A stretch of DNA of 53,686 bases from Synergistaceae bacterium (GTDB taxonomy: Bacteria > Synergistota > Synergistia > Synergistales > Synergistaceae). Position numbers and translations under genes: made by a program. The DNA lies in assembly GCA_031268885.1 (NCBI GenBank), contig JAIRWR010000057.1, positions 1-53,686 on the forward strand. The letters are read 5' to 3'. Below, in pieces: positions 1 to 53,686 of this stretch; the stretch's first letter is position 1, and each line of letters begins with the position of its first letter. The notes under the pieces were generated by a model that saw nothing but the letters and a program-made list of their open reading frames with translations, was not told where the DNA came from and did not search any database.

Positions 1-82
1 AAAGGGGTGATACGCGGCCGTATCGTTCGGAGGAGAGGAAAAAAGTCGGTATGCAGATGATTATTAAGGGAGGAATCCGAAA

Positions 83-1045
83 ATGACAAGGAAAAAGATA
101 TTTTTTATCTTCGCGTTCATCTCCATGGTAGTTTTCATGACCTCAAGTATGGCTTTCGCGGCAGAGACATTCCTGTCGATAGCTACAGGCGGCACCTCGG
201 GAACCTATTACCCGATCGGCGGCGCGATAGCTCAGGCAGTCTCGAAGAACGGAGTCATTCAGGCCACCGCTGAAACGTCTAACGCATCGGTGGCGAACGT
301 AAACCTGGTCGCGACGAAAGAGATAGAGGTCGCGTTCGCGCAAAACGACATCACATTCTGGGCTTACGCGGGAGAGATGATGTTCGACAAGTCTCCGCTG
401 ACCAACCTCCGTGCCATAGCCGCTCTCTACCCGGAGCACATCCAGCTTATCACAACAAAGGACTCCGCCGTTAAAGTCATTGACGACTTGAAGGGCAAGA
501 GAGTCGGCGTTGGGGCTCCCGGGTCGGGAACCGAGGGCGATGTCCGCGCGATACTGCAGGTTGCCGGGCTAAAATACGACGACATGAGGGCCGACTTTCT
601 GGACTTCGGCGCCACTACAAGCCGCTTCAAGGACAACCAGATCGACGCCGGCTTTGTCGTCGCTGGATATCCGACAGCGTCCGTGATGGACCTTGCCACG
701 ACGAAGGATATCACTCTGATGGACTTCACGCCAGAGTACATGGACAGACTTACCAAGGCGTTCCCATACTTCATAAGGAGCAACATCCCGGCGGGGACTT
801 ACAGCGGCATCGACAGTGACATTACAACTCCCGCGGTCATGGCGATTCTCATCACTCACGACCAGATCTCCGAGGATGCTATATACGAGTTTACAAAGTC
901 CATGTTCGAAAACATCGCTGACATCCACGCCTCCCATGCGAAGGGCAGGGAGATAACGCTCAAAACCGCTCTCGATGGACTTACGGTACCCCTGCATCCC
1001 GGCGCGGCAAAGTACTTCAAGGAACAGGGGATGAGCGTGGACTAG
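83..1045 (+). CDS. TAXI-family TRAP transporter substrate-binding protein
   Basis: Periplasmic solute-binding subunit of a TAXI (TRAP-associated extracytoplasmic immunogenic) transporter; the ligand cannot be read from sequence, but known members bind glutamate, 2-oxoglutarate or related acids. 320 aa, the usual family size. Residues 1-27 are a signal peptide (KKK then a hydrophobic run ending AFA-AE). The mature start carries the family signature IATGGTSGTYYPIGGAIA, followed by the usual NxxxV ... AFAQND region and a GVGAPGSGTE motif near residue 150. The start is supported by an AGGGAGGA Shine-Dalgarno about 8 bases upstream. A terminator follows directly, so the usual fused DctQM membrane partner is not downstream; it may lie before the window or elsewhere. 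Family call is firm; partner and ligand unknown. Confidence 0.93.
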   Translation: MTRKKIFFIFAFISMVVFMTSSMAFAAETFLSIATGGTSGTYYPIGGAIAQAVSKNGVIQATAETSNASVANVNLVATKEIEVAFAQNDITFWAYAGEMMFDKSPLTNLRAIAALYPEHIQLITTKDSAVKVIDDLKGKRVGVGAPGSGTEGDVRAILQVAGLKYDDMRADFLDFGATTSRFKDNQIDAGFVVAGYPTASVMDLATTKDITLMDFTPEYMDRLTKAFPYFIRSNIPAGTYSGIDSDITTPAVMAILITHDQISEDAIYEFTKSMFENIADIHASHAKGREITLKTALDGLTVPLHPGAAKYFKEQGMSVD

Positions 1046-1109
1046 AAACCACCGATCATCAGAACGAACCACCTGACGGCTCCGGCTCTTTCGGGAGTTT
1101 GAATGACTA

Positions 1110-1141
1110 TCCGGCGATTGAAGTAAGATCGCCGGATTTTA
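1110..1141 (+). terminator. Rho-independent terminator after the TAXI gene
   Basis: Nine-base-pair stem TCCGGCGAT / ATCGCCGGA (1110-1118 with 1128-1136) with a 9-base loop, followed by TTTTAT. The T-run is on the plus strand, so it terminates the TAXI gene rather than the converging ABC operon. Confidence 0.8.
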
Positions 1142-1167
1142 TCTGTCCGAACTCGTGCCGGCGCTCC

Positions 1168-1965
1168 CTAAATCCTCGGAAGAGCGGCAAGCAGAGAGCG
1201 GGTGTATTCATGGGAGGGGCGTTCGAAAAGCTCATCCGTGCCGCCGGACTCCACTATCTCGCCCCTGTACAGAACCAGCGCCTGTTTCGCGGCCTGTCTC
1301 GCCAGCAGAAGATCGTGCGTGACAAGTATCATCGACATGCCGCGTCTGACCCGGGCGATCAGCACATCTAGGACCTCGCCTCTCGTCGATACGTCTTGCA
1401 TCGCTGTCGGCTCGTCACAGAGAAGAACTTCGGGGTCAAGAATCAGCGCCCTGGCCACGGCCACCCTCTGACGCTGTCCCCCTGACAGCGAGTATTTCAC
1501 CCTCGCCCCCCACAGATCCTCCGGCAATTTGAGTTCCAACAGCAGTTCCTCCGCCTTGGCTATGCCGCGTTCGCGCGTTTCGCCGCGCGAGCCGCGGACT
1601 ATGCTCCAGGGCTCAATCACCGCTCCGAGAACAGTAAGCGTCGGCGGCAGAGAACCGTACGGGTCCTGCGGGACGTAGCCGCATCGCCGCCGGACCGCGA
1701 GGCGTTCATCATCCGTCATCGCGGCGAGAGACCGCCCCCAGAGTTCGATCTCTCCAACCGTCGGCCTGACTAGCCCGAGCAGGGAGCGCAGAAGTGTCGT
1801 CTTGCCGCTTCCCGACTCGCCGACGACCGACAGGGTCTCTCCGGCGCACATCGAAAAGGATACCGACTTGAGGGCCCAGACGCCCTCCCCCCTGCTGAAA
1901 AACGAACTTCCGGTCCCGCCATATCGGACGCCAAGACCTTTAACATTCAGACTTATCCCAGACAT
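1168..1965 (-). CDS. Peptide/nickel ABC transporter ATP-binding protein (DppF/OppF type)
   Basis: Cytoplasmic ATPase, 265 aa, the second nucleotide-binding subunit of the five-gene peptide-type importer on this strand. Walker A GESGSGKTTLL near residue 50, signature LSGGQRQRVAVARAL near 160, Walker B LLCDEPTAM near 182. The usual DEPTSALDVS reads DEPTAMQDVS here, a mild change next to Walker B. The C-terminus (Y-RGEIVESGGTDELF...H-YT-SLL) is typical of OppF/DppF. Start ATG overlaps the last base of the preceding ATPase stop (TAATG), consistent with translational coupling. It is the promoter-distal gene of the operon. Substrate class is inferred from family only. Confidence 0.93.
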   Translation of the reverse strand: MSGISLNVKGLGVRYGGTGSSFFSRGEGVWALKSVSFSMCAGETLSVVGESGSGKTTLLRSLLGLVRPTVGEIELWGRSLAAMTDDERLAVRRRCGYVPQDPYGSLPPTLTVLGAVIEPWSIVRGSRGETRERGIAKAEELLLELKLPEDLWGARVKYSLSGGQRQRVAVARALILDPEVLLCDEPTAMQDVSTRGEVLDVLIARVRRGMSMILVTHDLLLARQAAKQALVLYRGEIVESGGTDELFERPSHEYTRSLLAALPRI

Positions 1966-2786
1966 TACGGAAGGACCTCCGGCGGCTTCTCCATCGCGCG
2001 AATCGCTTCGATGAGTTTTTTCGTATAGTCATGTGCCGGCTCCGTTACAATCTGCCGCGAGAGCCCCTTCTCGACGATCAACCCATCCTTCATGACGGCA
2101 AGTCTGTCACAGACTCCAGCCGCGAGGGGCAGATCGTGAGTCACCAGCAGCAGGCCCATTCCGCGTCTCCTGGCCAGGCCGGTTATCGTCTCCAGTACTT
2201 CGCTCTGCGTTATGACATCGAGCGCGGTGGTCGGTTCGTCGGCAAGGAGAAAGTCCGGATCGCAGGCGATCGCCGCCGCAAGAGCGGCCCTCTGCTTCTG
2301 CCCTCCCGACAGCTCGTGCGGATAGCGTGTCAGAATGGAGGTTTCAAGCCCGGCGGTGAGCGCCAGATCCGCCGCCCGCTCTCTCCCCTCGCGCCTGCTC
2401 ATGCCCATGTGACAGGTCAGAACCTCGGTTATGTGCCGCTCGATGGAGAGATGAGGCGTAAAGGAGTTCATCGCGCCCTGAGGAACAAGCGCTATCCGCC
2501 TCCAACGCCATTTATTCAACTCCTCCTCGCTCAGATTGGCTATATCGGTCCCGTCGCAGATAATCTGTCCTGTGACGAGCGTTCCAGCCGGCAGCAGGCG
2601 AGGAATTGCCATCAGGGCGCTGGATTTTCCGCTGCCGGACTCTCCCACAAGGCCGATTATCTCCCCCCTCCGAATCCTGAGCGAACAATCTTTCACAGCG
2701 CGGACGCTCTTGCCGGAGCCTCTGTAGGTGACGGATAGGCCGCGTATCTCCACGGCGTTCTCCGCGCTCGGTTCGAAGGGGCTCAT
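1965..2786 (-). CDS. Peptide/nickel ABC transporter ATP-binding protein (DppD/OppD type)
   Basis: First ATPase subunit of the peptide-type importer, 273 aa. Walker A GESGSGKSSALMAI near residue 50, signature LSGGQKQRAALAAAI near 160, Walker B LLADEPTTALDV, H-loop VTHDLPLA. Slightly short for OppD (usually about 320 aa): the C-terminal Cys-rich motif (PRCP...C) that closes many OppD/DppD proteins and can bind an Fe-S cluster is absent, the protein ending soon after the DYTKKLIEAI helix. Start ATG overlaps the stop of the upstream permease (ATGA), so it is part of one tightly coupled operon. Confidence 0.93.
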   Translation of the reverse strand: MSPFEPSAENAVEIRGLSVTYRGSGKSVRAVKDCSLRIRRGEIIGLVGESGSGKSSALMAIPRLLPAGTLVTGQIICDGTDIANLSEEELNKWRWRRIALVPQGAMNSFTPHLSIERHITEVLTCHMGMSRREGRERAADLALTAGLETSILTRYPHELSGGQKQRAALAAAIACDPDFLLADEPTTALDVITQSEVLETITGLARRRGMGLLLVTHDLPLAAGVCDRLAVMKDGLIVEKGLSRQIVTEPAHDYTKKLIEAIRAMEKPPEVLP

Positions 2787-3967
2787 ATCTTAACCTCCTG
2801 TTCTATCTTGGCCGAAAGGCGAGGGTCAGCTCGCTCCTCCAGTCTGCGCCCGATGTCCATGAAGACAAGGCATATCAGTGAAATCCCTATCCCAGGGGGC
2901 AGAATCGTCCACCACGCGCCGTTCGTGAACGCCCCGAACGTGTGCGCCTCGTGCAGCATCCGTCCCCAGGACTGGACGCGCGGATCGGAGAGCCCCAGAA
3001 AGGCCAGCCCCGCCTCCGCAAGTATCGCGCCCGGAACCCCGAGAGCCACGTTTGCCAGCAGCAACGGCATCGTCTCCGGCACGAGGTGCCTGAATATTAT
3101 ATAGTTCCGCTTCGCGCCCAGCGCGCGGAGACCCTCGACCCATGGGGCGTCCCGCAGCGACATGGCCATGGAGCGCACGGTCCTCGCGGTTCCCATCCAC
3201 GAGAATACGGACAGTATCACCACGAGATTCCAGAGCCCCTTGCCCCATATCCCGGCGAAGATCATGAGAATGGGCAGGGTGGGAATGGAGAGCAGTACAT
3301 CGACTATCCTCATTATCAGCGCGTCCGTCAGGCCGCCGGCGTATCCCGACAGCAACCCGAGGGACATGCCGAGTACCGTCGATATCAGGGTGGCGGCAAT
3401 CCCGACAAGGAGCGATACGCGTATGCCACGGATCAGAAGAGTCGCGACATCGCGTCCGCGCTGGTCCGTCCCGAGCCAGCCCCATCTGCCTCCCTCCACC
3501 CTCATCTCGACACTCCCGTTGCCTCCGCTCAGTGAGAGGACATATTCGCCCTGGGATGGAAAGAGCGCCCGCGTCACGTCGTCGAATGGGCTGAATCCAA
3601 GCGCCCTCTTGAACGAAATGTCGCGAGCGTCGAGGTCAAGCTCACCGGCGCCGGACGCCAGCGGAAACGTGCCGTCAGGCGTCCTCCATTCGAGCCGTCC
3701 GCCGTCCATGCGCCCGGTTATAGATATTCGCGTCGGGGCCTTGTAATTCCACATCAGCTGCGCCGACGCGCTCTCCGGGCCGTCGCCGGCATCGATACCG
3801 AGCACCGCGACACCGCCGATGGCATGGTCGAGCCATATCGGCTTGGAGTACGGCGGCGCCTTCTGTCCGTCCTCCAGGCCGAAGATACCGGGGCCCAGGA
3901 TCGCGAGGAGAACGAGAATGCCTAAGCATATCAGGCTGAGATGCCTTTTCATGGTCCGCGGCTTCAT
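2783..3967 (-). CDS. Peptide ABC transporter permease (DppC type) with large extracytoplasmic insert
   Basis: Inner-membrane permease, 394 aa from the ATG that overlaps the upstream permease stop (ATGA). TM1 is residues 9-28. The conserved DppC motif GWLGTDQRGRD does not appear until about residue 163, whereas in ordinary DppC/OppC it lies near residue 70-80; the roughly 100 extra residues (about 35-160) are polar, Gly/Asp-rich and look beta-rich. After it come the usual membrane segments, the EAA-like loop (LRALGAKRNYIIFRHLVPE, around 300) and the terminal LEERADPRL. I chose the internal start because the longer reading frame only adds a low-complexity Arg-rich tail. Works with the DppB-type gene just upstream. 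Confidence 0.9.
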   Translation of the reverse strand: MKPRTMKRHLSLICLGILVLLAILGPGIFGLEDGQKAPPYSKPIWLDHAIGGVAVLGIDAGDGPESASAQLMWNYKAPTRISITGRMDGGRLEWRTPDGTFPLASGAGELDLDARDISFKRALGFSPFDDVTRALFPSQGEYVLSLSGGNGSVEMRVEGGRWGWLGTDQRGRDVATLLIRGIRVSLLVGIAATLISTVLGMSLGLLSGYAGGLTDALIMRIVDVLLSIPTLPILMIFAGIWGKGLWNLVVILSVFSWMGTARTVRSMAMSLRDAPWVEGLRALGAKRNYIIFRHLVPETMPLLLANVALGVPGAILAEAGLAFLGLSDPRVQSWGRMLHEAHTFGAFTNGAWWTILPPGIGISLICLVFMDIGRRLEERADPRLSAKIEQEVKI

Positions 3968-4932
3968 CCGCGCGTACCTTCGCCTCTGACTCTGGGATCG
4001 GCCAGGGCGCAGCAGAGATCGGCCAGCAGATTGCACCCTATTGTTAGAAGCGCGAGCAGGAAGAACGCCGCCCCAGCCGCCGGGTAATCATGAGAGTTTG
4101 TGGCCTCCAGCAGAAAGCGCCCCACACCGTTCAGGGAGAAGACGGTCTCGGTTATGACCGCGCCGCTGACGACGCCAGGCAGAGAGAGGAGAAGGATTGT
4201 GAGAACCGGCGGCAGAATGGAGCGGAACGCGTGGTTCCACACAACTCTTCGGCGAGGAAGGCCGCGAGCGCGAGCCATGAGCACATAATCCTCTCCCATC
4301 GCCTTCACCATCATATTGCGGATGTAAAGCGCCCAACCCCCGAAGCTGAGGACGACGAGGGAGAAGAGCGGCAGCGCGAGGTGCCAGAGATAGTCGGCAA
4401 AAGCCGCGATTCCGGACGGGGGAGGGATCGATGTCGTGCCGCTCAGGGGAAAGACCGGCCACGCGAACGCAAAACAGAGCAGAAGCAGAAGCTGCACGAA
4501 GAACGACGGGAAGGAGAATGACACCGCGCCGCCGATCAAGACCAGCCTTTCGACAATAGATCCACGCCTCTGCGCGGCCTTGACCCCGAGCCACACCCCA
4601 AGCGCCGCCGACAGTATCAGCGCTGGAAGAAGAAGCGCGACGGTGTTCGGCGCCCTGTTTTTAAGCTCATCCCATACTGGGGCGCCGGTCATCATAGACA
4701 GACCGAAACGAAATGACAGCATCTCGCGGATGTACACGACAAACTGTTCCGACAGGGGCTTGTCCAGACCCCACTGGGCTGCGAGCTGCTGTTTTGCCTC
4801 GGGTGAGAATCTCGGATCCACAACGCCGGTCAGCGGGTCGCCGGGCATGACGCGGAAGAGCAGGAAGTTGAGCGCCAGAACGACCGCCAGCACGATGACG
4901 GAGCTGAACAGACGCTTCCGCGCGGAGGTCAT
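3964..4932 (-). CDS. Peptide ABC transporter permease (DppB type)
   Basis: Inner-membrane permease, 322 aa. TM1 (residues 8-24) is followed by the DppB/OppB signature FLLFRVMPGDPLTG and by PRFSPEAKQQLAAQWGLDKPLSEQF, then five more membrane segments, with the EAA loop MARARGLPRRRVVWNHAFR near residue 220. The start is the ATG whose bases overlap the stop of the binding-protein gene (ATGA at 4929-4932); the longer open frame upstream runs antiparallel to that gene's end and is not convincing. Partner of the DppC-type permease that follows. Confidence 0.92.
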   Translation of the reverse strand: MTSARKRLFSSVIVLAVVLALNFLLFRVMPGDPLTGVVDPRFSPEAKQQLAAQWGLDKPLSEQFVVYIREMLSFRFGLSMMTGAPVWDELKNRAPNTVALLLPALILSAALGVWLGVKAAQRRGSIVERLVLIGGAVSFSFPSFFVQLLLLLCFAFAWPVFPLSGTTSIPPPSGIAAFADYLWHLALPLFSLVVLSFGGWALYIRNMMVKAMGEDYVLMARARGLPRRRVVWNHAFRSILPPVLTILLLSLPGVVSGAVITETVFSLNGVGRFLLEATNSHDYPAAGAAFFLLALLTIGCNLLADLCCALADPRVRGEGTRG

Positions 4933-6644
4933 CTCTCCGCTCCCTCGCCATCTTTGAATAGTATGAAGTGTTCGTTTCGCGTCATGTGAACGTACTCCCC
5001 AGTCCTGGACTCGACGAACACAAAGGGGCCGGAGCCGACGAGTTCGGTCATGACCGTCCCGTCCAGCGCCGTGTGAGTGGTGTTTGTGGGCTGCCATGTC
5101 CGCCAGTCCGCAACCCCCTCCAGGATATGCTTGGGCAGTACGAGCATCCCTCCGATGTTATGCAGGTGCCAGTAGCTGGTGTTTGCCATGGTTATCCGCA
5201 CCGTTCCGCTGGCCGGATCCGTCTCTATCGAATGTACGTCCTTGACAGTGTCGAAGAATCTCGGGACACTGTTCTCCTTGATGAAGCGTATCGAGTACTC
5301 GACGTCGTCCACGGTGAGCGGGCGTCCGTCCTGCCACTTCAGTCCGGGGCGCAGGGTGAAGGTTATCACCGATCCGGGGCTGCCAGGCCTTATATCCCAG
5401 CTCTCCGCGAGCCACGGCATGTCCTCGAATGTGTAGGGATCGACCGAGATGAGCGAGTCGTATACGGAGCCGAGCACCGTCCAGTCATATGCCGTAGACG
5501 ACACGAGAGGATTCAGCGTTCTGATCTCCGAAGGAATGTTCCAGTAGATCGGGCGTTCCCCGCCGCCCTTAGGGGTCATGGATATCAGAGTGAGCAGGTT
5601 GTCGGAAGTGGATCTGTCGGTGGTAAACGCCCCATTCCAGTCATTGCGTATCGCGGAGATCGAGTATCGGCTGTATATTGGGATGACCGGCGTCAGCTCC
5701 GACAGGATTTTCTGCGCCCGCGAGGCCGCCGCGCGCGCGGAGGGCTCGTCCGGCGCGTAGCGCAGGTCAAGCAGCGTCCGGTCTAGCTCGGGGTCTGATA
5801 TCCCGCTCATATTGTATCCCCCCTCGACATCCATGGACGAATGGTAAAACGAGTACAGGACATCCGGATCGCGCGACATGCTCCATGCGTTGGTGCAGGC
5901 GTCGAAGTCCCGCGCGTCCACCCTGGCGAGCATCGTCTGAAAGTCGATGGGCTCAGCCTCAACCGGAATGCCTATGGACATCAGCGCCTCGGCCATGAGC
6001 ATGGCGATTTCGGTCGTCGTAGCGACTACCGACGAGGGCGGGCAGAGGATCTTCGTCGGAGGGACCTCCCGCCCGTCGGGCGCGACCAGCCAGCCGGAGA
6101 TATTCCACGTCCAGCCTGCTTTCGCCAGCCGCTCGCGGGCGGCGTCGATCCCGGCAGGAAGCGTTGGGGCGTCCGGGTCATAGTAGGGCGAGATCTGTGG
6201 CAGAAAACCCGACGTCGGCTCGCAGAAGCCCGAGAAGAGATCTCTCGTCCACCGTCTGCGCTCGACTACCTGTGACGCCGCCTGGCGGAGGATGGTCTGA
6301 TCCCATGGAAATTCGCGCGTATTGAAGGTTATGAAGAACCCGTGAAAGCCCGGCGCGATCGACATGTCCACCGTTCCGGACTTGACCAGTCTGTCCGCGT
6401 CCGCGGGGCGGTATATGTCGGACAGCACGTCGAGCTTCCCCGTGGACATCGCCAGGAGCTGAGCGTCCGTATCGCTGATGATGACGTAATAAAGATCCTT
6501 CATCTTTGGCCCCTGAAATTTCGATATGTCGAGGGACGCAACGGCCGTCTCTTCCCCACACGCGATGCTAGCCGGCCATTGGAACGCGGCCGGTGCTGAG
6601 ATAAACAGCAGAAAGATAACGCAGAATTTAAAAATACGGTTCAA
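4929..6644 (-). CDS. Family 5 extracellular solute-binding protein, apparently circularly permuted
   Basis: Lipoprotein-like or secreted binding protein for the peptide importer, 571 aa. Start is a TTG six bases after a full SD (GGAGGTG, minus strand 6651-6657); residues 1-30 form a signal peptide. The domain order is reversed against SBP_bac_5. Residues about 45-350 match the normal C-terminal half: ISDTDAQLLAMSTGKLDV, then an RQAASQVV helix, a lid segment with AAR-RLAKAGW, a DFDACTNAW strand and ILSELTPVIPIYSRY. Residues about 360-571 match the normal N-terminal half: SEIRTLNPLVSST, VYDSLISVDP, WLAESWDI, LRPGLKWQDGRPLTVDDVEY, VLPKHILEG, VGSGPFVF and TRNEHF at the very end. The cut falls at the loop after the family's rN-x-YW motif. 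One intact frame, coupled to dppB. Confidence 0.88.
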   Translation of the reverse strand: MNRIFKFCVIFLLFISAPAAFQWPASIACGEETAVASLDISKFQGPKMKDLYYVIISDTDAQLLAMSTGKLDVLSDIYRPADADRLVKSGTVDMSIAPGFHGFFITFNTREFPWDQTILRQAASQVVERRRWTRDLFSGFCEPTSGFLPQISPYYDPDAPTLPAGIDAARERLAKAGWTWNISGWLVAPDGREVPPTKILCPPSSVVATTTEIAMLMAEALMSIGIPVEAEPIDFQTMLARVDARDFDACTNAWSMSRDPDVLYSFYHSSMDVEGGYNMSGISDPELDRTLLDLRYAPDEPSARAAASRAQKILSELTPVIPIYSRYSISAIRNDWNGAFTTDRSTSDNLLTLISMTPKGGGERPIYWNIPSEIRTLNPLVSSTAYDWTVLGSVYDSLISVDPYTFEDMPWLAESWDIRPGSPGSVITFTLRPGLKWQDGRPLTVDDVEYSIRFIKENSVPRFFDTVKDVHSIETDPASGTVRITMANTSYWHLHNIGGMLVLPKHILEGVADWRTWQPTNTTHTALDGTVMTELVGSGPFVFVESRTGEYVHMTRNEHFILFKDGEGAER

Positions 6645-6841
6645 AACCAACACCTCCGGTGATGCTGCCAATCGCCAAATTCCATTATGCTATATGCGCT
6701 CCGGCGGACCTTTCGAATTTCATCCGCCCGCGCTTTTTTGTCCGCACACTCAATCGGCTCACCCCCTTCCGCTTTCGCTTCTATAGGGGTGTCCTCCCGC
6801 ACACCCGGTATTTAACTCTACTCCGGGGCGGCATATGACCG

Positions 6842-6847
6842 ATTATA
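6842..6847 (-). promoter_or_regulatory. Possible -10 box of the peptide ABC operon
   Basis: A TATAAT on the minus strand about 195 bases upstream of the binding-protein start. No convincing -35 is found at 16-18 bases, so this is only a candidate. The stretch 6645-6963 otherwise holds no gene that I can support. Confidence 0.35.
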
Positions 6848-6963
6848 CAGCATGTTCGAGGTTAAAGCGGACTGAGATGTAAAGAGACGAACCCGAAAGA
6901 AGCGAGGGAGTTTCGTGACTTGGTTCGGACCGGAATCAGAGGTTCAGCTCCAGATCACTGTTG

Positions 6964-7002
6964 TCAACTTAATAAGACGTTGGTATCGAGGACGACCCTC
7001 AT
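6964..7002 (-). pseudogene. PIN-domain toxin remnant (first 12 codons only)
   Basis: ATG overlapping the antitoxin stop (ATGA at 6999-7002) opens a frame reading MRVVLDTNVLLS and then TGA. This is the hallmark N-terminus of VapC/PIN RNases (V-LDTNVL with the first catalytic Asp). The family is normally 130-150 aa, and no continuation with the remaining acidic residues is seen in the next 300 bases in any frame. I read it as the 5' stump of a deleted toxin. Confidence 0.7.
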
Positions 7003-7241
7003 GAGCCATGACGCGCCCAATCAATGGATTCTTCGATAAGCGAGCCAAAATCCTCTTCGCTCATGTTTTCATTGCCTGATTTGATCTGTTCCGCCGTTCG
7101 CTCGAAGATGTACGACAAAACGGCGTCCTCAATGACGCGTGAAAGATCGCCCTTTTTCCCCTTACCACTCGATGCGAGGAACATCCTGAGCGATTTATCG
7201 GCCTCTTTCGATACAGCCACGTTCCAGCGGACCGTATTCAT
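6999..7241 (-). CDS. Ribbon-helix-helix-type antitoxin (ParD/CopG-like)
   Basis: 80 aa. An N-terminal WNVAVSKEADKSLRMFLAS segment resembles the RHH strand-helix, followed by a GKKGDLSRVIEDAVLSYI helix, as in antitoxins that pair with PIN or RelE toxins. The acidic C-terminal tail (SEEDFGSLIEESIDW) would contact the toxin. SD GGGAGG lies 9 bases before the ATG. Its toxin partner is reduced to 12 codons, so this is an orphan antitoxin or a relic that may still autoregulate. Confidence 0.75.
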   Translation of the reverse strand: MNTVRWNVAVSKEADKSLRMFLASSGKGKKGDLSRVIEDAVLSYIFERTAEQIKSGNENMSEEDFGSLIEESIDWARHGS

Positions 7242-7349
7242 GAGCGTTAGCCTCCCTATCAGTGTATATGTGTTTATGCGCCGATCTTAGATGTTATCGG
7301 GGGAAATTACAAGCGCCGCGTGGCGTTGTTTCGGGAGCGGCGTCTGCCA

Positions 7350-7376
7350 TAAAGTAAAGCGGCGCTATGCCGATAA
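7350..7376 (+). promoter_or_regulatory. Sigma-28 (FliA) type promoter
   Basis: TAAA at 7350-7353, exactly 15 bases, then GCCGATAA at 7369-7376. This equals the flagellar sigma-28 consensus core at every position. It lies 101 bases upstream of the unknown 192-aa gene and in the same direction. Confidence 0.75.
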
Positions 7377-7477
7377 TTATGAAAGAAAAGGAATTTTATT
7401 CTGGAGGCCGAGCTGGCCTCTATGTCTGCTGTTCTGTTGCGATCAGTGATCGTGAACGATAGAAAGGCGGTGAGATT

Positions 7478-8056
7478 ATGAACTCTATTCCTGATAATTC
7501 TGATTTCTCCATTTATCGGGAGGGCAGAATTCAGGGGACACCGGACGTTTTGCGCGTAACCGCCGATGAGGGCGGTTCCTCGCTCTTAGAGCGGCTCGCT
7601 CCGGAAGCCAGTGTTGCCGAGGATCCCAGAACCCCGGCGCCTCTCGACGAGTTCGAGAGCGCGCCGGATTTGGGGCTCGACGACAAGAACATTTATGCCG
7701 ACTCCCTATTGGGAAGGCGGGCGGAGCTCTATGGCGGCGGAAGCGCCGAAGGTCCCTTCGGAGAGAACGGTTGCAGGATTTACATGGTGCGGAATGCCGG
7801 CGGAGGCAGGCGTTTCTATTTTCAGCCATACGGCTCCGGGCTGGAGGTCCCCATCGGCGAGAGCGACGGAGCGCTGAGCGGGCTCGACGTTCTCGCTCTG
7901 TCGATTAAGATAAGGGCCGCCGAAGCGCGCTATAAAGAGAGCTCCAGGCCTTACGCCAAACCGCGCGCAATGCCGGCGGAAGACGCGACGCCCCCTCAAA
8001 GGGCATCTGACGGAACGGCATCGGCATCATTCCTGCCGGATGAGTTGTATGGATAA
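7478..8056 (+). CDS. Unknown protein behind a sigma-28 promoter
   Basis: 192 aa, no family recognised. No signal peptide or membrane segment. The N-terminal 80 residues are acidic and look disordered; a small folded core around residues 98-155 contains CRIYMVRNAGGGRRFYFQPYG and a helix ALSIKIRAAEARY; the tail is Pro/Ala/Ser-rich. SD AAAGGCGG precedes the ATG. Because a consensus flagellar sigma-28 promoter sits 101 bases upstream, I infer that it belongs to the flagellar/chemotaxis regulon, but its function is not known. Confidence 0.7.
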   Translation: MNSIPDNSDFSIYREGRIQGTPDVLRVTADEGGSSLLERLAPEASVAEDPRTPAPLDEFESAPDLGLDDKNIYADSLLGRRAELYGGGSAEGPFGENGCRIYMVRNAGGGRRFYFQPYGSGLEVPIGESDGALSGLDVLALSIKIRAAEARYKESSRPYAKPRAMPAEDATPPQRASDGTASASFLPDELYG

Positions 8057-8074
8057 TGCCAGGCCGTTCACTTC

Positions 8075-8191
8075 GTGATCTGGACAGCATTCATGTCAGC
8101 ACACTCACTGATCATCGCTCAGATGCTGGTTGGCATAATCGGCGCTCTTTGTGCCATTTTAACCTCGGTGTCTGATTTCAAAACGGCATGA
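8075..8191 (+). CDS. Candidate 38-aa membrane peptide before fluC
   Basis: A short GTG-started frame (an internal ATG is also available) encoding one hydrophobic segment, SLIIAQMLVGIIGALCAIL, near its middle. It lies in the same frame as, and just after the stop of, the preceding 192-aa gene, and its TGA overlaps an ATG of the fluC frame (ATGA). It may be a small membrane protein, the tail of an older gene, or nothing; no SD is obvious. Confidence 0.25.
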   Translation: MIWTAFMSAHSLIIAQMLVGIIGALCAILTSVSDFKTA

Positions 8192-8199
8192 GGATAAAA

Positions 8200-8583
8200 A
8201 TGATCGAGCTCCTGGCAGTCGGAGCGGGAGGATTTATTGGCGCGTGCCTTCGTTTTGTCATCACGAGAAGAGCCAGTCTCCTCTCCTCAGCCTTTCCATG
8301 GGGAACTCTCCTCTCCAATGCCGCCGCCGGTCTGCTAATCGGCGTCCTCATGGGGCTCGAATACCGTTCCCCCGTTCTCCCTCCAAGGGTAAAGCTCTTT
8401 CTCTCCACGGGCTTTTTAGGAGGATTGAGCACGTTTTCAACCTTCAGCCTCGAAACCGTTCTCCTATTCATGGATGGCAGATACATATCCGTATTCGCCA
8501 ACATCTCGGCTAACCTCGGACTCAGTCTCTCTTGCGCGGTGATCGGCATGCTCGCGGTCAACTCGCTCGGGTTCATCCGATAG
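8200..8583 (+). CDS. crcB: Fluoride channel FluC/CrcB
   Basis: Dual-topology fluoride channel of the inner membrane, 127 aa, which exports toxic fluoride as a homodimer. Family motifs are present in order: GAGGFIGACLRFV at the N-terminus, PWGTLLSNAAAGLLIG, and the hallmark GFLGGLSTFSTFSLE near residue 70, whose Phe and Ser/Thr residues line the pore. Four membrane segments. I prefer the ATG at 8200, six bases after GAGG, over the ATG four codons upstream. I could not find a fluoride riboswitch (the crcB motif) in the preceding 140 bases. Confidence 0.93.
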   Translation: MIELLAVGAGGFIGACLRFVITRRASLLSSAFPWGTLLSNAAAGLLIGVLMGLEYRSPVLPPRVKLFLSTGFLGGLSTFSTFSLETVLLFMDGRYISVFANISANLGLSLSCAVIGMLAVNSLGFIR

Positions 8584-8893
8584 GATTATATTTTTAAATC
8601 GGTAATTTAGCGCAAGTCAACAACAAAATTTTCTGCAATTATAGCTACAGGGTCCGAATAGCTAATATTGCTCCGCCATTTAACTGTGAAATATAAGGCT
8701 AAGTGGCTGTGTGGCGATAACCTATGAACATTTACATCAAAAGCTGATCTAATGTTGATCTGGGATAAAAGGCCTAAAATCAAATGAAATCGAAGCGGAT
8801 GCTTATGAGGGCTCAGCATAGACATCGACTCCGTTTAAGCGCGTATTGGCATAATCGGTCTTCATCTAGGATTCGCTGGGAGGAAACGAAATT
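8584..8893. other. Gene-free leader of the chemoreceptor gene
   Basis: 310 bases, AT-richer than the flanks. No protein-coding frame with family resemblance was found. It holds a sigma-28-like promoter at 8694-8720 (listed separately) and a GGGAGGA Shine-Dalgarno just before the receptor ATG. Confidence 0.5.
8694..8720 (+). promoter_or_regulatory. Sigma-28-like promoter of the chemoreceptor gene
   Basis: TAAG (8694-8697), exactly 15 bases, then GGCGATAA (8713-8720): ten of twelve positions of the flagellar consensus TAAA-N15-GCCGATAA. It lies about 174 bases upstream of the receptor start and in the same direction. Confidence 0.5.
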
Positions 8894-10708
8894 ATGAGAA
8901 ATATCAGCATTATGGCAAAAATTTTACTACTCGTCTCTATTATGATTGTATTGCTCATTATTGTTTCGTCCGCGGGTTATATTTACAGCTCAAACATGTC
9001 GGACAAGGCCGATGAGATGTACCAGAAGTTTGCCAGTCCGGCAATATGGATGCTGGACTCCAAGAGCATGGCCACAGACGCGAGACGGGCGATTGGAAGA
9101 GTCTCTTCTCTCGGCCCGTCTTATCTCAACATCGTCGAGACGATGGTAAACAACGCCAGGAAAAATATCAATGAAAACTTCTCCAAGTATGAGAACTCCG
9201 ATATGTCCGACATGGAAAAGAAGATCTACCTTGAACTCCAACAGGCCAGGTCGCAGGTCGCCATCGAACAGGATGATATTTTAAAAGCCGTGAGGGACAA
9301 CAATACGGCAAAACTGGCAAGAATAGAGACCGAGCTGAAAGAGAATGGAAGGATAACCCTCCTCGAAAACAATTACGCCGCAAAGTATGATGAATTGTCC
9401 AGTCTGCTGGTAGAGTACGCCGACGAATCGCACGCCAATCTCATAGAAACCGCCTATTCCGCGGAAATGTTCATAGCCGTAATAGCCGTCGCGACCGTCG
9501 TCACCGGAATATTGCTCGGCGTCTTGATAGCCAGGCTGATAACCTCGCCCATAAGGGAGACTCAGAAGAAGATCGTCGCGTTCTCGGAAGGAGATATCAC
9601 GTGCTCCTTCGATACCTACGGCAAGGACGAGATCGCGACTATGGGACAGAGCCTCCAAAATATGGCCGACAACCTGTCGAAGATAATCTCCTCCGTAAAG
9701 AGAGCCAGTGGAGAGATCGCAGAGACGGCGCAGGAGTTTTCCTCGCTCTCGGAGGAGACAAACGCTTCGCTCGACGCGTTTCGCATGAATGTCGAGAGCA
9801 TGAGTTCAAACCTGAACGCGCTCGCCTCTACCGGCGAGGAGGTAAACGCGTCCGTTGAGGAGGTTGCCGCCGGAGCTCAGGCGACGGCTGAGCGCGGCAC
9901 CGACATCGCCCGCAAGGTACACGACGCGATGAATGCCGGTGAAAATGGAATGGACTCGGTCCGCCGGGCGGTGAGCAGCATCGACGGCGTGGCTCGCAAC
10001 GCGTCCGAGTCGGCCAAGTCCATTCAAGAACTGGGCTCCCGAACCCGCCAGATACAGAACTTCGTATCACAGATCGGCGGCATTGCCGACCAGACAAACC
10101 TGCTAGCCCTAAATGCCGCGATAGAGGCCGCCCGGGCCGGAGAAGCGGGGCGCGGTTTTGCCGTAGTCGCGGAGGAAGTGCGAAAACTCGCCGAGGACAG
10201 CAATATCGCCGCCAAGAATATCGAAGAGTTGGCAGAGACGATATCGAACGATCTCGACAACGTGGTCAGCATCTCCCTGGACAACGCGAAGGCGTCGAAA
10301 GGGGCCAAAGACCTCTCCAAGGAGACCGAGGAGATAATAGGGGCCATGATCTCGTACCTCAAGGAGATAGTCGGTTCCACTCAGGATCTGGCGGCTGTAT
10401 CTGAGGAACAGGCCGCCTCCAGCGAGGAGATAGCCGAAGCCATACAGAACATAGCCACGAGGGTGGGAAACACGGCCGCGTCCGGCGAAAATATCAAAAC
10501 CGGCGTGACAGGGGTCTCTGCCTCGACAGAACGAGTCGCGCTGGGAGCGGAAGAACTCTCCAAGCTGGCCGGCAACCTTCGTGATCTGCTGTTGTTCTTC
10601 CACATCGAGGACAGACCGGCATCGTCCCCCAGTACGCTGCCGTCAAGCGGAAGAGCAGCCCTCCCGGCAGGCAGACCGGCGGGGCACAAGATAAGAAAGG
10701 ACCAGTAA
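8894..10708 (+). CDS. Methyl-accepting chemotaxis protein
   Basis: Transmembrane chemoreceptor, 604 aa. TM1 residues 8-28, an extracytoplasmic helical sensor (about 29-190) of the four-helix-bundle type, TM2 about 191-213, then HAMP ([23 protein letters not shown]). The cytoplasmic rod ends in the conserved hairpin tip with [20 protein letters not shown] and [10 protein letters not shown], where CheA and CheW bind. The C-terminal tail is Ser/Pro/Arg-rich with no recognisable CheR-tethering pentapeptide. SD GGGAGGA fits the ATG. Ligand unknown. The signalling half closely resembles the receptor at 48.6-50.4 kb, but the sensor domains differ. Confidence 0.95.
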
Positions 10709-10855
10709 CAGCGCGTATCGTATAGTCTCTCTCACCTCAACTGTCACCCCGATCAATCAACGCGATTTTCGATCTTTTGTCTGTTCGGAAAAAAAATTAT
10801 AGCAGACAATTTTGAGATATGATAACCTATATCCGCGAACGAAAGGGGAGGTTTG

Positions 10856-13075
10856 ATGCGTATCGCGGATAAGATCGGCAGGCTCTGGAGGAAGAACAGA
10901 AGGACCAGCTACGCGGCACTGTCCGGCCTGACGTGCCTTCTGTTCGTATGTCTGTCCATGGTTATGCGCGTTCCATTCTTGAATCGGGTTGACAACGGAA
11001 TCTACGACATATTCCTTCGCTCGTTTGCGGGAGGCGAGCCATCGCGGGTCCCTGTGCTGGTGGACATCGACGAGCGCAGCATAAACGAACTCGGACAGTG
11101 GCCGTGGCCGAGGTATCGCCTTGCGGAACTCCTGATAGCGCTGAACGAATATGGGGCAGCTTCCATCGGAATAGACATTCTCATGATAGAACCCGACAGG
11201 ACATCTCCCGATCTGTGGGCCAGACAACTGAAGGACGAGTTCGGGGTCGAGCCGGATATTAAGGGGCTGCCGCCAGAGTTGATGAACAACGACGCCTACC
11301 TCGCATCTATAATGAAGCAACTCCCAGTGGTCATAACGGCGCAGGTGGTCTCGGCCCTGGAGGGCGACAGAGCGCCCGAATTGCCCATACGGCCGCTTAC
11401 CGTAAACGAGATCAGGATGCCGGGTACTTCTCGTTTGGCGAAGTATCTGAAGAGCGATGAGGGAATACTGATGCCGGCGCCAGTCCTTGCCGACGCCGCA
11501 TCCTCAATCGCCATGATGAACGCCGACGGCGATGATGACGGCATATTCAGGAGGATTCCGCTGTTTCTGGCTTGGAAGGATACGCCGATAGCCTCTCTGG
11601 CGCTTGCGGCACTGGCACTCGCCGCGAAGGAGAGTAGCGTCACGGTGTATATCTCCGAGGACGGCCCCCTGTCGGTCAGGGTCGCCGGCATAGACGTGCC
11701 CATGTCGAACGACGGCGCGATGCCTGTGGTATTCAGAGGCGGGAGCGGAACGTTCCCGATTTTCAGCGCCTCGGATGTGCTGAGAGGCAACGTTCCGGCG
11801 GACGCGCTGGCAGGACGCATCGTTTTCATCGGATCAACGGCCACCGCGCTGAAGGATCTGAGGCCGACTCCGTTCGACAGCAGTTTCCCAGGGTTGGAGC
11901 TGCACGCCGCGGTTGTCGATACAATTCTCTCCGGCAGGTTTATCAGGACGCCACTCTGGTCCATGGCGTATGTCATAGGCCTGATACTGACAACAGGCAT
12001 AGCGTCGATGATTCTGTTCGGCGCGGTTCGTCCGCGGATAGCGCTGCCGCTGGGAGGGGCCATGTCCGTCTGCGTCTGGTTCGGCTCCCGTCAACTTATG
12101 ATCTCGAGCGGATACTTCGTAACTCCGCTCTACCCCCTGATGGTGATATCTCTGGAGGCCTTCGCCTCATTCTTCCTTCGTCTGCTGTTTGAAGAGGGTG
12201 AGAAGAGAATACTTAAGCGCGCGTTCTCAAACTATGTATCACCCGAGATCGTGGGGAAGATAATAGAGACAGGCGGGGTGAGCAGCCTCGAAGGAGAGCA
12301 GAGGAATATATCAGTCCTCTTTACCGACCTCAGAGGATTTACGACCTTGACTGAGAATATGCGGCCAACTCAAGTCGTGGCTATGCTGGGGAGTTACTTT
12401 ACCCCCATGACGTCGATCGTGAGAAGCTCGATGGGGACTCTCGACAAATTTGTAGGCGACGCGATGATGGCGTTCTGGAACGCTCCGATCGACATCCCCG
12501 ACCACCCGTACAGGGCGGTGCGCTCGCTGCTCGACATGCATCTGGCCTTAGGCGAAATGAACGCCGAAATGGAGGCGAAGTTTGGCTTTCGTCTCAGAAT
12601 GGGCGGCGGAATACACACCGGAACCGCTCACGTAGGGAACATGGGCACGAATGAGCTGATGGACTACACCGCGGTGGGGGATACCGTGAACACCGCGTCC
12701 AGGCTGGAGGGCATGTGCCCGAAATACGGCGTGGGGATCGTAATCAGCAAGACAACGGCCGATTCATGCGAGAGCAAGGTCGCCATCAAACCGCTGGACA
12801 TCGTGAAGGTAAAGGGCAAGTCCGAGCGCATTCCCATATTCACCGTCTACACCTTGGAGGAGGCAGGCAGGAGGAGTGATGAGACAGCTCTGTGGGAGAG
12901 GGCGTTCAGGCTATATATCGACGGTGATTTCCGCTCTTCCGGCGAGATCTGTTCGTCCCTTGCGAAGGACTGCCCAGGCGAGGCTCTGTACAGGATCTTC
13001 GAAGAGCGAATAGGTATGCTGTCTAAACAGGCGCCTGAAGACTGGGATGGAGTATTTACTTACGACAGCAAATAA
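10856..13075 (+). CDS. CHASE2-domain class III adenylate/guanylate cyclase
   Basis: Membrane nucleotide cyclase, 739 aa. TM1 about 20-40, a CHASE2 extracytoplasmic sensor about 40-345 (VDIDERSINELGQWPWPR; GIDILMIEPDR; FIGSTATALKDLRPTPF), then three membrane helices about 360-450, and a cytoplasmic class III cyclase domain about 480-660. The metal-binding strand reads ISVLFTDLRGFT, the second metal Asp is in LDKFVGDAMMAFWNAP, and the transition-state region is YTAVGDTVNTASRLE. Probable product is cAMP. I chose the ATG at 10856 after GGGGAGG rather than the TTG one codon upstream. Confidence 0.94.
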   Translation: MRIADKIGRLWRKNRRTSYAALSGLTCLLFVCLSMVMRVPFLNRVDNGIYDIFLRSFAGGEPSRVPVLVDIDERSINELGQWPWPRYRLAELLIALNEYGAASIGIDILMIEPDRTSPDLWARQLKDEFGVEPDIKGLPPELMNNDAYLASIMKQLPVVITAQVVSALEGDRAPELPIRPLTVNEIRMPGTSRLAKYLKSDEGILMPAPVLADAASSIAMMNADGDDDGIFRRIPLFLAWKDTPIASLALAALALAAKESSVTVYISEDGPLSVRVAGIDVPMSNDGAMPVVFRGGSGTFPIFSASDVLRGNVPADALAGRIVFIGSTATALKDLRPTPFDSSFPGLELHAAVVDTILSGRFIRTPLWSMAYVIGLILTTGIASMILFGAVRPRIALPLGGAMSVCVWFGSRQLMISSGYFVTPLYPLMVISLEAFASFFLRLLFEEGEKRILKRAFSNYVSPEIVGKIIETGGVSSLEGEQRNISVLFTDLRGFTTLTENMRPTQVVAMLGSYFTPMTSIVRSSMGTLDKFVGDAMMAFWNAPIDIPDHPYRAVRSLLDMHLALGEMNAEMEAKFGFRLRMGGGIHTGTAHVGNMGTNELMDYTAVGDTVNTASRLEGMCPKYGVGIVISKTTADSCESKVAIKPLDIVKVKGKSERIPIFTVYTLEEAGRRSDETALWERAFRLYIDGDFRSSGEICSSLAKDCPGEALYRIFEERIGMLSKQAPEDWDGVFTYDSK

Positions 13076-13142
13076 CATCGGGCCGCACGCTGGTTCAGAT
13101 GCCCGCCGCGTCTGTCCTGGCGGCATGGCATTGCCTTAATAC

Positions 13143-13187
13143 ACGGAACAGCATGTATAACATGTATGAACGGAACAACATGTATAA
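13143..13187. repeat. 18-bp direct repeat pair upstream of the capA-like gene
   Basis: ACGGAACAGCATGTATAA (13143-13160) and ACGGAACAACATGTATAA (13170-13187), one mismatch, 27 bases apart (start to start). A third partial copy of CATGTAT lies between them. The second copy runs into a TATAAT, so these may be regulator binding sites around a promoter. Confidence 0.5.
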
Positions 13188-13211
13188 TTTAAAAGAAAAA
13201 TCAGGCCGATC

Positions 13212-14456
13212 ATGAGAAGAGGGAGCGCTGTGATGGCTGTTCTCATCTTCATCGCCGCGTTTTCCGCGATTATGACCGGGGTTGTGATAGTTTTATACGT
13301 CAACGTCAACATCCGGCTCAGCGCGGACGGGATTCGCCTAAAGCAGCCGTCCTTGCGAACCAAGGCCGGAGGGAGCGGCGCTTATGTTGTGGAGCGAACG
13401 GCAGCCTTAGCGCGGGAGGCGGACGCCCTGCGACAAGCTCTGGACGATACAGTCTCCGCCTCGAATGCCGGTTTGAGGAGACAGAGATCACCGAGGACGG
13501 ACAGCAAGCGGAGTGACGGCCCCCCGCAAGTCACTCTTAGCTTTGTGGGAGACTGCACGTTGGGGCAGAGTTACAACTCGGCGAGCAGCCGGCATTTTTC
13601 GGCGTTCTACGAGAACGAACCGAAAGAATACTTCTTCGGCGGGGTACGCGGCGTCTTTGCCTCCGACGATCTCACAATAGTGAACCTGGAGGGCCCGTTG
13701 ACTGAATCCGCGGCCATGCGAAGCAAGCCGGAGGAGGGGCCGAAGTATTGGTTCAGGGGAGCGCCCGAGTACGCGGAAATCCTCTCCGCCGGCAGTGTCG
13801 AAATAGCAAATCTCGCTAACAATCACACGCGCGATTTTGGAGACGAAGGATTCAGGGACACGAAGGCCGCGTTGAAGAGAGCCGGGGTTGAGTACTTTGG
13901 CTATGACGATATTCTTACGCGCCAGATACGCGGCATCAAAATCGGTTTCTTCGGTCTGTCCGCGTCAGCTGGGGCCGGAGTCATAAAGGCGCGCGTCAAC
14001 GCGCTCAAGAGAGAGGGCGCGCATGTGATCATCGCATCTTTTCACGGAGGGCTTCCAATAGCATCATACGCTCCCACCCCGACTCAAAGAAGCGCCGCTC
14101 ATACCGCGATAGACAACGGCGCGGCTTTCGTCGTCGAGCATCATCCCCACGTCCTGCAGGGGATCGAACTCTACAACGGCGGCGTAATCGCCTACTCTCT
14201 CGGCAACTTCTGCTTCGGAGGAAACATCAACCCCACGGACAAGGACACCATGATCTTCCAGGTGGTGATTACCCAAACAGCTGGCAAGCTACACGGCACA
14301 TACCGTGTCATACCGGCCTCGATCTCATCGAGCGACGACCGCAACGACTACAGGCCCAGGCTCCTGGCTGGCGACGACGCCAGGAGCGTACTGGACAAGA
14401 TCGCTAGACTGAGCGGAGAAACAGATGTTGTGGCGGCTCACGCAAAATATCCGTGA
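13212..14456 (+). CDS. CapA-family (poly-gamma-glutamate type) metallophosphatase-fold protein
   Basis: Membrane-anchored protein facing the cell exterior, 414 aa. One N-terminal membrane segment (residues 8-29), a linker of about 70 residues, then the CapA/PgsA calcineurin-like fold: LSFVGDCTLG, LTIVNLEGPLTES, IANLANNHTRDFG, VIIASFHGG, VVEHHPHVLQGIE and VIAYSLGNFCFGG. The Asp, Asn and His metal ligands are all visible. CapA proteins take part in polyglutamate capsule export or related envelope polymers; no capB or capC lies nearby, so the actual substrate is unknown. An alternative start at 13233 has a better SD (GAGGGAG, 7-8 bases). Confidence 0.9.
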   Translation: MRRGSAVMAVLIFIAAFSAIMTGVVIVLYVNVNIRLSADGIRLKQPSLRTKAGGSGAYVVERTAALAREADALRQALDDTVSASNAGLRRQRSPRTDSKRSDGPPQVTLSFVGDCTLGQSYNSASSRHFSAFYENEPKEYFFGGVRGVFASDDLTIVNLEGPLTESAAMRSKPEEGPKYWFRGAPEYAEILSAGSVEIANLANNHTRDFGDEGFRDTKAALKRAGVEYFGYDDILTRQIRGIKIGFFGLSASAGAGVIKARVNALKREGAHVIIASFHGGLPIASYAPTPTQRSAAHTAIDNGAAFVVEHHPHVLQGIELYNGGVIAYSLGNFCFGGNINPTDKDTMIFQVVITQTAGKLHGTYRVIPASISSSDDRNDYRPRLLAGDDARSVLDKIARLSGETDVVAAHAKYP

Positions 14457-14605
14457 ACACGAGAGTAAACGGCCCAAATCTTACCAGCCGCACGTTTCTA
14501 TTACGGTCTCGCAAATCACTGTCTTTATTGGCGTAATGTACAATGCGAAGATTTTCTCAGGCTATATCATGAATAACATCTAAACTTTTTAAAAGGGGTG
14601 ACGAT

Positions 14606-15517
14606 ATGGACAGGCGTGAATTTATCAAAAAGACTGCCGCGATTGGCATCGGCGCTGGACTGCTCTTTCTGCCAAAGGGGCTGCGCGGCGCTGCTGGGGC
14701 TGCCGCTCAGGAGTATCCCGATCTGGTCGCTCTGCGGGGCGGTCTGCCTGAAGCGATGTTCGACACTGGGATAAAGAAGATCGGCGGAATAGGGCGTTTT
14801 GTGAGAAAGGGGCAGACCGTCGTAATAAAGCCGAATATGTCATGGGACGTCTCGCCGGGCAACCCGGCGAACACCTCGCCGGCCCTTGTGGCACAGATAG
14901 CCCGGCATTGCAGGGATGCCGGCGCCAAGCGCGTCGTGATACTCGATCATTCGATAGAATACTGGGAGAACAGCAGGAAGAGCAGCGGCATAGGAGAAGC
15001 GGCCGAAGGCGTCGGCGCGATATACGCTCCGGCCGAGAAGGAGGGCTATTATCAGAAGGTCCCGGTGGGCGGGGCAAGGCTGAAGGAGACATCGATACAC
15101 GAGTCCCTGCTGGAGTGCGACGTCCTGATCAGCGCGCCAGTGCTGAAGCATCACGGCGGCGCCGGAGTGAGTATCTCAGCCAAAAATCTCATGGGATGCG
15201 TATGGAACAGGAGAGAGTATCACTCTCAGGGCCTGCAGCAGTGTATATCGGACTTTTTGCGCGTGAGAAAGCCCGACCTTAATGTAGTGGACGCGTACAG
15301 GGTCATAACGAGAAACGGCCCCCGCGGCGGCTCGCCCTCGGACGTAGCGGACCTGGGTTCTCTGATAATCTCACCGGATGTAGTCGCCGCCGACACAGCG
15401 GCATCCATGATGCTCGGGCGCAAACAGGGGGAGATAGAGCACATACGCCTTGCCGCGGAGATCGGTTTGGGGAGGATGGACCTCGCGAACCTCAAAATCG
15501 AGCGCATAACATTGTAA
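14606..15517 (+). CDS. Tat-exported DUF362 family protein
   Basis: 303 aa. The N-terminus MDRREFIKKTAAIGIGAG is a clear twin-arginine signal, so the folded protein is exported by the Tat system encoded two genes downstream. The mature part is DUF362: VVIKPNMSWD, AKRVVILDHS, LLECDVLISAPVLKHH, ISAKNLMGCVW, and DVVAADTAASMMLG. DUF362 proteins often accompany Fe-S proteins, but their reaction is not established. It has no ferredoxin Cys motifs of its own; those are in the next gene, 11 bases downstream. SD AAGGGG lies 8-9 bases before the ATG. Confidence 0.9.
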   Translation: MDRREFIKKTAAIGIGAGLLFLPKGLRGAAGAAAQEYPDLVALRGGLPEAMFDTGIKKIGGIGRFVRKGQTVVIKPNMSWDVSPGNPANTSPALVAQIARHCRDAGAKRVVILDHSIEYWENSRKSSGIGEAAEGVGAIYAPAEKEGYYQKVPVGGARLKETSIHESLLECDVLISAPVLKHHGGAGVSISAKNLMGCVWNRREYHSQGLQQCISDFLRVRKPDLNVVDAYRVITRNGPRGGSPSDVADLGSLIISPDVVAADTAASMMLGRKQGEIEHIRLAAEIGLGRMDLANLKIERITL

Positions 15518-15528
15518 AGCGGGCCGGT

Positions 15529-17034
15529 ATGGCGAAGTCTTCCACAAGGCCGAGGGTTTACAAAGCAGTCGCGGCGGCGAGGCTCTGCGTCGCGTTGGGG
15601 GTGCTCGCGCTCTTCGTATTCGCGTATCTCTCCGGGAGCGGCGGTGGGAACAGGTTGCTTGCGCTTCTGATGAAAAGCCAGTTCACGTCCGTTCTTTACG
15701 GACATGGAGTTGCGAGTATAGCCGTGGCCGCGGCAGTCTTCTCCTCTCTCTTGGCCGGAAGGGTCTTCTGCTCCGTCATCTGCCCGATGGGATCGCTGCA
15801 GGAGGCGTTCTGGAGGATATCCAGGCGTCTCGGGACAGGCGCCGGAGGGAGGGTCAGACCGTGGCGGGCAAGGTATGCCGTAACACTTGCGGCGTGCGTC
15901 GGGATCATACTTTCTATTCCACAGCTCGCGCTGGTCGTGGACCCTATATCGCTCTTCGGACGAGGAATGACGGCTGTCAGGGCTTTGAGGGACGGGCACG
16001 CGCCGTCTTTCACGTTGCTCGTCTCCGCTCCGTTCGCGGTCATTTTACTGATATCGCTGTTTCGCGGCAGGAGGTTCTGTGACTGGTGCCCGGCTGGAAT
16101 CTCGTTGGGATTGTTGTCGTCGTTCGCCCCGCTGGGCATGAGGATATCCGCTGGATGCACATCCTGCGGCCTGTGTGAAAAGAAGTGCCCTACGGGTTGC
16201 GTCGATTCAAAGGAGAAGGAGATAGACGGGAGGAGATGCGTTCTCTGTCTCTCCTGCGCGGATTGTCCGGGCGGTTTTATTGGTTTTGGAGTCCGCGGCG
16301 CTTCGAAGTCGGGGCAGATTGGACGCAGGTATTTTTTGTCCTCGGCGGGGAGTAAGGCCGCGGCCCTTCTCTTTGGCGCGCTCTACGCGACTGGCGCGAA
16401 CATAAGACATCTGTTCAGGGGGAGAGGGGGGAGAGCGTTGAGAGAGACTGGAGAGGATTCGTCCCGGGCCTACGACGGTCCGCCACTTCCGATTCTTCCG
16501 CCCGGGGGCAGGAATGTCGGGCATTATTCTTCGCGATGCTCCGGCTGTCAGGCATGTGTGGCGGCATGCCCGGTGAAGATCTTAAAGGCGTCCGGGAGGC
16601 TCCGCCCCTCGCTGGACTACACTGAGGATTACTGTCAGTATAGCTGCGTCGAGTGCGGCAGGGTCTGTCCGACCGGCGCGATAAGCTCTCTGGACGTCGA
16701 GAAGAAGAGGAGAACGCGCGTCGCGCTGAGCAATCTCTCGCTGAATCGTTGCGTTGTGACGGCCAAGGGACAGGCGTGCGGCGCGTGCGCCGAGGTCTGC
16801 CCGACCAGGGCGCTCAGGATGATACCGTTCGAGAACGCGCCTGGACTCACAATACCTGCTTTCGACGAGCCGTACTGTATAGGCTGCGGAGCGTGTCTCG
16901 TCGTCTGCCCGGCCAGGCCGGTCGCGTTCTCCCTGACTGCCGTGCGGAGGCAGAGCGAGACGCCAGGAATACGCCCGACTGACTACGACGAGGGTCTGCC
17001 ACGACTGCCAGAGACAGATGATTTTCCATTTTAA
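15529..17034 (+). CDS. NapH/NapG-like fused membrane multi-[4Fe-4S] protein
   Basis: 501 aa redox protein. The N-terminal half is NapH-like: membrane segments about 15-37, 58-77, 113-135 and 160-178, with the two characteristic motifs CSVICPMGS and CDWCPAG, then CTSCGLCEKKCPTGC and CVLCLSCADCPG. At about residue 264 a second twin-arginine-like segment, RRYFLSSAGSKAAALL, opens a NapG-like ferredoxin half with CSGCQACVAACP, CQYSCVECGRVCP, CGACAEVCP and CIGCGACLVVCP. It looks like napH and napG fused, which could pass electrons from the quinone pool to the Tat-exported DUF362 partner. No catalytic reductase subunit is nearby. Confidence 0.88.
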   Translation: MAKSSTRPRVYKAVAAARLCVALGVLALFVFAYLSGSGGGNRLLALLMKSQFTSVLYGHGVASIAVAAAVFSSLLAGRVFCSVICPMGSLQEAFWRISRRLGTGAGGRVRPWRARYAVTLAACVGIILSIPQLALVVDPISLFGRGMTAVRALRDGHAPSFTLLVSAPFAVILLISLFRGRRFCDWCPAGISLGLLSSFAPLGMRISAGCTSCGLCEKKCPTGCVDSKEKEIDGRRCVLCLSCADCPGGFIGFGVRGASKSGQIGRRYFLSSAGSKAAALLFGALYATGANIRHLFRGRGGRALRETGEDSSRAYDGPPLPILPPGGRNVGHYSSRCSGCQACVAACPVKILKASGRLRPSLDYTEDYCQYSCVECGRVCPTGAISSLDVEKKRRTRVALSNLSLNRCVVTAKGQACGACAEVCPTRALRMIPFENAPGLTIPAFDEPYCIGCGACLVVCPARPVAFSLTAVRRQSETPGIRPTDYDEGLPRLPETDDFPF

Positions 17035-17055
17035 TTTTAGAGGGGGGGAATTACG

Positions 17056-17247
17056 ATGAATCTAGGAATGGGCGAAATTGGCCTTCTGATTGTGCTGGCC
17101 CTGGTGCTCTTCGGGGCGAAACGCCTGCCGGAAGTGGGCAGAGCCGCCGGAAACGCCATACGGGAGTTCAAATCCGCCTTGAATGGAGCCGGGGCGAATG
17201 GCAACGATCCGGCGAATGGCGAAAAACATGAAGATGAGGGGGCTTGA
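17056..17247 (+). CDS. tatA: Twin-arginine translocase subunit TatA/E
   Basis: 63 aa pore-forming subunit of the Tat protein exporter. MNLGMGEIGLLIVLALVLFGAKRLPEVGR... shows the short membrane helix, the FG hinge, the amphipathic helix (GRAAGNAIREFKSAL) and a polar tail. SD AGGGGGGG precedes the ATG. It stands between a Tat substrate with its Fe-S partner and tatC, forming a compact export cassette. No TatB is seen, which is common where one TatA does both jobs. Confidence 0.95.
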   Translation: MNLGMGEIGLLIVLALVLFGAKRLPEVGRAAGNAIREFKSALNGAGANGNDPANGEKHEDEGA

Positions 17248-17253
17248 ATCTAA

Positions 17254-17988
17254 ATTCATAAAGATGACGCGGCAAGGGCATCCGACGAATGGGAGGAACA
17301 CCTGGAGGAGCTGAGAAAGCGCGTTATCGCGATCCTGGTTGTTTTTGCGGCCGCTTCGGCCGCTGCATTCGTCTTCTCCGACGATATAGCGGGTTTTCTG
17401 ATGGCTCCGGTCTCCAGCCTCGGGGCGAGGCTGTATACTTTCTCCCCCGCGGAGAAGTTCATCGCGTACATGCGCCTCTCCGTATGGACGGGCATTATCG
17501 TGTCGCTGCCGTTTCTGCTGCTTCAGACGGGGCTTTTTATATGGCCGGCTCTGCGCGTCTCGGAGCGCAAGTACGCGCTGGCGGCGCTCACTGTAGTGCC
17601 GGTCCTCTTTATAGCTGGGGCAATGATGTCGTATTGGTTTCTATCGCCGGTCGTGATGAGTTTTTTCCTGTCATTCGCCGCGTCGGACTCCGTCCAGCCA
17701 CTCTGGGGCTTGGGTGAATATCTGGCCTTGCTCGCCGGCATTATGGTCGCGGCCGGCCTTCTTCTGCAAACTCCGCTCCTGCTGCTGCTCTCCTTCTCCC
17801 TGGGGATAACGACGCCAAGACAGGTCGCGCGGGCAAGGCCGTACATAATACTCGTGATCTTTTTACTGGCAGGCATCTTTACGCCTCCGGACGTGATATC
17901 ACAGATTGCCATGGGAGTCCCGCTCTACCTCCTATTTGAACTGTCCCTCTTAGTTGGAGGTCTCCTCAGCCGAAAAAAGCCGGAGTGA
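17254..17988 (+). CDS. tatC: Twin-arginine translocase subunit TatC (no canonical start codon)
   Basis: Receptor subunit of Tat, about 244 aa, six membrane helices. The essential N-terminal motif EWEEHLEELRKR is at 17287-17322, and the PPD motif with SQ is near the end (IFTPPDVISQIAMGVP). The first in-frame ATG (17401) would delete the signal-binding N-terminus and TM1. Between the in-frame stop TAA (17251) and the conserved motif there is no ATG, GTG or TTG. The only near-cognate start is an ATT at 17254, 11 bases after GAGGGGG. The gene may therefore use ATT or may carry a small frameshift (an ATG at 17264 is out of frame by one base). The rest is intact. Confidence 0.85.
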   Translation: MHKDDAARASDEWEEHLEELRKRVIAILVVFAAASAAAFVFSDDIAGFLMAPVSSLGARLYTFSPAEKFIAYMRLSVWTGIIVSLPFLLLQTGLFIWPALRVSERKYALAALTVVPVLFIAGAMMSYWFLSPVVMSFFLSFAASDSVQPLWGLGEYLALLAGIMVAAGLLLQTPLLLLLSFSLGITTPRQVARARPYIILVIFLLAGIFTPPDVISQIAMGVPLYLLFELSLLVGGLLSRKKPE

Positions 17989-18425
17989 CATCATCGATGT
18001 TGGGATTTAATATTGAGATACACTCTCTGGAGCTCAATAAATTACCGGGTGGAGAGGAGAGTGACGATTCGCTCCTTGACTGGCTCTGGCTGATGAAGGC
18101 TGAAAGAATGGAGGAGTATGAGATGCTCGCCGCTAAAAATCCCTCGATTAAACAGACCGTCGATATTTTAAAAAGACTCTCCAGCGACCGGAAGACCAGG
18201 CTCATCTATGACGCGAGGGAAAAAGCGAGGATGGACGAGCGAGCCCGGATGCGCGGAGAATATAACAAGGGGAAGACGGAAGGCAAAGAAGAAGGAATAG
18301 AAGAAGGAATAGAAAGAGGCAAGCTCGAAGTTGCCCTCAATCTATTGGCGGAAGGAATGTCTCCAGAGGCTATAGCAAGGAGCGTCAGACTGCCGATCGA
18401 GAAAATTCGCGAGCTCATGAACTGA
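17985..18425 (+). pseudogene. Rpn-family (PD-(D/E)XK, PDDEXK_2) nuclease, C-terminal remnant
   Basis: An open frame of 146 aa that matches only the C-terminal half of Rpn recombination-promoting nuclease/putative transposase proteins: GFNIEIHSLELNKLPG, then DSLLDWLWLMKAERMEEYEMLA, LIYDAREKARMDERAR, a charged EGKEEGIEEGIERGK repeat and a short HTH-like end (GMSPEAIARSVRLPIEKI). The catalytic PD-(D/E)XK core, about 150 residues, is missing; the frame begins directly at the tatC stop. It is probably a deletion product. Confidence 0.7.
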
Positions 18426-18444
18426 CGCCCCGCCAAATATATTG

Positions 18445-19215
18445 TCACGGCCAAATCCCGGACGCGCTAACTGCGACCAATGCGGCGCAGGCTATGAGTA
18501 TCGTTGCGTCGTTTGCGCCGAAGCTGTATCTCTTGTAGCCGCTCAGCCGTGTCCTGAGATTGAACCCGCGCAGTTCCGCCGAGATGGCGCTGTTTTCTAT
18601 CCTTCTCACCGATGATATCAACAGCGGAACGCAGAGCGGGATGAGAAGCCGTATCTTCTTTATGAAATTCCTCGTGTCAAACTCCACTCCCCTTGCGGTC
18701 TGGGCTTCCATGATGCCGGACATCTCCTCCGAAAAGAGCGGTATGAAGCGCGCGGCCGTCGTAATTACGAACGCGTATCTGTACGGTACGCGGAGGTTGC
18801 GCACGAGCACGTTCGAAATATCCCCAACAGGGGTGACCGACAGCATAAGGGCCAGGGGCATGGTGGACGCGAGAAATCGCAGAACGAAGAGCAGCGAAAA
18901 CATCACGCCCTCATATGTGAGCGTTATGCCGAGCGGCAGGGTGAAGATCGGCGTCCCATCCTTTATGAAGAAGAGCTGCAATACAAACAACACAGCGGAG
19001 AACTTCACAAAGGACAGGAGAGTTGATACCGCTCGCGCAATTCCTCCCGCCGACGCAAAGAGACAGAGGTTCAGCCCTATTACACACAATATCAGAACAT
19101 GGTTTCCGCTCAAAAAACAGGACGCGCAAAGGGCGAACGACATGACCATCTTTGTCAGAGGGTGCAGCTTGTGGAGTGGCGAGCTGCCGTTCACGTAGCT
19201 GAGAAACCCGTTCAT
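18445..19215 (-). CDS. ecfT: ECF transporter transmembrane component EcfT
   Basis: 256 aa integral membrane scaffold of an energy-coupling-factor importer. MNGFLSYVNGSSPLHKLHPLTKM is the typical start, five hydrophobic segments follow, and two Arg motifs that dock the ATPases are present: QTARGVEF and AELRGFNLR. Its ATG overlaps the stop of the preceding ATPase gene (ATGA at 19212-19215). Last gene of the S-A-A-T operon, so presumably dedicated to the TrpP-like S component at its head, although EcfT modules can also serve other S components. Confidence 0.93.
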   Translation of the reverse strand: MNGFLSYVNGSSPLHKLHPLTKMVMSFALCASCFLSGNHVLILCVIGLNLCLFASAGGIARAVSTLLSFVKFSAVLFVLQLFFIKDGTPIFTLPLGITLTYEGVMFSLLFVLRFLASTMPLALMLSVTPVGDISNVLVRNLRVPYRYAFVITTAARFIPLFSEEMSGIMEAQTARGVEFDTRNFIKKIRLLIPLCVPLLISSVRRIENSAISAELRGFNLRTRLSGYKRYSFGANDATILIACAALVAVSASGIWP

Positions 19216-20042
19216 GACGTCTTCCCCACGCTGGTCTGCCGCGCCAAAGCCCGCTGCCCGACCGTATCAGCCATCTCGTCTATAGTAAAGATGTTAGCGA
19301 AGCTGTCCCCAAGAGTCATCGCGAGAGCCGGTATCTGCGCTGGAAGCAGCGATGCCTCGCGCAGAACGCCTGGGTCCTTCATGATCCGCCTGACGGGCCC
19401 ATCGCCTATCAGCCTGCCTCCGCTCAAGACGAGTACGCGCCGCGCGAAGTCCGCCACTACCTCCATGTCATGCGAGATCATGAACACAGTCGTTCCCTCC
19501 GCGTTCAAGTTCGACACTATCTCCATGACCGTCATACACTCGCGGTAATCCAGGCCTGTCGTCGGCTCGTCCAAGAGCAGTAATACTGGTTTGCGGGCGA
19601 GTATCGCGGCAAGGGCTATCTGTTGGCGTTCGCCCCGGCTCAGCCCGAATGGATCCCCAAGACCGTCGAGCGAGAACAGCGCCAGAGTCTCATCCGTCCT
19701 CCGGCGCCTCTCGCTCTCGTCGGGGAGGATATATTCGAGACCGAACATTATCTCGCCATACACGGTATTCTGACAGATCTGCCGGTCCGGGTTTTGAAAT
19801 AAAAATCCTGTGAAGCGCGCGATTGCGCTCGTCTTAGTCGTGGCCGTGTCATACCCGCGGACGGAGACACGGCCGGACGTCGGTCTGAGCAGACCGTTGC
19901 AGAGCCTGAGCAGAGTCGATTTTCCAGCCCCATTCTCGCCCAGCAGCGCGACAAACTCTCCCTCCCCGATCTCGAATGAGACATCCGATATCGTAGCGGT
20001 CTCCGTCCTGTAGGAGAATGATACCCTGTCAAAGCGCAGCAT
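19212..20042 (-). CDS. ecfA: ECF transporter ATP-binding protein (second)
   Basis: 276 aa ATPase. Walker A GENGAGKSTLLRLCNG, Q-loop FLFQNPDRQI, signature LSRGERQQIALAAIL (a non-standard LSRGE in place of LSGGQ), Walker B VLLLLDEPTTGLD, H-loop ISHDMEVV. Overlaps the upstream ATPase gene by 14 bases. Forms the EcfA/A' pair with it and powers import together with EcfT. Confidence 0.92.
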   Translation of the reverse strand: MLRFDRVSFSYRTETATISDVSFEIGEGEFVALLGENGAGKSTLLRLCNGLLRPTSGRVSVRGYDTATTKTSAIARFTGFLFQNPDRQICQNTVYGEIMFGLEYILPDESERRRRTDETLALFSLDGLGDPFGLSRGERQQIALAAILARKPVLLLLDEPTTGLDYRECMTVMEIVSNLNAEGTTVFMISHDMEVVADFARRVLVLSGGRLIGDGPVRRIMKDPGVLREASLLPAQIPALAMTLGDSFANIFTIDEMADTVGQRALARQTSVGKTS

Positions 20043-20880
20043 CGCTGAGAATCCCCTCCACCATGATCTTGGCCCGTCCTATGTCAAGCGGGATATCCCC
20101 GTGGTACAGCTCTCTCTCCCGAAGCCTCCTCGCGAGCGTGGCCACCCTCGGTATATTGACGCCCGCATCCTCCAGCCTGTCGGCACTGTCTAAGACATCC
20201 TTCACAGGACCGCACAAGATCAGCTTCCCGCCATCCATGACCGCCAGCCGCCTGGCAAATTCACACAACAGCATTATCTTCTGCTCGACCAGGACGATGG
20301 TGACCCCGTGCTCTTCGTTCAGCTTTTTCAATATTTCGAACACCATCCGGCTCGATTGGGGATCAAGCTCCCCAGTCGGTTCGTCGAGGACCATTATGGA
20401 TGGCCTAAGCGCCACTATGGCTGCTATAGCGGCCTTTTGCTTCTGCCCTCCGGAGAGAGACGCAACCGTCCTGCTCCTCAGTTCGGAGATTCCAGTCGAT
20501 TCAAGAGCGTCATTCATCCTCCGCTCTATCTCGTCGTGGGGTATGCCGAAATTCTCCAGGCCGAAGAGAATTTCGTCCTCCACGACGGACGCGAGCATCT
20601 GACTGTCGATGTCCTGAAACACACTCCCGACGTGACGCGCAAGCTCCTCTGGCTGGTTCTGCCTGGTATCCAGACCGTTTACGGTCACCTCTCCCCGGAA
20701 ATCGCCTCTAAAGTGATGCGGCGCCAGCCCGTTCATCGCGTATGTCAAGGTGGACTTTCCAGCGCCGCTCGAACCGATAATTCCCAGAAAATCGCCGTTG
20801 TTTATCTCGAGGTCGATATCCGAAAGCGCGTTCTTCTCGCCGCCTCCATATTGGAAACTAAGGCCCGTTATCCTTATCAT
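20029..20880 (-). CDS. ecfA: ECF transporter ATP-binding protein (first)
   Basis: 283 aa ATPase. Walker A GSSGAGKSTLTYAMNG, Q-loop SVFQDIDSQ, signature LSGGQKQKAAIAAIVA, Walker B IMVLDEPTGELDP, with the H-loop His replaced: the segment reads VLVEQKIM, which is the EcfA-type VEH/VEQ variant. Lies 34 bases after the S-component gene in the same transcript. Confidence 0.92.
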   Translation of the reverse strand: MIRITGLSFQYGGGEKNALSDIDLEINNGDFLGIIGSSGAGKSTLTYAMNGLAPHHFRGDFRGEVTVNGLDTRQNQPEELARHVGSVFQDIDSQMLASVVEDEILFGLENFGIPHDEIERRMNDALESTGISELRSRTVASLSGGQKQKAAIAAIVALRPSIMVLDEPTGELDPQSSRMVFEILKKLNEEHGVTIVLVEQKIMLLCEFARRLAVMDGGKLILCGPVKDVLDSADRLEDAGVNIPRVATLARRLRERELYHGDIPLDIGRAKIMVEGILSDAAL

Positions 20881-20914
20881 CCAATGGCTCCTGCCGGAAT
20901 TACGCGGATCCCAG

Positions 20915-21487
20915 TCACTTTTTTAGCGCCAGCCTGAGCGGGGTGTAAAGTGCCTGAACTATGACCGAGTTGATGAACGCCGTCCCGAAGATGATCGCCA
21001 TGAAGGCCACGAGGGGCGTTGGGGTGATGTCGGCGCCGGAGTAGTACATGATATACATGACCCCTATAAACGAAAAACCACTGACAAGAGTACTCAAAAA
21101 CGTGCAGAGAACCGTCTTCACTGGCAGCCCGAAGATTTTGGCAGGCAGCATCGTCAACAGGCACATTGCGATAGCGCCGGCAAACTCGCTCACAAAGTTG
21201 ATGTACGGCTGGCCGGGAAAAAACTGACATATTGCCCCTGCCAGAATCCCTATTATGGCCGCTTCCTTCAAGCGAGGTTTCGTAAGCAGGATTATGAGGC
21301 AGTACATCGCTATGATGAAGTTCGGCTTCATCCCAAAGTTGATCACTGAACCCACGAAGAACTTGAGTACCGCGCCTGCCGCCAGCAGTATTCCGATCAA
21401 CAGCACGTCCGCGATTCCAAGGCCTCTTCTCTCCGTATAAGCCGCATCCTTTTTCTTCATAACATCAACGGTCTCCATGTTCTCCAT
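20915..21487 (-). CDS. TrpP-like ECF substrate-specificity component, probable tryptophan transporter
   Basis: 190 aa membrane protein with six hydrophobic segments. The region FGMKPNFIIAMYCLIILL followed by AAIIGILAGAICQFFPGQPYINF and TLVSGFSFIG is like TrpP (Bacillus tryptophan transporter) and related S components. I chose the ATG at 21487 after an AAGGGG SD at about 10 bases; longer frames run into the leader. The two ATPases and EcfT follow. The 5' leader encodes three consecutive Trp codons followed by a terminator, which independently points to tryptophan (or an indole precursor) as the substrate. Confidence 0.85.
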   Translation of the reverse strand: MENMETVDVMKKKDAAYTERRGLGIADVLLIGILLAAGAVLKFFVGSVINFGMKPNFIIAMYCLIILLTKPRLKEAAIIGILAGAICQFFPGQPYINFVSEFAGAIAMCLLTMLPAKIFGLPVKTVLCTFLSTLVSGFSFIGVMYIMYYSGADITPTPLVAFMAIIFGTAFINSVIVQALYTPLRLALKK

Positions 21488-21607
21488 CTTACACATTCCC
21501 CTTCCATATGTTTTATATTTCGGCAACCCTTTCGCGGGCTCGCCGCACAATAAAGAGGGGCCTCTCTGTCGAGCGCCCCCCGTTATCCGCTATATAAACA
21601 CAAATAC

Positions 21608-21655
21608 AAAAAAAGGGGCTCTGAAAGGAAGTTTTATACCCTCAGAGCCCCTTTT
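21608..21655 (-). terminator. Attenuator terminator of the ECF operon
   Basis: On the minus strand: a 14-bp stem AAAAGGGGCTCTGA / TCAGAGCCCCTTTT (21655-21642 with 21624-21611), a 17-base loop and a run of seven T. It lies between the WWW leader peptide and the S-component start, 121 bases before the latter, so it must be read through for the operon to be expressed. Confidence 0.88.
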
Positions 21656-21674
21656 GAATCTAAAACATCAGAGT

Positions 21675-21706
21675 CCTTCGGGTAGCTTTAACGCCACCAC
21701 CAAAGG
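21675..21706 (-). promoter_or_regulatory. Leader 1:2 hairpin of the trp attenuator
   Basis: CCTTTGG (21706-21700, spanning the Leu codon and first Trp codon) can pair with CCGAAGG (21681-21675, just after the leader stop): seven base pairs with one G-U. This is where a 1:2 pause hairpin is expected. Alternative pairings that would open the terminator exist (TACCC with GGGTA; CTCTGA at 21673-21668 with TCAGAG of the terminator), but I cannot decide between them by eye. Confidence 0.5.
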
Positions 21707-21720
21707 CCCTTATCAATCAT
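21688..21720 (-). CDS. Trp leader peptide (WWW)
   Basis: Short frame ending MIDKGLWWWR then TAA, with three consecutive TGG codons at 21702-21694. The frame lies upstream of a strong terminator and of a TrpP-like transporter operon, exactly as in ribosome-mediated trp attenuation. The ATG at 21720 has no strong SD; an upstream in-frame TTG (about 12 codons earlier, after GGGTGAG) may be the true start, giving about 22 aa. Confidence 0.8.
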   Translation of the reverse strand: MIDKGLWWWR

Positions 21721-21831
21721 AAAAACATCTGCCGCGACAAGAATTTCTCTCTTCAATGCTCTCACCCGCTTCACAACTTTACAACATCTTGACGTGGGAG
21801 AGTCTATCACGACATCCGTAATATTACAATA

Positions 21832-21891
21832 GGGAAAATTTAATTTGGGAAAATTTAATCTGGGAAAATTTAATCTGGGCAAACTCAATCC
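21832..21891. repeat. Four-unit 15-bp tandem repeat
   Basis: Four contiguous 15-bp units of the form GGGAAAATTTAATCT; units 2 and 3 are identical, unit 1 differs by one base, unit 4 (GGGCAAACTCAATCC) by several. It lies between the divergent uxaE gene and the trp leader. It is open in the uxaE frame (GKFNL repeats), but the SD supports a start downstream. Confidence 0.8.
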
Positions 21892-21994
21892 AGGGCACAT
21901 GAAAAATGACGATCCCAGCTATTATGTTACGGAAACAAGTGTTAGACTATATCATATTGAAAGATCAGATATCACATGGATTGGGAGAGAGAAG

Positions 21995-23476
21995 ATGAAA
22001 ATATTCGATGAGAGATTTCTTCCTAACGGCGATCAAAAACCTGAGGACTATGGCGTTTATCCTAAGTCCGTTCACTCGGCTCCAAACGGGGAGACCGTAT
22101 TCATGGCTCGCGAGAGGGAGAGCGACGTCTTGATCGCACCCGAGCAGGTTGGTTTCATAGGCGCGCGATTTACTAACCAGGCGGGAGACGCCTGCGTGAA
22201 GGCGCCATTGAATCACGAGAACGCGGCCCTTCTGCGCAAGATATTTCCATTCGCGTCACCGAGACCGGTGCTTGGAGAAAGCCGCACATTTGGCGTTGGC
22301 GACAGATTGGGAATCGCCGCCCCCGGCCATCTCCGCGCGCTGAGGCGGTACGACGCCCTGCCTGTGCTGGCCCAGCAGTCCATAAGGGAACTCAACTTGA
22401 CCAATCGCACGTATGATGACGTTCTCGACCGCGCTACGTTCGCGGTGTTCCGTGAAGACTGGGATCGCGGGTTTGGGGCGGACGGGGACCATTTGAAAAC
22501 CCTGGACGAGGTGAAATACGCCTTGTCGTGCGGTTACACAATGATCACGCTGGATTGCGGCGATCGTATCCGAAACAACGTTGGCGATATGACGGACGCT
22601 CAGGTCGGCGAGACTTACTCCCCTCGCCCGGACTGGGAGAAAAAATACGTCGGCAGACGCGTTACTCTGGACCGCGGTGTCTCGCTTGAGTTCGACGAAG
22701 CCAGCTTCGCGCGGATGGCGCTGATCTACGGAGACGCGATAGAATTCGCGTGCGAGATATACAATGCCTTGATAAAGGACGCCGCTGTGGACTTCGAGAT
22801 CTCCATCGATGAAACCATGACGCCGACGACCCCGGCTCAGCACTACTTCGTCGCGAGAGAGCTGCTGGATCGCGGTGTTTCGTTCGCCTCCATCGCCCCT
22901 CGTTTTTGCGGAGAGTTTCAGAAGGGCATCGACTATATAGGCGACATAGACCAGTTCCGCCGCGAATTTTTGGCGCACGCGGCAATCGCGAAACACTTTG
23001 GATACAAGATCAGCGTTCACTCCGGATCGGATAAGTTCGCGGTGTTTCCAATTGTGGGAGAGCTCACTGAGGGCCGTTTCCACGTGAAGACCGCCGGCAC
23101 TAATTGGCTGGAGGCAATGCGCCTGGTAGCAATGAAAGATCCCGGCCTTTACCGCGAGGTTCACCGCTTTGCCCTGTCCGCCTTCGATGACGCGTGCCGC
23201 TACTACCACATAACCGGCAATCCGCGCAACATTCCGAACGTGGACAAAATCGCCGACGACAAACTTCCGGTACTCTTCGAGCAAAACGACTCGCGTCAGT
23301 TGATTCATATCACCTATGGGATGATCCTGAGCGAAAGATCGGCCGACGGTTCGTTCGTCTTCAAGGACCGGCTGAATCGCTTATGGAGGGAGAACGACGA
23401 AGCGTATTTCGATCTGCTCGACGCTCACATAGGCAGGCATTTGGAACTGCTGTACAGGGGATTTGAGAATATATAA
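21995..23476 (+). CDS. uxaE: Tagaturonate epimerase UxaE
   Basis: 493 aa cytoplasmic enzyme of the UxaE family, which interconverts D-tagaturonate and D-fructuronate in galacturonate catabolism. It starts MKIFDERFLPNGDQKPEDYG at the ATG that follows GGGAGAGAG; a longer frame through the tandem repeat is rejected for lack of an SD and low complexity. Conserved segments: FGVGDRLGIAAPGHLRAL, REDWDRGFGADGDHLKT, EISIDETMTPTTPAQHYFVA, FCGEFQKGIDYIGD, ISVHSGSDKF and KTAGTNWLEAM. It stands alone: no other uronate gene is in the window. Confidence 0.88.
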   Translation: MKIFDERFLPNGDQKPEDYGVYPKSVHSAPNGETVFMARERESDVLIAPEQVGFIGARFTNQAGDACVKAPLNHENAALLRKIFPFASPRPVLGESRTFGVGDRLGIAAPGHLRALRRYDALPVLAQQSIRELNLTNRTYDDVLDRATFAVFREDWDRGFGADGDHLKTLDEVKYALSCGYTMITLDCGDRIRNNVGDMTDAQVGETYSPRPDWEKKYVGRRVTLDRGVSLEFDEASFARMALIYGDAIEFACEIYNALIKDAAVDFEISIDETMTPTTPAQHYFVARELLDRGVSFASIAPRFCGEFQKGIDYIGDIDQFRREFLAHAAIAKHFGYKISVHSGSDKFAVFPIVGELTEGRFHVKTAGTNWLEAMRLVAMKDPGLYREVHRFALSAFDDACRYYHITGNPRNIPNVDKIADDKLPVLFEQNDSRQLIHITYGMILSERSADGSFVFKDRLNRLWRENDEAYFDLLDAHIGRHLELLYRGFENI

Positions 23477-23714
23477 CGCTAACTGGCGTTCAAATCCTCA
23501 TCTTTTGACACTGACAACAGGTTATCATTCGCGACACACGCCTTCCTCCTTATGGAGGAGGGGGCAATTTCTTGTGCAGCTCAACAACAGTCCGCCAACC
23601 CAGAGTCAATCAGCGCCTTGCGGATTTTGTCCTCGCCGTTCGTTTTGCTCGACAGTTTTGATGTCAGCGGGCCGAGTCATCCCGGAACGAGCGGATTTCG
23701 AGGCCCGGCTTCAG
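23477..23714. other. Intergenic stretch between convergent uxaE and ntpI
   Basis: No gene recognised. It contains a perfect short inverted repeat TCCTCC-TTAT-GGAGGA (23544-23559) without a T-run; I cannot assign it a role. Confidence 0.4.
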
Positions 23715-25664
23715 TCAGGATTTCTGTGGCGTTCTATCTCTCTTCCATGTAACTGGCTTGAACACATTGCCACCGCCACGGTAAAACTTTCCGAAGAACT
23801 CATAATATTCGAGCCTGAGAACCTGTATGAACACGATCAATCCCTCCAGCCCCACGATGAAGAGGTTTCCGATTATCAGCACCAGCGCTTTGAGTATAAT
23901 GCCAGCCGGCAAGTCCTCGAACATGCGGGAGATGGTCATTACCGCAAACGAAAGGGCGACGTGATTTAACGCGAAGGCTGCCAGGCGGACGAAAGAAGCG
24001 GTGTTAGTGAAGTAGTTCATCAGGTTGTGAAGCACCTCAAACATCTGCATGGCAAACGGTTCCTTGTGGACGGACTGGCTCAATATAGTGCGGGCGAGGG
24101 TGTCCCTGAACACGGAGAGGAGCAGCACCGCGAAGATGATGTACCAGAGATAGTCCACCTTGAACGGAGTCTCTACGCCGTTGACCGACAGAAATATCGC
24201 GACGGTAGATCCCCAGTACACGAAGAGACCGGCCAATCCCTGCCCGTCGAAGAGCAGCCGCCCGAAGTCCCTCTCCCTGTACCTCAGAATCATGTTCAGT
24301 ATCATGCCGACGCTTATCACTACGATCCCGGAGAGTATGGCCACGCCAAACAGGACGCCAGTGTCATGCATCGGGGAGAGCCAGAGGGCAAATTCCTCAT
24401 TCTCCACTCCCATCACGCTGCCATACATCAGCCCAAATACTATCGAGCTGACCGACGCGCACTTCATCACGTACGCCAGAGACTTTGAAAGAACACGCCT
24501 CTTACCCAGAAACGCGGCTGCCGCCAGCAGCAGCAGGCCGTGTCCGACGTCGCCGAACATAAATCCGAAGAAGAGCACGAATGTTATAGCGACGAAAGGC
24601 GAGGGATCGATCTCTCCATAAGATGGAACACTGTACATCGCCACGACATCCTGAAAAGACCGGACGAGCTTGTTGTTGCGAAGCATCGTCGGGATCCGCA
24701 GTCCGGTGTATGCCATATTGCCGACCTGCTCGGTTATGATCGACGTCATGGGCGCATCCGCCTGCAGCATGTCTTTCAGCGAATCATACGTATCCTCCGG
24801 CACCCAACCGGACAGGATATACATGCCGCTCACCTCGCCCCTCCCTCTGCACAGGTCGTATACCCTCTGCATGGTATACAGCCTGGAAAACAGCTCCTCA
24901 AGCTCCCCGCGGTTTTTATCAAGCATGCCTCTCGCGTCCATCTCAAGGACCCCGATATCTTTCTTGTGCTGCTGTATGGAGTCTTCCACCTGTTTCAGCG
25001 GATCTTCACCCGTCAGATTTTGGGACATCTCCTCTATGGAGAATTCTCTGAAGAATGTTGACTCGAACAGATTTCTGGCGCCCTCTCTATAACCAGGAAC
25101 GGTGAAGATCAAAACCCATACATTCTCGCGGGTCCTCGACAGCTCCACGGTTAGAAGAGGAGCTTCTTGCGTCGATTCGATGAGACGGTTATAATTTTCA
25201 ACTGTCATCCTTCCAAAGTGGGGCAGCACGAACTTCGCTGCCGCGAACTCGTCCGGCTTGACGTTGAGATTCTTGAGCGCGGCGACAAAACTCCTCGCGG
25301 CTTCAAGTTTTTCGAGCTCCTCGGAGAGAAAATTCCTTCGGATGTTCAAAGATTCAATCTTACCCATAATGTCGTCCACAACAGCCTTGGCATCCGCGTA
25401 CTTGAAATCCCTGGCGAGCGGTATCGGTTCAGGGTCCGGTATCGGCTCGTCGGCGACCTTCCATATAGTCGACATCTTGCTCAGAAGATCATCGTAGGGA
25501 TTGTCCGTCTCCGTTGTGACCCTTGACCTGATGCGTCTGTCATTCACGAGAAAATCAAGCGGAATCGGCTGAAATCCTCCGGAGAGAACCATCTGCCTCG
25601 CGACAGGCTCCATCTCGTCGTGCGGGCCTACCATTGTCAGGGCGATCATCTTCATCATTGCCAT
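23715..25664 (-). CDS. ntpI: V-type ATPase subunit I
   Basis: 649 aa, the membrane stator subunit (archaeal/bacterial subunit I, homologous to eukaryotic Vo a). The N-terminal half (1-330) is soluble with coiled-coil pairs; the C-terminal half has about seven membrane helices, beginning SYGEIDPSPFVAITFVLFFGFMFGDVGHG. The last helices hold the conserved Arg region (NTASFVRLAAFALNHVALSFA) that faces the rotor ring. It ends EFFGKFYRGGGNVFKPV, the family C-terminus. It overlaps the end of the subunit C gene by ten bases. The proteolipid K that usually follows is absent; uxaE converges instead. Confidence 0.95.
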   Translation of the reverse strand: MAMMKMIALTMVGPHDEMEPVARQMVLSGGFQPIPLDFLVNDRRIRSRVTTETDNPYDDLLSKMSTIWKVADEPIPDPEPIPLARDFKYADAKAVVDDIMGKIESLNIRRNFLSEELEKLEAARSFVAALKNLNVKPDEFAAAKFVLPHFGRMTVENYNRLIESTQEAPLLTVELSRTRENVWVLIFTVPGYREGARNLFESTFFREFSIEEMSQNLTGEDPLKQVEDSIQQHKKDIGVLEMDARGMLDKNRGELEELFSRLYTMQRVYDLCRGRGEVSGMYILSGWVPEDTYDSLKDMLQADAPMTSIITEQVGNMAYTGLRIPTMLRNNKLVRSFQDVVAMYSVPSYGEIDPSPFVAITFVLFFGFMFGDVGHGLLLLAAAAFLGKRRVLSKSLAYVMKCASVSSIVFGLMYGSVMGVENEEFALWLSPMHDTGVLFGVAILSGIVVISVGMILNMILRYRERDFGRLLFDGQGLAGLFVYWGSTVAIFLSVNGVETPFKVDYLWYIIFAVLLLSVFRDTLARTILSQSVHKEPFAMQMFEVLHNLMNYFTNTASFVRLAAFALNHVALSFAVMTISRMFEDLPAGIILKALVLIIGNLFIVGLEGLIVFIQVLRLEYYEFFGKFYRGGGNVFKPVTWKRDRTPQKS

Positions 25665-26758
25665 GTCTTCTCACCTCCCGATACGATTGGCCTGATAAGG
25701 TAGGCGGCGGCAAGCCGCCTATCATGACCGTAACGCACAGCCTCAGTTATGCGTATTATATCTGTTATCTCGTACTCCTTGAGCAGAAAATAGCCCACTA
25801 CGGTATGAAAACCGGGCGATCCCGTCATGACAACCTTATACGCCAGCTTATATAAAAATCGCTTAATATTTCTCTCAAGTGAAAGCTGCGGGTTTTCATC
25901 GGCAAGGCCGCTCGCGAATACGTCGGAGTATGCCGCGAATCTGTCCTTCAGCCTCTCGATCGTGTGTTCGAACGATTCGTCATGAATAGCTGCCCCCAGG
26001 AGATGCAGGTTGATTTTGAATTGAAACGGCAGGAACAGACTAAGTATCTCCTCGGGCGACAAGTCGTAGAATGTCAAGGCTCTGTAAAGTATATAAATAT
26101 TGAAGAGATCCAGCCTCGATCCGAATAAAGGCAGCAGATTCCGTCTCTCATCCGGCCCAAGATTCATCAGCCCCTTGAAGAGGGACGATTCGTTGAATCT
26201 GTCGAGTGAGGTCTCGAGCAGAAAAAGGTTTTTTTCCTCTCCCGCGGAGATCTTCCGCAGCGAGTCAGAGAGAGGCGCGTAGTAGGGCGTTCCCTTCAGC
26301 GACTCGGCCAGCTCGGTGAAGTTCCTGACCAAGAGAACATTGTCGTATGACACTTTGGAACTCTTCATTATGTACAGCCTGCGGCGAAGCGCGTCTCTGT
26401 CTCCCCTCCCGGCCGCGATGTAGCGGAATATGCTCTTTAGGTTCTCAGCTTCGTGCCAGCCTACCCAGGTCAGAAAGAATTTGATCCTCGGGTCGCTCAT
26501 GTGAATGGCAAAATTCTCGGCTTCCTTTAAGATGGTGGTCTTGACCGCAAACTCTATGTCCTGTCTGCGCGGTTCGGCTGGCAAGGTAGAAAGGACCTCG
26601 TTGTAGTCCGTCTGACGGAGTTTTTGGGCAATCTCGCCGACTGTGTCGCTGCCCAGCAACAGCCAATAGTCATCTGGAGAGAGCAGGCGGCCGAAGAGAA
26701 CCCGCGACTTTACTCCTATCGATAAACACTCTCCGTGCGAATGGTATGAAAGGAACAA
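25655..26758 (-). CDS. ntpC: V-type ATPase subunit C
   Basis: 367 aa central-stalk adaptor linking rotor ring and shaft. GRLLSPDDYWLLLGSDTVGEIAQKLRQTDY is the family N-terminal region; all-helical throughout, ending with the ITEAVRYGHDR...YLIRP region. Start is a TTG two bases after the preceding stop, with the SD (GGGGGCG) inside the last codons of the upstream gene. Second-last gene of the D-G/H-C-I cluster. Confidence 0.9.
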   Translation of the reverse strand: MFLSYHSHGECLSIGVKSRVLFGRLLSPDDYWLLLGSDTVGEIAQKLRQTDYNEVLSTLPAEPRRQDIEFAVKTTILKEAENFAIHMSDPRIKFFLTWVGWHEAENLKSIFRYIAAGRGDRDALRRRLYIMKSSKVSYDNVLLVRNFTELAESLKGTPYYAPLSDSLRKISAGEEKNLFLLETSLDRFNESSLFKGLMNLGPDERRNLLPLFGSRLDLFNIYILYRALTFYDLSPEEILSLFLPFQFKINLHLLGAAIHDESFEHTIERLKDRFAAYSDVFASGLADENPQLSLERNIKRFLYKLAYKVVMTGSPGFHTVVGYFLLKEYEITDIIRITEAVRYGHDRRLAAAYLIRPIVSGGEKTWQ

Positions 26759-26760
26759 TA

Positions 26761-27099
26761 CTATTCGCCCCCAGCCAGAATCTTATCCACCGTCTCGTCG
26801 AGAAGAGCGGAGACGACGGCGCCTACGTTCTCCTCAAAGCGTTTTGCGACACGGTCCCGCTCCTCCCTGGCGAGGTTCGCGATCAGTTTCGCCTCCACCT
26901 CCGCGGACTCGCGGGCATTTGCCATGATGCTCTTCGCCTGTTCCCTCGCCGATGACATCCTGATCTCCCTGTCCGGTATGAAAATATCCTGAGTTGTCTT
27001 GACCACTCCGGAAGAATCGGACTTCGCGTCCTCGACGATTCTCTTCGCCTCCGCCTCCGCTCCCAGTAAAACCGCCAAAACCTCCTGCAACGCGCTCAT
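26761..27099 (-). CDS. V-type ATPase small stalk subunit (G/H type)
   Basis: 112 aa, nearly all Ala/Glu-rich alpha-helix (LLGAEAEAKRIVEDAK, SSAREQAKSIMANARESAEVEAKLIANLAREERDR), as in the peripheral-stalk G/H (NtpF/AhaH) subunit that pairs with subunit E. A break with Pro and Ile residues (IFIPDREIRM) lies near residue 40. SD is GGGGGG about 11 bases before the ATG. No subunit E gene follows. Confidence 0.75.
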   Translation of the reverse strand: MSALQEVLAVLLGAEAEAKRIVEDAKSDSSGVVKTTQDIFIPDREIRMSSAREQAKSIMANARESAEVEAKLIANLAREERDRVAKRFEENVGAVVSALLDETVDKILAGGE

Positions 27100-27209
27100 T
27101 TTGAATTTAACCCCCCTGTGGGCAAAGACTTAAACCCTGATAGTACTAGCATTCCAAAACGGCCGGATGTTGTTTCGGCGATTTAACCGGCGTTCCCCTC
27201 TCATGATGA

Positions 27210-27866
27210 TTACACGGCATCCATTTCGTCCCCGGATCCCGCGTCCTGCTTCTTCTGTCTGTTTGCCTTCGCTATCTTCATCCTTACGAAGTCCTCGCGT
27301 TCCCCCTCCTCCAACACGCTCTGGATAAAGACCAGCTCTCCCCGTGATTTGGGTATGACCACTTTTTCAAGCGCGTTGACCCTTCTGTGAGTCTTTCTTA
27401 TCTGAACGGCCAGCCTGTAAACGCACGTCTCCACCTCGGCCAATTGGAGAAGAACAGTCAAAACTCTCCTGAAGGCTAGATACGCTTCATCCATCGATCC
27501 GGTCGAGCCGCTGAATGAGTAACTCGGCTTTATGGAGTGATCGATCTCGTCTATATCAGGTATCTCGACCCCCATCACCGACCGGAGGCGCACTACTATC
27601 TCTTTGGCGACGAGCACAGAGTGAGCGATATCCTCGACCGCGTCTATCCCGAGCGACAAGTTCGCCCTCTGAAGCGCCGCGTACGCATCGCCAAAGACGG
27701 TCAAAATATCGCTCTGTAGCGTTTTGGCCTCGTCGATATGCTTTACCAGCTCCATCATCAGCACCTGTCTCTTCTGTTCCAGAAGGTCGTGCCCGCTCTG
27801 CGCCTGAGCTATAGATTTTTTGAGTTTTACTAGGTTGCCTCTCGTCGGGGCCAGTCTCCCAGCCAT
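27210..27866 (-). CDS. ntpD: V-type ATPase subunit D
   Basis: 218 aa rotor-shaft subunit (gamma-like coiled coil). MAGRLAPTRGNLVKLKKSI is the hallmark start, with ARL-PTR-NL; the C-terminal helix contains KTHRRVNALEKVVIP-SRGEL, also conserved. I chose the ATG with SD AAGGAGGGG over an upstream extension. First gene of the local V-ATPase set; A, B, F, E and K are not in the window. Confidence 0.95.
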   Translation of the reverse strand: MAGRLAPTRGNLVKLKKSIAQAQSGHDLLEQKRQVLMMELVKHIDEAKTLQSDILTVFGDAYAALQRANLSLGIDAVEDIAHSVLVAKEIVVRLRSVMGVEIPDIDEIDHSIKPSYSFSGSTGSMDEAYLAFRRVLTVLLQLAEVETCVYRLAVQIRKTHRRVNALEKVVIPKSRGELVFIQSVLEEGEREDFVRMKIAKANRQKKQDAGSGDEMDAV

Positions 27867-28097
27867 AGTCACCCCTCCTTGGCGAATGCCCCCACACGGC
27901 AGGCAACCACCAGTTTTTAACAACACAAGCGATTATAATTCTAAACCTCAATGTGATGATAAAGCAAGAGGATAACTACTTTTATAAGAATTACTTTTCT
28001 CCAAAGCAGCCACAAAGCAGCTTCATTCGTCAATTATAACCGCAAAAAGATTATACGAAAATTCAAAAACATCAACGTCAATTTCCAATTTTGAATA

Positions 28098-29048
28098 CTA
28101 GGGGGAACGATCCGCTGTCTGGCCCGAGTTTTGGTTGTAATCCTCTTGGAGTGTATCAAATGGCATGATATTTTTCATATATTCCCAGAATATCATCGTT
28201 ATCCTGCTCAGCTTTCTATTTTTATTTTTCATCAGAGCGACTTCGCTGATGATCGGTTCCGACAGTGGAACGGTTTTAAGGCAGGGGAACAGACGCGGAT
28301 TGACCAATCTCTCCGGAATCAACGAGACACAGAAGTCCTTTTGCAGAATCTTCATCAATACCTCGTGCCTCGTCGTCATAAACCTCACTTTGAAGGGTAT
28401 ATTCCCACTCTTGAACGAGTTGAGGATGATTGAATGGATCGAGGATGAGGCGTCCAGAATCGCGAGCGGATAACGCGCTATATCCTCAAGCGACACGGAT
28501 TTTTTAGCCGACAGATTATTGTCCTCGCGACATACCATGACGAATTCGTCCTTTAAACAGAGAATGCGGTCATAGTCATCATGATCTTGAATATACTCCG
28601 TTCGAAGGAGCGCTATATCGACATGGCCCTCTCTCAGCGCCTTGGAGACGGAATACTGAGTGCTCTCCATGAGATCTATCACAATTGTGCCCTTCGGATG
28701 GAGCGATACGAACTCCGCTATCGCGTTGTTGAGATTATATGCCGAGACCACCGGAATGGAGCCGATCTTTACAGTCTGTATCTCATCGTTCATCTGTTCC
28801 TTTAAGGAGAGTAACATCTCCTCATGGGACTCCAGCGTCTGTTTCGCGTACACGAAGAAGGCATCTCCGGCTTTTGTCAGGAACACCTTCGAGTGTTCTC
28901 GTCTGAAGAGCGTCGCGCCCAACTCGCTCTCCAGTGATTTTATCTGTTTTGACATGGATGATTGAGATATGTTCGCATAGTCGGCGGCCTTCGAGAAACT
29001 GCTGAACCTTACAAGAGCCAGAAAATATTTGAGCTGACTGATGTTCAT
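28098..29048 (-). CDS. LysR-family transcriptional regulator
   Basis: 316 aa. The N-terminal winged HTH MNISQLKYFLALVRFSSFSKAA...SQSSMSKQIKSLESELGATLFRR is classical, followed by a linker helix and a periplasmic-binding-type effector domain (VKIGSIPVVSAYNLN, LREGHVDIALLRTE, LILDASSSIHSIILN-like). It follows idi on the same strand but is separated by a terminator, so it is probably transcribed on its own. Its target is unknown; the flanking genes do not identify it. Confidence 0.92.
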   Translation of the reverse strand: MNISQLKYFLALVRFSSFSKAADYANISQSSMSKQIKSLESELGATLFRREHSKVFLTKAGDAFFVYAKQTLESHEEMLLSLKEQMNDEIQTVKIGSIPVVSAYNLNNAIAEFVSLHPKGTIVIDLMESTQYSVSKALREGHVDIALLRTEYIQDHDDYDRILCLKDEFVMVCREDNNLSAKKSVSLEDIARYPLAILDASSSIHSIILNSFKSGNIPFKVRFMTTRHEVLMKILQKDFCVSLIPERLVNPRLFPCLKTVPLSEPIISEVALMKNKNRKLSRITMIFWEYMKNIMPFDTLQEDYNQNSGQTADRSP

Positions 29049-29070
29049 AGCATATCTACCTCATTCTCCT

Positions 29071-29100
29071 AAAAACAGATGCCGCAAGGCCGGCTCATCT
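29071..29100 (-). terminator. Rho-independent terminator after idi
   Basis: On the minus strand, directly after the idi stop: AGATG-AG-CCG / CGG-CATCT stem with a 6-base loop and a 2-base bulge, followed by GTTTTTA. It would end the AAA+/VWA/idi transcript. Confidence 0.65.
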
Positions 29101-29102
29101 CG

Positions 29103-29630
29103 TCAATCCGGAGGAGCTCCGAGAAAACCCAGGACGATGGGCGCCGCGGTGCGAAACCATGGGCTGTAGGCCTCGGGATGTTCCAGCAGATTGAGCGACA
29201 GGCTGTCTTTAGTCACCCACATGACCTCCGCTGCCTCATCCGGATCTGGGACCACCGGACCATTATACTCACCGAGCAGCACGTGATCAAACTCGTACTC
29301 GTACAGGTCTTCACCGAACTGATGGAAGTAGACGAACGACGCGATCTCACTTACATGAGCGCAAACCCCCAGCTCCTCGCGCAGACGGCGGGAGGCGGCC
29401 GGCAGAAGGTCCTCGCCGGCGCGGGGATGCGAGCAGCAGCTATTCGTCCACAGATTCCCCGAATGATACTTGTGCGCGGCGCGTAGTTGAAGCAGGATAT
29501 GATCCCCGTCGAAGAGGAAGATCGAGAACGCGCGATGCAGGCACGGCCGCCGATGAGCAGCCGCCTTTTCCATACAGCCTCTCTCCCTGTCGTAAATGTC
29601 AACTAGAATTATATGATCGGTCATGTTCAT
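29103..29630 (-). CDS. idi: Isopentenyl-diphosphate delta-isomerase, type 1
   Basis: 175 aa Nudix-fold enzyme that interconverts isopentenyl and dimethylallyl diphosphate in isoprenoid synthesis. Catalytic Cys in TNSCCSHPRAGE, Nudix-type helix RRLREELGV, and the metal-binding Glu residues in EYEFDHVLLGEYNG. HRAFSIFLFDGD and QLRAAHKYHSGNLW are also family-typical. SD GGGAG six bases before the ATG. It lies 53 bases after the unknown third gene of the AAA+/VWA unit and may be cotranscribed with it. Confidence 0.93.
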   Translation of the reverse strand: MNMTDHIILVDIYDRERGCMEKAAAHRRPCLHRAFSIFLFDGDHILLQLRAAHKYHSGNLWTNSCCSHPRAGEDLLPAASRRLREELGVCAHVSEIASFVYFHQFGEDLYEYEFDHVLLGEYNGPVVPDPDEAAEVMWVTKDSLSLNLLEHPEAYSPWFRTAAPIVLGFLGAPPD

Positions 29631-29682
29631 CGCTCGCTCCCTGAACGCGCGACAGGCGCGTCCTCCACCCTGTGCCGCGGCG

Positions 29683-30324
29683 TCACGCCCGCCCGCTCCA
29701 CAGGCTTATGTCGAATTTATCGCCTGTTCTCGTGTGAAATACATACTTTTTCTGAAACTCAATCTCCTGCCGCAGCCGGTTCATGCGATCATAATGCGGC
29801 GAGTCGGTCGGTTTGCAGATGGAGAGCCGCTCCGACGCCTCTTTGAAGGCGAACCCAAAGCAGATCGTGAAATCCGCGACGAGCGCCTTGAACTTTCTCT
29901 CTTCCGCAAACAATTTATCATCGGATAGGACGATCAGCACGAGGGAGAAGAGCTTCATAGCGCCCGATACTCCTTCCAAAGAGGAGCTTAGATCCGCGAT
30001 TTTCCTGTAGACGAGGGCGCGAACGTCCCCGCTCCGCTTAAACATGATGGAAAATTCATGGAAACGATTGCCTCTCTTGTGCGCGTTGACCATGGAATTC
30101 TCGTGATCCCGCAGAGTTTGGCCGATCTCCAGAAAATCCTCAAATTCATTGTTATCGAGTATGGAGCGGATCATAACCCGCAGGATATCCTCGGGCATCG
30201 TCTCGAACGAGTTCATGTGCGAACAGTAATCTCCGTCCCCGACGTGCCTGTAAACGACGATGCCACTCTCCATCGTCACGGCGATTGCCAGTCCGTGCGG
30301 ACAGCGCAGTCCCTTACTCATCAT
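29683..30324 (-). CDS. Unknown third protein of the AAA+/VWA operon
   Basis: 213 aa, no family recognised. No signal peptide. It starts with RCPHGLAIAVTMESGIVVYRHVGDGDY, then is mostly helical (MPEDILRVMIRSILDNNEFEDFLE; LSSSLEGVSGAMKLFSLVLIVLSDD), with no zinc or catalytic motif I can name. Its start overlaps the stop of the VWA gene by about ten bases, so it is translationally coupled and probably works with the AAA+/VWA pair. Confidence 0.75.
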   Translation of the reverse strand: MMSKGLRCPHGLAIAVTMESGIVVYRHVGDGDYCSHMNSFETMPEDILRVMIRSILDNNEFEDFLEIGQTLRDHENSMVNAHKRGNRFHEFSIMFKRSGDVRALVYRKIADLSSSLEGVSGAMKLFSLVLIVLSDDKLFAEERKFKALVADFTICFGFAFKEASERLSICKPTDSPHYDRMNRLRQEIEFQKKYVFHTRTGDKFDISLWSGRA

Positions 30325-31891
30325 CCGCTACCCCGCGCTCCATGATCTTTCTGGCGATCAATTTATGCAGACCGCGCATGGCTGTCCGCTCGTAGCCGTT
30401 GTTGGCAAATTCGCCCAGCGCGACCTTGATTATCTCTATGCCGTTCTCCCTGCAGAAGACATTCAGCTCTCTGTCCGCCTGAGCCCTGTCGTTTATCTCT
30501 CCGTCGGACAGTATGAAGAGCAGCCTGCGCCGCCCCTTGAACGTCTGTCCCATGAACAGCCTGAGCGCTGGAAGGATGCTCGTGCCGCCGCCGGATATCG
30601 GGACAATAGAGGCCATCTCAATCGATTGCGAGAAGTCCTTGTTCACCTTCGCCTCGCCCGCGAAATCTATCTCCATCGTGCGAATCCCCTTGAAAGAGTT
30701 GACCGAGGCCAGAATTTCGACTATTCCCTCGGCGTACTCCTTCTCGAAGAGAAATGTACTGCCGGAGACATCCCTTAATATCATGATATCGACAGAGACC
30801 TTTCTCTTGCGGTAGTATTGAAAGACCTCGGCTTCCTCCTTTGTAATAGAGGCAAGATACGCCGCTTGCTGCTTCCGCAGGTTGATGTCCCCGTCAAAGG
30901 AGCCTGTGATCTTCATAGTGGTAAACGCGCGCTTGAACATATATTCAAGTTCTGAGATCTCCTTGTGGTACTTTCTGACGGTATCCAGGAAGAAGAGAGA
31001 TGTATCGTTCGTCTTGTGCTTCACCCTTCCGGTTCCTGCCTGCAAACCGACCTCCTTCGCCACGTCCTCCAGTTTGGATTTTACGCTGAGCGGCTGAGCG
31101 CTGCGGTCGATCTCGTCGAGATTCTCATCCGTAACCGACCTTATGTCCTTAGAATAAGGAGGGTTCTTTCTTCGTCCGGTTCGCGCCGCTTCGGCCTCCG
31201 CGCGCAGGAATATCATCGGAGTCGCCTCGCTCAGCCACTCCTCTATCAGACTGGCGGCGGCTATGACGCTTACATAATTCGTCCTCCTGGCCGACAGGCT
31301 CAGAGGCAGGCTGAAGTTGATAAAATCGATATCAACGTCGTCACTGACGTAGTTGAACCTGACCAGCTTCTCCAGCGCCCCTACATATGGCATAAATGCC
31401 TCGAAGCCAGCTCCCAGGCCCTTCAGCTTCGAGACGTGGCTGAACGAGATCGAGCTGTTCAAAAGCTCCAGGCGGCGCGCCAGTTCAGGAAACTCCAGGC
31501 AGAGGTTGTATTCGTTCATCGCCGAGAAGAGTATCTCATATATGGCGAAATACAGGGGGCTCTTTCTGATCTTTATGATATGAGTCTGAAATGTCTCGTC
31601 GAACGCATCCCTCTGAACGGTATAGCGCAGCCGCGCCAACTGCCTTATAATGAATCCCTCAACCATGACCTCGCAATCGACATACTTTTCAAGCCAGCTC
31701 TCCCTGTGAAGTTGTCTTATCCTCTCCATGTTAAAGCACATATTGTACCCCTCCCTCTCATCCTCCAGGAAGACGAAGGGGGTGTCCGCGTTCACCTCAG
31801 CGGAACCGTACAGGGATGTAAACTCATCCGCCGTTTCGGTCTTTGTTATCCGAACCGCGAGATCTGGGCAGATCACTGACAGGTTGATCAT
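30314..31891 (-). CDS. VWA-domain protein (ViaA/CoxE-like)
   Basis: 525 aa. The C-terminal third is a von Willebrand A domain with a complete MIDAS: ILRDVSGSTFLF (DxSxS), GGGTSILPAL (Thr) and LFILSDGEIND (Asp). The N-terminal two thirds are helical, rich in Arg/Glu, with no recognised domain. This layout, a helical N-terminus and C-terminal VWA next to a MoxR-type AAA+, is that of ViaA with RavA and of CoxE/NorD with CbbQ/NorQ. It lies 22 bases after the AAA+ gene. Confidence 0.88.
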   Translation of the reverse strand: MINLSVICPDLAVRITKTETADEFTSLYGSAEVNADTPFVFLEDEREGYNMCFNMERIRQLHRESWLEKYVDCEVMVEGFIIRQLARLRYTVQRDAFDETFQTHIIKIRKSPLYFAIYEILFSAMNEYNLCLEFPELARRLELLNSSISFSHVSKLKGLGAGFEAFMPYVGALEKLVRFNYVSDDVDIDFINFSLPLSLSARRTNYVSVIAAASLIEEWLSEATPMIFLRAEAEAARTGRRKNPPYSKDIRSVTDENLDEIDRSAQPLSVKSKLEDVAKEVGLQAGTGRVKHKTNDTSLFFLDTVRKYHKEISELEYMFKRAFTTMKITGSFDGDINLRKQQAAYLASITKEEAEVFQYYRKRKVSVDIMILRDVSGSTFLFEKEYAEGIVEILASVNSFKGIRTMEIDFAGEAKVNKDFSQSIEMASIVPISGGGTSILPALRLFMGQTFKGRRRLLFILSDGEINDRAQADRELNVFCRENGIEIIKVALGEFANNGYERTAMRGLHKLIARKIMERGVADDE

Positions 31892-31913
31892 GACCGGTGT
31901 TCCATACCTTTAC

Positions 31914-32936
31914 TCATAAAGCCGAGGACAGTATCTTGTCCTTGACAAGCTGCAGATCGTAGAAACCGAGGTCTACATCGAGATAATACATGAAGCTCTG
32001 CAGGATTATCTCCTTAAAGCGCTCGACCCCTATGACGCTTATGAATTTGACGAAGGACTCCAGCTCGGGGCCGCTCAGCGCGGCTATGTTATCGGCGTCT
32101 TTCATCCCAAGTCTCTCCGCTATGCCTCTCCTTATGCTCTCCACGTTGTTGCCCTTGATGAAATAATCGTCCACCGTCACCGTATCCGCGGACTTCCCGG
32201 CTTCCGCACGCTCCAGGTTGCACATGACGGCCGCTATGGCCGCGTTTCGGACGGACAGCGGGTATGTCTTGCCGCGCGTATCACGCATCAGATCCACTAT
32301 GTACTTTTTCACCTCTGTCGGTACCTTGTCCGGCATCGCGCACTCCTCGGCGATAATTCTGTCAACTATTTTAAGCTCGTCCTCCGCGGCAGGGTAGTCG
32401 AAATAAAAACAGACAAGCCTCTGGGCGAAGCTCTGCGGCAGCTTGATATTCCCGGAGTATTGGCTGTCGTTCGCGCAGAACAGTATCCTGAAATTCTCGT
32501 TTGCGTAGACGGTCTTATCCCCGATAGCGGTAACAGAGGTTCTGTCTAAGATGCTGTTGAACATCAGAAGGACTTCCTGCATCGTGTGCGTGGCCTCATC
32601 CACGACGATGACGCCGCCTGCCTCCATGCACTCGGCGACGATCCCGTTTTTTACGACCAGGCTGCCCTCTTCAAGCCTAAGACCCAATATCAGGCTTGTC
32701 TTGGTCTGTTCAGGGCTCAGTTGCACATAATAGGCTGGCACGCCGCGCGCGAGGGAGTATCTCTTGGCTATGTTCATCGCGATGACGGTTTTGCCGGATC
32801 CCGAAGGGCCAACGATATAGACCGGCCACTTCGTGTTGTTCAAGACATTACAACATCTGCGCAGAAGTTCGTTGCCGGAATGCCCGACTATTTCGGGAAC
32901 TTTGCTTACATCGAACCTAGTATTCAAACTTGACAC
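31914..32936 (-). CDS. MoxR/CbbQ-type AAA+ ATPase
   Basis: 340 aa AAA+ (AAA_5) ATPase. Walker A GPSGSGKTVIAMNIAK near residue 43, Walker B GGVIVVDEATH near 110, sensor 1 RILFCANDSQYSGN, Arg finger region PQSFAQRLVCFYFDYP. A C-terminal helical lid follows. Likely a chaperone-like remodelling enzyme that inserts a cofactor or activates a target together with the VWA protein. Start GTG seven bases after GGGGG. First gene of the operon. Confidence 0.92.
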   Translation of the reverse strand: MSSLNTRFDVSKVPEIVGHSGNELLRRCCNVLNNTKWPVYIVGPSGSGKTVIAMNIAKRYSLARGVPAYYVQLSPEQTKTSLILGLRLEEGSLVVKNGIVAECMEAGGVIVVDEATHTMQEVLLMFNSILDRTSVTAIGDKTVYANENFRILFCANDSQYSGNIKLPQSFAQRLVCFYFDYPAAEDELKIVDRIIAEECAMPDKVPTEVKKYIVDLMRDTRGKTYPLSVRNAAIAAVMCNLERAEAGKSADTVTVDDYFIKGNNVESIRRGIAERLGMKDADNIAALSGPELESFVKFISVIGVERFKEIILQSFMYYLDVDLGFYDLQLVKDKILSSAL

Positions 32937-33366
32937 TACAGTACCCCCTAATTATCATAACCAACCCAGAATACTCAAGCCTCTTAGGCACAAGAGCAGA
33001 CATCTAAAGATTATCTGAGTATCAGGTTGTCTCAGAATAATGATGCCGGGTTGCCGAATAATCGCAGATAACAAGAGCCCGACAGGATATCAGACATTGC
33101 CCAGGGCAGTGGCTGAAACATTCCGATACTCATAAAAGATTATGACACCGATGGGAATACTCACCACCCCGTCCACATTTTACAACATGGTTTGGAATTT
33201 ATTAGATGAAATCGAATGCCTGTTCGAAACATTTATCGCCGCACTTCCTGCCGCGTTGCGAGATAAACCGCTCCAGCGCGCGTGATATTTGCTTGTGCTG
33301 ATAGGGGTATCCGGGCGACACTTTCGGGGACGCCGAACGCCGCTTGCTGATTTACCGGAAAAGCCT
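32937..33366. other. Gene-free stretch upstream of the AAA+ operon
   Basis: 430 bases. Short open frames occur on both strands, but none has a good SD or any resemblance to a known family. It should contain the promoter of the AAA+ operon, but I cannot place one with confidence. Confidence 0.4.
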
Positions 33367-33999
33367 TTAATTTGGCTCGCGTTGAATTTCCGCAAACCAA
33401 CACCACGCTTTTTTGCAGCCGTTATCCGTCAGGAGGTCGATTTCCCTGTGTTCCATATCTCTTATCTCCCAGCCAGCCGAAAACGCGGCGCGGATTGTCT
33501 CCTCGCCGAGAGCGGGAAACGCTCGGTCCGACGCCGCTTCTTTCCGGAGATTGGCGTCGCTGATAGCTCTAAGATACACAACAGACCCTGTTTTCATAAA
33601 TCTGTGGAGCGCGGAGGCATAAGACACGCGGCCACTCTCATTCAATAGGGAATGAAAACATCCTATGTCGATTACAGTGTCGAAATATCCGTCATGTCCA
33701 TGCCATTCGCATACATTCGCTTGAAAGAATTCCATCCGTAACCCTTCCAACGCCGCTCTTCGCGCAGCCCGGCCTATCGCGTTGTCTGAAATATCCACTC
33801 CCGTCACATCATATCCGAGCTTCGCAAGATAGATGGATGTCCGGCCTGGACCGCAACCCGTGTCGAGGATTTTGCCGCGAATCCTGCCCCGTCTTTCCAA
33901 ATCCGCTATCCATTCGTCGGGAACTTCAATATCGAATGGAGTATCCGTCCGCTCATATTCCTTCTCCCAATACTCGCGTAATCTGACGCTCTCTTCCAT
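33367..33999 (-). CDS. Class I SAM-dependent methyltransferase
   Basis: 210 aa. Motif I ILDTGCGPGRTSIYLAKLGY, motif II VTGVDISDNAI, and the acidic FDTVIDIGCFHSL segment. Resembles small-molecule methyltransferases of the TehB/UbiE-like group, but the substrate is not readable. It is divergent from a TetR regulator, with a TAGTAC palindrome between them, so probably controlled by it; a detoxification role is a guess. Confidence 0.88.
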   Translation of the reverse strand: MEESVRLREYWEKEYERTDTPFDIEVPDEWIADLERRGRIRGKILDTGCGPGRTSIYLAKLGYDVTGVDISDNAIGRAARRAALEGLRMEFFQANVCEWHGHDGYFDTVIDIGCFHSLLNESGRVSYASALHRFMKTGSVVYLRAISDANLRKEAASDRAFPALGEETIRAAFSAGWEIRDMEHREIDLLTDNGCKKAWCWFAEIQREPN

Positions 34000-34022
34000 T
34001 TCCTTAACCTCCCAGATAAATT

Positions 34023-34037
34023 TAGTACATCGTACTA
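34023..34037. promoter_or_regulatory. Palindromic operator between methyltransferase and TetR genes
   Basis: TAGTAC-ATC-GTACTA, a perfect 6-3-6 inverted repeat, followed six bases on by TATAAT (34043-34048). Its place between divergent genes and beside a -10 box fits a TetR operator controlling both. Confidence 0.65.
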
Positions 34038-34042
34038 TTTGA

Positions 34043-34048
34043 TATAAT
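34043..34048 (+). promoter_or_regulatory. -10 box of the tetR-type gene
   Basis: Perfect TATAAT about 43 bases upstream of the regulator ATG; the -35 region overlaps the palindrome and is weak, as expected for an autorepressed promoter. Confidence 0.5.
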
Positions 34049-34090
34049 AGGACGTCCGACCTAAACTGTCAATAGAGAGGGGTATAAAAT

Positions 34091-34720
34091 ATGGATAGTG
34101 AAGTAAAGAAAAAGGGCGCGCTTCGAGAAAAAATACTGGAGACAGCCAGAGACTTGTTCAATCGACGAGGCTACAACGAAGTTTCCATGCGGAACATCTC
34201 AGATGAATTAGGGATAAGCGTGGGGAATCTTACATATCATTTCAAGAAGAAGGAAGACTTAGTTGAGGCTGTCGTTCTGGAATGGCATAAGCGTTATCAA
34301 AAGCCCCGGCCGCCGAAGACACTTGAAGGATTGAACGAGTGCTTTCGCAGAGTTCTAGGACATCAGGAAGATAATGTTTACTATGCGAAGCACTATAGGC
34401 AGTTATCTCAGGTATCAGAAAGAATTCACCAGATACAAAATAAGGTTCTGTGCGATTTGTACGACATTATCAAGGAAGCGTTCAGCAATCTCAGAGAGAA
34501 TCAGATGATGACGGCGGAGCAGATCACCGCCCAAATTGAGTATCTGTTACAGACGATACTCTCTCTTTGCGCTTACGGGTGCGTAACACGTGAAACCGAC
34601 GTCTTGGCGTGCATTTGGAGCCAAATATTTCCTTTATTGACGGAGGACGGACAGGCGGTATTCCATTCTAAAATCGCGCCGATCCTCCGTTCGCGTCAAA
34701 ATACTGCCGATGCCCCATGA
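34091..34720 (+). CDS. TetR-family transcriptional regulator
   Basis: 209 aa. N-terminal HTH: REKILETARDLFNRRGYNEVSMRNISDELGISVGNLTYHFKKKEDL, the classical TetR layout. The C-terminal ligand-binding domain is helical and contains a QITAQIEYLLQTILSLCAYG helix. SD GAGAGGGG precedes the ATG. Divergent from the methyltransferase and next to a 15-bp palindrome. Confidence 0.94.
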   Translation: MDSEVKKKGALREKILETARDLFNRRGYNEVSMRNISDELGISVGNLTYHFKKKEDLVEAVVLEWHKRYQKPRPPKTLEGLNECFRRVLGHQEDNVYYAKHYRQLSQVSERIHQIQNKVLCDLYDIIKEAFSNLRENQMMTAEQITAQIEYLLQTILSLCAYGCVTRETDVLACIWSQIFPLLTEDGQAVFHSKIAPILRSRQNTADAP

Positions 34721-34735
34721 CAAAACAGACGCAGC

Positions 34736-35035
34736 TCACGCTCTCCTTTTGTTAAACGCCGAGGGCGTCAGCCTATAGGCTTCTTTTTTATCCATCTTCG
34801 TCATGTATCTCGTAGCTATGCGCTCTCCGCAGTTGGGACAGAAAATCGCCCCGTGATAAACGGAGAAATCAATCGTGCCCTCGATGATACGTTCGTTGTA
34901 CATCTTGACAAGATTCGTTTCGCCGACCTTCAAGTATCTGGCAATAAGACACTTGCAGTACGCACAGCACACTTCCAGCACGTGGCTGCCTCTGACCTTT
35001 TTACAGTTTGGATTTTTGTATATTTCTATATCCAT
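34736..35035 (-). CDS. Small zinc-ribbon protein, unknown function
   Basis: 99 aa. Two CxxC knuckles (CCAYC about residue 24 and FCPNCGE about residue 66) suggest a single zinc site. The C-terminus is basic. No family recognised. Converges with tetR and lies 20 bases downstream of the nitroreductase gene on the same strand, so it may be cotranscribed with it. Confidence 0.6.
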   Translation of the reverse strand: MDIEIYKNPNCKKVRGSHVLEVCCAYCKCLIARYLKVGETNLVKMYNERIIEGTIDFSVYHGAIFCPNCGERIATRYMTKMDKKEAYRLTPSAFNKRRA

Positions 35036-35055
35036 TCAGATCCACTTGAAGCCCA

Positions 35056-35700
35056 TCACTCGAAAAAGCGAACTGTCTCGCCGAGCGGTTCTCTGGCGCT
35101 GACGAATTTGTTGATTCCGTTTCCTTTGTCCGCGTAACCAACCGCTATGCCGATGGTGATTTTGAGGTGTTCCGGGATTTTCAGCTCGCGCCGCAGGACG
35201 TCCGGGAAAAGAGTGAGCGTTATGGCGGGGATGGTCGAAAGCCCCTGTTCGAAAGCCGCGAGCATGAAAGTCTGCGAATACGCGCCGATGTCGTAAAGCG
35301 ACCACTCGGACAGCGTTTTGTCCATGCAGACGTAGACGACGGCAGGAGCGTTAAACATATTCTGATTCAGGTCGGCGAACTGCTCCACGGATGCGCCGCA
35401 GATGCGCTCCATATCCGGGCGAAGCTGCTGGATGCGTTTTTGTTCCGCTTCCGGCCACCCGGCGGGGCGAGGCGTTTCTGGCGCGGCGGGAGCTTTGTCC
35501 GCGTACTTCTGCCGGTAGCTCTCTTTTATTCTCCCCAGAGTGTCGCCGGTGACGGCGAATATCTCCCAGGGCTGCGTGTTCGCCCAGGAAGGGGCGCGGA
35601 CGGACGCCAAGAGAACAGAGTCCAATTTTTCTTTCTCTACGGGCTTCGGAAGAAACGCCCGGATTGAATGACGACCGTTGATAGCCTCTGTCACGTTCAT
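35056..35700 (-). CDS. Nitroreductase-family flavoprotein
   Basis: 214 aa. N-terminal AINGRHSIRAFLPKPV (FMN-binding RxSxRxF motif), PSWANTQPWEIFAV, a central helix LYDIGAYSQTFMLAAFEQGLST and C-terminal IGIAVGYAD. These are FMN-dependent NAD(P)H oxidoreductases acting on nitroaromatics or quinones. SD GGGAGTG seven bases before the ATG. Confidence 0.93.
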   Translation of the reverse strand: MNVTEAINGRHSIRAFLPKPVEKEKLDSVLLASVRAPSWANTQPWEIFAVTGDTLGRIKESYRQKYADKAPAAPETPRPAGWPEAEQKRIQQLRPDMERICGASVEQFADLNQNMFNAPAVVYVCMDKTLSEWSLYDIGAYSQTFMLAAFEQGLSTIPAITLTLFPDVLRRELKIPEHLKITIGIAVGYADKGNGINKFVSAREPLGETVRFFE

Positions 35701-35742
35701 TCAGAATCACTCCCTGCTGGTTTTTCTAACTTATTTTACCAC

Positions 35743-35909
35743 TACTTGAGAGTTCAAAGTTTGTAAATATCATGCCGCATTCGGTAGGTCAGGATCGCCT
35801 CTTGAATCTATCCTGGAACGAATTATTCGCGGTATGCCCAAATACGGTCGTTTCTGAAACTGCATAAAAAATTCTCGCCTCAAAAACTGAGACATACTCG
35901 CTTCTGTGA
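35743..35909. repeat. 167-bp direct repeat, copy A
   Basis: Matches 36119-36285 in the same orientation with about ten substitutions over 167 bases, mostly transitions (eye count). Open in one minus-strand frame in both copies, but most differences change the amino acid, so I do not call it a gene. Confidence 0.85.
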
Positions 35910-36118
35910 TGCGTTGCGGACAGGGGCAGACAGAACAACTTTTCCATACTTCCGACGAGGATTCCAATTGCTCCGAACATGTGGCCAAAGATATATTCCG
36001 CTGCGCTATGTCCAAATCTACCTGGTTGGATTTATGGAGACACCGTCTCCAATAAATCAGCGCCGGGCTTGCCCATAAGCGCTGAAAGCGTTGCCAACAG
36101 CATTAAGGACTTTAGTGG
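35910..36118. other. Spacer between the two repeat copies
   Basis: 209 bases with no gene or obvious structure; no similarity to the flank after copy B was noticed. Confidence 0.4.
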
Positions 36119-36285
36119 TACTTGAGAGTTCAAAGTTTGTAAATATCATGCCGCATTCGGTAGGTCAGGATCGCCTCTTGAATTCATCCTGGAACGAATT
36201 ATTTGCAGTATGCCTAAATACAGCCGTTTCTGAAACTGCATAAAAAAATCGCGCCTCAAAAACTGAGACATACTCGCTTCTGTGA
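36119..36285. repeat. 167-bp direct repeat, copy B
   Basis: Second copy of the element at 35743-35909, beginning TACTTGAGAGTTC and ending CTTCTGTGA. Neither copy has terminal inverted repeats or a transposase. Possibly a small mobile repeat family or remnants of one. Confidence 0.85.
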
Positions 36286-36508
36286 ATATCTTTTGCGAGG
36301 CTGTTCTCAGCCAGCTAAAACTGCTCCTCTCAAGAGATGGGGTTTGGACTACGCTATATGAACCTGTGGTTTGAGGATGGTCGCGGCATATTGAATTTCG
36401 CCCGCAAATAGGATATATTACTGAGCAATCATCACTCTTCCGCCGGCGTATATTTGTGTTGTCCGGAGATTCACGAGGATGTCTTGGAGCGGACGGAGGG
36501 TCTCTGTT

Positions 36509-38032
36509 ATGAAAAAGGTCATGACGATACTGTTGGTTCTGTTGTTGATTTCGGGCACGCTCTCCGTCCGCTTTTACCTGTCCCAGCGTAATGTGCCGGC
36601 GGGGCCGGTTTTGGCCCTGCCCAAGGTTCAGCCGGCTGACGAATTCGCGCTCGTGAGGGTCGAGAACCCGAGTATATTTCGAGGAAAGCTCGGATGGTTC
36701 GTCAGCATCCTGCCCGATGCGCCTCATATTAACGGCGAAACCACTCTGCTGTGGGGCGGACTGGCGAGAGGGGTGGAAAAGTATCGCGACGCGGTAAGAT
36801 CAATCTCGGGTATCCTGGACGTGGCGGATGACTTATCAGCGCTCGTCGTGTCCGGCGACTCCGGCATGAGGCTGTATATGTCGTTTTTTTCGGATGCCGG
36901 AGAGTTTGGAAGATGGCTTGCGGACGGTGATGGAGCGTCGCTCTCCCCTTTAAAATGGGAGACAAAATACGCGGGCAAGAACGACGAGGCATGGACTATG
37001 ACCGTAGACGCGACGTTATTCTCGGATTCGATCAGCTTATACGCCATCAAACGGCGCTATTCAAGCTACGACCTTGTTATAATCTCCGATTCAGAGGAAG
37101 GCATTGTGAAGATGAATGACGCCGAGAAGAAGAACGGGGCGAGGCTGGAGATAAAAAGACACAACTCTGGGCCAGACTACGTTCAGCTTCACGCGAGGCT
37201 TCCCATGCACGGCAGGGATGGCACGACCTCCAGTGTTTCGGAGATCGCCTGGGTCGAGGATGACAACAGCGCTCATATGCAGGTCTATTCAGACGCGTTC
37301 CCCTCCATGACGGAGCGTTCCGTGCCAAAGAGCGGACTCAAGGGTAATCTTCCGATGCTTGGAAAGGGTGATCTGGCCTTAGTCTCGGCAGTGGATGTCC
37401 CGTTTCTGTGTTTCAGCATGTTTCCCACCGCTGCTGATCCGGTCGGCGTCTTTCTCTCTAATTTCACGTCCGGCCGCCTCTCCAACGCTCAGACGCAGGA
37501 TCTCACGACAATCTTGGAGCACGGCAGGATATCTGTCGTTGTGGTTGCGGACCCATCGAAAAACGAACCCAGCGTGGCGTATGTAGTCGTCGAGTCCGAC
37601 GCGGCCGAATCGATGGACAGACTCTTCTCCCTCGCTTCGCTCTTCCTCGGATCGCCGGTGAATCTGCCGGGGTGGAAGTCGGCATACTCCTCCCCTATGG
37701 TCAGAGGGCAGAGTGTGATCGCGGCTCGCAGGAGCAACGCCATTCTGTTCGGCATAGGACGCGCGGAAGAGTATACTCAAAGTCTGACGATTCCGGAGGA
37801 CATCGGGGATTTTGCCGATCCTCACGATCTGGTCAACATAGTCGCGAGAAGGTCATTCATAGACATCGCGGAGTATCTTCTTGGAGACGCGGCTCGCGCC
37901 AGGCTGAACGATCATGATATGTGGCCGCTGACATCAGAAGATATAAAATCAAAATTAAAAGAGATCGAGGCGATTCAACTCCGCATAATGACCCCAGAGT
38001 ACTCAAATTTTGGAATTTATTGGTACAGATAA
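36509..38032 (+). CDS. Unknown secreted or membrane-anchored protein
   Basis: 507 aa, not recognised. MKKVMTILLVLLLISGTLSVRFYL is a signal anchor or signal peptide; the rest is soluble, beta-rich and extracytoplasmic, with LPKVQPADEFALVRVENPS after the anchor and no catalytic motif I can name. It broadly resembles periplasmic proteins of the DUF3352 kind, but I cannot prove it. Start chosen by SD GGAGGG eight bases upstream. Followed after about 80 bases by the speD promoter, so not in that operon. Confidence 0.7.
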   Translation: MKKVMTILLVLLLISGTLSVRFYLSQRNVPAGPVLALPKVQPADEFALVRVENPSIFRGKLGWFVSILPDAPHINGETTLLWGGLARGVEKYRDAVRSISGILDVADDLSALVVSGDSGMRLYMSFFSDAGEFGRWLADGDGASLSPLKWETKYAGKNDEAWTMTVDATLFSDSISLYAIKRRYSSYDLVIISDSEEGIVKMNDAEKKNGARLEIKRHNSGPDYVQLHARLPMHGRDGTTSSVSEIAWVEDDNSAHMQVYSDAFPSMTERSVPKSGLKGNLPMLGKGDLALVSAVDVPFLCFSMFPTAADPVGVFLSNFTSGRLSNAQTQDLTTILEHGRISVVVVADPSKNEPSVAYVVVESDAAESMDRLFSLASLFLGSPVNLPGWKSAYSSPMVRGQSVIAARRSNAILFGIGRAEEYTQSLTIPEDIGDFADPHDLVNIVARRSFIDIAEYLLGDAARARLNDHDMWPLTSEDIKSKLKEIEAIQLRIMTPEYSNFGIYWYR

Positions 38033-38039
38033 TATTTAA

Positions 38040-38068
38040 TTGACAACGCTCTCCTGTAAATATAAAAT
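38040..38068 (+). promoter_or_regulatory. Sigma-70 promoter of the polyamine operon
   Basis: TTGACA at 38040-38045, 17-base spacer, TAAAAT at 38063-38068: one mismatch in twelve. The speD start follows 42 bases downstream, so a leader of about 35 bases with no room for a long riboswitch is predicted. Confidence 0.8.
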
Positions 38069-38110
38069 TAAAACTTCCATATTCGAGAATAAAGGGGTGT
38101 GAGGATAGGG

Positions 38111-38941
38111 TTGAAAGATAGAATCCAGCTCTACGGGTTCAACAATCTGACCAAGACGTTGAGTTTTAACATATATGATATATGTTATGCAAAGACGGAC
38201 AGGGAAAAGAAAGATTACATAGCGTATATCGACGAGCAGTACAACTCCGACAGGCTGACAAATATCCTCTGCGGCGTTACCGATATAATAGGGGCCTGTG
38301 TATTGAACATCTCAAAACAGGACTATGACCCGCAGGGGGCGAGCGTGACCCTTCTCATATCGGAGGAGACTGTCCCAACAGATCAGATAGATGTCTCCTG
38401 CAATCAGGGGGATCTAGCCATGCAAGCTATTGAGCTGCTCCGAGAGCACATGATGAGGGAGACTGTCGTCGCGCATCTGGACAAGAGTCATGTGACCGTT
38501 CACACATATCCTGAATTTCACCCCAACAACGATATCAGCTCCTTCAGAGTCGATATAGACGTCTCGACGTGCGGAAAGATATCGCCGCTTAACGCGCTGA
38601 ATCATCTGATAGGATCGTTCGATTCGGACATCATAACCATGGACTACAGGGTGAGGGGTTTTACACGGGACATGGACGGAAAGAAGTACTACAGCGATCA
38701 CCAGATAAACTCCATCCAGAACTACATAGACCCCGGTACGCTCGCGAGATACGACGCGATCGACGTGAATGTCTACCAATCGAACATCTTCCACACGAAG
38801 ATGATTTTAAAGGAGATCGTCCTGGCTGATTATCTCTTTAACGTCGATCCCCGCGAGCTGAGCCCCGAGGTCCGCCTGTCGCTGAAGGACCGGATCACGA
38901 AAGAGATGCTTGAGATCTATTACGGCATGAACATGTATTGA
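38111..38941 (+). CDS. speD: S-adenosylmethionine decarboxylase proenzyme
   Basis: 276 aa, Escherichia coli-type SpeD. Makes decarboxylated SAM, the aminopropyl donor for spermidine. [23 protein letters not shown] aligns with the E. coli N-terminus. The pyruvoyl cleavage site is [13 protein letters not shown] near residue 125, where Ser becomes the pyruvoyl group; [18 protein letters not shown] and [14 protein letters not shown] follow. I prefer the TTG at 38111 (six bases after GAGG), which matches the E. coli start, over a GTG at 38099. First gene of the spe operon. Confidence 0.95.
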
Positions 38942-38943
38942 TC

Positions 38944-40425
38944 ATGAGAGACGCTGAAAACGAGTTCTCGAATAAGCGGATCTCCCAGGAGTCGGCCCCG
39001 CTGTACGAAGCGCTTGCCAAGTACAGGGCTGACCGGATTGTGCCGTTCGACGTGCCGGGACACAAGCAGGGAAAGGGAGCTCCAGAGCTGGCCGAATTTC
39101 TGGGGCTGAAGTGTCTCTCTGTGGACGTGAATTCGATGAAGCCGCTTGATAACCTGTCTCACCCGACGTCGGTGATCAGAGACGCCGAGTCTTTGGCCGC
39201 GTCAGCGTTTAACGCCGACGCGGCGTTTTTCATGATAGGCGGGACGACCTCGGCCGTGCAGGCGATGATCATGAGCGTCTGCCGCGCGGGAGACTCGGTC
39301 ATAATCCCCCGTAACGTGCACAGATCGGCGATCAACGCGATGATACTCTGCGGCGTCAATCCGATATATGTAGACCCTGGAATTCACCCAGGCCTTGGCA
39401 TCTCGCTCGGGATGGCCGCGGCGGACGTCTCGTCCGCCATTCGGGATAACCCAGGAGCAAAGGCCGTCTTCGTCAACAATCCCACATACTATGGAATATG
39501 CCCGGACCTGGCTCGCATCGCCGATATGACCCACGCCGCCGGAATGATCCTCCTGGCGGACGAAGCCCACGGAACTCACTTCTACTTCGGAGAGAGGCTT
39601 CCGATGCCTGCGATGGCCGCGGGCGCGGACATGTCGTCGATAAGCATGCACAAGACGGGAGGTTCCCTGACTCAGAGTTCACTGCTGATCATGAGGCAAG
39701 GCAGGATTGACCCCGGATATGTCAGGACCATAATAAACTTGACTCAGACGACAAGCGCGTCATACCTGCTGATGGGCTCGCTCGACATAGCTCGCCGGGC
39801 GCTTTCCACCAGAGGGCGGGAGATATTCGAAAAGGCATGCGATATGGCCGGGTATGCCAGATCCGAGGTAAACGGCATCGGCGGATACTACGCCTTTTCA
39901 AGGGAGATAATAAACGGCGGGAATATCGCGGACTTTGACGTGACAAAGCTGTCGGTCAACACCCTTGGCGTCGGACTGGCTGGAATCGAGGTCTACGACC
40001 TCCTGCGGGATGACTATGGAATACAGATAGAGTTCGGGGACATGGGCAATCTGCTGGCGATAATATCGGTCGGCGACACCCGCCACAACCTGGAGCGCCT
40101 GGTCTCGTCCCTCAGTGAGATAAAGCGCCTTCACGGAAGGGGTGAGCTGGAGGGCCTCATGGATCATGAGTATATACCCCCAATCGTCAGGCTCTCGCCG
40201 CGGGAGGCGTTTTACGCGCCACGCCGGACTCTTCCGTTGTCCTCCAGCGAGGGAGAGATTTCATCGGAGTTCGTAATGTGCTACCCGCCCGGAATACCGA
40301 TACTCGCCCCCGGGGAGCTTATAACCCGGGAGGCGCTCGACTACATTCTCTATGCGCTCGACAGGGGCTGCTTGGTGATGGGGCCGCAGGACATGACGCT
40401 GCGAAGTTTGAACGTGGTAAAGTGA
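38944..40425 (+). CDS. speA: Arginine/lysine/ornithine decarboxylase, probably arginine decarboxylase
   Basis: 493 aa PLP enzyme of the Orn/Lys/Arg decarboxylase fold-type-I family (short, Bacillus SpeA-like). DVPGHKQGKG near the start, the PLP Asp in LLADEAHGTHF, and the PLP lysine in SISMHKTGGSLTQ. Followed by spermidine synthase and agmatinase, so arginine to agmatine is the likely reaction. ATG at 38944 is two bases after the speD stop; a TTG two codons upstream overlaps that stop. Confidence 0.92.
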   Translation: MRDAENEFSNKRISQESAPLYEALAKYRADRIVPFDVPGHKQGKGAPELAEFLGLKCLSVDVNSMKPLDNLSHPTSVIRDAESLAASAFNADAAFFMIGGTTSAVQAMIMSVCRAGDSVIIPRNVHRSAINAMILCGVNPIYVDPGIHPGLGISLGMAAADVSSAIRDNPGAKAVFVNNPTYYGICPDLARIADMTHAAGMILLADEAHGTHFYFGERLPMPAMAAGADMSSISMHKTGGSLTQSSLLIMRQGRIDPGYVRTIINLTQTTSASYLLMGSLDIARRALSTRGREIFEKACDMAGYARSEVNGIGGYYAFSREIINGGNIADFDVTKLSVNTLGVGLAGIEVYDLLRDDYGIQIEFGDMGNLLAIISVGDTRHNLERLVSSLSEIKRLHGRGELEGLMDHEYIPPIVRLSPREAFYAPRRTLPLSSSEGEISSEFVMCYPPGIPILAPGELITREALDYILYALDRGCLVMGPQDMTLRSLNVVK

Positions 40426-40445
40426 AGCCGGGAGGTATGTAAGAC

Positions 40446-41297
40446 ATGGAGCTTTGGTACACGGAGGAGCACACTCCTACAGTCAGGTTTTCGATAAAGG
40501 TCGAAAGTCAGCTTGTCAACGTCAGGAGCCAGTTTCAGCATATATGCGTGTTCGAGTCGGAGGAGTTCGGGCGTTTTCTGACCTTGGATGGACTGATGAT
40601 GCTCACGGAGAGGGATGAGTTCATCTACCACGAGATGATAGTTCATGTTCCGATGGCCGTGAATCCTTCCGCGCGCCGGGTCCTGATCATCGGCGGCGGC
40701 GACGGCGGAACGGTGAGGGAGCTCGTCAGGTATCAGGGGATAGAGCGCATCGATATGGTGGACATCGATGAGATGGTAGTGAACATCTGCCGTGAACATC
40801 TCCCGAGCACATCATGTCAACTCGGCGACCATCGCGTTCACCTCCACTTTGAGGACGGACTGCGGTTTGTCCGCGGATTCGAGAACGCCTACGATCTGAT
40901 AATCGTCGATTCGACGGATCCGTTTGGACCGGGGGAGGGACTGTTTACCCGCGAGTTCTACGGCAACTGCTTCAAGGCCCTCTCTCCGGACGGTATCCTC
41001 GTGAACCAGCACGAGAACCCCTACTACGAGTCGTATTCTCACGCGATGACGCGAGCGCACAGACGGATCAGGGAGATCTTCCCCATCCACAGAGTCTATC
41101 AGGCCCACATACCCACATACCCGTCGGGACACTGGCTCTTTGGATTCGCGTCGAAGAGACGGGACCCTCTCTCAGATCTCGATTCCACCGCTTGGAGCAA
41201 CTTGAAGCTGACGACTCGATATTACAATTTGAACCTGCACACCGGCGCGTTCATGCTCCCCAACTACGTCCTGGAGCTGCTTGAAGATGCCAAGTAA
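40446..41297 (+). CDS. speE: Spermidine synthase
   Basis: 283 aa. Transfers the aminopropyl group from decarboxylated SAM to putrescine. N-terminal ELWYTEEHTPTVRFSIKV, the dcSAM site VLIIGGGDGGTVRELVRY, the acidic DMVDIDEMVV, and the catalytic/putrescine-binding YDLIIVDSTDPFGPGEGLFT. SD GGGAGGT upstream. Its 3' end overlaps the start of speB. Confidence 0.96.
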   Translation: MELWYTEEHTPTVRFSIKVESQLVNVRSQFQHICVFESEEFGRFLTLDGLMMLTERDEFIYHEMIVHVPMAVNPSARRVLIIGGGDGGTVRELVRYQGIERIDMVDIDEMVVNICREHLPSTSCQLGDHRVHLHFEDGLRFVRGFENAYDLIIVDSTDPFGPGEGLFTREFYGNCFKALSPDGILVNQHENPYYESYSHAMTRAHRRIREIFPIHRVYQAHIPTYPSGHWLFGFASKRRDPLSDLDSTAWSNLKLTTRYYNLNLHTGAFMLPNYVLELLEDAK

Positions 41298-42144
41298 ACT
41301 GGAGGCCGGCGTTCGGACCTTTGCGGGATGCGGCGCCCCTTATGATGAGTCGGAGGTCGTGCTGTTCGGGGCTCCGTTTGATTCGACGACGTCGTACAGG
41401 CCAGGCGCCAGGTTCGCGAGTTCGTCGATCCGCTCCGAGTCGATCGGCATAGAGACCTACAGCCCCTACCAGATGGAGGATATTGAGAATCTTAAAATTT
41501 CCGACGCCGGCGACCTGGAACTCCCGTTCGGGAACGCGGGCAGAGCGCTCGACGTGGTCGAGACATTCTGCGGCAAGGTGCTGGATGACGGCAAAATGCC
41601 GGTCATGATAGGGGGGGAACATCTCCTCACGTTTGGCGCAGTCCGAGCCGTAGCCGCGCGACACCCCGATCTCAGGCTGATACACTTCGACGCGCACGCT
41701 GATCTGAGGAGGGACTACATGGGAGAGTCCCTCTCTCACGCCACAGTCATGAGAAGAGTATGGGATCTGCTCGGCGACGGCAGGATATATCAATTTGGAA
41801 TAAGATCCGGAACCAGGGAGGAGTTTGACTGGGCAACGGCACACGTAAGGACGGAGCTCTTTACCGTCCGGGGCATAGACGGTTGTTCAGAGGCCGTAAG
41901 CGGTTATCCGGTGTATATATCGGTCGATCTGGATGTAATAGATCCCTCCGAATTCCCAGGAACTGGGACACCGGAAGCGGGAGGGGTGTCGTTCAAGGAC
42001 CTGCTCGACGCTCTGTTATGCCTCAAGGGGTTGAACGTGGCCGGCTTCGATATCTGCGAACTCGCTCCCCACTATGACGTATCAGGCATTTCAACCGCGT
42101 TGGCGTGCAAAGTCCTGCGAGAGATGCTGATAGCGTACTATTGA
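41287..42144 (+). CDS. speB: Agmatinase (ureohydrolase family)
   Basis: 285 aa manganese enzyme hydrolysing agmatine to putrescine and urea. Metal ligands are visible in GGEHLLTFG, LIHFDAHADLRRDYMGE and ISVDLDVIDPSEFPGTGTPEAGG. Closes the route arginine, agmatine, putrescine, spermidine encoded by speD-A-E-B. Start ATG inside the end of speE; overlap indicates coupling. No terminator was seen after it. Confidence 0.94.
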   Translation: MPSKLEAGVRTFAGCGAPYDESEVVLFGAPFDSTTSYRPGARFASSSIRSESIGIETYSPYQMEDIENLKISDAGDLELPFGNAGRALDVVETFCGKVLDDGKMPVMIGGEHLLTFGAVRAVAARHPDLRLIHFDAHADLRRDYMGESLSHATVMRRVWDLLGDGRIYQFGIRSGTREEFDWATAHVRTELFTVRGIDGCSEAVSGYPVYISVDLDVIDPSEFPGTGTPEAGGVSFKDLLDALLCLKGLNVAGFDICELAPHYDVSGISTALACKVLREMLIAYY

Positions 42145-42422
42145 CAGTATGCCATGCCAAAACAAAAATTACTTTAAGTTATCAGAAGTGCATTTATTGT
42201 GATTATGTGTTATGATCAAATTGTCAAGGGAACGTTAACTGATTCGTGTAACGATATTTGGTCGTTTCAAAGTGCCGGTTCCAGCGAGGTCGAGTCTCTG
42301 TCATTCAGACTTCTGGCAGAGGTTGGTTTTTTCCCGATTTGGCTGCGTGAATTATACGCGCGGAGAGAGGCATTGATGCTATAAATTTTTTATCCGAAAA
42401 AAATTACAAAGGGGTTTTCGCG
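42145..42422. other. Intergenic stretch before the PAS-GGDEF gene
   Basis: 278 bases, AT-rich. A 61-aa open frame on the plus strand (42199-42384) has no SD and no family resemblance and is not called. An AAAGGGG SD ends the stretch. Confidence 0.4.
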
Positions 42423-43454
42423 GTGCCTTTTCCTCAAGATATGCAGGTTTCGTCCTCCAAAGACGATAATTCTTGGGAGATTTCATTCAGAAATTTTCAC
42501 TCGCTTGAGGGGGTAATAAACAGCAGGCTGGAGCTCCTTGGCAGTCAGATAGTTGTGTCGGCAATACTCGAAAAGTCGCCGGTTGGCATTGTGGTTCTCT
42601 CCACCGGCGAGGAGATTCTTCTGATAAACGAGGCAGCAAGAAAGATGTTCGACTATAACAAATCGGTCGGAGACAGGGTTGTTTGGAGCGAGTTCAAGAG
42701 GCAAAAGATACTCTACAACCATGACGCCACTCTTATGGACGACGAATCTGACCCGTTGCTGTTGGCGTTGCGCAAGAGGGAGAAGAACACTACGAATATT
42801 ATGTTGAAATCGCAAGATCCTCCTGGAGAGGAGTGGATGCAGGTAACCTCTTTTCCCATCCTGAGGGATAATGGCGTTTTGATTTCGGCGGTCGCGATGT
42901 TCATGAACATCTCCGATATCAAGGGGATGGAAGAAGTCCTGTATCACCAGGCAATACACGATCCTCTGACCGGGCTGTCGAATAGGGCGTTCTTCTCGGC
43001 AAGCCTTATAAAGGCGTTGGCAAGGTCCAGAAGAAGCAATACGGGCATCGCCATGCTCATGCTCGACCTGGATGATTTTGAAAAGATCAACAACGAGCAC
43101 GGTCAAAGCGTGGGTGACGATCTGTTGAAGAAGGTATCCGCCAGAATATGCTCGGAGGTTCGAGAGACAGATGTCGTCGCTCGCGTCGGCGGCGACGAGT
43201 TTGCCATTCTGCTCACCGATATTGTGGAGATAGGAAAGATGCATGTGGTTGGCGATGTAGCCGAGAGGATCTGCCGCTCCATAGAACGGCCGTTCAATAT
43301 GAGCGGACAGAAGGTTGTCATTACTGGCAGTATAGGGATAAGCATATATCCTCTCGACGGTTCCGACTACGAGACTCTGTTTTCCAAGGCCGGCTCCGCG
43401 TTAGTCAGAGTCAAACAGAGCGACCGGGGCGGATGGGGTTACTGGCAGAGTTAG
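42423..43454 (+). CDS. PAS-GGDEF diguanylate cyclase
   Basis: 343 aa soluble cyclase. A PAS sensor at about residues 40-165 (ILEKSPVGIVVLSTGEEILLINEAARKMF), then a GGDEF domain with DPLTGLSNRAFF, MLDLDDFEKINNEHGQSVGDDLL and the intact active site VARVGGDEF. An RETD sits exactly five residues before GGDEF, which is the inhibitory I-site for c-di-GMP. Start GTG eight bases after AAGGGG. The HD-GYP protein at 50.7 kb could degrade the product. Confidence 0.94.
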   Translation: MPFPQDMQVSSSKDDNSWEISFRNFHSLEGVINSRLELLGSQIVVSAILEKSPVGIVVLSTGEEILLINEAARKMFDYNKSVGDRVVWSEFKRQKILYNHDATLMDDESDPLLLALRKREKNTTNIMLKSQDPPGEEWMQVTSFPILRDNGVLISAVAMFMNISDIKGMEEVLYHQAIHDPLTGLSNRAFFSASLIKALARSRRSNTGIAMLMLDLDDFEKINNEHGQSVGDDLLKKVSARICSEVRETDVVARVGGDEFAILLTDIVEIGKMHVVGDVAERICRSIERPFNMSGQKVVITGSIGISIYPLDGSDYETLFSKAGSALVRVKQSDRGGWGYWQS

Positions 43455-43572
43455 GAAGGCCGAAATCGGAAACCAGCGGGCGAGTATCTTTGGTATGACA
43501 ACAATCGATGGAATACTTAGAGAAGAGCCTGTTTTCGTTCAGCGGTAATTACAGAGAGGAGTAGAGTTACTG

Positions 43573-44349
43573 ATGGGAATTCTCGAAAAGATGAGGCTTG
43601 ATGGGAAGGCCGCTCTGATAACGGGCGGCGCCAGGGGGATAGGCAAGAGCCTGGCAACTGCGTTGGGAGAGGCTGGGGCGGATCTGGTCATAGCGGACTT
43701 GGATTTGGAAGAAGCGGAGAAGACAGTCTCCTCGCTGAAAGAAGACGGCGTGAGAGCGATTGCCGTGAGAGCGGACGTGACCGTTTCGGACGATGTTATC
43801 ACAATGGTGGAGGCGGCTGTCCGCGAATTCGGTGAATTGAACGTCGCGTTTTGCAACGCGGGGATAGTCATAAACAAAAAAGCGGAAGAGATCTCCCTAG
43901 AGGAGTGGCGGAGAGTCATCGATATCAATCTGACGGGCGTTTTCCTGACTGCCACCGCCGCGGGCCGTCAGATGATAAAACAGGGCAAGGGCGGATCGAT
44001 AATCAACACCGCGTCCATGTCGGCCCATATAGTGAACTTTCCGCAACCGCAGTGCTCCTACAACGCATCGAAGGCCGGGGTCATACAGCTTACGAAGTCA
44101 CTCGCGGTCGAGTGGGCGGACAAAAACATCCGAGTCAACTGCATAAGTCCAGGTTACATGGGTACCGAGCTGCTCCTGGCCTCCGAAACTCTGAAACCTC
44201 TTATCGCGGCGTGGGAGTCGGTGACACCGATGCGCCGTATCGGCAGGCCAGAGGAGCTCCAAGCGCTGGCCGTGTATCTTGCGGGGGATGCGTCATCCTT
44301 TACTACCGGATCGGACTTCATCGTTGATGGCGCTTTTACCTGTGTCTGA
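43573..44349 (+). CDS. SDR-family oxidoreductase
   Basis: 258 aa classical short-chain dehydrogenase. NAD(P)-binding ITGGARGIGKSLATALG, NAG in VAFCNAGIVI, catalytic Ser in NTASMSAHIVNF, Tyr-Lys in CSYNASKAGVI, and C-terminal DFIVDGAFTCV. DADLVIADLDLEEAE suggests an Asp after beta-2, favouring NAD over NADP. The closest group is sugar-alcohol/2-deoxy-gluconate type dehydrogenases; substrate unknown. Confidence 0.94.
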   Translation: MGILEKMRLDGKAALITGGARGIGKSLATALGEAGADLVIADLDLEEAEKTVSSLKEDGVRAIAVRADVTVSDDVITMVEAAVREFGELNVAFCNAGIVINKKAEEISLEEWRRVIDINLTGVFLTATAAGRQMIKQGKGGSIINTASMSAHIVNFPQPQCSYNASKAGVIQLTKSLAVEWADKNIRVNCISPGYMGTELLLASETLKPLIAAWESVTPMRRIGRPEELQALAVYLAGDASSFTTGSDFIVDGAFTCV

Positions 44350-44496
44350 TTCGTCTCAGCGCCTGAAAGACCGCCGGCGAGCCGTTGCGTTTGGTTGCTG
44401 TCCAAATACCGGCGATCCTATTATTTTGGACAGACCTCGCGGCGTGATAAGCTTCCTAAATAATGCTTCTGTCATACACAAGAGAGGAGAATCCAC

Positions 44497-44973
44497 ATGC
44501 TCGGGGACAAGTTGTTCGACGATATAGGACTGAAAATTCTGTTAACCTTACAAAAAAACGCCAGGATCTCTTTCAGCGATCTAGGCAGGCGCGTGGGGTT
44601 GTCCTCACCGGCCGTGGCAGAGAGGATACACAGGATGGAGGAGGCTGGTTATATAAAGGAGTATAGGACGATCGTGGACACTGAGAAGATCGGTTTTCCA
44701 ATAACGGCCTTTATCAGCGTTACGGCGAGCGTCGGCAGACTGGGCGAGCTTGATGATGTCGTGAGGCTGATTCCAGAGGTCCTGGAAGCGTATCACCTCT
44801 CTGGCACCGAGGATCTCATGTTGAAGATCGTAGCCGCGACTATGACCCATCTTGAGGAGATAATCAATCAGGTAGGCAATTTCGGCGAGACCAGGACGTC
44901 CCTAGTGTTGTCGTCGCCCGTAACGTCGCGTATGATCACGCCGCTGCCACGGTCCGCTGCTGGGAGTAGATGA
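44497..44973 (+). CDS. Lrp/AsnC-family transcriptional regulator
   Basis: 158 aa. HTH at residues 8-55 (IGLKILLTLQKNARISFSDLGRRVGLSSPAVAERIHRMEEAGYI) and a C-terminal RAM ligand-binding domain (VTASVGRLGELDDVVRLIPEV; YHLSGTEDLMLKIV). SD AGAGGAG fits the ATG. These regulators answer to amino acids; the target is unknown. Confidence 0.95.
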   Translation: MLGDKLFDDIGLKILLTLQKNARISFSDLGRRVGLSSPAVAERIHRMEEAGYIKEYRTIVDTEKIGFPITAFISVTASVGRLGELDDVVRLIPEVLEAYHLSGTEDLMLKIVAATMTHLEEIINQVGNFGETRTSLVLSSPVTSRMITPLPRSAAGSR

Positions 44974-45043
44974 GGCTATTCGGCAGGCAGAGAGTTCTAT
45001 CTCGGCCGATGATCCATTACTGTTAAAATTTAGAGGCATAAAC

Positions 45044-45799
45044 ATGAAGAATATATCGATTCCAAATATTGACTATTTTAAAGTGCTCGACGCATATACT
45101 GGCGAGATGACATACGGTTGCGATCAAGAGTGGTTTTCGACTGAATGGCAGCGCAGGGCCGGGTGCGCTCCATGCGTAGCTTGTAATATTCTCCTCTACC
45201 TGAACCGAGCGAGGACTGGTGACGAAGGAACTCCAGTCCAAAAGAAATTCTGCGAGGAATTTATGGATGAGATCTGGACATACGTGACTCCTACGGAAAG
45301 AGGTATGCCCTCGACTGAGATGTTCTGCGATGATGTGCGTTCCTATGGGGAGGCAAAGAGAGACGAGATCGAATGCGTATCGTTCGACATTCCGAACGAC
45401 GCGGCAGACCGGCCCACAGCTGGCGAAGTATCAACATTCCTTGAGGAGTCGCTGGCGAACGATCTGCCGGTAGCCTTTCTGAATCTCTGCAACGGAAGCG
45501 AGAAAAACCTTCCGGAGTGGCATTGGGTCACGATCGTTTCAATGAAACAGGAGACGCGTGACTCTCATATATTCATAGTCATCGTCGATGAGGGGGCGTT
45601 GAAGACCATAGACCTTTCACTGTGGCTCGACACTACGAGCAATGGGGGAGGATTCGTCCGCTTCAGTTACGCGAGCGCGAGTGATAAGTATGCCGGATCT
45701 GTCTATGGCGAGGCGAGTACGCGCCATAACGGCACGATCCATCTTATCAGTGGGAGTGGAGACCTCTTGTTGGGTGTCTGCCTTGACGAGCAGTCGTGA
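45044..45799 (+). CDS. C39-like papain-fold protein, unknown function
   Basis: 251 aa cytoplasmic protein. A probable catalytic Cys sits in QRRAGCAPCVACNILLYL near residue 45 and a His in WHWVTIVSM near residue 165, with an Asp/Asn in the following strand (IVIVDEG), as in C39-like cysteine peptidases. YGCDQEWFSTEWQRRAGC also occurs in unnamed proteins of anaerobic Firmicutes (from memory). No transporter or substrate gene lies beside it. A terminator follows directly, so it is monocistronic. Confidence 0.7.
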   Translation: MKNISIPNIDYFKVLDAYTGEMTYGCDQEWFSTEWQRRAGCAPCVACNILLYLNRARTGDEGTPVQKKFCEEFMDEIWTYVTPTERGMPSTEMFCDDVRSYGEAKRDEIECVSFDIPNDAADRPTAGEVSTFLEESLANDLPVAFLNLCNGSEKNLPEWHWVTIVSMKQETRDSHIFIVIVDEGALKTIDLSLWLDTTSNGGGFVRFSYASASDKYAGSVYGEASTRHNGTIHLISGSGDLLLGVCLDEQS

Positions 45800-45804
45800 T
45801 AATG

Positions 45805-45836
45805 CCAGCCCGTATTCGAACGGGAGCTGGTGTTTT
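45805..45836 (+). terminator. Rho-independent terminator
   Basis: Stem CCAGC-CCGT / ACGG-GA-GCTGG with a small bulge, followed by TGTTTTTG. Directly after the C39-like gene. The remaining 270 bases up to the MATE gene show nothing else that I can support. Confidence 0.75.
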
Positions 45837-46105
45837 TGTTGGGCGCCCATAAACGCTCGCTTCAACTCTTCTTGCTTCAGTCCCCCGCTTTCAGATTGAT
45901 ACGAAGATAGACGCGTCTTTATATTCCGCTGCTCGCGGTAATCAGCGATCATGGGCGCTGGCATAGCTGTTTAGGCGAATAACACTATTATGAAAATCAG
46001 CTCAAGATCGCTGAGTTTCGTTTGGTGATGGCTTGCCATCGTGGATGGCTATATTGTTGTTATTCGATGATTGCCGCTATAATAAGGAAACGCAAAGACC
46101 AGACA

Positions 46106-47572
46106 ATGGCCAATTTTAAATTCGAGGTGGATTTTTTTGAAACGGCGGTTACGTACGTGTTGAATTTCGATTTTTTTAAGGGGCTTTTTTGCGGCAAGGC
46201 TGATCTGGGCAAGGATATCCCCATGTTGGCGATAACTAGACTGGCGATTCCATCGATGGGACTGTTTGTCTTCAATAGTCTTCTGCATCTTGTGGACACT
46301 ATATTTGTATCGCGGTTGGGTGAACTTCAGACAGCCGCGATGTCCTTCACCGCGCCCATAAATATGTGTGTCTTCGCCATGCTTGAGTGTGTCGCGAGCG
46401 GTTCGATATCGCTAATGGGCCGCAACCTGGGGAGGGGGGATGCCCGATCCGCCAGGCACATCGCCAGAAGCGGACTTTTGCTGCTCTACACAGTATGCTG
46501 CGTCTCGACCCCGCTCGTTGTCCCGCGCTTTTCAAACGCGCTCTTCTCAGGCATAGGCGCGGGCGGGAGCGATGCTCTGCTTGATCTGTGCTGGAGGTAC
46601 AACATGTGGATTCCAATCATGCTGCCCTTTATGGGATACACATATATGGCCAACACCATATTCAGGGCACAGGGGGATACCTTGACGCCGTTCAAGGCCA
46701 TCGGCATGGCGAACGCGATAAACATAGCCTTGGATCCGCTCTTCATATTCACCTTCGGCTGGGGCATTGCCGGCGCGGCCATCGCGACGTTCATCTCTCG
46801 CATTGTCTCCTCCTATTACTTGCTGAGGAGAATGAAAAAGACCAGCCCCATAATGATTCCTCCGTTCATAATGCCAAAGAGGAGATTGTTGAGCTACTGG
46901 AAGCCTATACTGTGGATAGGCGTCCCTGTCGGGCTCTCCACGGCTAGTACAGCCCTCGGAATGGGAAGCGTAAATAAGATTCTGTCGGCATTCGGTCATC
47001 GCGTTGTCGCGTCATGGATGTTGGGGCTGCGGGTGGAGGAACTGGCGTTCAACTTCGTGAGCGGCATTAACATAGCGCTGACTCCGTACATAGCTTTCAA
47101 CTACGGAAAGCGCGACCTCGACCGCATGGTTAAGGGCTTCAAAGCCGCGCTTCTGTTGGCGTTTGCAATGATGGGCGCGATGGGGATAGTGATCTACATC
47201 TGGCCTCATTTCTTTCTGAGCCTCTTCAAGCCGATACCGGAGATAGAGGCGATGGCCTCCCACTCCATACGCGCTTCTGTCCCCGGCTATCCCTTCAACA
47301 TCTTTCTGGTACTCTGCAGCGGTTTTTTCGTTGGCACAGGCTACTCCTTGTTTGGAACGATCTCCCAACTGCTGCGCTCCGTCGTGTTCCGAGTGTCCGC
47401 CGCGTGGCTCTTTGTCAGAATATTTCCCCTGTCGTATGTATGGTGGTTTCAATCGATTGCGTTTTTTCTTGCCAGCTTTGTGTCCATGTCGTTCTTCCTG
47501 TATCTTTTCGCAAGGCTGAGAAGGGAGTTCGATGTATTCCCTCAGACATCCCGGCTAGGACATTCAAAATGA
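46106..47572 (+). CDS. MATE-family efflux transporter
   Basis: 488 aa, twelve membrane helices in two halves. The first half has ITRLAIPSMGLFVFNSLLHLVDTIFVSRLG, GRNLGRGDARSARHIARSGLLL; the second starts KPILWIGVPVGLSTASTALG. Exports drugs or metabolites in exchange for Na+ or H+. The start is uncertain: the frame is open from 46022; the ATG at 46106 has a weak SD. About 35 residues (FFETAVTYVLNFDFFKGLF...) precede the usual family start. Confidence 0.9.
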   Translation: MANFKFEVDFFETAVTYVLNFDFFKGLFCGKADLGKDIPMLAITRLAIPSMGLFVFNSLLHLVDTIFVSRLGELQTAAMSFTAPINMCVFAMLECVASGSISLMGRNLGRGDARSARHIARSGLLLLYTVCCVSTPLVVPRFSNALFSGIGAGGSDALLDLCWRYNMWIPIMLPFMGYTYMANTIFRAQGDTLTPFKAIGMANAINIALDPLFIFTFGWGIAGAAIATFISRIVSSYYLLRRMKKTSPIMIPPFIMPKRRLLSYWKPILWIGVPVGLSTASTALGMGSVNKILSAFGHRVVASWMLGLRVEELAFNFVSGINIALTPYIAFNYGKRDLDRMVKGFKAALLLAFAMMGAMGIVIYIWPHFFLSLFKPIPEIEAMASHSIRASVPGYPFNIFLVLCSGFFVGTGYSLFGTISQLLRSVVFRVSAAWLFVRIFPLSYVWWFQSIAFFLASFVSMSFFLYLFARLRREFDVFPQTSRLGHSK

Positions 47573-47623
47573 TAAAATTTCCAATCATGAACCTTTTGTC
47601 CGATGTTCGAACTCCTTGAATTT

Positions 47624-48382
47624 TTAACGTCTTCCACCCTCCCAGACGGCGACGGCGCCGCCGTCCATGCTCGTGGGATATCCCGTCATCACCGCGGAAT
47701 CCTCGCTCATCGAGATGGTCTTGAATTCGACCTTGAACGGAATGTCACTCCACTCGATCAGGGGATTGATCCTCGATAGAATCTGCTTCGTCAAGGTTTC
47801 GGGCTGCTTGATGTTTTCGACAAATATATCGACGTTCTCCAGATAGACCCCGTCAGACCTAAGCGCAAGCACGCCCTTCGCGCTAAGCCTTATTCTGATG
47901 GAGAAGATAAACGACGCGGAAAAAATTCCTTTTGCTGTAAAGCCATCCGGCTTAAAGTCAAAGACCAGGTTTGAGAAACCCTTGGTGTCGTTGTTGTCGA
48001 AATATGAGTTGACGTCTCTCTCTAGCAGCACCAATTCCCCCCTGGAATATCCAATGAGCGAGGAGAGAGATTTTACGCCGCCCTCCGACGGGATATCACT
48101 GCTTATCAACATGGCATCGAGCTTCATGGTATCGATGCGAATCTTACTCAGAACGGCGCCCATCATTTCAGCATACGCGCTGCTGTCCTTCACAGTCACA
48201 GAAAGATATTCCGGCGAGAATCTGGCCCCGAGCAGATCGGCTATGCGCTCCGCCAGTTCTCCGTCATCTGGCGAAGCCGGAGACGGGCTGGGAAGAAATA
48301 TCAACGCCAAAAGCAACAGCATTGAGACAAATGATGTTTTAAAATTGAACTGTCCTAAGCCAAGAGCTCGACCTACCTTCAA
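47624..48382 (-). CDS. DUF2993 (LmeA-like) secreted protein
   Basis: 252 aa with an N-terminal signal peptide (SFVSMLLLLALIFLPSPSPASP). The mature domain, beta-rich with ARFSPEYLSVTVKDS..., KIRIDTMKLDAMLISSDI and VDIFVENIK, resembles DUF2993, a lipid-binding tubular fold. Start TTG six bases after GGGGGACG. Function not known. Confidence 0.75.
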   Translation of the reverse strand: MKVGRALGLGQFNFKTSFVSMLLLLALIFLPSPSPASPDDGELAERIADLLGARFSPEYLSVTVKDSSAYAEMMGAVLSKIRIDTMKLDAMLISSDIPSEGGVKSLSSLIGYSRGELVLLERDVNSYFDNNDTKGFSNLVFDFKPDGFTAKGIFSASFIFSIRIRLSAKGVLALRSDGVYLENVDIFVENIKQPETLTKQILSRINPLIEWSDIPFKVEFKTISMSEDSAVMTGYPTSMDGGAVAVWEGGRR

Positions 48383-48565
48383 GACTGACGTCCCCCTAAC
48401 CGCGGAACCCGATGGTCCAAAGTTCCAATTTTAAGGAAGTTTGAGGAGAAAAAACCTTCAATCCGATTCCGATCTGGCATGGTTCATTGTTTGGACAAAA
48501 CCAGAAGGATGTCGCAATCGAGACGGAAGATCCGCGGCAATTATACGTTATCTCACTGACGATGG

Positions 48566-50401
48566 CTATACAATGTCAACAGGTTTACGCGGAGGCGCCG
48601 CGCGCAACGCGCCTGCCAACCCCTGGCGCGCGTGGGAACCAAGATTCGCCGATCGTAAACGGTTCCGCGGAGCGTTGTCATCCAATTTGAAGAACGTGAG
48701 CATCTCCCTCAGATTCTTCGAAAGCGACGCTAAACCCTCGGCGCCGGCCGCCACGCTCTCCGCCGCCGAGGCCACACTGGCCACTCCAGTGCTTATATGG
48801 CTCCCAGCGTTGGACGCGCTCTGGACCATCGCGGATATGTTCTGGACAGAGCCCGCAATCTCATGGCTTGACGCTGCCTGCTCCTCCGAGACGGCGGCCA
48901 GGTCCTGGGTCGCTCCAGCGATCTCCTTGAGATATGAGATCATGTTGCCTATTATCTCCTCCGTCTCTCTTGAGAGTACCTTTGCCTCATCGGACTCCGT
49001 CACATTGCTCCGCGCCATGCCTACAATATTGTCGAGTTCGTTCGTAATCGTATTGGCAAGATCCGCGATACTCTTGGCAGCGATATTGCTATCCTCGGCA
49101 AGCTTTCGAACCTCCTCTGCGACCACCGCAAATCCTCGCCCGGCCTCTCCGGCCCTTGCCGCCTCTATCGCGGCGTTTAGGGCGAGGAGATTTGTCTGGT
49201 CGGCTATGCCGCCTATCTGAGCCACGAAATTCTGTATCTGATTGGTTCTGTTTCCGAGTTCATGCACCGACTTGGCTGAGGCCGAGGTTTTTTCGGCGAC
49301 ATTTTCTATGCCGGAAGCAGCGCGGTGGACCGCGGACATGCCATTTTCACCGGCTTTCATCGCATTATCCACCATGCGGGCTATGTCCGTCCCCTTCTCA
49401 GAGGTGGTCTGAGCCCCAGCCGCAACCTCCGTCACCGAAACGTTGACCTCGTCTCCGGCCGAGGATAATATGTGCAGGTTTGATCCCATCTCGTCAACGT
49501 TCGACCTAAACTCCTCAACAGACGCGTTGGTCTCCTCGGCAAGCTTATAAAAATTCTCCGCCGTCTCGGCTATTTCGGCGCCGGCGGATTTGACCGAACC
49601 GATTATGCACCTCAGATTGTCGGCCATGCTCTGAAGTTCCCAACTCATGACGCCGAGTTCATCCTTGTCCGCTGAAGGAAACCGACAGTTCAGATCGCCG
49701 TTGGAGAATATTACGACCTGATCCTGAATATTCCGGATGGACCTAGTGATGGCCAAGGATATCAGGCAACCCATAACGAGACCGGTGATGGCCGCCAGGA
49801 CGGATGTGACCGCTATCCTTGTGATTCCCCTCGATGCCTCCAACGAGGTTGTCTCTTTCATTTTAGCGCACAGGTCCTCAAGGCTGGCGACGAGCTTGCT
49901 AAAGAGATCCACGTAGACATTCTCGGCTTCCGCGATATCTCCACCGCTCATGAGGCGCTCATAGAGGGAAGAGGGCTCCATTCCACCGCGCGCGAGTTTA
50001 ATGGCTTCATCCTGCATCTTGAAACAGTATTTTTCAGCCTGTCGCAACTGTTCAAACATGTCCCCTATCTCCCGCGGCAGGTTTAGCTTCCGGAATCTCT
50101 CGGACATTTCGCCGAGTGTCTCTCGATATTCCATCACGCGTTTCTCGTAAGCGGCGGCGACTCCCTCATCTCTGGCGATTATCATGTTGATTATCATGCG
50201 CCTGATCTGGATGGCCAATGATTTCGCCGTGCTCATCTGAATGGCCGGCATGGCGAATTCACTGTACAACTTATCCATCTTACGCTCTATTCCCCTGCTG
50301 GTGAGGTAACCGGTAAACGCGATTATGGTCATGAGCGCGAGCATGGTGAAGACTATGAAGAGAATTTTCGTCATTATGTGAAGATTTTTAAACCAGTGCA
50401 T
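48566..50401 (-). CDS. Methyl-accepting chemotaxis protein
   Basis: 611 aa chemoreceptor. TM1 at about residues 12-32, a helical extracytoplasmic sensor to about 205, TM2 to about 230, HAMP, and a conserved signalling tip with [33 protein letters not shown]. The start is ATG 50401 (SD GGGAGA); a longer frame through the leader is not supported. The sensor, with two acidic/Arg-rich helical stretches, differs from that of the receptor at 8.9 kb. Ligand unknown. Confidence 0.95.
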
Positions 50402-50502
50402 CTTACATATCTCCCGTTTTTTTATTTTATTTGCGTAATGCATTCCTTTCAAGAATATATAGCCGCGTCTATCATGAAACTGTGAAGAAGCATGAAGAAT
50501 TT

Positions 50503-50556
50503 CACGGCTGAATTGTATTGACATACCAGCCGTGCGTGAAACGTATTCCACGCACG
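50503..50556. promoter_or_regulatory. Two overlapping, mutually exclusive hairpins in the chemoreceptor leader
   Basis: Arms CGTGCGTG (50531-50538) and CACGCACG (50549-50556) form one perfect 8-bp hairpin with a 10-base loop; CACGGCTG (50503-50510) and CAGCCGTG (50527-50534) form another with a 16-base loop. They share 50531-50534, so only one can form at a time. Located 102-155 bases upstream of the minus-strand receptor gene. Confidence 0.5.
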
Positions 50557-50716
50557 TAAATAATGTAAAACTACCTAAAGTAGAGCAGAGATGTTGTAAA
50601 CGGACTATTTATCCCATAAATTATGAGGAATGAGGGTTGAAAATAATTTAGACATAGGTTAAAGTCATGAAAAGCAAGTAGCTTCTCATTTCAATTCTTA
50701 CAAAGGTGTGATGCTT

Positions 50717-51943
50717 ATGCGGATCAACAGAAACGAATTTTTATTTTCTATCTCGTTTGCCCTGGATTTCCTGGAGATGGGAATCCGCAGCAACATAACG
50801 AATCACAACAAGAGGGTCAGCCTGATCTCGATTCGGATGGGAAAAGCGCTGGGGCTCGACGAAGAGTCCATCTTCGACCTCGCCGCCTATGCCATGCTCC
50901 ACGACAACGGGTTCACTCACGAGACGTTCAACGCTATTTCCGAGAACGGGGTTGACAGGCTGGAGAGATCTCTCTCTCATTGCATAATAGGAGAGAGAAA
51001 CCTAGAGACATTCCCGTTCATAAACAAGAGGAAGAACATCATAAAGTATCATCATGAGCGATACGACGGCCACGGTTACTTCGGCGTCGAGGGCAGTGAT
51101 ATTCCCCTCTTCTCTCGGATCATCACGCTGGCGGACAGAGTTGAAATCGAATACAGGATGAGGACTGACAGGGGGGAGATTCTGACCTGTATAGGGAGCG
51201 ACAGTGGAACTCTGTTCTGTCCCGACGCCTGCCGCGCATTCAAGGAGATCTCGAAGAGCGCGAGTTTCTGGCTCTCGCTCGACGATATGTTTATAGGTCA
51301 CGAGATGAAGAGGGAGCTTCCAAAATTCGACATAGATATGAATCTGCTGGAACTGCTCTCGATCTCCACGATTCTGCGCAACATAATAGACGCCAAGTCA
51401 CCGTTCACTGGTACGCACACAAAGGGAATCGCCAGAATCGCGGGCATGATGGCCGGCTACTTTGGGTTTGCCGAGGAGCGCAAAACCAAGCTGATCATAG
51501 CGGCAAACCTGCACGACCTCGGCAAGATAGCCGTGCCAAATGCCATAATAGACAAGAATGGAAAACTGACAAAAGACGAGTTCGAGGTGATGAAGTCTCA
51601 CACATACTATACGAGGAAGGCGCTCGAAGCGGTGGAGGGAGTTGAGGATGTTGTCGAATGGGCAGCGAATCATCATGAAAAACTGGATGGCAGCGGCTAC
51701 CCCTACGGCCTCGCCCGCGAATCGCTCGGGTTTGAATCCCAACTCCTCGCATGCGTCGATATTTACCAGGCTCTCACCGAAAACAGACCGTATCGCGAGT
51801 CGCTTGGCACAGAAAAGGTAAGGAGCATCATGGTGGACATGGCTGAGCGCGGATACATTAACGGAGAGATAGCGTCCCAGGTGATAGAGCACTGCGAGGG
51901 CGCAGACCAATCCGCGGAGGCCGATGGCGGCGAGACCCGCTGA
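50717..51943 (+). CDS. HD-GYP-domain phosphodiesterase with tandem HD domains
   Basis: 408 aa soluble protein. The C-terminal HD-GYP (from about residue 215) is complete: HDLGKIAVPNAIIDK, KSHTYYTRKALE, NHHEKLDGSGYPYGL; such proteins hydrolyse c-di-GMP. The N-terminal half carries a second, degenerate HD-GYP-like unit: MLHDNGFTHETFN, then KYHHERYDGHGYFGVEGSDIPLFSRIITLADRVE, where GYP has become GYF. It may be a sensor or a metal site. Start ATG at 50717 after AAAGGTG; two in-frame upstream starts lie too close to the SD. Confidence 0.93.
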   Translation: MRINRNEFLFSISFALDFLEMGIRSNITNHNKRVSLISIRMGKALGLDEESIFDLAAYAMLHDNGFTHETFNAISENGVDRLERSLSHCIIGERNLETFPFINKRKNIIKYHHERYDGHGYFGVEGSDIPLFSRIITLADRVEIEYRMRTDRGEILTCIGSDSGTLFCPDACRAFKEISKSASFWLSLDDMFIGHEMKRELPKFDIDMNLLELLSISTILRNIIDAKSPFTGTHTKGIARIAGMMAGYFGFAEERKTKLIIAANLHDLGKIAVPNAIIDKNGKLTKDEFEVMKSHTYYTRKALEAVEGVEDVVEWAANHHEKLDGSGYPYGLARESLGFESQLLACVDIYQALTENRPYRESLGTEKVRSIMVDMAERGYINGEIASQVIEHCEGADQSAEADGGETR

Positions 51944-51952
51944 TGCCCGATC

Positions 51953-53314
51953 TTACGGAATCTCTCTCTTGTTCGGCTGTGCCGGAAACGTCAGCGCGTC
52001 GATCCTGTCGATTATGAGGCTTGCCTTTGGCCTGTTTACAATCTCCGCTCCAACCTCGAGACTGCTGATTACAGCCTTGCCGATGACCGCCCGCCCCATG
52101 AGCTTGTCACCAGCGTTGATCCTGACGCCCCACACGTTATGGAAGACAACCGGCTTCGAGTCATAAACACCAATATACACCATTATGTGTCCTGGCATGT
52201 GAATGAGGGTGGAATATGGAACGGCTCTCTCGGCTATTACTTGGGGACGCTCGCCCACTCTGATTCCGCCGAGTTTGACGCGGTCCCCCATCTTGGCTTG
52301 ATCGCCGGAATTTCGCGGCAGCCAGACTCCGAAGACGGAGAAGTAATCCCTCGTCATGGCAGAACAGTCCCTCTGCCCGTTCGCGCCGCCCCACCCGTAT
52401 GGCTCGCCCATCAGCTGGTCTATCGCGGCAGCGGCGTTTCTGGGCGTGAATGGAACGGGAAACGGGGCCCACGCCCCCTCCTCCAATGTGACACGCTTTG
52501 CCAGAACCCTGCCGTCGCCGCCCTTCTCCGGAACCAAGATCCCGCCGTCGTCACGCGGCAGGATCGTCCCCAGCTTGATTGTATAAAGGCGCTCTCCCTT
52601 AGAGTCATTTATAGCGATGTTGTCTCTCACTACGACGGAGTGGGGCGCAAGCTCCCACCGCTCCATGAATTCGCGGCCCGTTACGGCTATTTTATGCGAG
52701 CGCACCCAGCCGACGACGGTCCCCGTCGCTATAAAACACCAGGAGGAATCGGCCGACGCGCCGAAGATCGCCAGCGGCTCTCCTGGCCTTATGACGGAGT
52801 TCTGCATCGCGTCGAGTTTGAGAAGCCCTCTGTCTCCCCTTGCCGACGCCCTGGAGGTAAAAAGAGGCGTCGAAGTCGCCAGTATTCGAACGTCGGCATC
52901 CGCTAGCGCTACACCCGGGCGCGGCGTCGCGTTGGGGTCAATCTTCCCGTTTACGAGTATCTTTTTCACCGACGCCGCTGGGTATGGCTTCGCATCTGCC
53001 GTATAGTAGTTCTTTCTAGCGACCGCGTTATGAAAACCAATCACTCTGTCCATAGACAGGCTCAGGTATGACAGGTCATCATTGTGCCACGGAGCGAAGT
53101 GGCTTGCCAGGTACTCTCCGGCATGGGACATCTGATCCGTATAATCCACGATCTGGGCGTCGGGATCCGCCGGCAGATAAGAGGACGCGCTCTGCGGAAA
53201 ACGATCAAGGTCGGCGATGCGCACGGCTCCCACGGCTCGCGGCGAGACAAGACAGAGAATGATAAGCGAACAGACTGTGGCACGGCGGAGATATTCACTG
53301 ATTGACTTGATCAA
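51953..53314 (-). CDS. SH3-domain NlpC/P60-family cell-wall hydrolase
   Basis: 453 aa secreted peptidoglycan hydrolase. Signal peptide at residues 5-30. SH3b1-type domains at about 120-270 (WCFIATGTVVGWVRSHKIAV), then an NlpC/P60 domain from about 290 with the catalytic Cys in YGWGGANGQRDCSAMTRDYF, His in MPGHIMVYIG and a third polar residue in HNVWGV. The start is TTG 53314, seven bases after GAGGTG. Convergent with the HD-GYP gene, nine bases apart. Confidence 0.9.
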   Translation of the reverse strand: MIKSISEYLRRATVCSLIILCLVSPRAVGAVRIADLDRFPQSASSYLPADPDAQIVDYTDQMSHAGEYLASHFAPWHNDDLSYLSLSMDRVIGFHNAVARKNYYTADAKPYPAASVKKILVNGKIDPNATPRPGVALADADVRILATSTPLFTSRASARGDRGLLKLDAMQNSVIRPGEPLAIFGASADSSWCFIATGTVVGWVRSHKIAVTGREFMERWELAPHSVVVRDNIAINDSKGERLYTIKLGTILPRDDGGILVPEKGGDGRVLAKRVTLEEGAWAPFPVPFTPRNAAAAIDQLMGEPYGWGGANGQRDCSAMTRDYFSVFGVWLPRNSGDQAKMGDRVKLGGIRVGERPQVIAERAVPYSTLIHMPGHIMVYIGVYDSKPVVFHNVWGVRINAGDKLMGRAVIGKAVISSLEVGAEIVNRPKASLIIDRIDALTFPAQPNKREIP

Positions 53315-53392
53315 AGATTTACACCTCAACTCAAAGATACTACTTCTAAAATCCTCACGCGAAGATATGTTTGAGATTCATCTTCTTCGCGC

Positions 53393-53686
53393 TCACCGGA
53401 CGTTGCCCAAGTGAACATGCGATAGCTTTGTAATCGCGTGCGAGCGGAATTTCTCCATCACGCGCACATCTGTCGGAGGCGCGTTGTATCTGAACGCGGG
53501 AAAATATCTCGAAATGTGAAGCGGAATGCGCCGGTCCATCCCAGCTATCCAGTCGACCATGCGGACAAAGTCTTCGAAGGAGTCGCTTATGCCTGGAACC
53601 ACAAGGTTCGTCAGCTCGACGTGAACTCCTCCGCGCAGCAGCGACTCGACATTGGAGATCACCGTCTCAAGATCACCACCGATTTT
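53393..53686 (-). CDS. Radical-SAM protein, AmmeMemoRadiSam (AmrS)-like, 3' part only
   Basis: The reading frame runs off the right edge of the window, so only the last 97 residues are visible: GGDLETVISNVESLL, TNLVVPGISDSFEDF, HISRYFPAFRYNAPPT and VHLGNVR. These match the C-terminal part of AmrS-type radical-SAM enzymes (TIM barrel ends). The visible C-terminus stops right after the GNV motif, where AmrS proteins usually continue with a short Cys-containing tail. The 4Fe-4S CxxxCxxC site would lie outside the window. Confidence 0.85.
   Translation of the reverse strand, partial: KIGGDLETVISNVESLLRGGVHVELTNLVVPGISDSFEDFVRMVDWIAGMDRRIPLHISRYFPAFRYNAPPTDVRVMEKFRSHAITKLSHVHLGNVR

Follow-up and report, generated by a model that had tools for sequence, protein, structure and literature searches.

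Can a family-5 substrate-binding protein (SBP) of an ABC importer carry its two halves in reversed order and still take its usual place in a transport operon? The question is raised by one gene in the 53,686-nucleotide stretch of Synergistaceae DNA analysed here (the window), which is contig C108 of a 2.4-Mb draft genome in 136 contigs. An earlier note on this DNA had read the gene as a circularly permuted family-5 SBP that is coupled to dppB and is probably functional. Its parts are as follows.

4929..6644, minus strand: circularly permuted SBP_bac_5 substrate-binding protein (class C1), 571 aa, TTG start; assigned from the Pfam order and the conservation of that order in Synergistota.
6540..6644, minus strand: signal-peptide-like leader; assigned from the sequence and alignment A1, where a variable hydrophobic leader precedes an invariant GP (no predictor was run).
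5571..6512, minus strand: original C-terminal half, now N-terminal, residues 45 to about 358; Pfam and PDB-sequence alignments.
5541..5591, minus strand: fusion linker (TLISMTPKGGGERPIYW, about residues 352-368) by which the old C terminus runs on into the old N terminus, with SMTPKGGGERPIYW at about residues 355-368; length and motif are the same in C1 and in a second class, C2.
4932..5567, minus strand: original N-terminal half, now C-terminal, about residues 360-571; Pfam and PDB-sequence alignments.

The single intact frame, the TTG start and the ATGA coupling to dppB that had been claimed can all be read in the sequence: a GGAGG site precedes the start at 6644, the TGA stop lies at 4931-4929, and the end of the gene overlaps the dppB ATG at 4932-4930. 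Pfam assigns the protein to one family only, SBP_bac_5 (PF00496; 180.9 bits against a cut-off of 32.4, with two orthologues at 223-231 bits), in two stretches of reversed order. Residues 45-269 correspond to profile positions 145-363, and positions 4-141 come later, which departs from the linear domain order of the family; in the genome search the two pieces scored separately (E 2.4e-28 and 1.2e-23). The halves are thus swapped as proposed, and the family motifs do not stand in normal order, an outcome that would have refuted the proposal. Matches to the NCBIfam equivalogs DppA, OppA, NikA, GsiB and SapA were partial or in pieces and all far under cut-off. A DPD/NPD motif is typical of many family-5 members, and it is kept here, with P260 and D261 invariant in alignment A1.

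Alignment to the normal-order PDB protein 5isu_A places residues 369-559 on 23-199 and residues 46-338 on 204-480. Because the two pieces abut in 5isu_A (199|204), no part of the domain is missing. The new termini fall directly after TRNEHF and before GPKMKDL, in the short loop past the rN-x-YW strand, where the earlier note had put them, and the old ends are connected by about a dozen residues. Its break at about 5565 likewise marks correctly where the old C and old N termini meet (linker SMTPKGGGERPIYW). Since both parts are homologous to one ordinary protein, rotated cyclically with none missing, the C1 protein is a strict case of circular permutation.

Could the order be an artefact, with two adjacent SBP genes wrongly joined in a chimeric contig? 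The genome is a draft, and the two tandem normal-order SBP genes of Rhizobium leguminosarum (L068) do put the C half of one gene beside the N half of the next. Full-length collinear matches, however, occur in nearly every sampled family of the order at 41-78% identity, nearly always as one open frame, and dozens of independent genomes, several of them single-contig, share the same order, open frame and linker. These orthologues refute misassembly, the remaining refuting condition of the earlier note, and we give it practically no credence.

The search profile for C1 was built from 18 diverse members (alignment A1). With it, 83 of 149 Synergistota genomes were found to carry C1. In a wider draw of 389 genomes (about 185 Synergistota and about 204 from other bacterial phyla), C1 was present in 106, all from the window's own order, so that the expected same-order homologues in related genomes exist in abundance; none was detected in the about 204 genomes of other phyla at the threshold used, and searches beyond the phylum were samples of genomes only. 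No homologues were found in viral contigs. C1 is an order-wide, ancient form and not one isolated gene. Because 86 columns are invariant across the 18 diverse members of A1, the usual family motifs among them, the aligned sequences indicate that the protein is clearly under selection, which supports the reading of a probably functional protein. The annotated permuted proteins that we inspected were named only 'ABC transporter substrate-binding protein'. Two loci carry the gene in pieces. In one near-complete genome (L057:2880-2980; G088:C1 about 1107433) it is split into two overlapping frames by a frameshift at residue about 398, a short way past the junction, which may be a sequencing error, a pseudogene or a two-piece protein; in another (L062:2-1604; G099:C43) it is spread over two frames, between which about 45 residues are missing.

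What the protein does is suggested by its neighbours, since the C1 gene leads a five-gene operon of SBP, dppB, dppC, dppD and dppF.

3964..4932, minus strand: DppB-type permease; Pfam BPD_transp_1 and BPD_transp_1_N, ATGA overlap with the SBP gene, conserved SBP neighbour.
2783..3970, minus strand: DppC-type permease with a large insert ahead of the transport domain; Pfam BPD_transp_1 only at residues 201-380.
3482..3883, minus strand: DppC insert, specific to C1 operons and about 130 aa long; present in 102 of 185 Synergistota genomes.
1965..2786, minus strand: DppD-type ATPase; Pfam ABC_tran and oligo_HPY, order conserved.
1168..1965, minus strand: DppF-type ATPase; Pfam ABC_tran and oligo_HPY, order conserved.

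This order was kept in all 10 C1 loci checked for neighbours; DppB/C/D/F-type operon partners are usual, not universal, for SBP_bac_5. By homology and genomic context, and with no biochemical data, the C1 product probably serves in the periplasm as the binding protein of a Dpp/Opp-type importer, whose substrate would be peptides or some related solute. We consider it very probable that it is a truly permuted family-5 ABC importer SBP of normal fold that delivers peptides or a peptide-like solute to DppBC/DppDF and that shares one fusion origin with C2; the fold, the transport, the ligand and the duplication route are inferred. In the mechanism that we propose, the old C and N termini of a family-5 SBP would have been joined via a short linker, and new termini would have opened in the loop following the rN-x-YW strand. 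Both original termini lie in domain I in known family-5 members. The protein would then most likely take the normal two-lobed family-5 shape, most likely capture peptides or a peptide-like solute, and pass the captured solute to its own DppBC permease, powered by DppDF.

AlphaFold2 models of the protein with and without signal peptides gave mean pLDDT values of 44.7 and 42.3, and the input homologues were only close ones (about 71-79% identical). Such low-confidence models weigh neither for nor against the fold, which for this reason is argued from sequence alone. The absence of a confident model leaves some room for a domain-swapped dimer or oligomer, in which the N half would pair with the C half of another chain, or for a sensor in place of transport, and the extra DppC region accompanying C1 suggests an altered complex. 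Against this, the import operon is conserved with two permeases and two ATPases, and a short linker can bridge the ends within one chain if both lie in domain I. We regard a swapped or sensory protein as quite improbable.

The DppC insert follows the first membrane segment and precedes the transport domain, in a region that lies outside the membrane by the usual topology. The window's DppC aligns nearly full length with the DppC of C1 operons; its alignment to the permeases of C2 operons or to E. coli DppC begins only at residue about 159-166, past the insert. The insert had no PDB match, and no Pfam family covers this region of DppC. Insert and C1 occur together in 101 Synergistota genomes, with C1 alone in 5 and the insert alone in 1, and no insert was found in 79 other-phylum genomes (positive control, the window's own genome). 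This co-occurrence is no independent test, as the two belong to one operon in related genomes. That the insert accompanies the permuted SBP suggests co-adaptation, which remains a hypothesis; with this pair, the adaptation of a transporter to a permuted partner becomes testable.

A side match in another Synergistota genome pointed to a second permutant class. The gene at G036:C273:49616-51289 (L056:1117-2790, minus strand) aligned to the C1 query as 210-560 followed by 43-192; its product (P0002) carries SBP_bac_5 profile positions 2-286 at its end and the remainder of the profile at the front, and dppB lies directly downstream. Its termini thus fall at Pfam position ~286, unlike those of C1. 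Plasmids of Halalkalicoccus (43%), Nitratireductor, Microvirga, Neorhizobium, Roseomonas, Ketogulonicigenium, Haladaptatus and other haloarchaea carry relatives that are full-length and collinear with P0002. One C2 protein of Halalkalicoccus is WP_238532955.1. The members of this class, C2 (L056, L074-L082, L094 and L095), come from haloarchaea, Alphaproteobacteria and one Synergistota genome; within the phylum only G036 has C2. All eight C2 proteins scanned with Pfam carry profile positions 1-5 to about 284-297 at the end, and the pieces on either side of the C2 cut abut in the normal-order protein 8efz_A (334|335). A set of 80 genomes from other bacterial phyla, without a positive control, yielded no C2 at E 1e-48. 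Annotated C2 genes adjoin permease and, mostly, ATPase genes, and their neighbourhoods often hold peptidase, hydantoinase or creatininase-family genes. The Nitratireductor C2 operon (L075:8658-12631) encodes a 557-aa DppC-type permease whose transport domain is preceded by a long extension, together with a 767-aa ATP-binding protein that is probably a fused ATPase pair.

Do the two classes descend from one fusion event? They have the junction in common, which consists of a strand usually with W, then EP..G, and after these the old N-terminal strand followed by LNP. Fixed points in it stand 28-32 residues apart in every case; one C2 protein (L080) is without the EP..G motif and others (e.g. L075) retain only the P. 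For the trees, C1 and C2 proteins were rotated to ordinary order by script and compared with ordinary members. In a first, smaller tree, C1, C2 and an ordinary Cytobacillus protein (L086) formed a clade with 99.7 SH-aLRT. Half-domain trees also placed C1 and C2 with L086 (SH-aLRT 87 for the N half, 97 for the C half), and by this agreement the two halves have one phylogenetic history and come from one ancestral gene. A later tree, to which nearer ordinary relatives (Meiothermus and others) were added, recovered a C1 plus C2 clade with 93 bootstrap and 86 SH-aLRT, with normal-order proteins as its sister and 100/97 for the whole clade. Placing C1 or C2 alone with L086 and the Meiothermus protein L097 was rejected by the AU test (p 0.003 and 0.005).

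The principal alternative is that C1 and C2 are two independent permutations that chanced to join the same natural termini. The fold fixes the old termini, so that the ends to be joined are the same for any permutant; support for the C1 plus C2 clade is only moderate (93/86), with C1 on a long branch (1.1), and the first tree did not reject C2 grouping with ordinary L086 (p 0.48). Linker length and the EP..G motif are nevertheless the same in both classes, and the alternative groupings were rejected once nearer normal-order relatives had been added. We judge independent origins to be unlikely. Because C1 and C2 form one clade, the alternatives are rejected and the junction is common to both, the sequence comparisons suggest one fusion of the old ends followed by two cut sites as the best-supported history. 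The fused junction would then most likely have arisen once, in a common ancestor of C1 and C2, with the C2 ends in a different loop.

The simplest route, which is inferred, would start from a tandem duplicate, from which the two lines then lost different outer portions; trimming at different places would give one junction and two cuts. The earlier note had proposed that the outer halves were lost after a tandem duplication, and the agreement of the half-domain trees and the C2 class, with the same junction and other ends, are consistent with this, but no fused tandem dimer was found as an intermediate. Open reading frames of about 850-1100 aa were considered as candidate dimers, and the ones fetched proved to be normal-order SBPs with an open upstream frame, or separate tandem genes. 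Rhizobium leguminosarum matches that resembled full-length permutants were actually two tandem normal-order genes (L068:3835-7080), a layout that could yield a permuted gene. A wider hypothesis is that a single fusion of termini founded a lineage across Bacteria and Archaea with ends at two loops, and that the Synergistota DppC gained an outside-membrane region that docks the permuted SBP. We hold this only tentatively, as somewhat more apt to fail than to stand, and the docking is inferred.

Among known systems, the DppA-OppA (cluster C) SBPs with DppBCDF are the natural reference. The likeness lies in both C1 halves scoring well above the Pfam cut-off, in the signal-peptide-like leader and in the DppB/C/D/F homologues of the operon; the differences are the reversed halves of C1, the last part of the profile moved to the front in C2, and the extra DppC region in C1 operons. 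The nearest normal-order relatives found, Cytobacillus L086 and Meiothermus L097, form the sister group. L086 differs from C1 and C2 in its normal order and in a C-terminal membrane-anchor-like tail: a serine/threonine-rich stretch followed by a C-terminal membrane segment with basic residues (L086:1465-3261), which would be an unusual way to anchor an SBP.

Permuted proteins are widely engineered for biosensors; natural circular permutations of SBPs appear almost undescribed, with one sugar-binding case found. The ancient C1 form, conserved order-wide in a complete operon and with a sister class cut at a second place, provides a natural record of chain ends moving, and family-level annotation hides such proteins. 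A literature search, which did not cover preprints and most subscription papers, found no permuted peptide- or dipeptide-binding (family 5) SBP, in line with the earlier note, whose writer knew of none. C1 thus adds a naturally permuted SBP to a family for which we found none described, and a second, related permutant turned up unexpectedly.

The one case found is TpMglB-2 (Tp0684), the glucose-binding protein of Treponema pallidum, a natural circularly permuted SBP designated 'Type Ic / Cluster Bc' (PMC4990184). N-lobe strands that E. coli MglB has near its N terminus lie near the C terminus in TpMglB-2, which has an extra hinge crossing; its authors consider that the permuted part may derive from another gene (PMC4990184). 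The C1 protein shows no homology to MglB or Type I sugar SBPs, as Pfam gives only SBP_bac_5. Like C1, TpMglB-2 is a natural permuted SBP common to a lineage; it differs in belonging to a sugar-binding cluster (Type I / B), whereas C1 and C2 are family-5 proteins with two cut points and one junction.

Follow-up and report, generated by a model that had tools for sequence, protein, structure and literature searches.

A putative tryptophan-codon attenuator with two terminator-like hairpins upstream of a predicted tryptophan importer in the Synergistales

Introduction

The window analysed here is a 53,686-nucleotide contig of a Synergistaceae bacterium in which a very short reading frame with three consecutive tryptophan codons precedes the genes of an ECF transporter. 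This arrangement raises the question of whether an importer operon, in the phylum Synergistota, is controlled by a ribosome that stalls on a leader peptide, and if so how the hairpins of the leader are switched and where else the same RNA is used. A preliminary description made from this DNA alone had proposed leader-peptide attenuation of the import operon. We have followed that proposal through the leader itself, its relatives, their predicted RNA pairings and the tryptophan metabolism of the host. Control of the TrpP-ECF operon by ribosome-mediated, Trp-codon transcription attenuation is the reading we favour, with a probability of about 0.9.

Results

The importer operon and its leader

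The window is contig C108 of genome G000 (2.4 Mb, completeness 96.8%). Every feature of the attenuator and the importer operon lies on the minus strand, in the 5'-to-3' order promoter candidate, leader gene, 1:2 hairpin, first terminator (T1), second terminator-like hairpin (T2), TrpP, EcfA, EcfA and EcfT (Table 1). The preliminary description of a TrpP-like S component followed by EcfA, EcfA and EcfT is borne out by a Pfam TrpP match above its cut-off, two EcfA and a CbiQ-type EcfT, and the presence of all four components in one operon (21487-18445) is what marks a dedicated ECF transporter. Its transported substrate is probably tryptophan, as supported by the Pfam TrpP assignment, by the apparent UGG specifier of the T-boxes that precede orthologous TrpP genes, and by missing Trp pathway genes in the host. 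Directly beyond the end of EcfT, an open reading frame on the plus strand (17985-18425) resembles, by eye only, a truncated Rpn/transposase-type protein. On the other side of the leader, a short tandem repeat (GGGAAAATTTAATCT, 21836-21880) lies at the 5' end of the divergent reading frame for tagaturonate epimerase (UxaE); it would translate to MGKFNLGKFNLGK, and the true start of UxaE may be downstream.

Table 1. Predicted features of the leader and the importer operon, with positions in the window
Feature	Position	Strand	Details
Predicted promoter	21801..21828	-	-35 TTGTAA (21828-21823), 16-nt spacer ending TGA, extended -10 TAGACT (21806-21801)
Leader peptide gene	21688..21756	-	TTG start, MKREILVAADVFMIDKGLWWWR*, 22 aa, likely ribosome-binding site GGTGAG
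Three consecutive Trp codons	21694..21702	-	TGGTGGTGG, read in sequence
1:2 hairpin over Trp codons and stop codon	21675..21706	-	RNAfold -19.1 kcal/mol, 12 pairs across stop
Region able to form 2:3 antiterminator	21639..21688	-	ACCC 21683-21680 with GGGU at end of strand 3; CUCU/GGGG-type pairs
Terminator T1, strands 3:4	21608..21655 (stem 21655-21611)	-	RNAfold -26.3 kcal/mol, U7
Second terminator-like hairpin T2, strands 5:6	21549..21581 (hairpin 21581-21555)	-	-19.0 kcal/mol, tail CUUUAUU
S component, TrpP family	20915..21487	-	ATG 21487; Pfam PF17099, E 1.2e-8, 35.4 bits, cut-off 27.2
EcfA-type ATPase	20029..20880	-	ABC_tran; best NCBIfam ECF_ATPase_1, under its equivalog cut-off
Second EcfA-type ATPase	19212..20042	-	ABC_tran; best NCBIfam ECF_ATPase_2, under its equivalog cut-off
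EcfT (CbiQ family)	18445..19215	-	Pfam PF02361, E 2e-31

The promoter is probably of the extended -10 type, and the same layout (TTGTCA/TTGCAA, 16-17 nt, TGA, TAGAGT/TAAACT/TAGGCT) is found upstream of three related leaders (L002, L003 and L010). The reading frame first described as MIDKGLWWWR is present as ATGATTGATAAGGGCCTTTGGTGGTGGCGTTAA at 21720-21688 on the minus strand. Its proposed ATG start at 21720 has no visible ribosome-binding site, however, and the TTG at 21756 is the likelier start because homologous leaders begin at the aligned MKK/VKR position. The leaders of relatives begin MKKE.., VKR.. or VKKNIF.., and across the alignment their TTG, GTG or ATG starts coincide, with GGTGAG-like sites. 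Relatives with a divergent N-terminal part of the leader retain the GLWWWR end, and TGGTGGTGGCG occurs only once in the 2.4-Mb genome.

The 166-nt leader is more stable than all of 200 shuffled versions (z -3.9), and the 1:2 hairpin, previously a candidate, folds as proposed. T1 is likewise an intrinsic terminator with the U7 tail first described, although its stem has 17 pairs by RNAfold rather than 14 bp. A terminator pattern scan of the leader gave no match, since the loop of T1 is longer than the 8 nt that the scanner allows. T2 was absent from the preliminary description, as was the family-wide regulon described below. The U tract of T2 is weak in the window, and its 5' arm (strand 5) is complementary to the 3' arm of T1 (strand 4).

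T-boxes precede orthologous TrpP operons and would speak for an alternative, a direct RNA sensor (T-box or riboswitch) with an incidental reading frame. Against this, Rfam at gathering threshold found no attenuator, T-box or riboswitch in the window leader, and a search of 21400-21900 with E up to 10 returned only unrelated models (miRNA, snoRNA and others), all below cut-off. Neither a T-box sequence nor a Stem I with specifier was found in the leader by sequence or by Rfam, and we regard a direct sensor as barely credible.

Predicted control of TrpP in relatives

TrpP homologues were found in 21 of 53 family genomes. At eight of these loci, the window included, TrpP is preceded by a Trp leader, with the ends GLWWWR, GLWWWR, GLWWWRL, GLWWWRG, NSWWWRL, NFWWQWR, NFWWWRV and NSWWRWF. 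A ninth leader (L063:4789-4872), from a Desulfarculales metagenome-assembled genome, ends NFRWRL with a single UGG and could stem from transfer or from mis-binning. Eight of the nine attenuator-type TrpP leaders thus have three UGG codons, even where the spacing is altered (WWQW, WWRW). The preliminary description had staked its case on conservation of the Trp codons in relatives, and these are conserved in eight other TrpP leaders, seven with three and one with one.

Eleven other Synergistaceae TrpP loci have a T-box. Seven of these score 68-91 bits against Rfam RF00230 (E 1e-12 to 1e-18), below its gathering score of 93, and four (L016-L019) were identified by sequence motif; by our own reading, the apparent specifier is UGG (AAAUGGACC). 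One locus (L004, genome G014) has neither a Trp leader nor a T-box. Among 80 TrpP loci taken from GTDB genomes, T-box motifs prevail in clostridial relatives, while relatives in Treponema are without leader or T-box and often have a promoter palindrome like GTTTCTATATATAGAAAC, which may be a repressor operator for TrpP. A palindrome resembling GTTTCTATATATAGAAAC is found in the upstream 100 nt of L029, L032, L034, L039 and other Treponema TrpP loci. The Oligosphaera TrpP locus (L058) has GTTCTAATCGACTAGAAC upstream.

In a TrpP tree of 66 rows, the attenuator-type proteins sit amid TrpP from termite-gut Treponema and Clostridia and away from the T-box-controlled TrpP of other Synergistaceae. 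Mapped on this tree, the type of control requires three changes, one of which is forced by well-supported branches. This would fit an importer that moved between phyla and then adopted the local trp attenuator, and a single origin with losses could also account for the attenuator-type TrpP.

Predicted alternative pairings across leaders

A 1:2 hairpin across the stop codon is predicted in all 41 leaders examined, 27 in a first set and 14 in a second. T1 contains pairs that covary (alignment A2). On this mixed alignment RNAalifold recovered only 10 pairs because the clades differ in arm sequence, and per-leader folds and swap tests were therefore used. For the 2:3 antiterminator, we folded the stretch of RNA that a ribosome halted on the first UGG would leave uncovered, and compared it with versions in which region 2 was shuffled; the mean z was -1.71 (n=27 leaders). 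For the window itself, the 2:3 fold does not stand out from its shuffles (z -0.26, not significant). When each leader's own strands were compared with swapped ones, p was 0.002 in the first set and below 5e-5 in the 14 further leaders, values not corrected for the full phylogeny. Pairing of strands 2 and 3 thus has statistical support across relatives. The unremarkable 2:3 fold of the window taken alone would suit a leader that senses a general slow-down of translation, or a mere upstream reading frame before a constitutive partial terminator. Both codons and target genes, however, are Trp-specific across the whole order, and such general sensing appears highly improbable.

T2-type hairpins are present in 36 of the 41 leaders (22 of 27 and 14 of 14), the five exceptions being trpB leaders. 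Complementarity of strands 4 and 5 was assessed by pairing each strand 4 with its own strand 5 or with that of other leaders; p was 5e-5 in the first set, uncorrected for the full phylogeny, and 0.00085 when strands were permuted only within clade-like groups. The second set gave -14.2 versus -13.2 kcal/mol (p=0.03); we turned to this set once the hypothesis had been framed, but its leaders are relatives of those in the first, so that it amounts to a partial replication. In one leader, L105, strands 4 and 5 differ together (GGAGCCUUU with AAAGGUUCC). These data are suggestive of 4:5 pairing, by which T1 and T2 would be switched together. There is nearly an even chance, in our estimate, that only T1 is switched by the ribosome and that T2 is an independent, partly leaky backup, with the complementarity due to GC-rich arms and A/U tracts that the hairpins have in common; such an arrangement would rival the coupling but not the attenuation. 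The small effect in the second set agrees with independence of T2, as do the lack of T2 in certain leaders and the window's own 4:5 complementarity against shuffles (p=0.10). Both first-set swap tests and the concerted change in L105 point instead to coupling, and an uncoupled second terminator would lower expression even under starvation.

The same leader on other genes

Within the same genus, the trpD operon of G003 (trpD, then trpCF, trpB and trpA) is preceded by a leader ending ..SANTGLWWWH and a near-identical terminator. We considered whether the trp operon had been exchanged in place for the importer operon, but this is unsupported because the flanking genes differ: the G003 trpD neighbours (DctM, inositol phosphatase and an acetate kinase family gene) are not neighbours of the window operon.

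Leaders of the same kind lie upstream of trpB in many genera and of trpD operons in another family. A covariance model of the leader (R1; 96 positions, 10 pairs) matched 38 of the family's 53 genomes at E<=0.01 and, over the order, 53 of 183 at E<=1e-6; many matches are training members, so that these counts show spread rather than independent discovery. Its one match in the host genome is the window leader (71 bits), itself part of the training set. New targets found with R1 include trpEG, trpB-like genes, a TrpX-like ABC_sub_bind importer, an amidohydrolase-MFS pair, and an operon with an indolepyruvate-oxidoreductase-like gene and an AMP-ligase. In many Synergistales relatives, the same RNA thus lies upstream of trp biosynthetic genes.

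Several of these loci deserve individual mention. An attenuator (GLWRWRV or GLWRWRF) precedes an ABC_sub_bind substrate-binding protein in L181 (G002:C91) and L182 (G056:C60); with a permease next, L182 is a probable TrpXYZ-type importer. A Trp leader precedes an indolepyruvate:ferredoxin-oxidoreductase-like gene in L184 (G060:C165) and L188 (G057:C4), followed in L188 by an AMP-ligase, which suggests use in biosynthetic salvage (indoleacetate to tryptophan) rather than in degradation. In L178 (G057:C119), a Trp leader, NNGLWWWLKPLP, is followed by an amidohydrolase and an MFS transporter. Genome G061 (completeness 95%) has trpE with an attenuator (C46), yet no trpB match at E<=1e-20.

The spread of target genes bears on a further alternative. 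With its Trp-containing peptide encoded ahead of a transporter gene, the window leader resembles tnaC-tnaAB (PMC8429421). In control of the TnaC type, the ribosome would be halted on the nascent leader chain by free tryptophan, access of Rho would change and the operon would be induced at high tryptophan. A mechanism of this type is very improbable for the present leaders, which combine a strong terminator of the intrinsic type with hairpins that compete, keep several UGG codons in changing peptide contexts (WWWR, WWQWR, WWRWF, WWCV, WWLN), and precede synthesis and import genes that would be expected to be on under starvation.

Tryptophan metabolism of the host

Searches of the host genome, 96.8% complete, found no trpB, IGPS or chorismate-binding enzymes (anthranilate synthase) and no TrpR, with control genomes responding as expected. 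The host is therefore likely a tryptophan auxotroph that lacks the TrpR repressor. In its genus, TrpP occurs without trpB in G000 and G001, and trpB without TrpP in G002 and G003; all four are draft genomes, so that these absences are provisional. Strict complementarity of TrpP and trpB was rejected as general evidence, since it holds in the genus but fails over the family. A single T-box-like match was found in the host genome (L023, G000:C130:7320-7583), in front of a gene that by eye resembles argininosuccinate synthase.

Discussion

The preliminary proposal of leader-peptide attenuation on an ECF import operon has been strengthened by the conserved UGG codons and by the occurrence of the same leader on trp biosynthetic genes. 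With ample charged tRNA-Trp, the ribosome would read the 22-codon leader to its stop and keep strand 2 off strand 3, so that T1 would form, with T2 as a backup. When charged tRNA-Trp is scarce, the ribosome would be expected to stall on the UGG triplet within strand 1, allowing strand 2 to pair with strand 3 and block T1. Strand 4, no longer held in T1, may go on to pair with strand 5, in which case T2 would fail too and the importer would be transcribed.

A wider proposal, which we hold tentatively and at slightly less than even odds, is of an uncatalogued Trp attenuator found across the order Synergistales in which two serial terminators are coupled by domino pairs (1:2, 2:3, 3:4, 4:5 and 5:6), such that one stalled ribosome opens both. 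Its regulon would include genes of synthesis, salvage and import, and in the window it would have been placed on an importer whose TrpP lies nearer to the termite-gut Treponema and clostridial proteins than to the TrpP that sister Synergistaceae keep under T-box control. The probable attenuator of the window, by itself, carries leader-peptide attenuation into the phylum Synergistota and onto a dedicated importer of an amino acid. It also shows trpP under three unrelated kinds of control element in different bacteria: a leader peptide, a T-box and, in Treponema, apparently a DNA palindrome. The leader is a practical marker that predicts a tryptophan-related role for downstream genes, as for the ABC importer and for the indolepyruvate oxidoreductase, which may work towards biosynthesis. 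Tandem terminators suggest a way for attenuation alone to keep basal expression low where no TrpR is found.

The enterobacterial trpL attenuator resembles that of the window in its short leader with adjacent Trp codons, its overlapping 1:2, 2:3 and 3:4 pairs and its intrinsic terminator, and the end of the E. coli leader, KGWWRTS, resembles KGLWWWR. The window differs in its ECF importer target, its phylum, its second terminator-like hairpin, its lack of an Rfam match and the absence of a detected TrpR. The Salmonella his attenuator likewise has an additional hairpin in a chain of mutually exclusive pairs, described by an A-F scheme. In his, the last hairpin alone terminates, whereas in the window U tracts follow both 3:4 and 5:6. 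The extra his hairpin and its part in low basal read-through have been discussed (PMC1183508). We found no description of a second terminator in leader-peptide attenuators in the literature searched.

The Trp T-box before TrpP-ECF operons of other Synergistaceae and Clostridia serves the same gene and, through what appears to be a UGG specifier, likewise responds to whether tRNA-Trp is charged, but it is a different RNA that binds the tRNA directly and has no leader peptide. In the Firmicutes, His leader peptides replace T-boxes on the same gene and attenuators hop between genes (PMC2965389, PMC9413887); the present case differs in amino acid, in phylum and in its ECF transporter operon. Actinobacterial Trp attenuators have leaders with double or triple UGG, with antiterminator and terminator (PMC1262725), but these are on biosynthetic operons and trpS rather than on importers. 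Leader-peptide attenuation, exchange with T-boxes and hopping between genes (PMC2965389, PMC9413887, PMC1262725) are thus already known, as is an extra hairpin (PMC1183508). As far as the literature searched and Rfam show, what the Synergistales leaders add to these systems is their phylum, their use on an importer and a pair of terminators that may be switched in concert.
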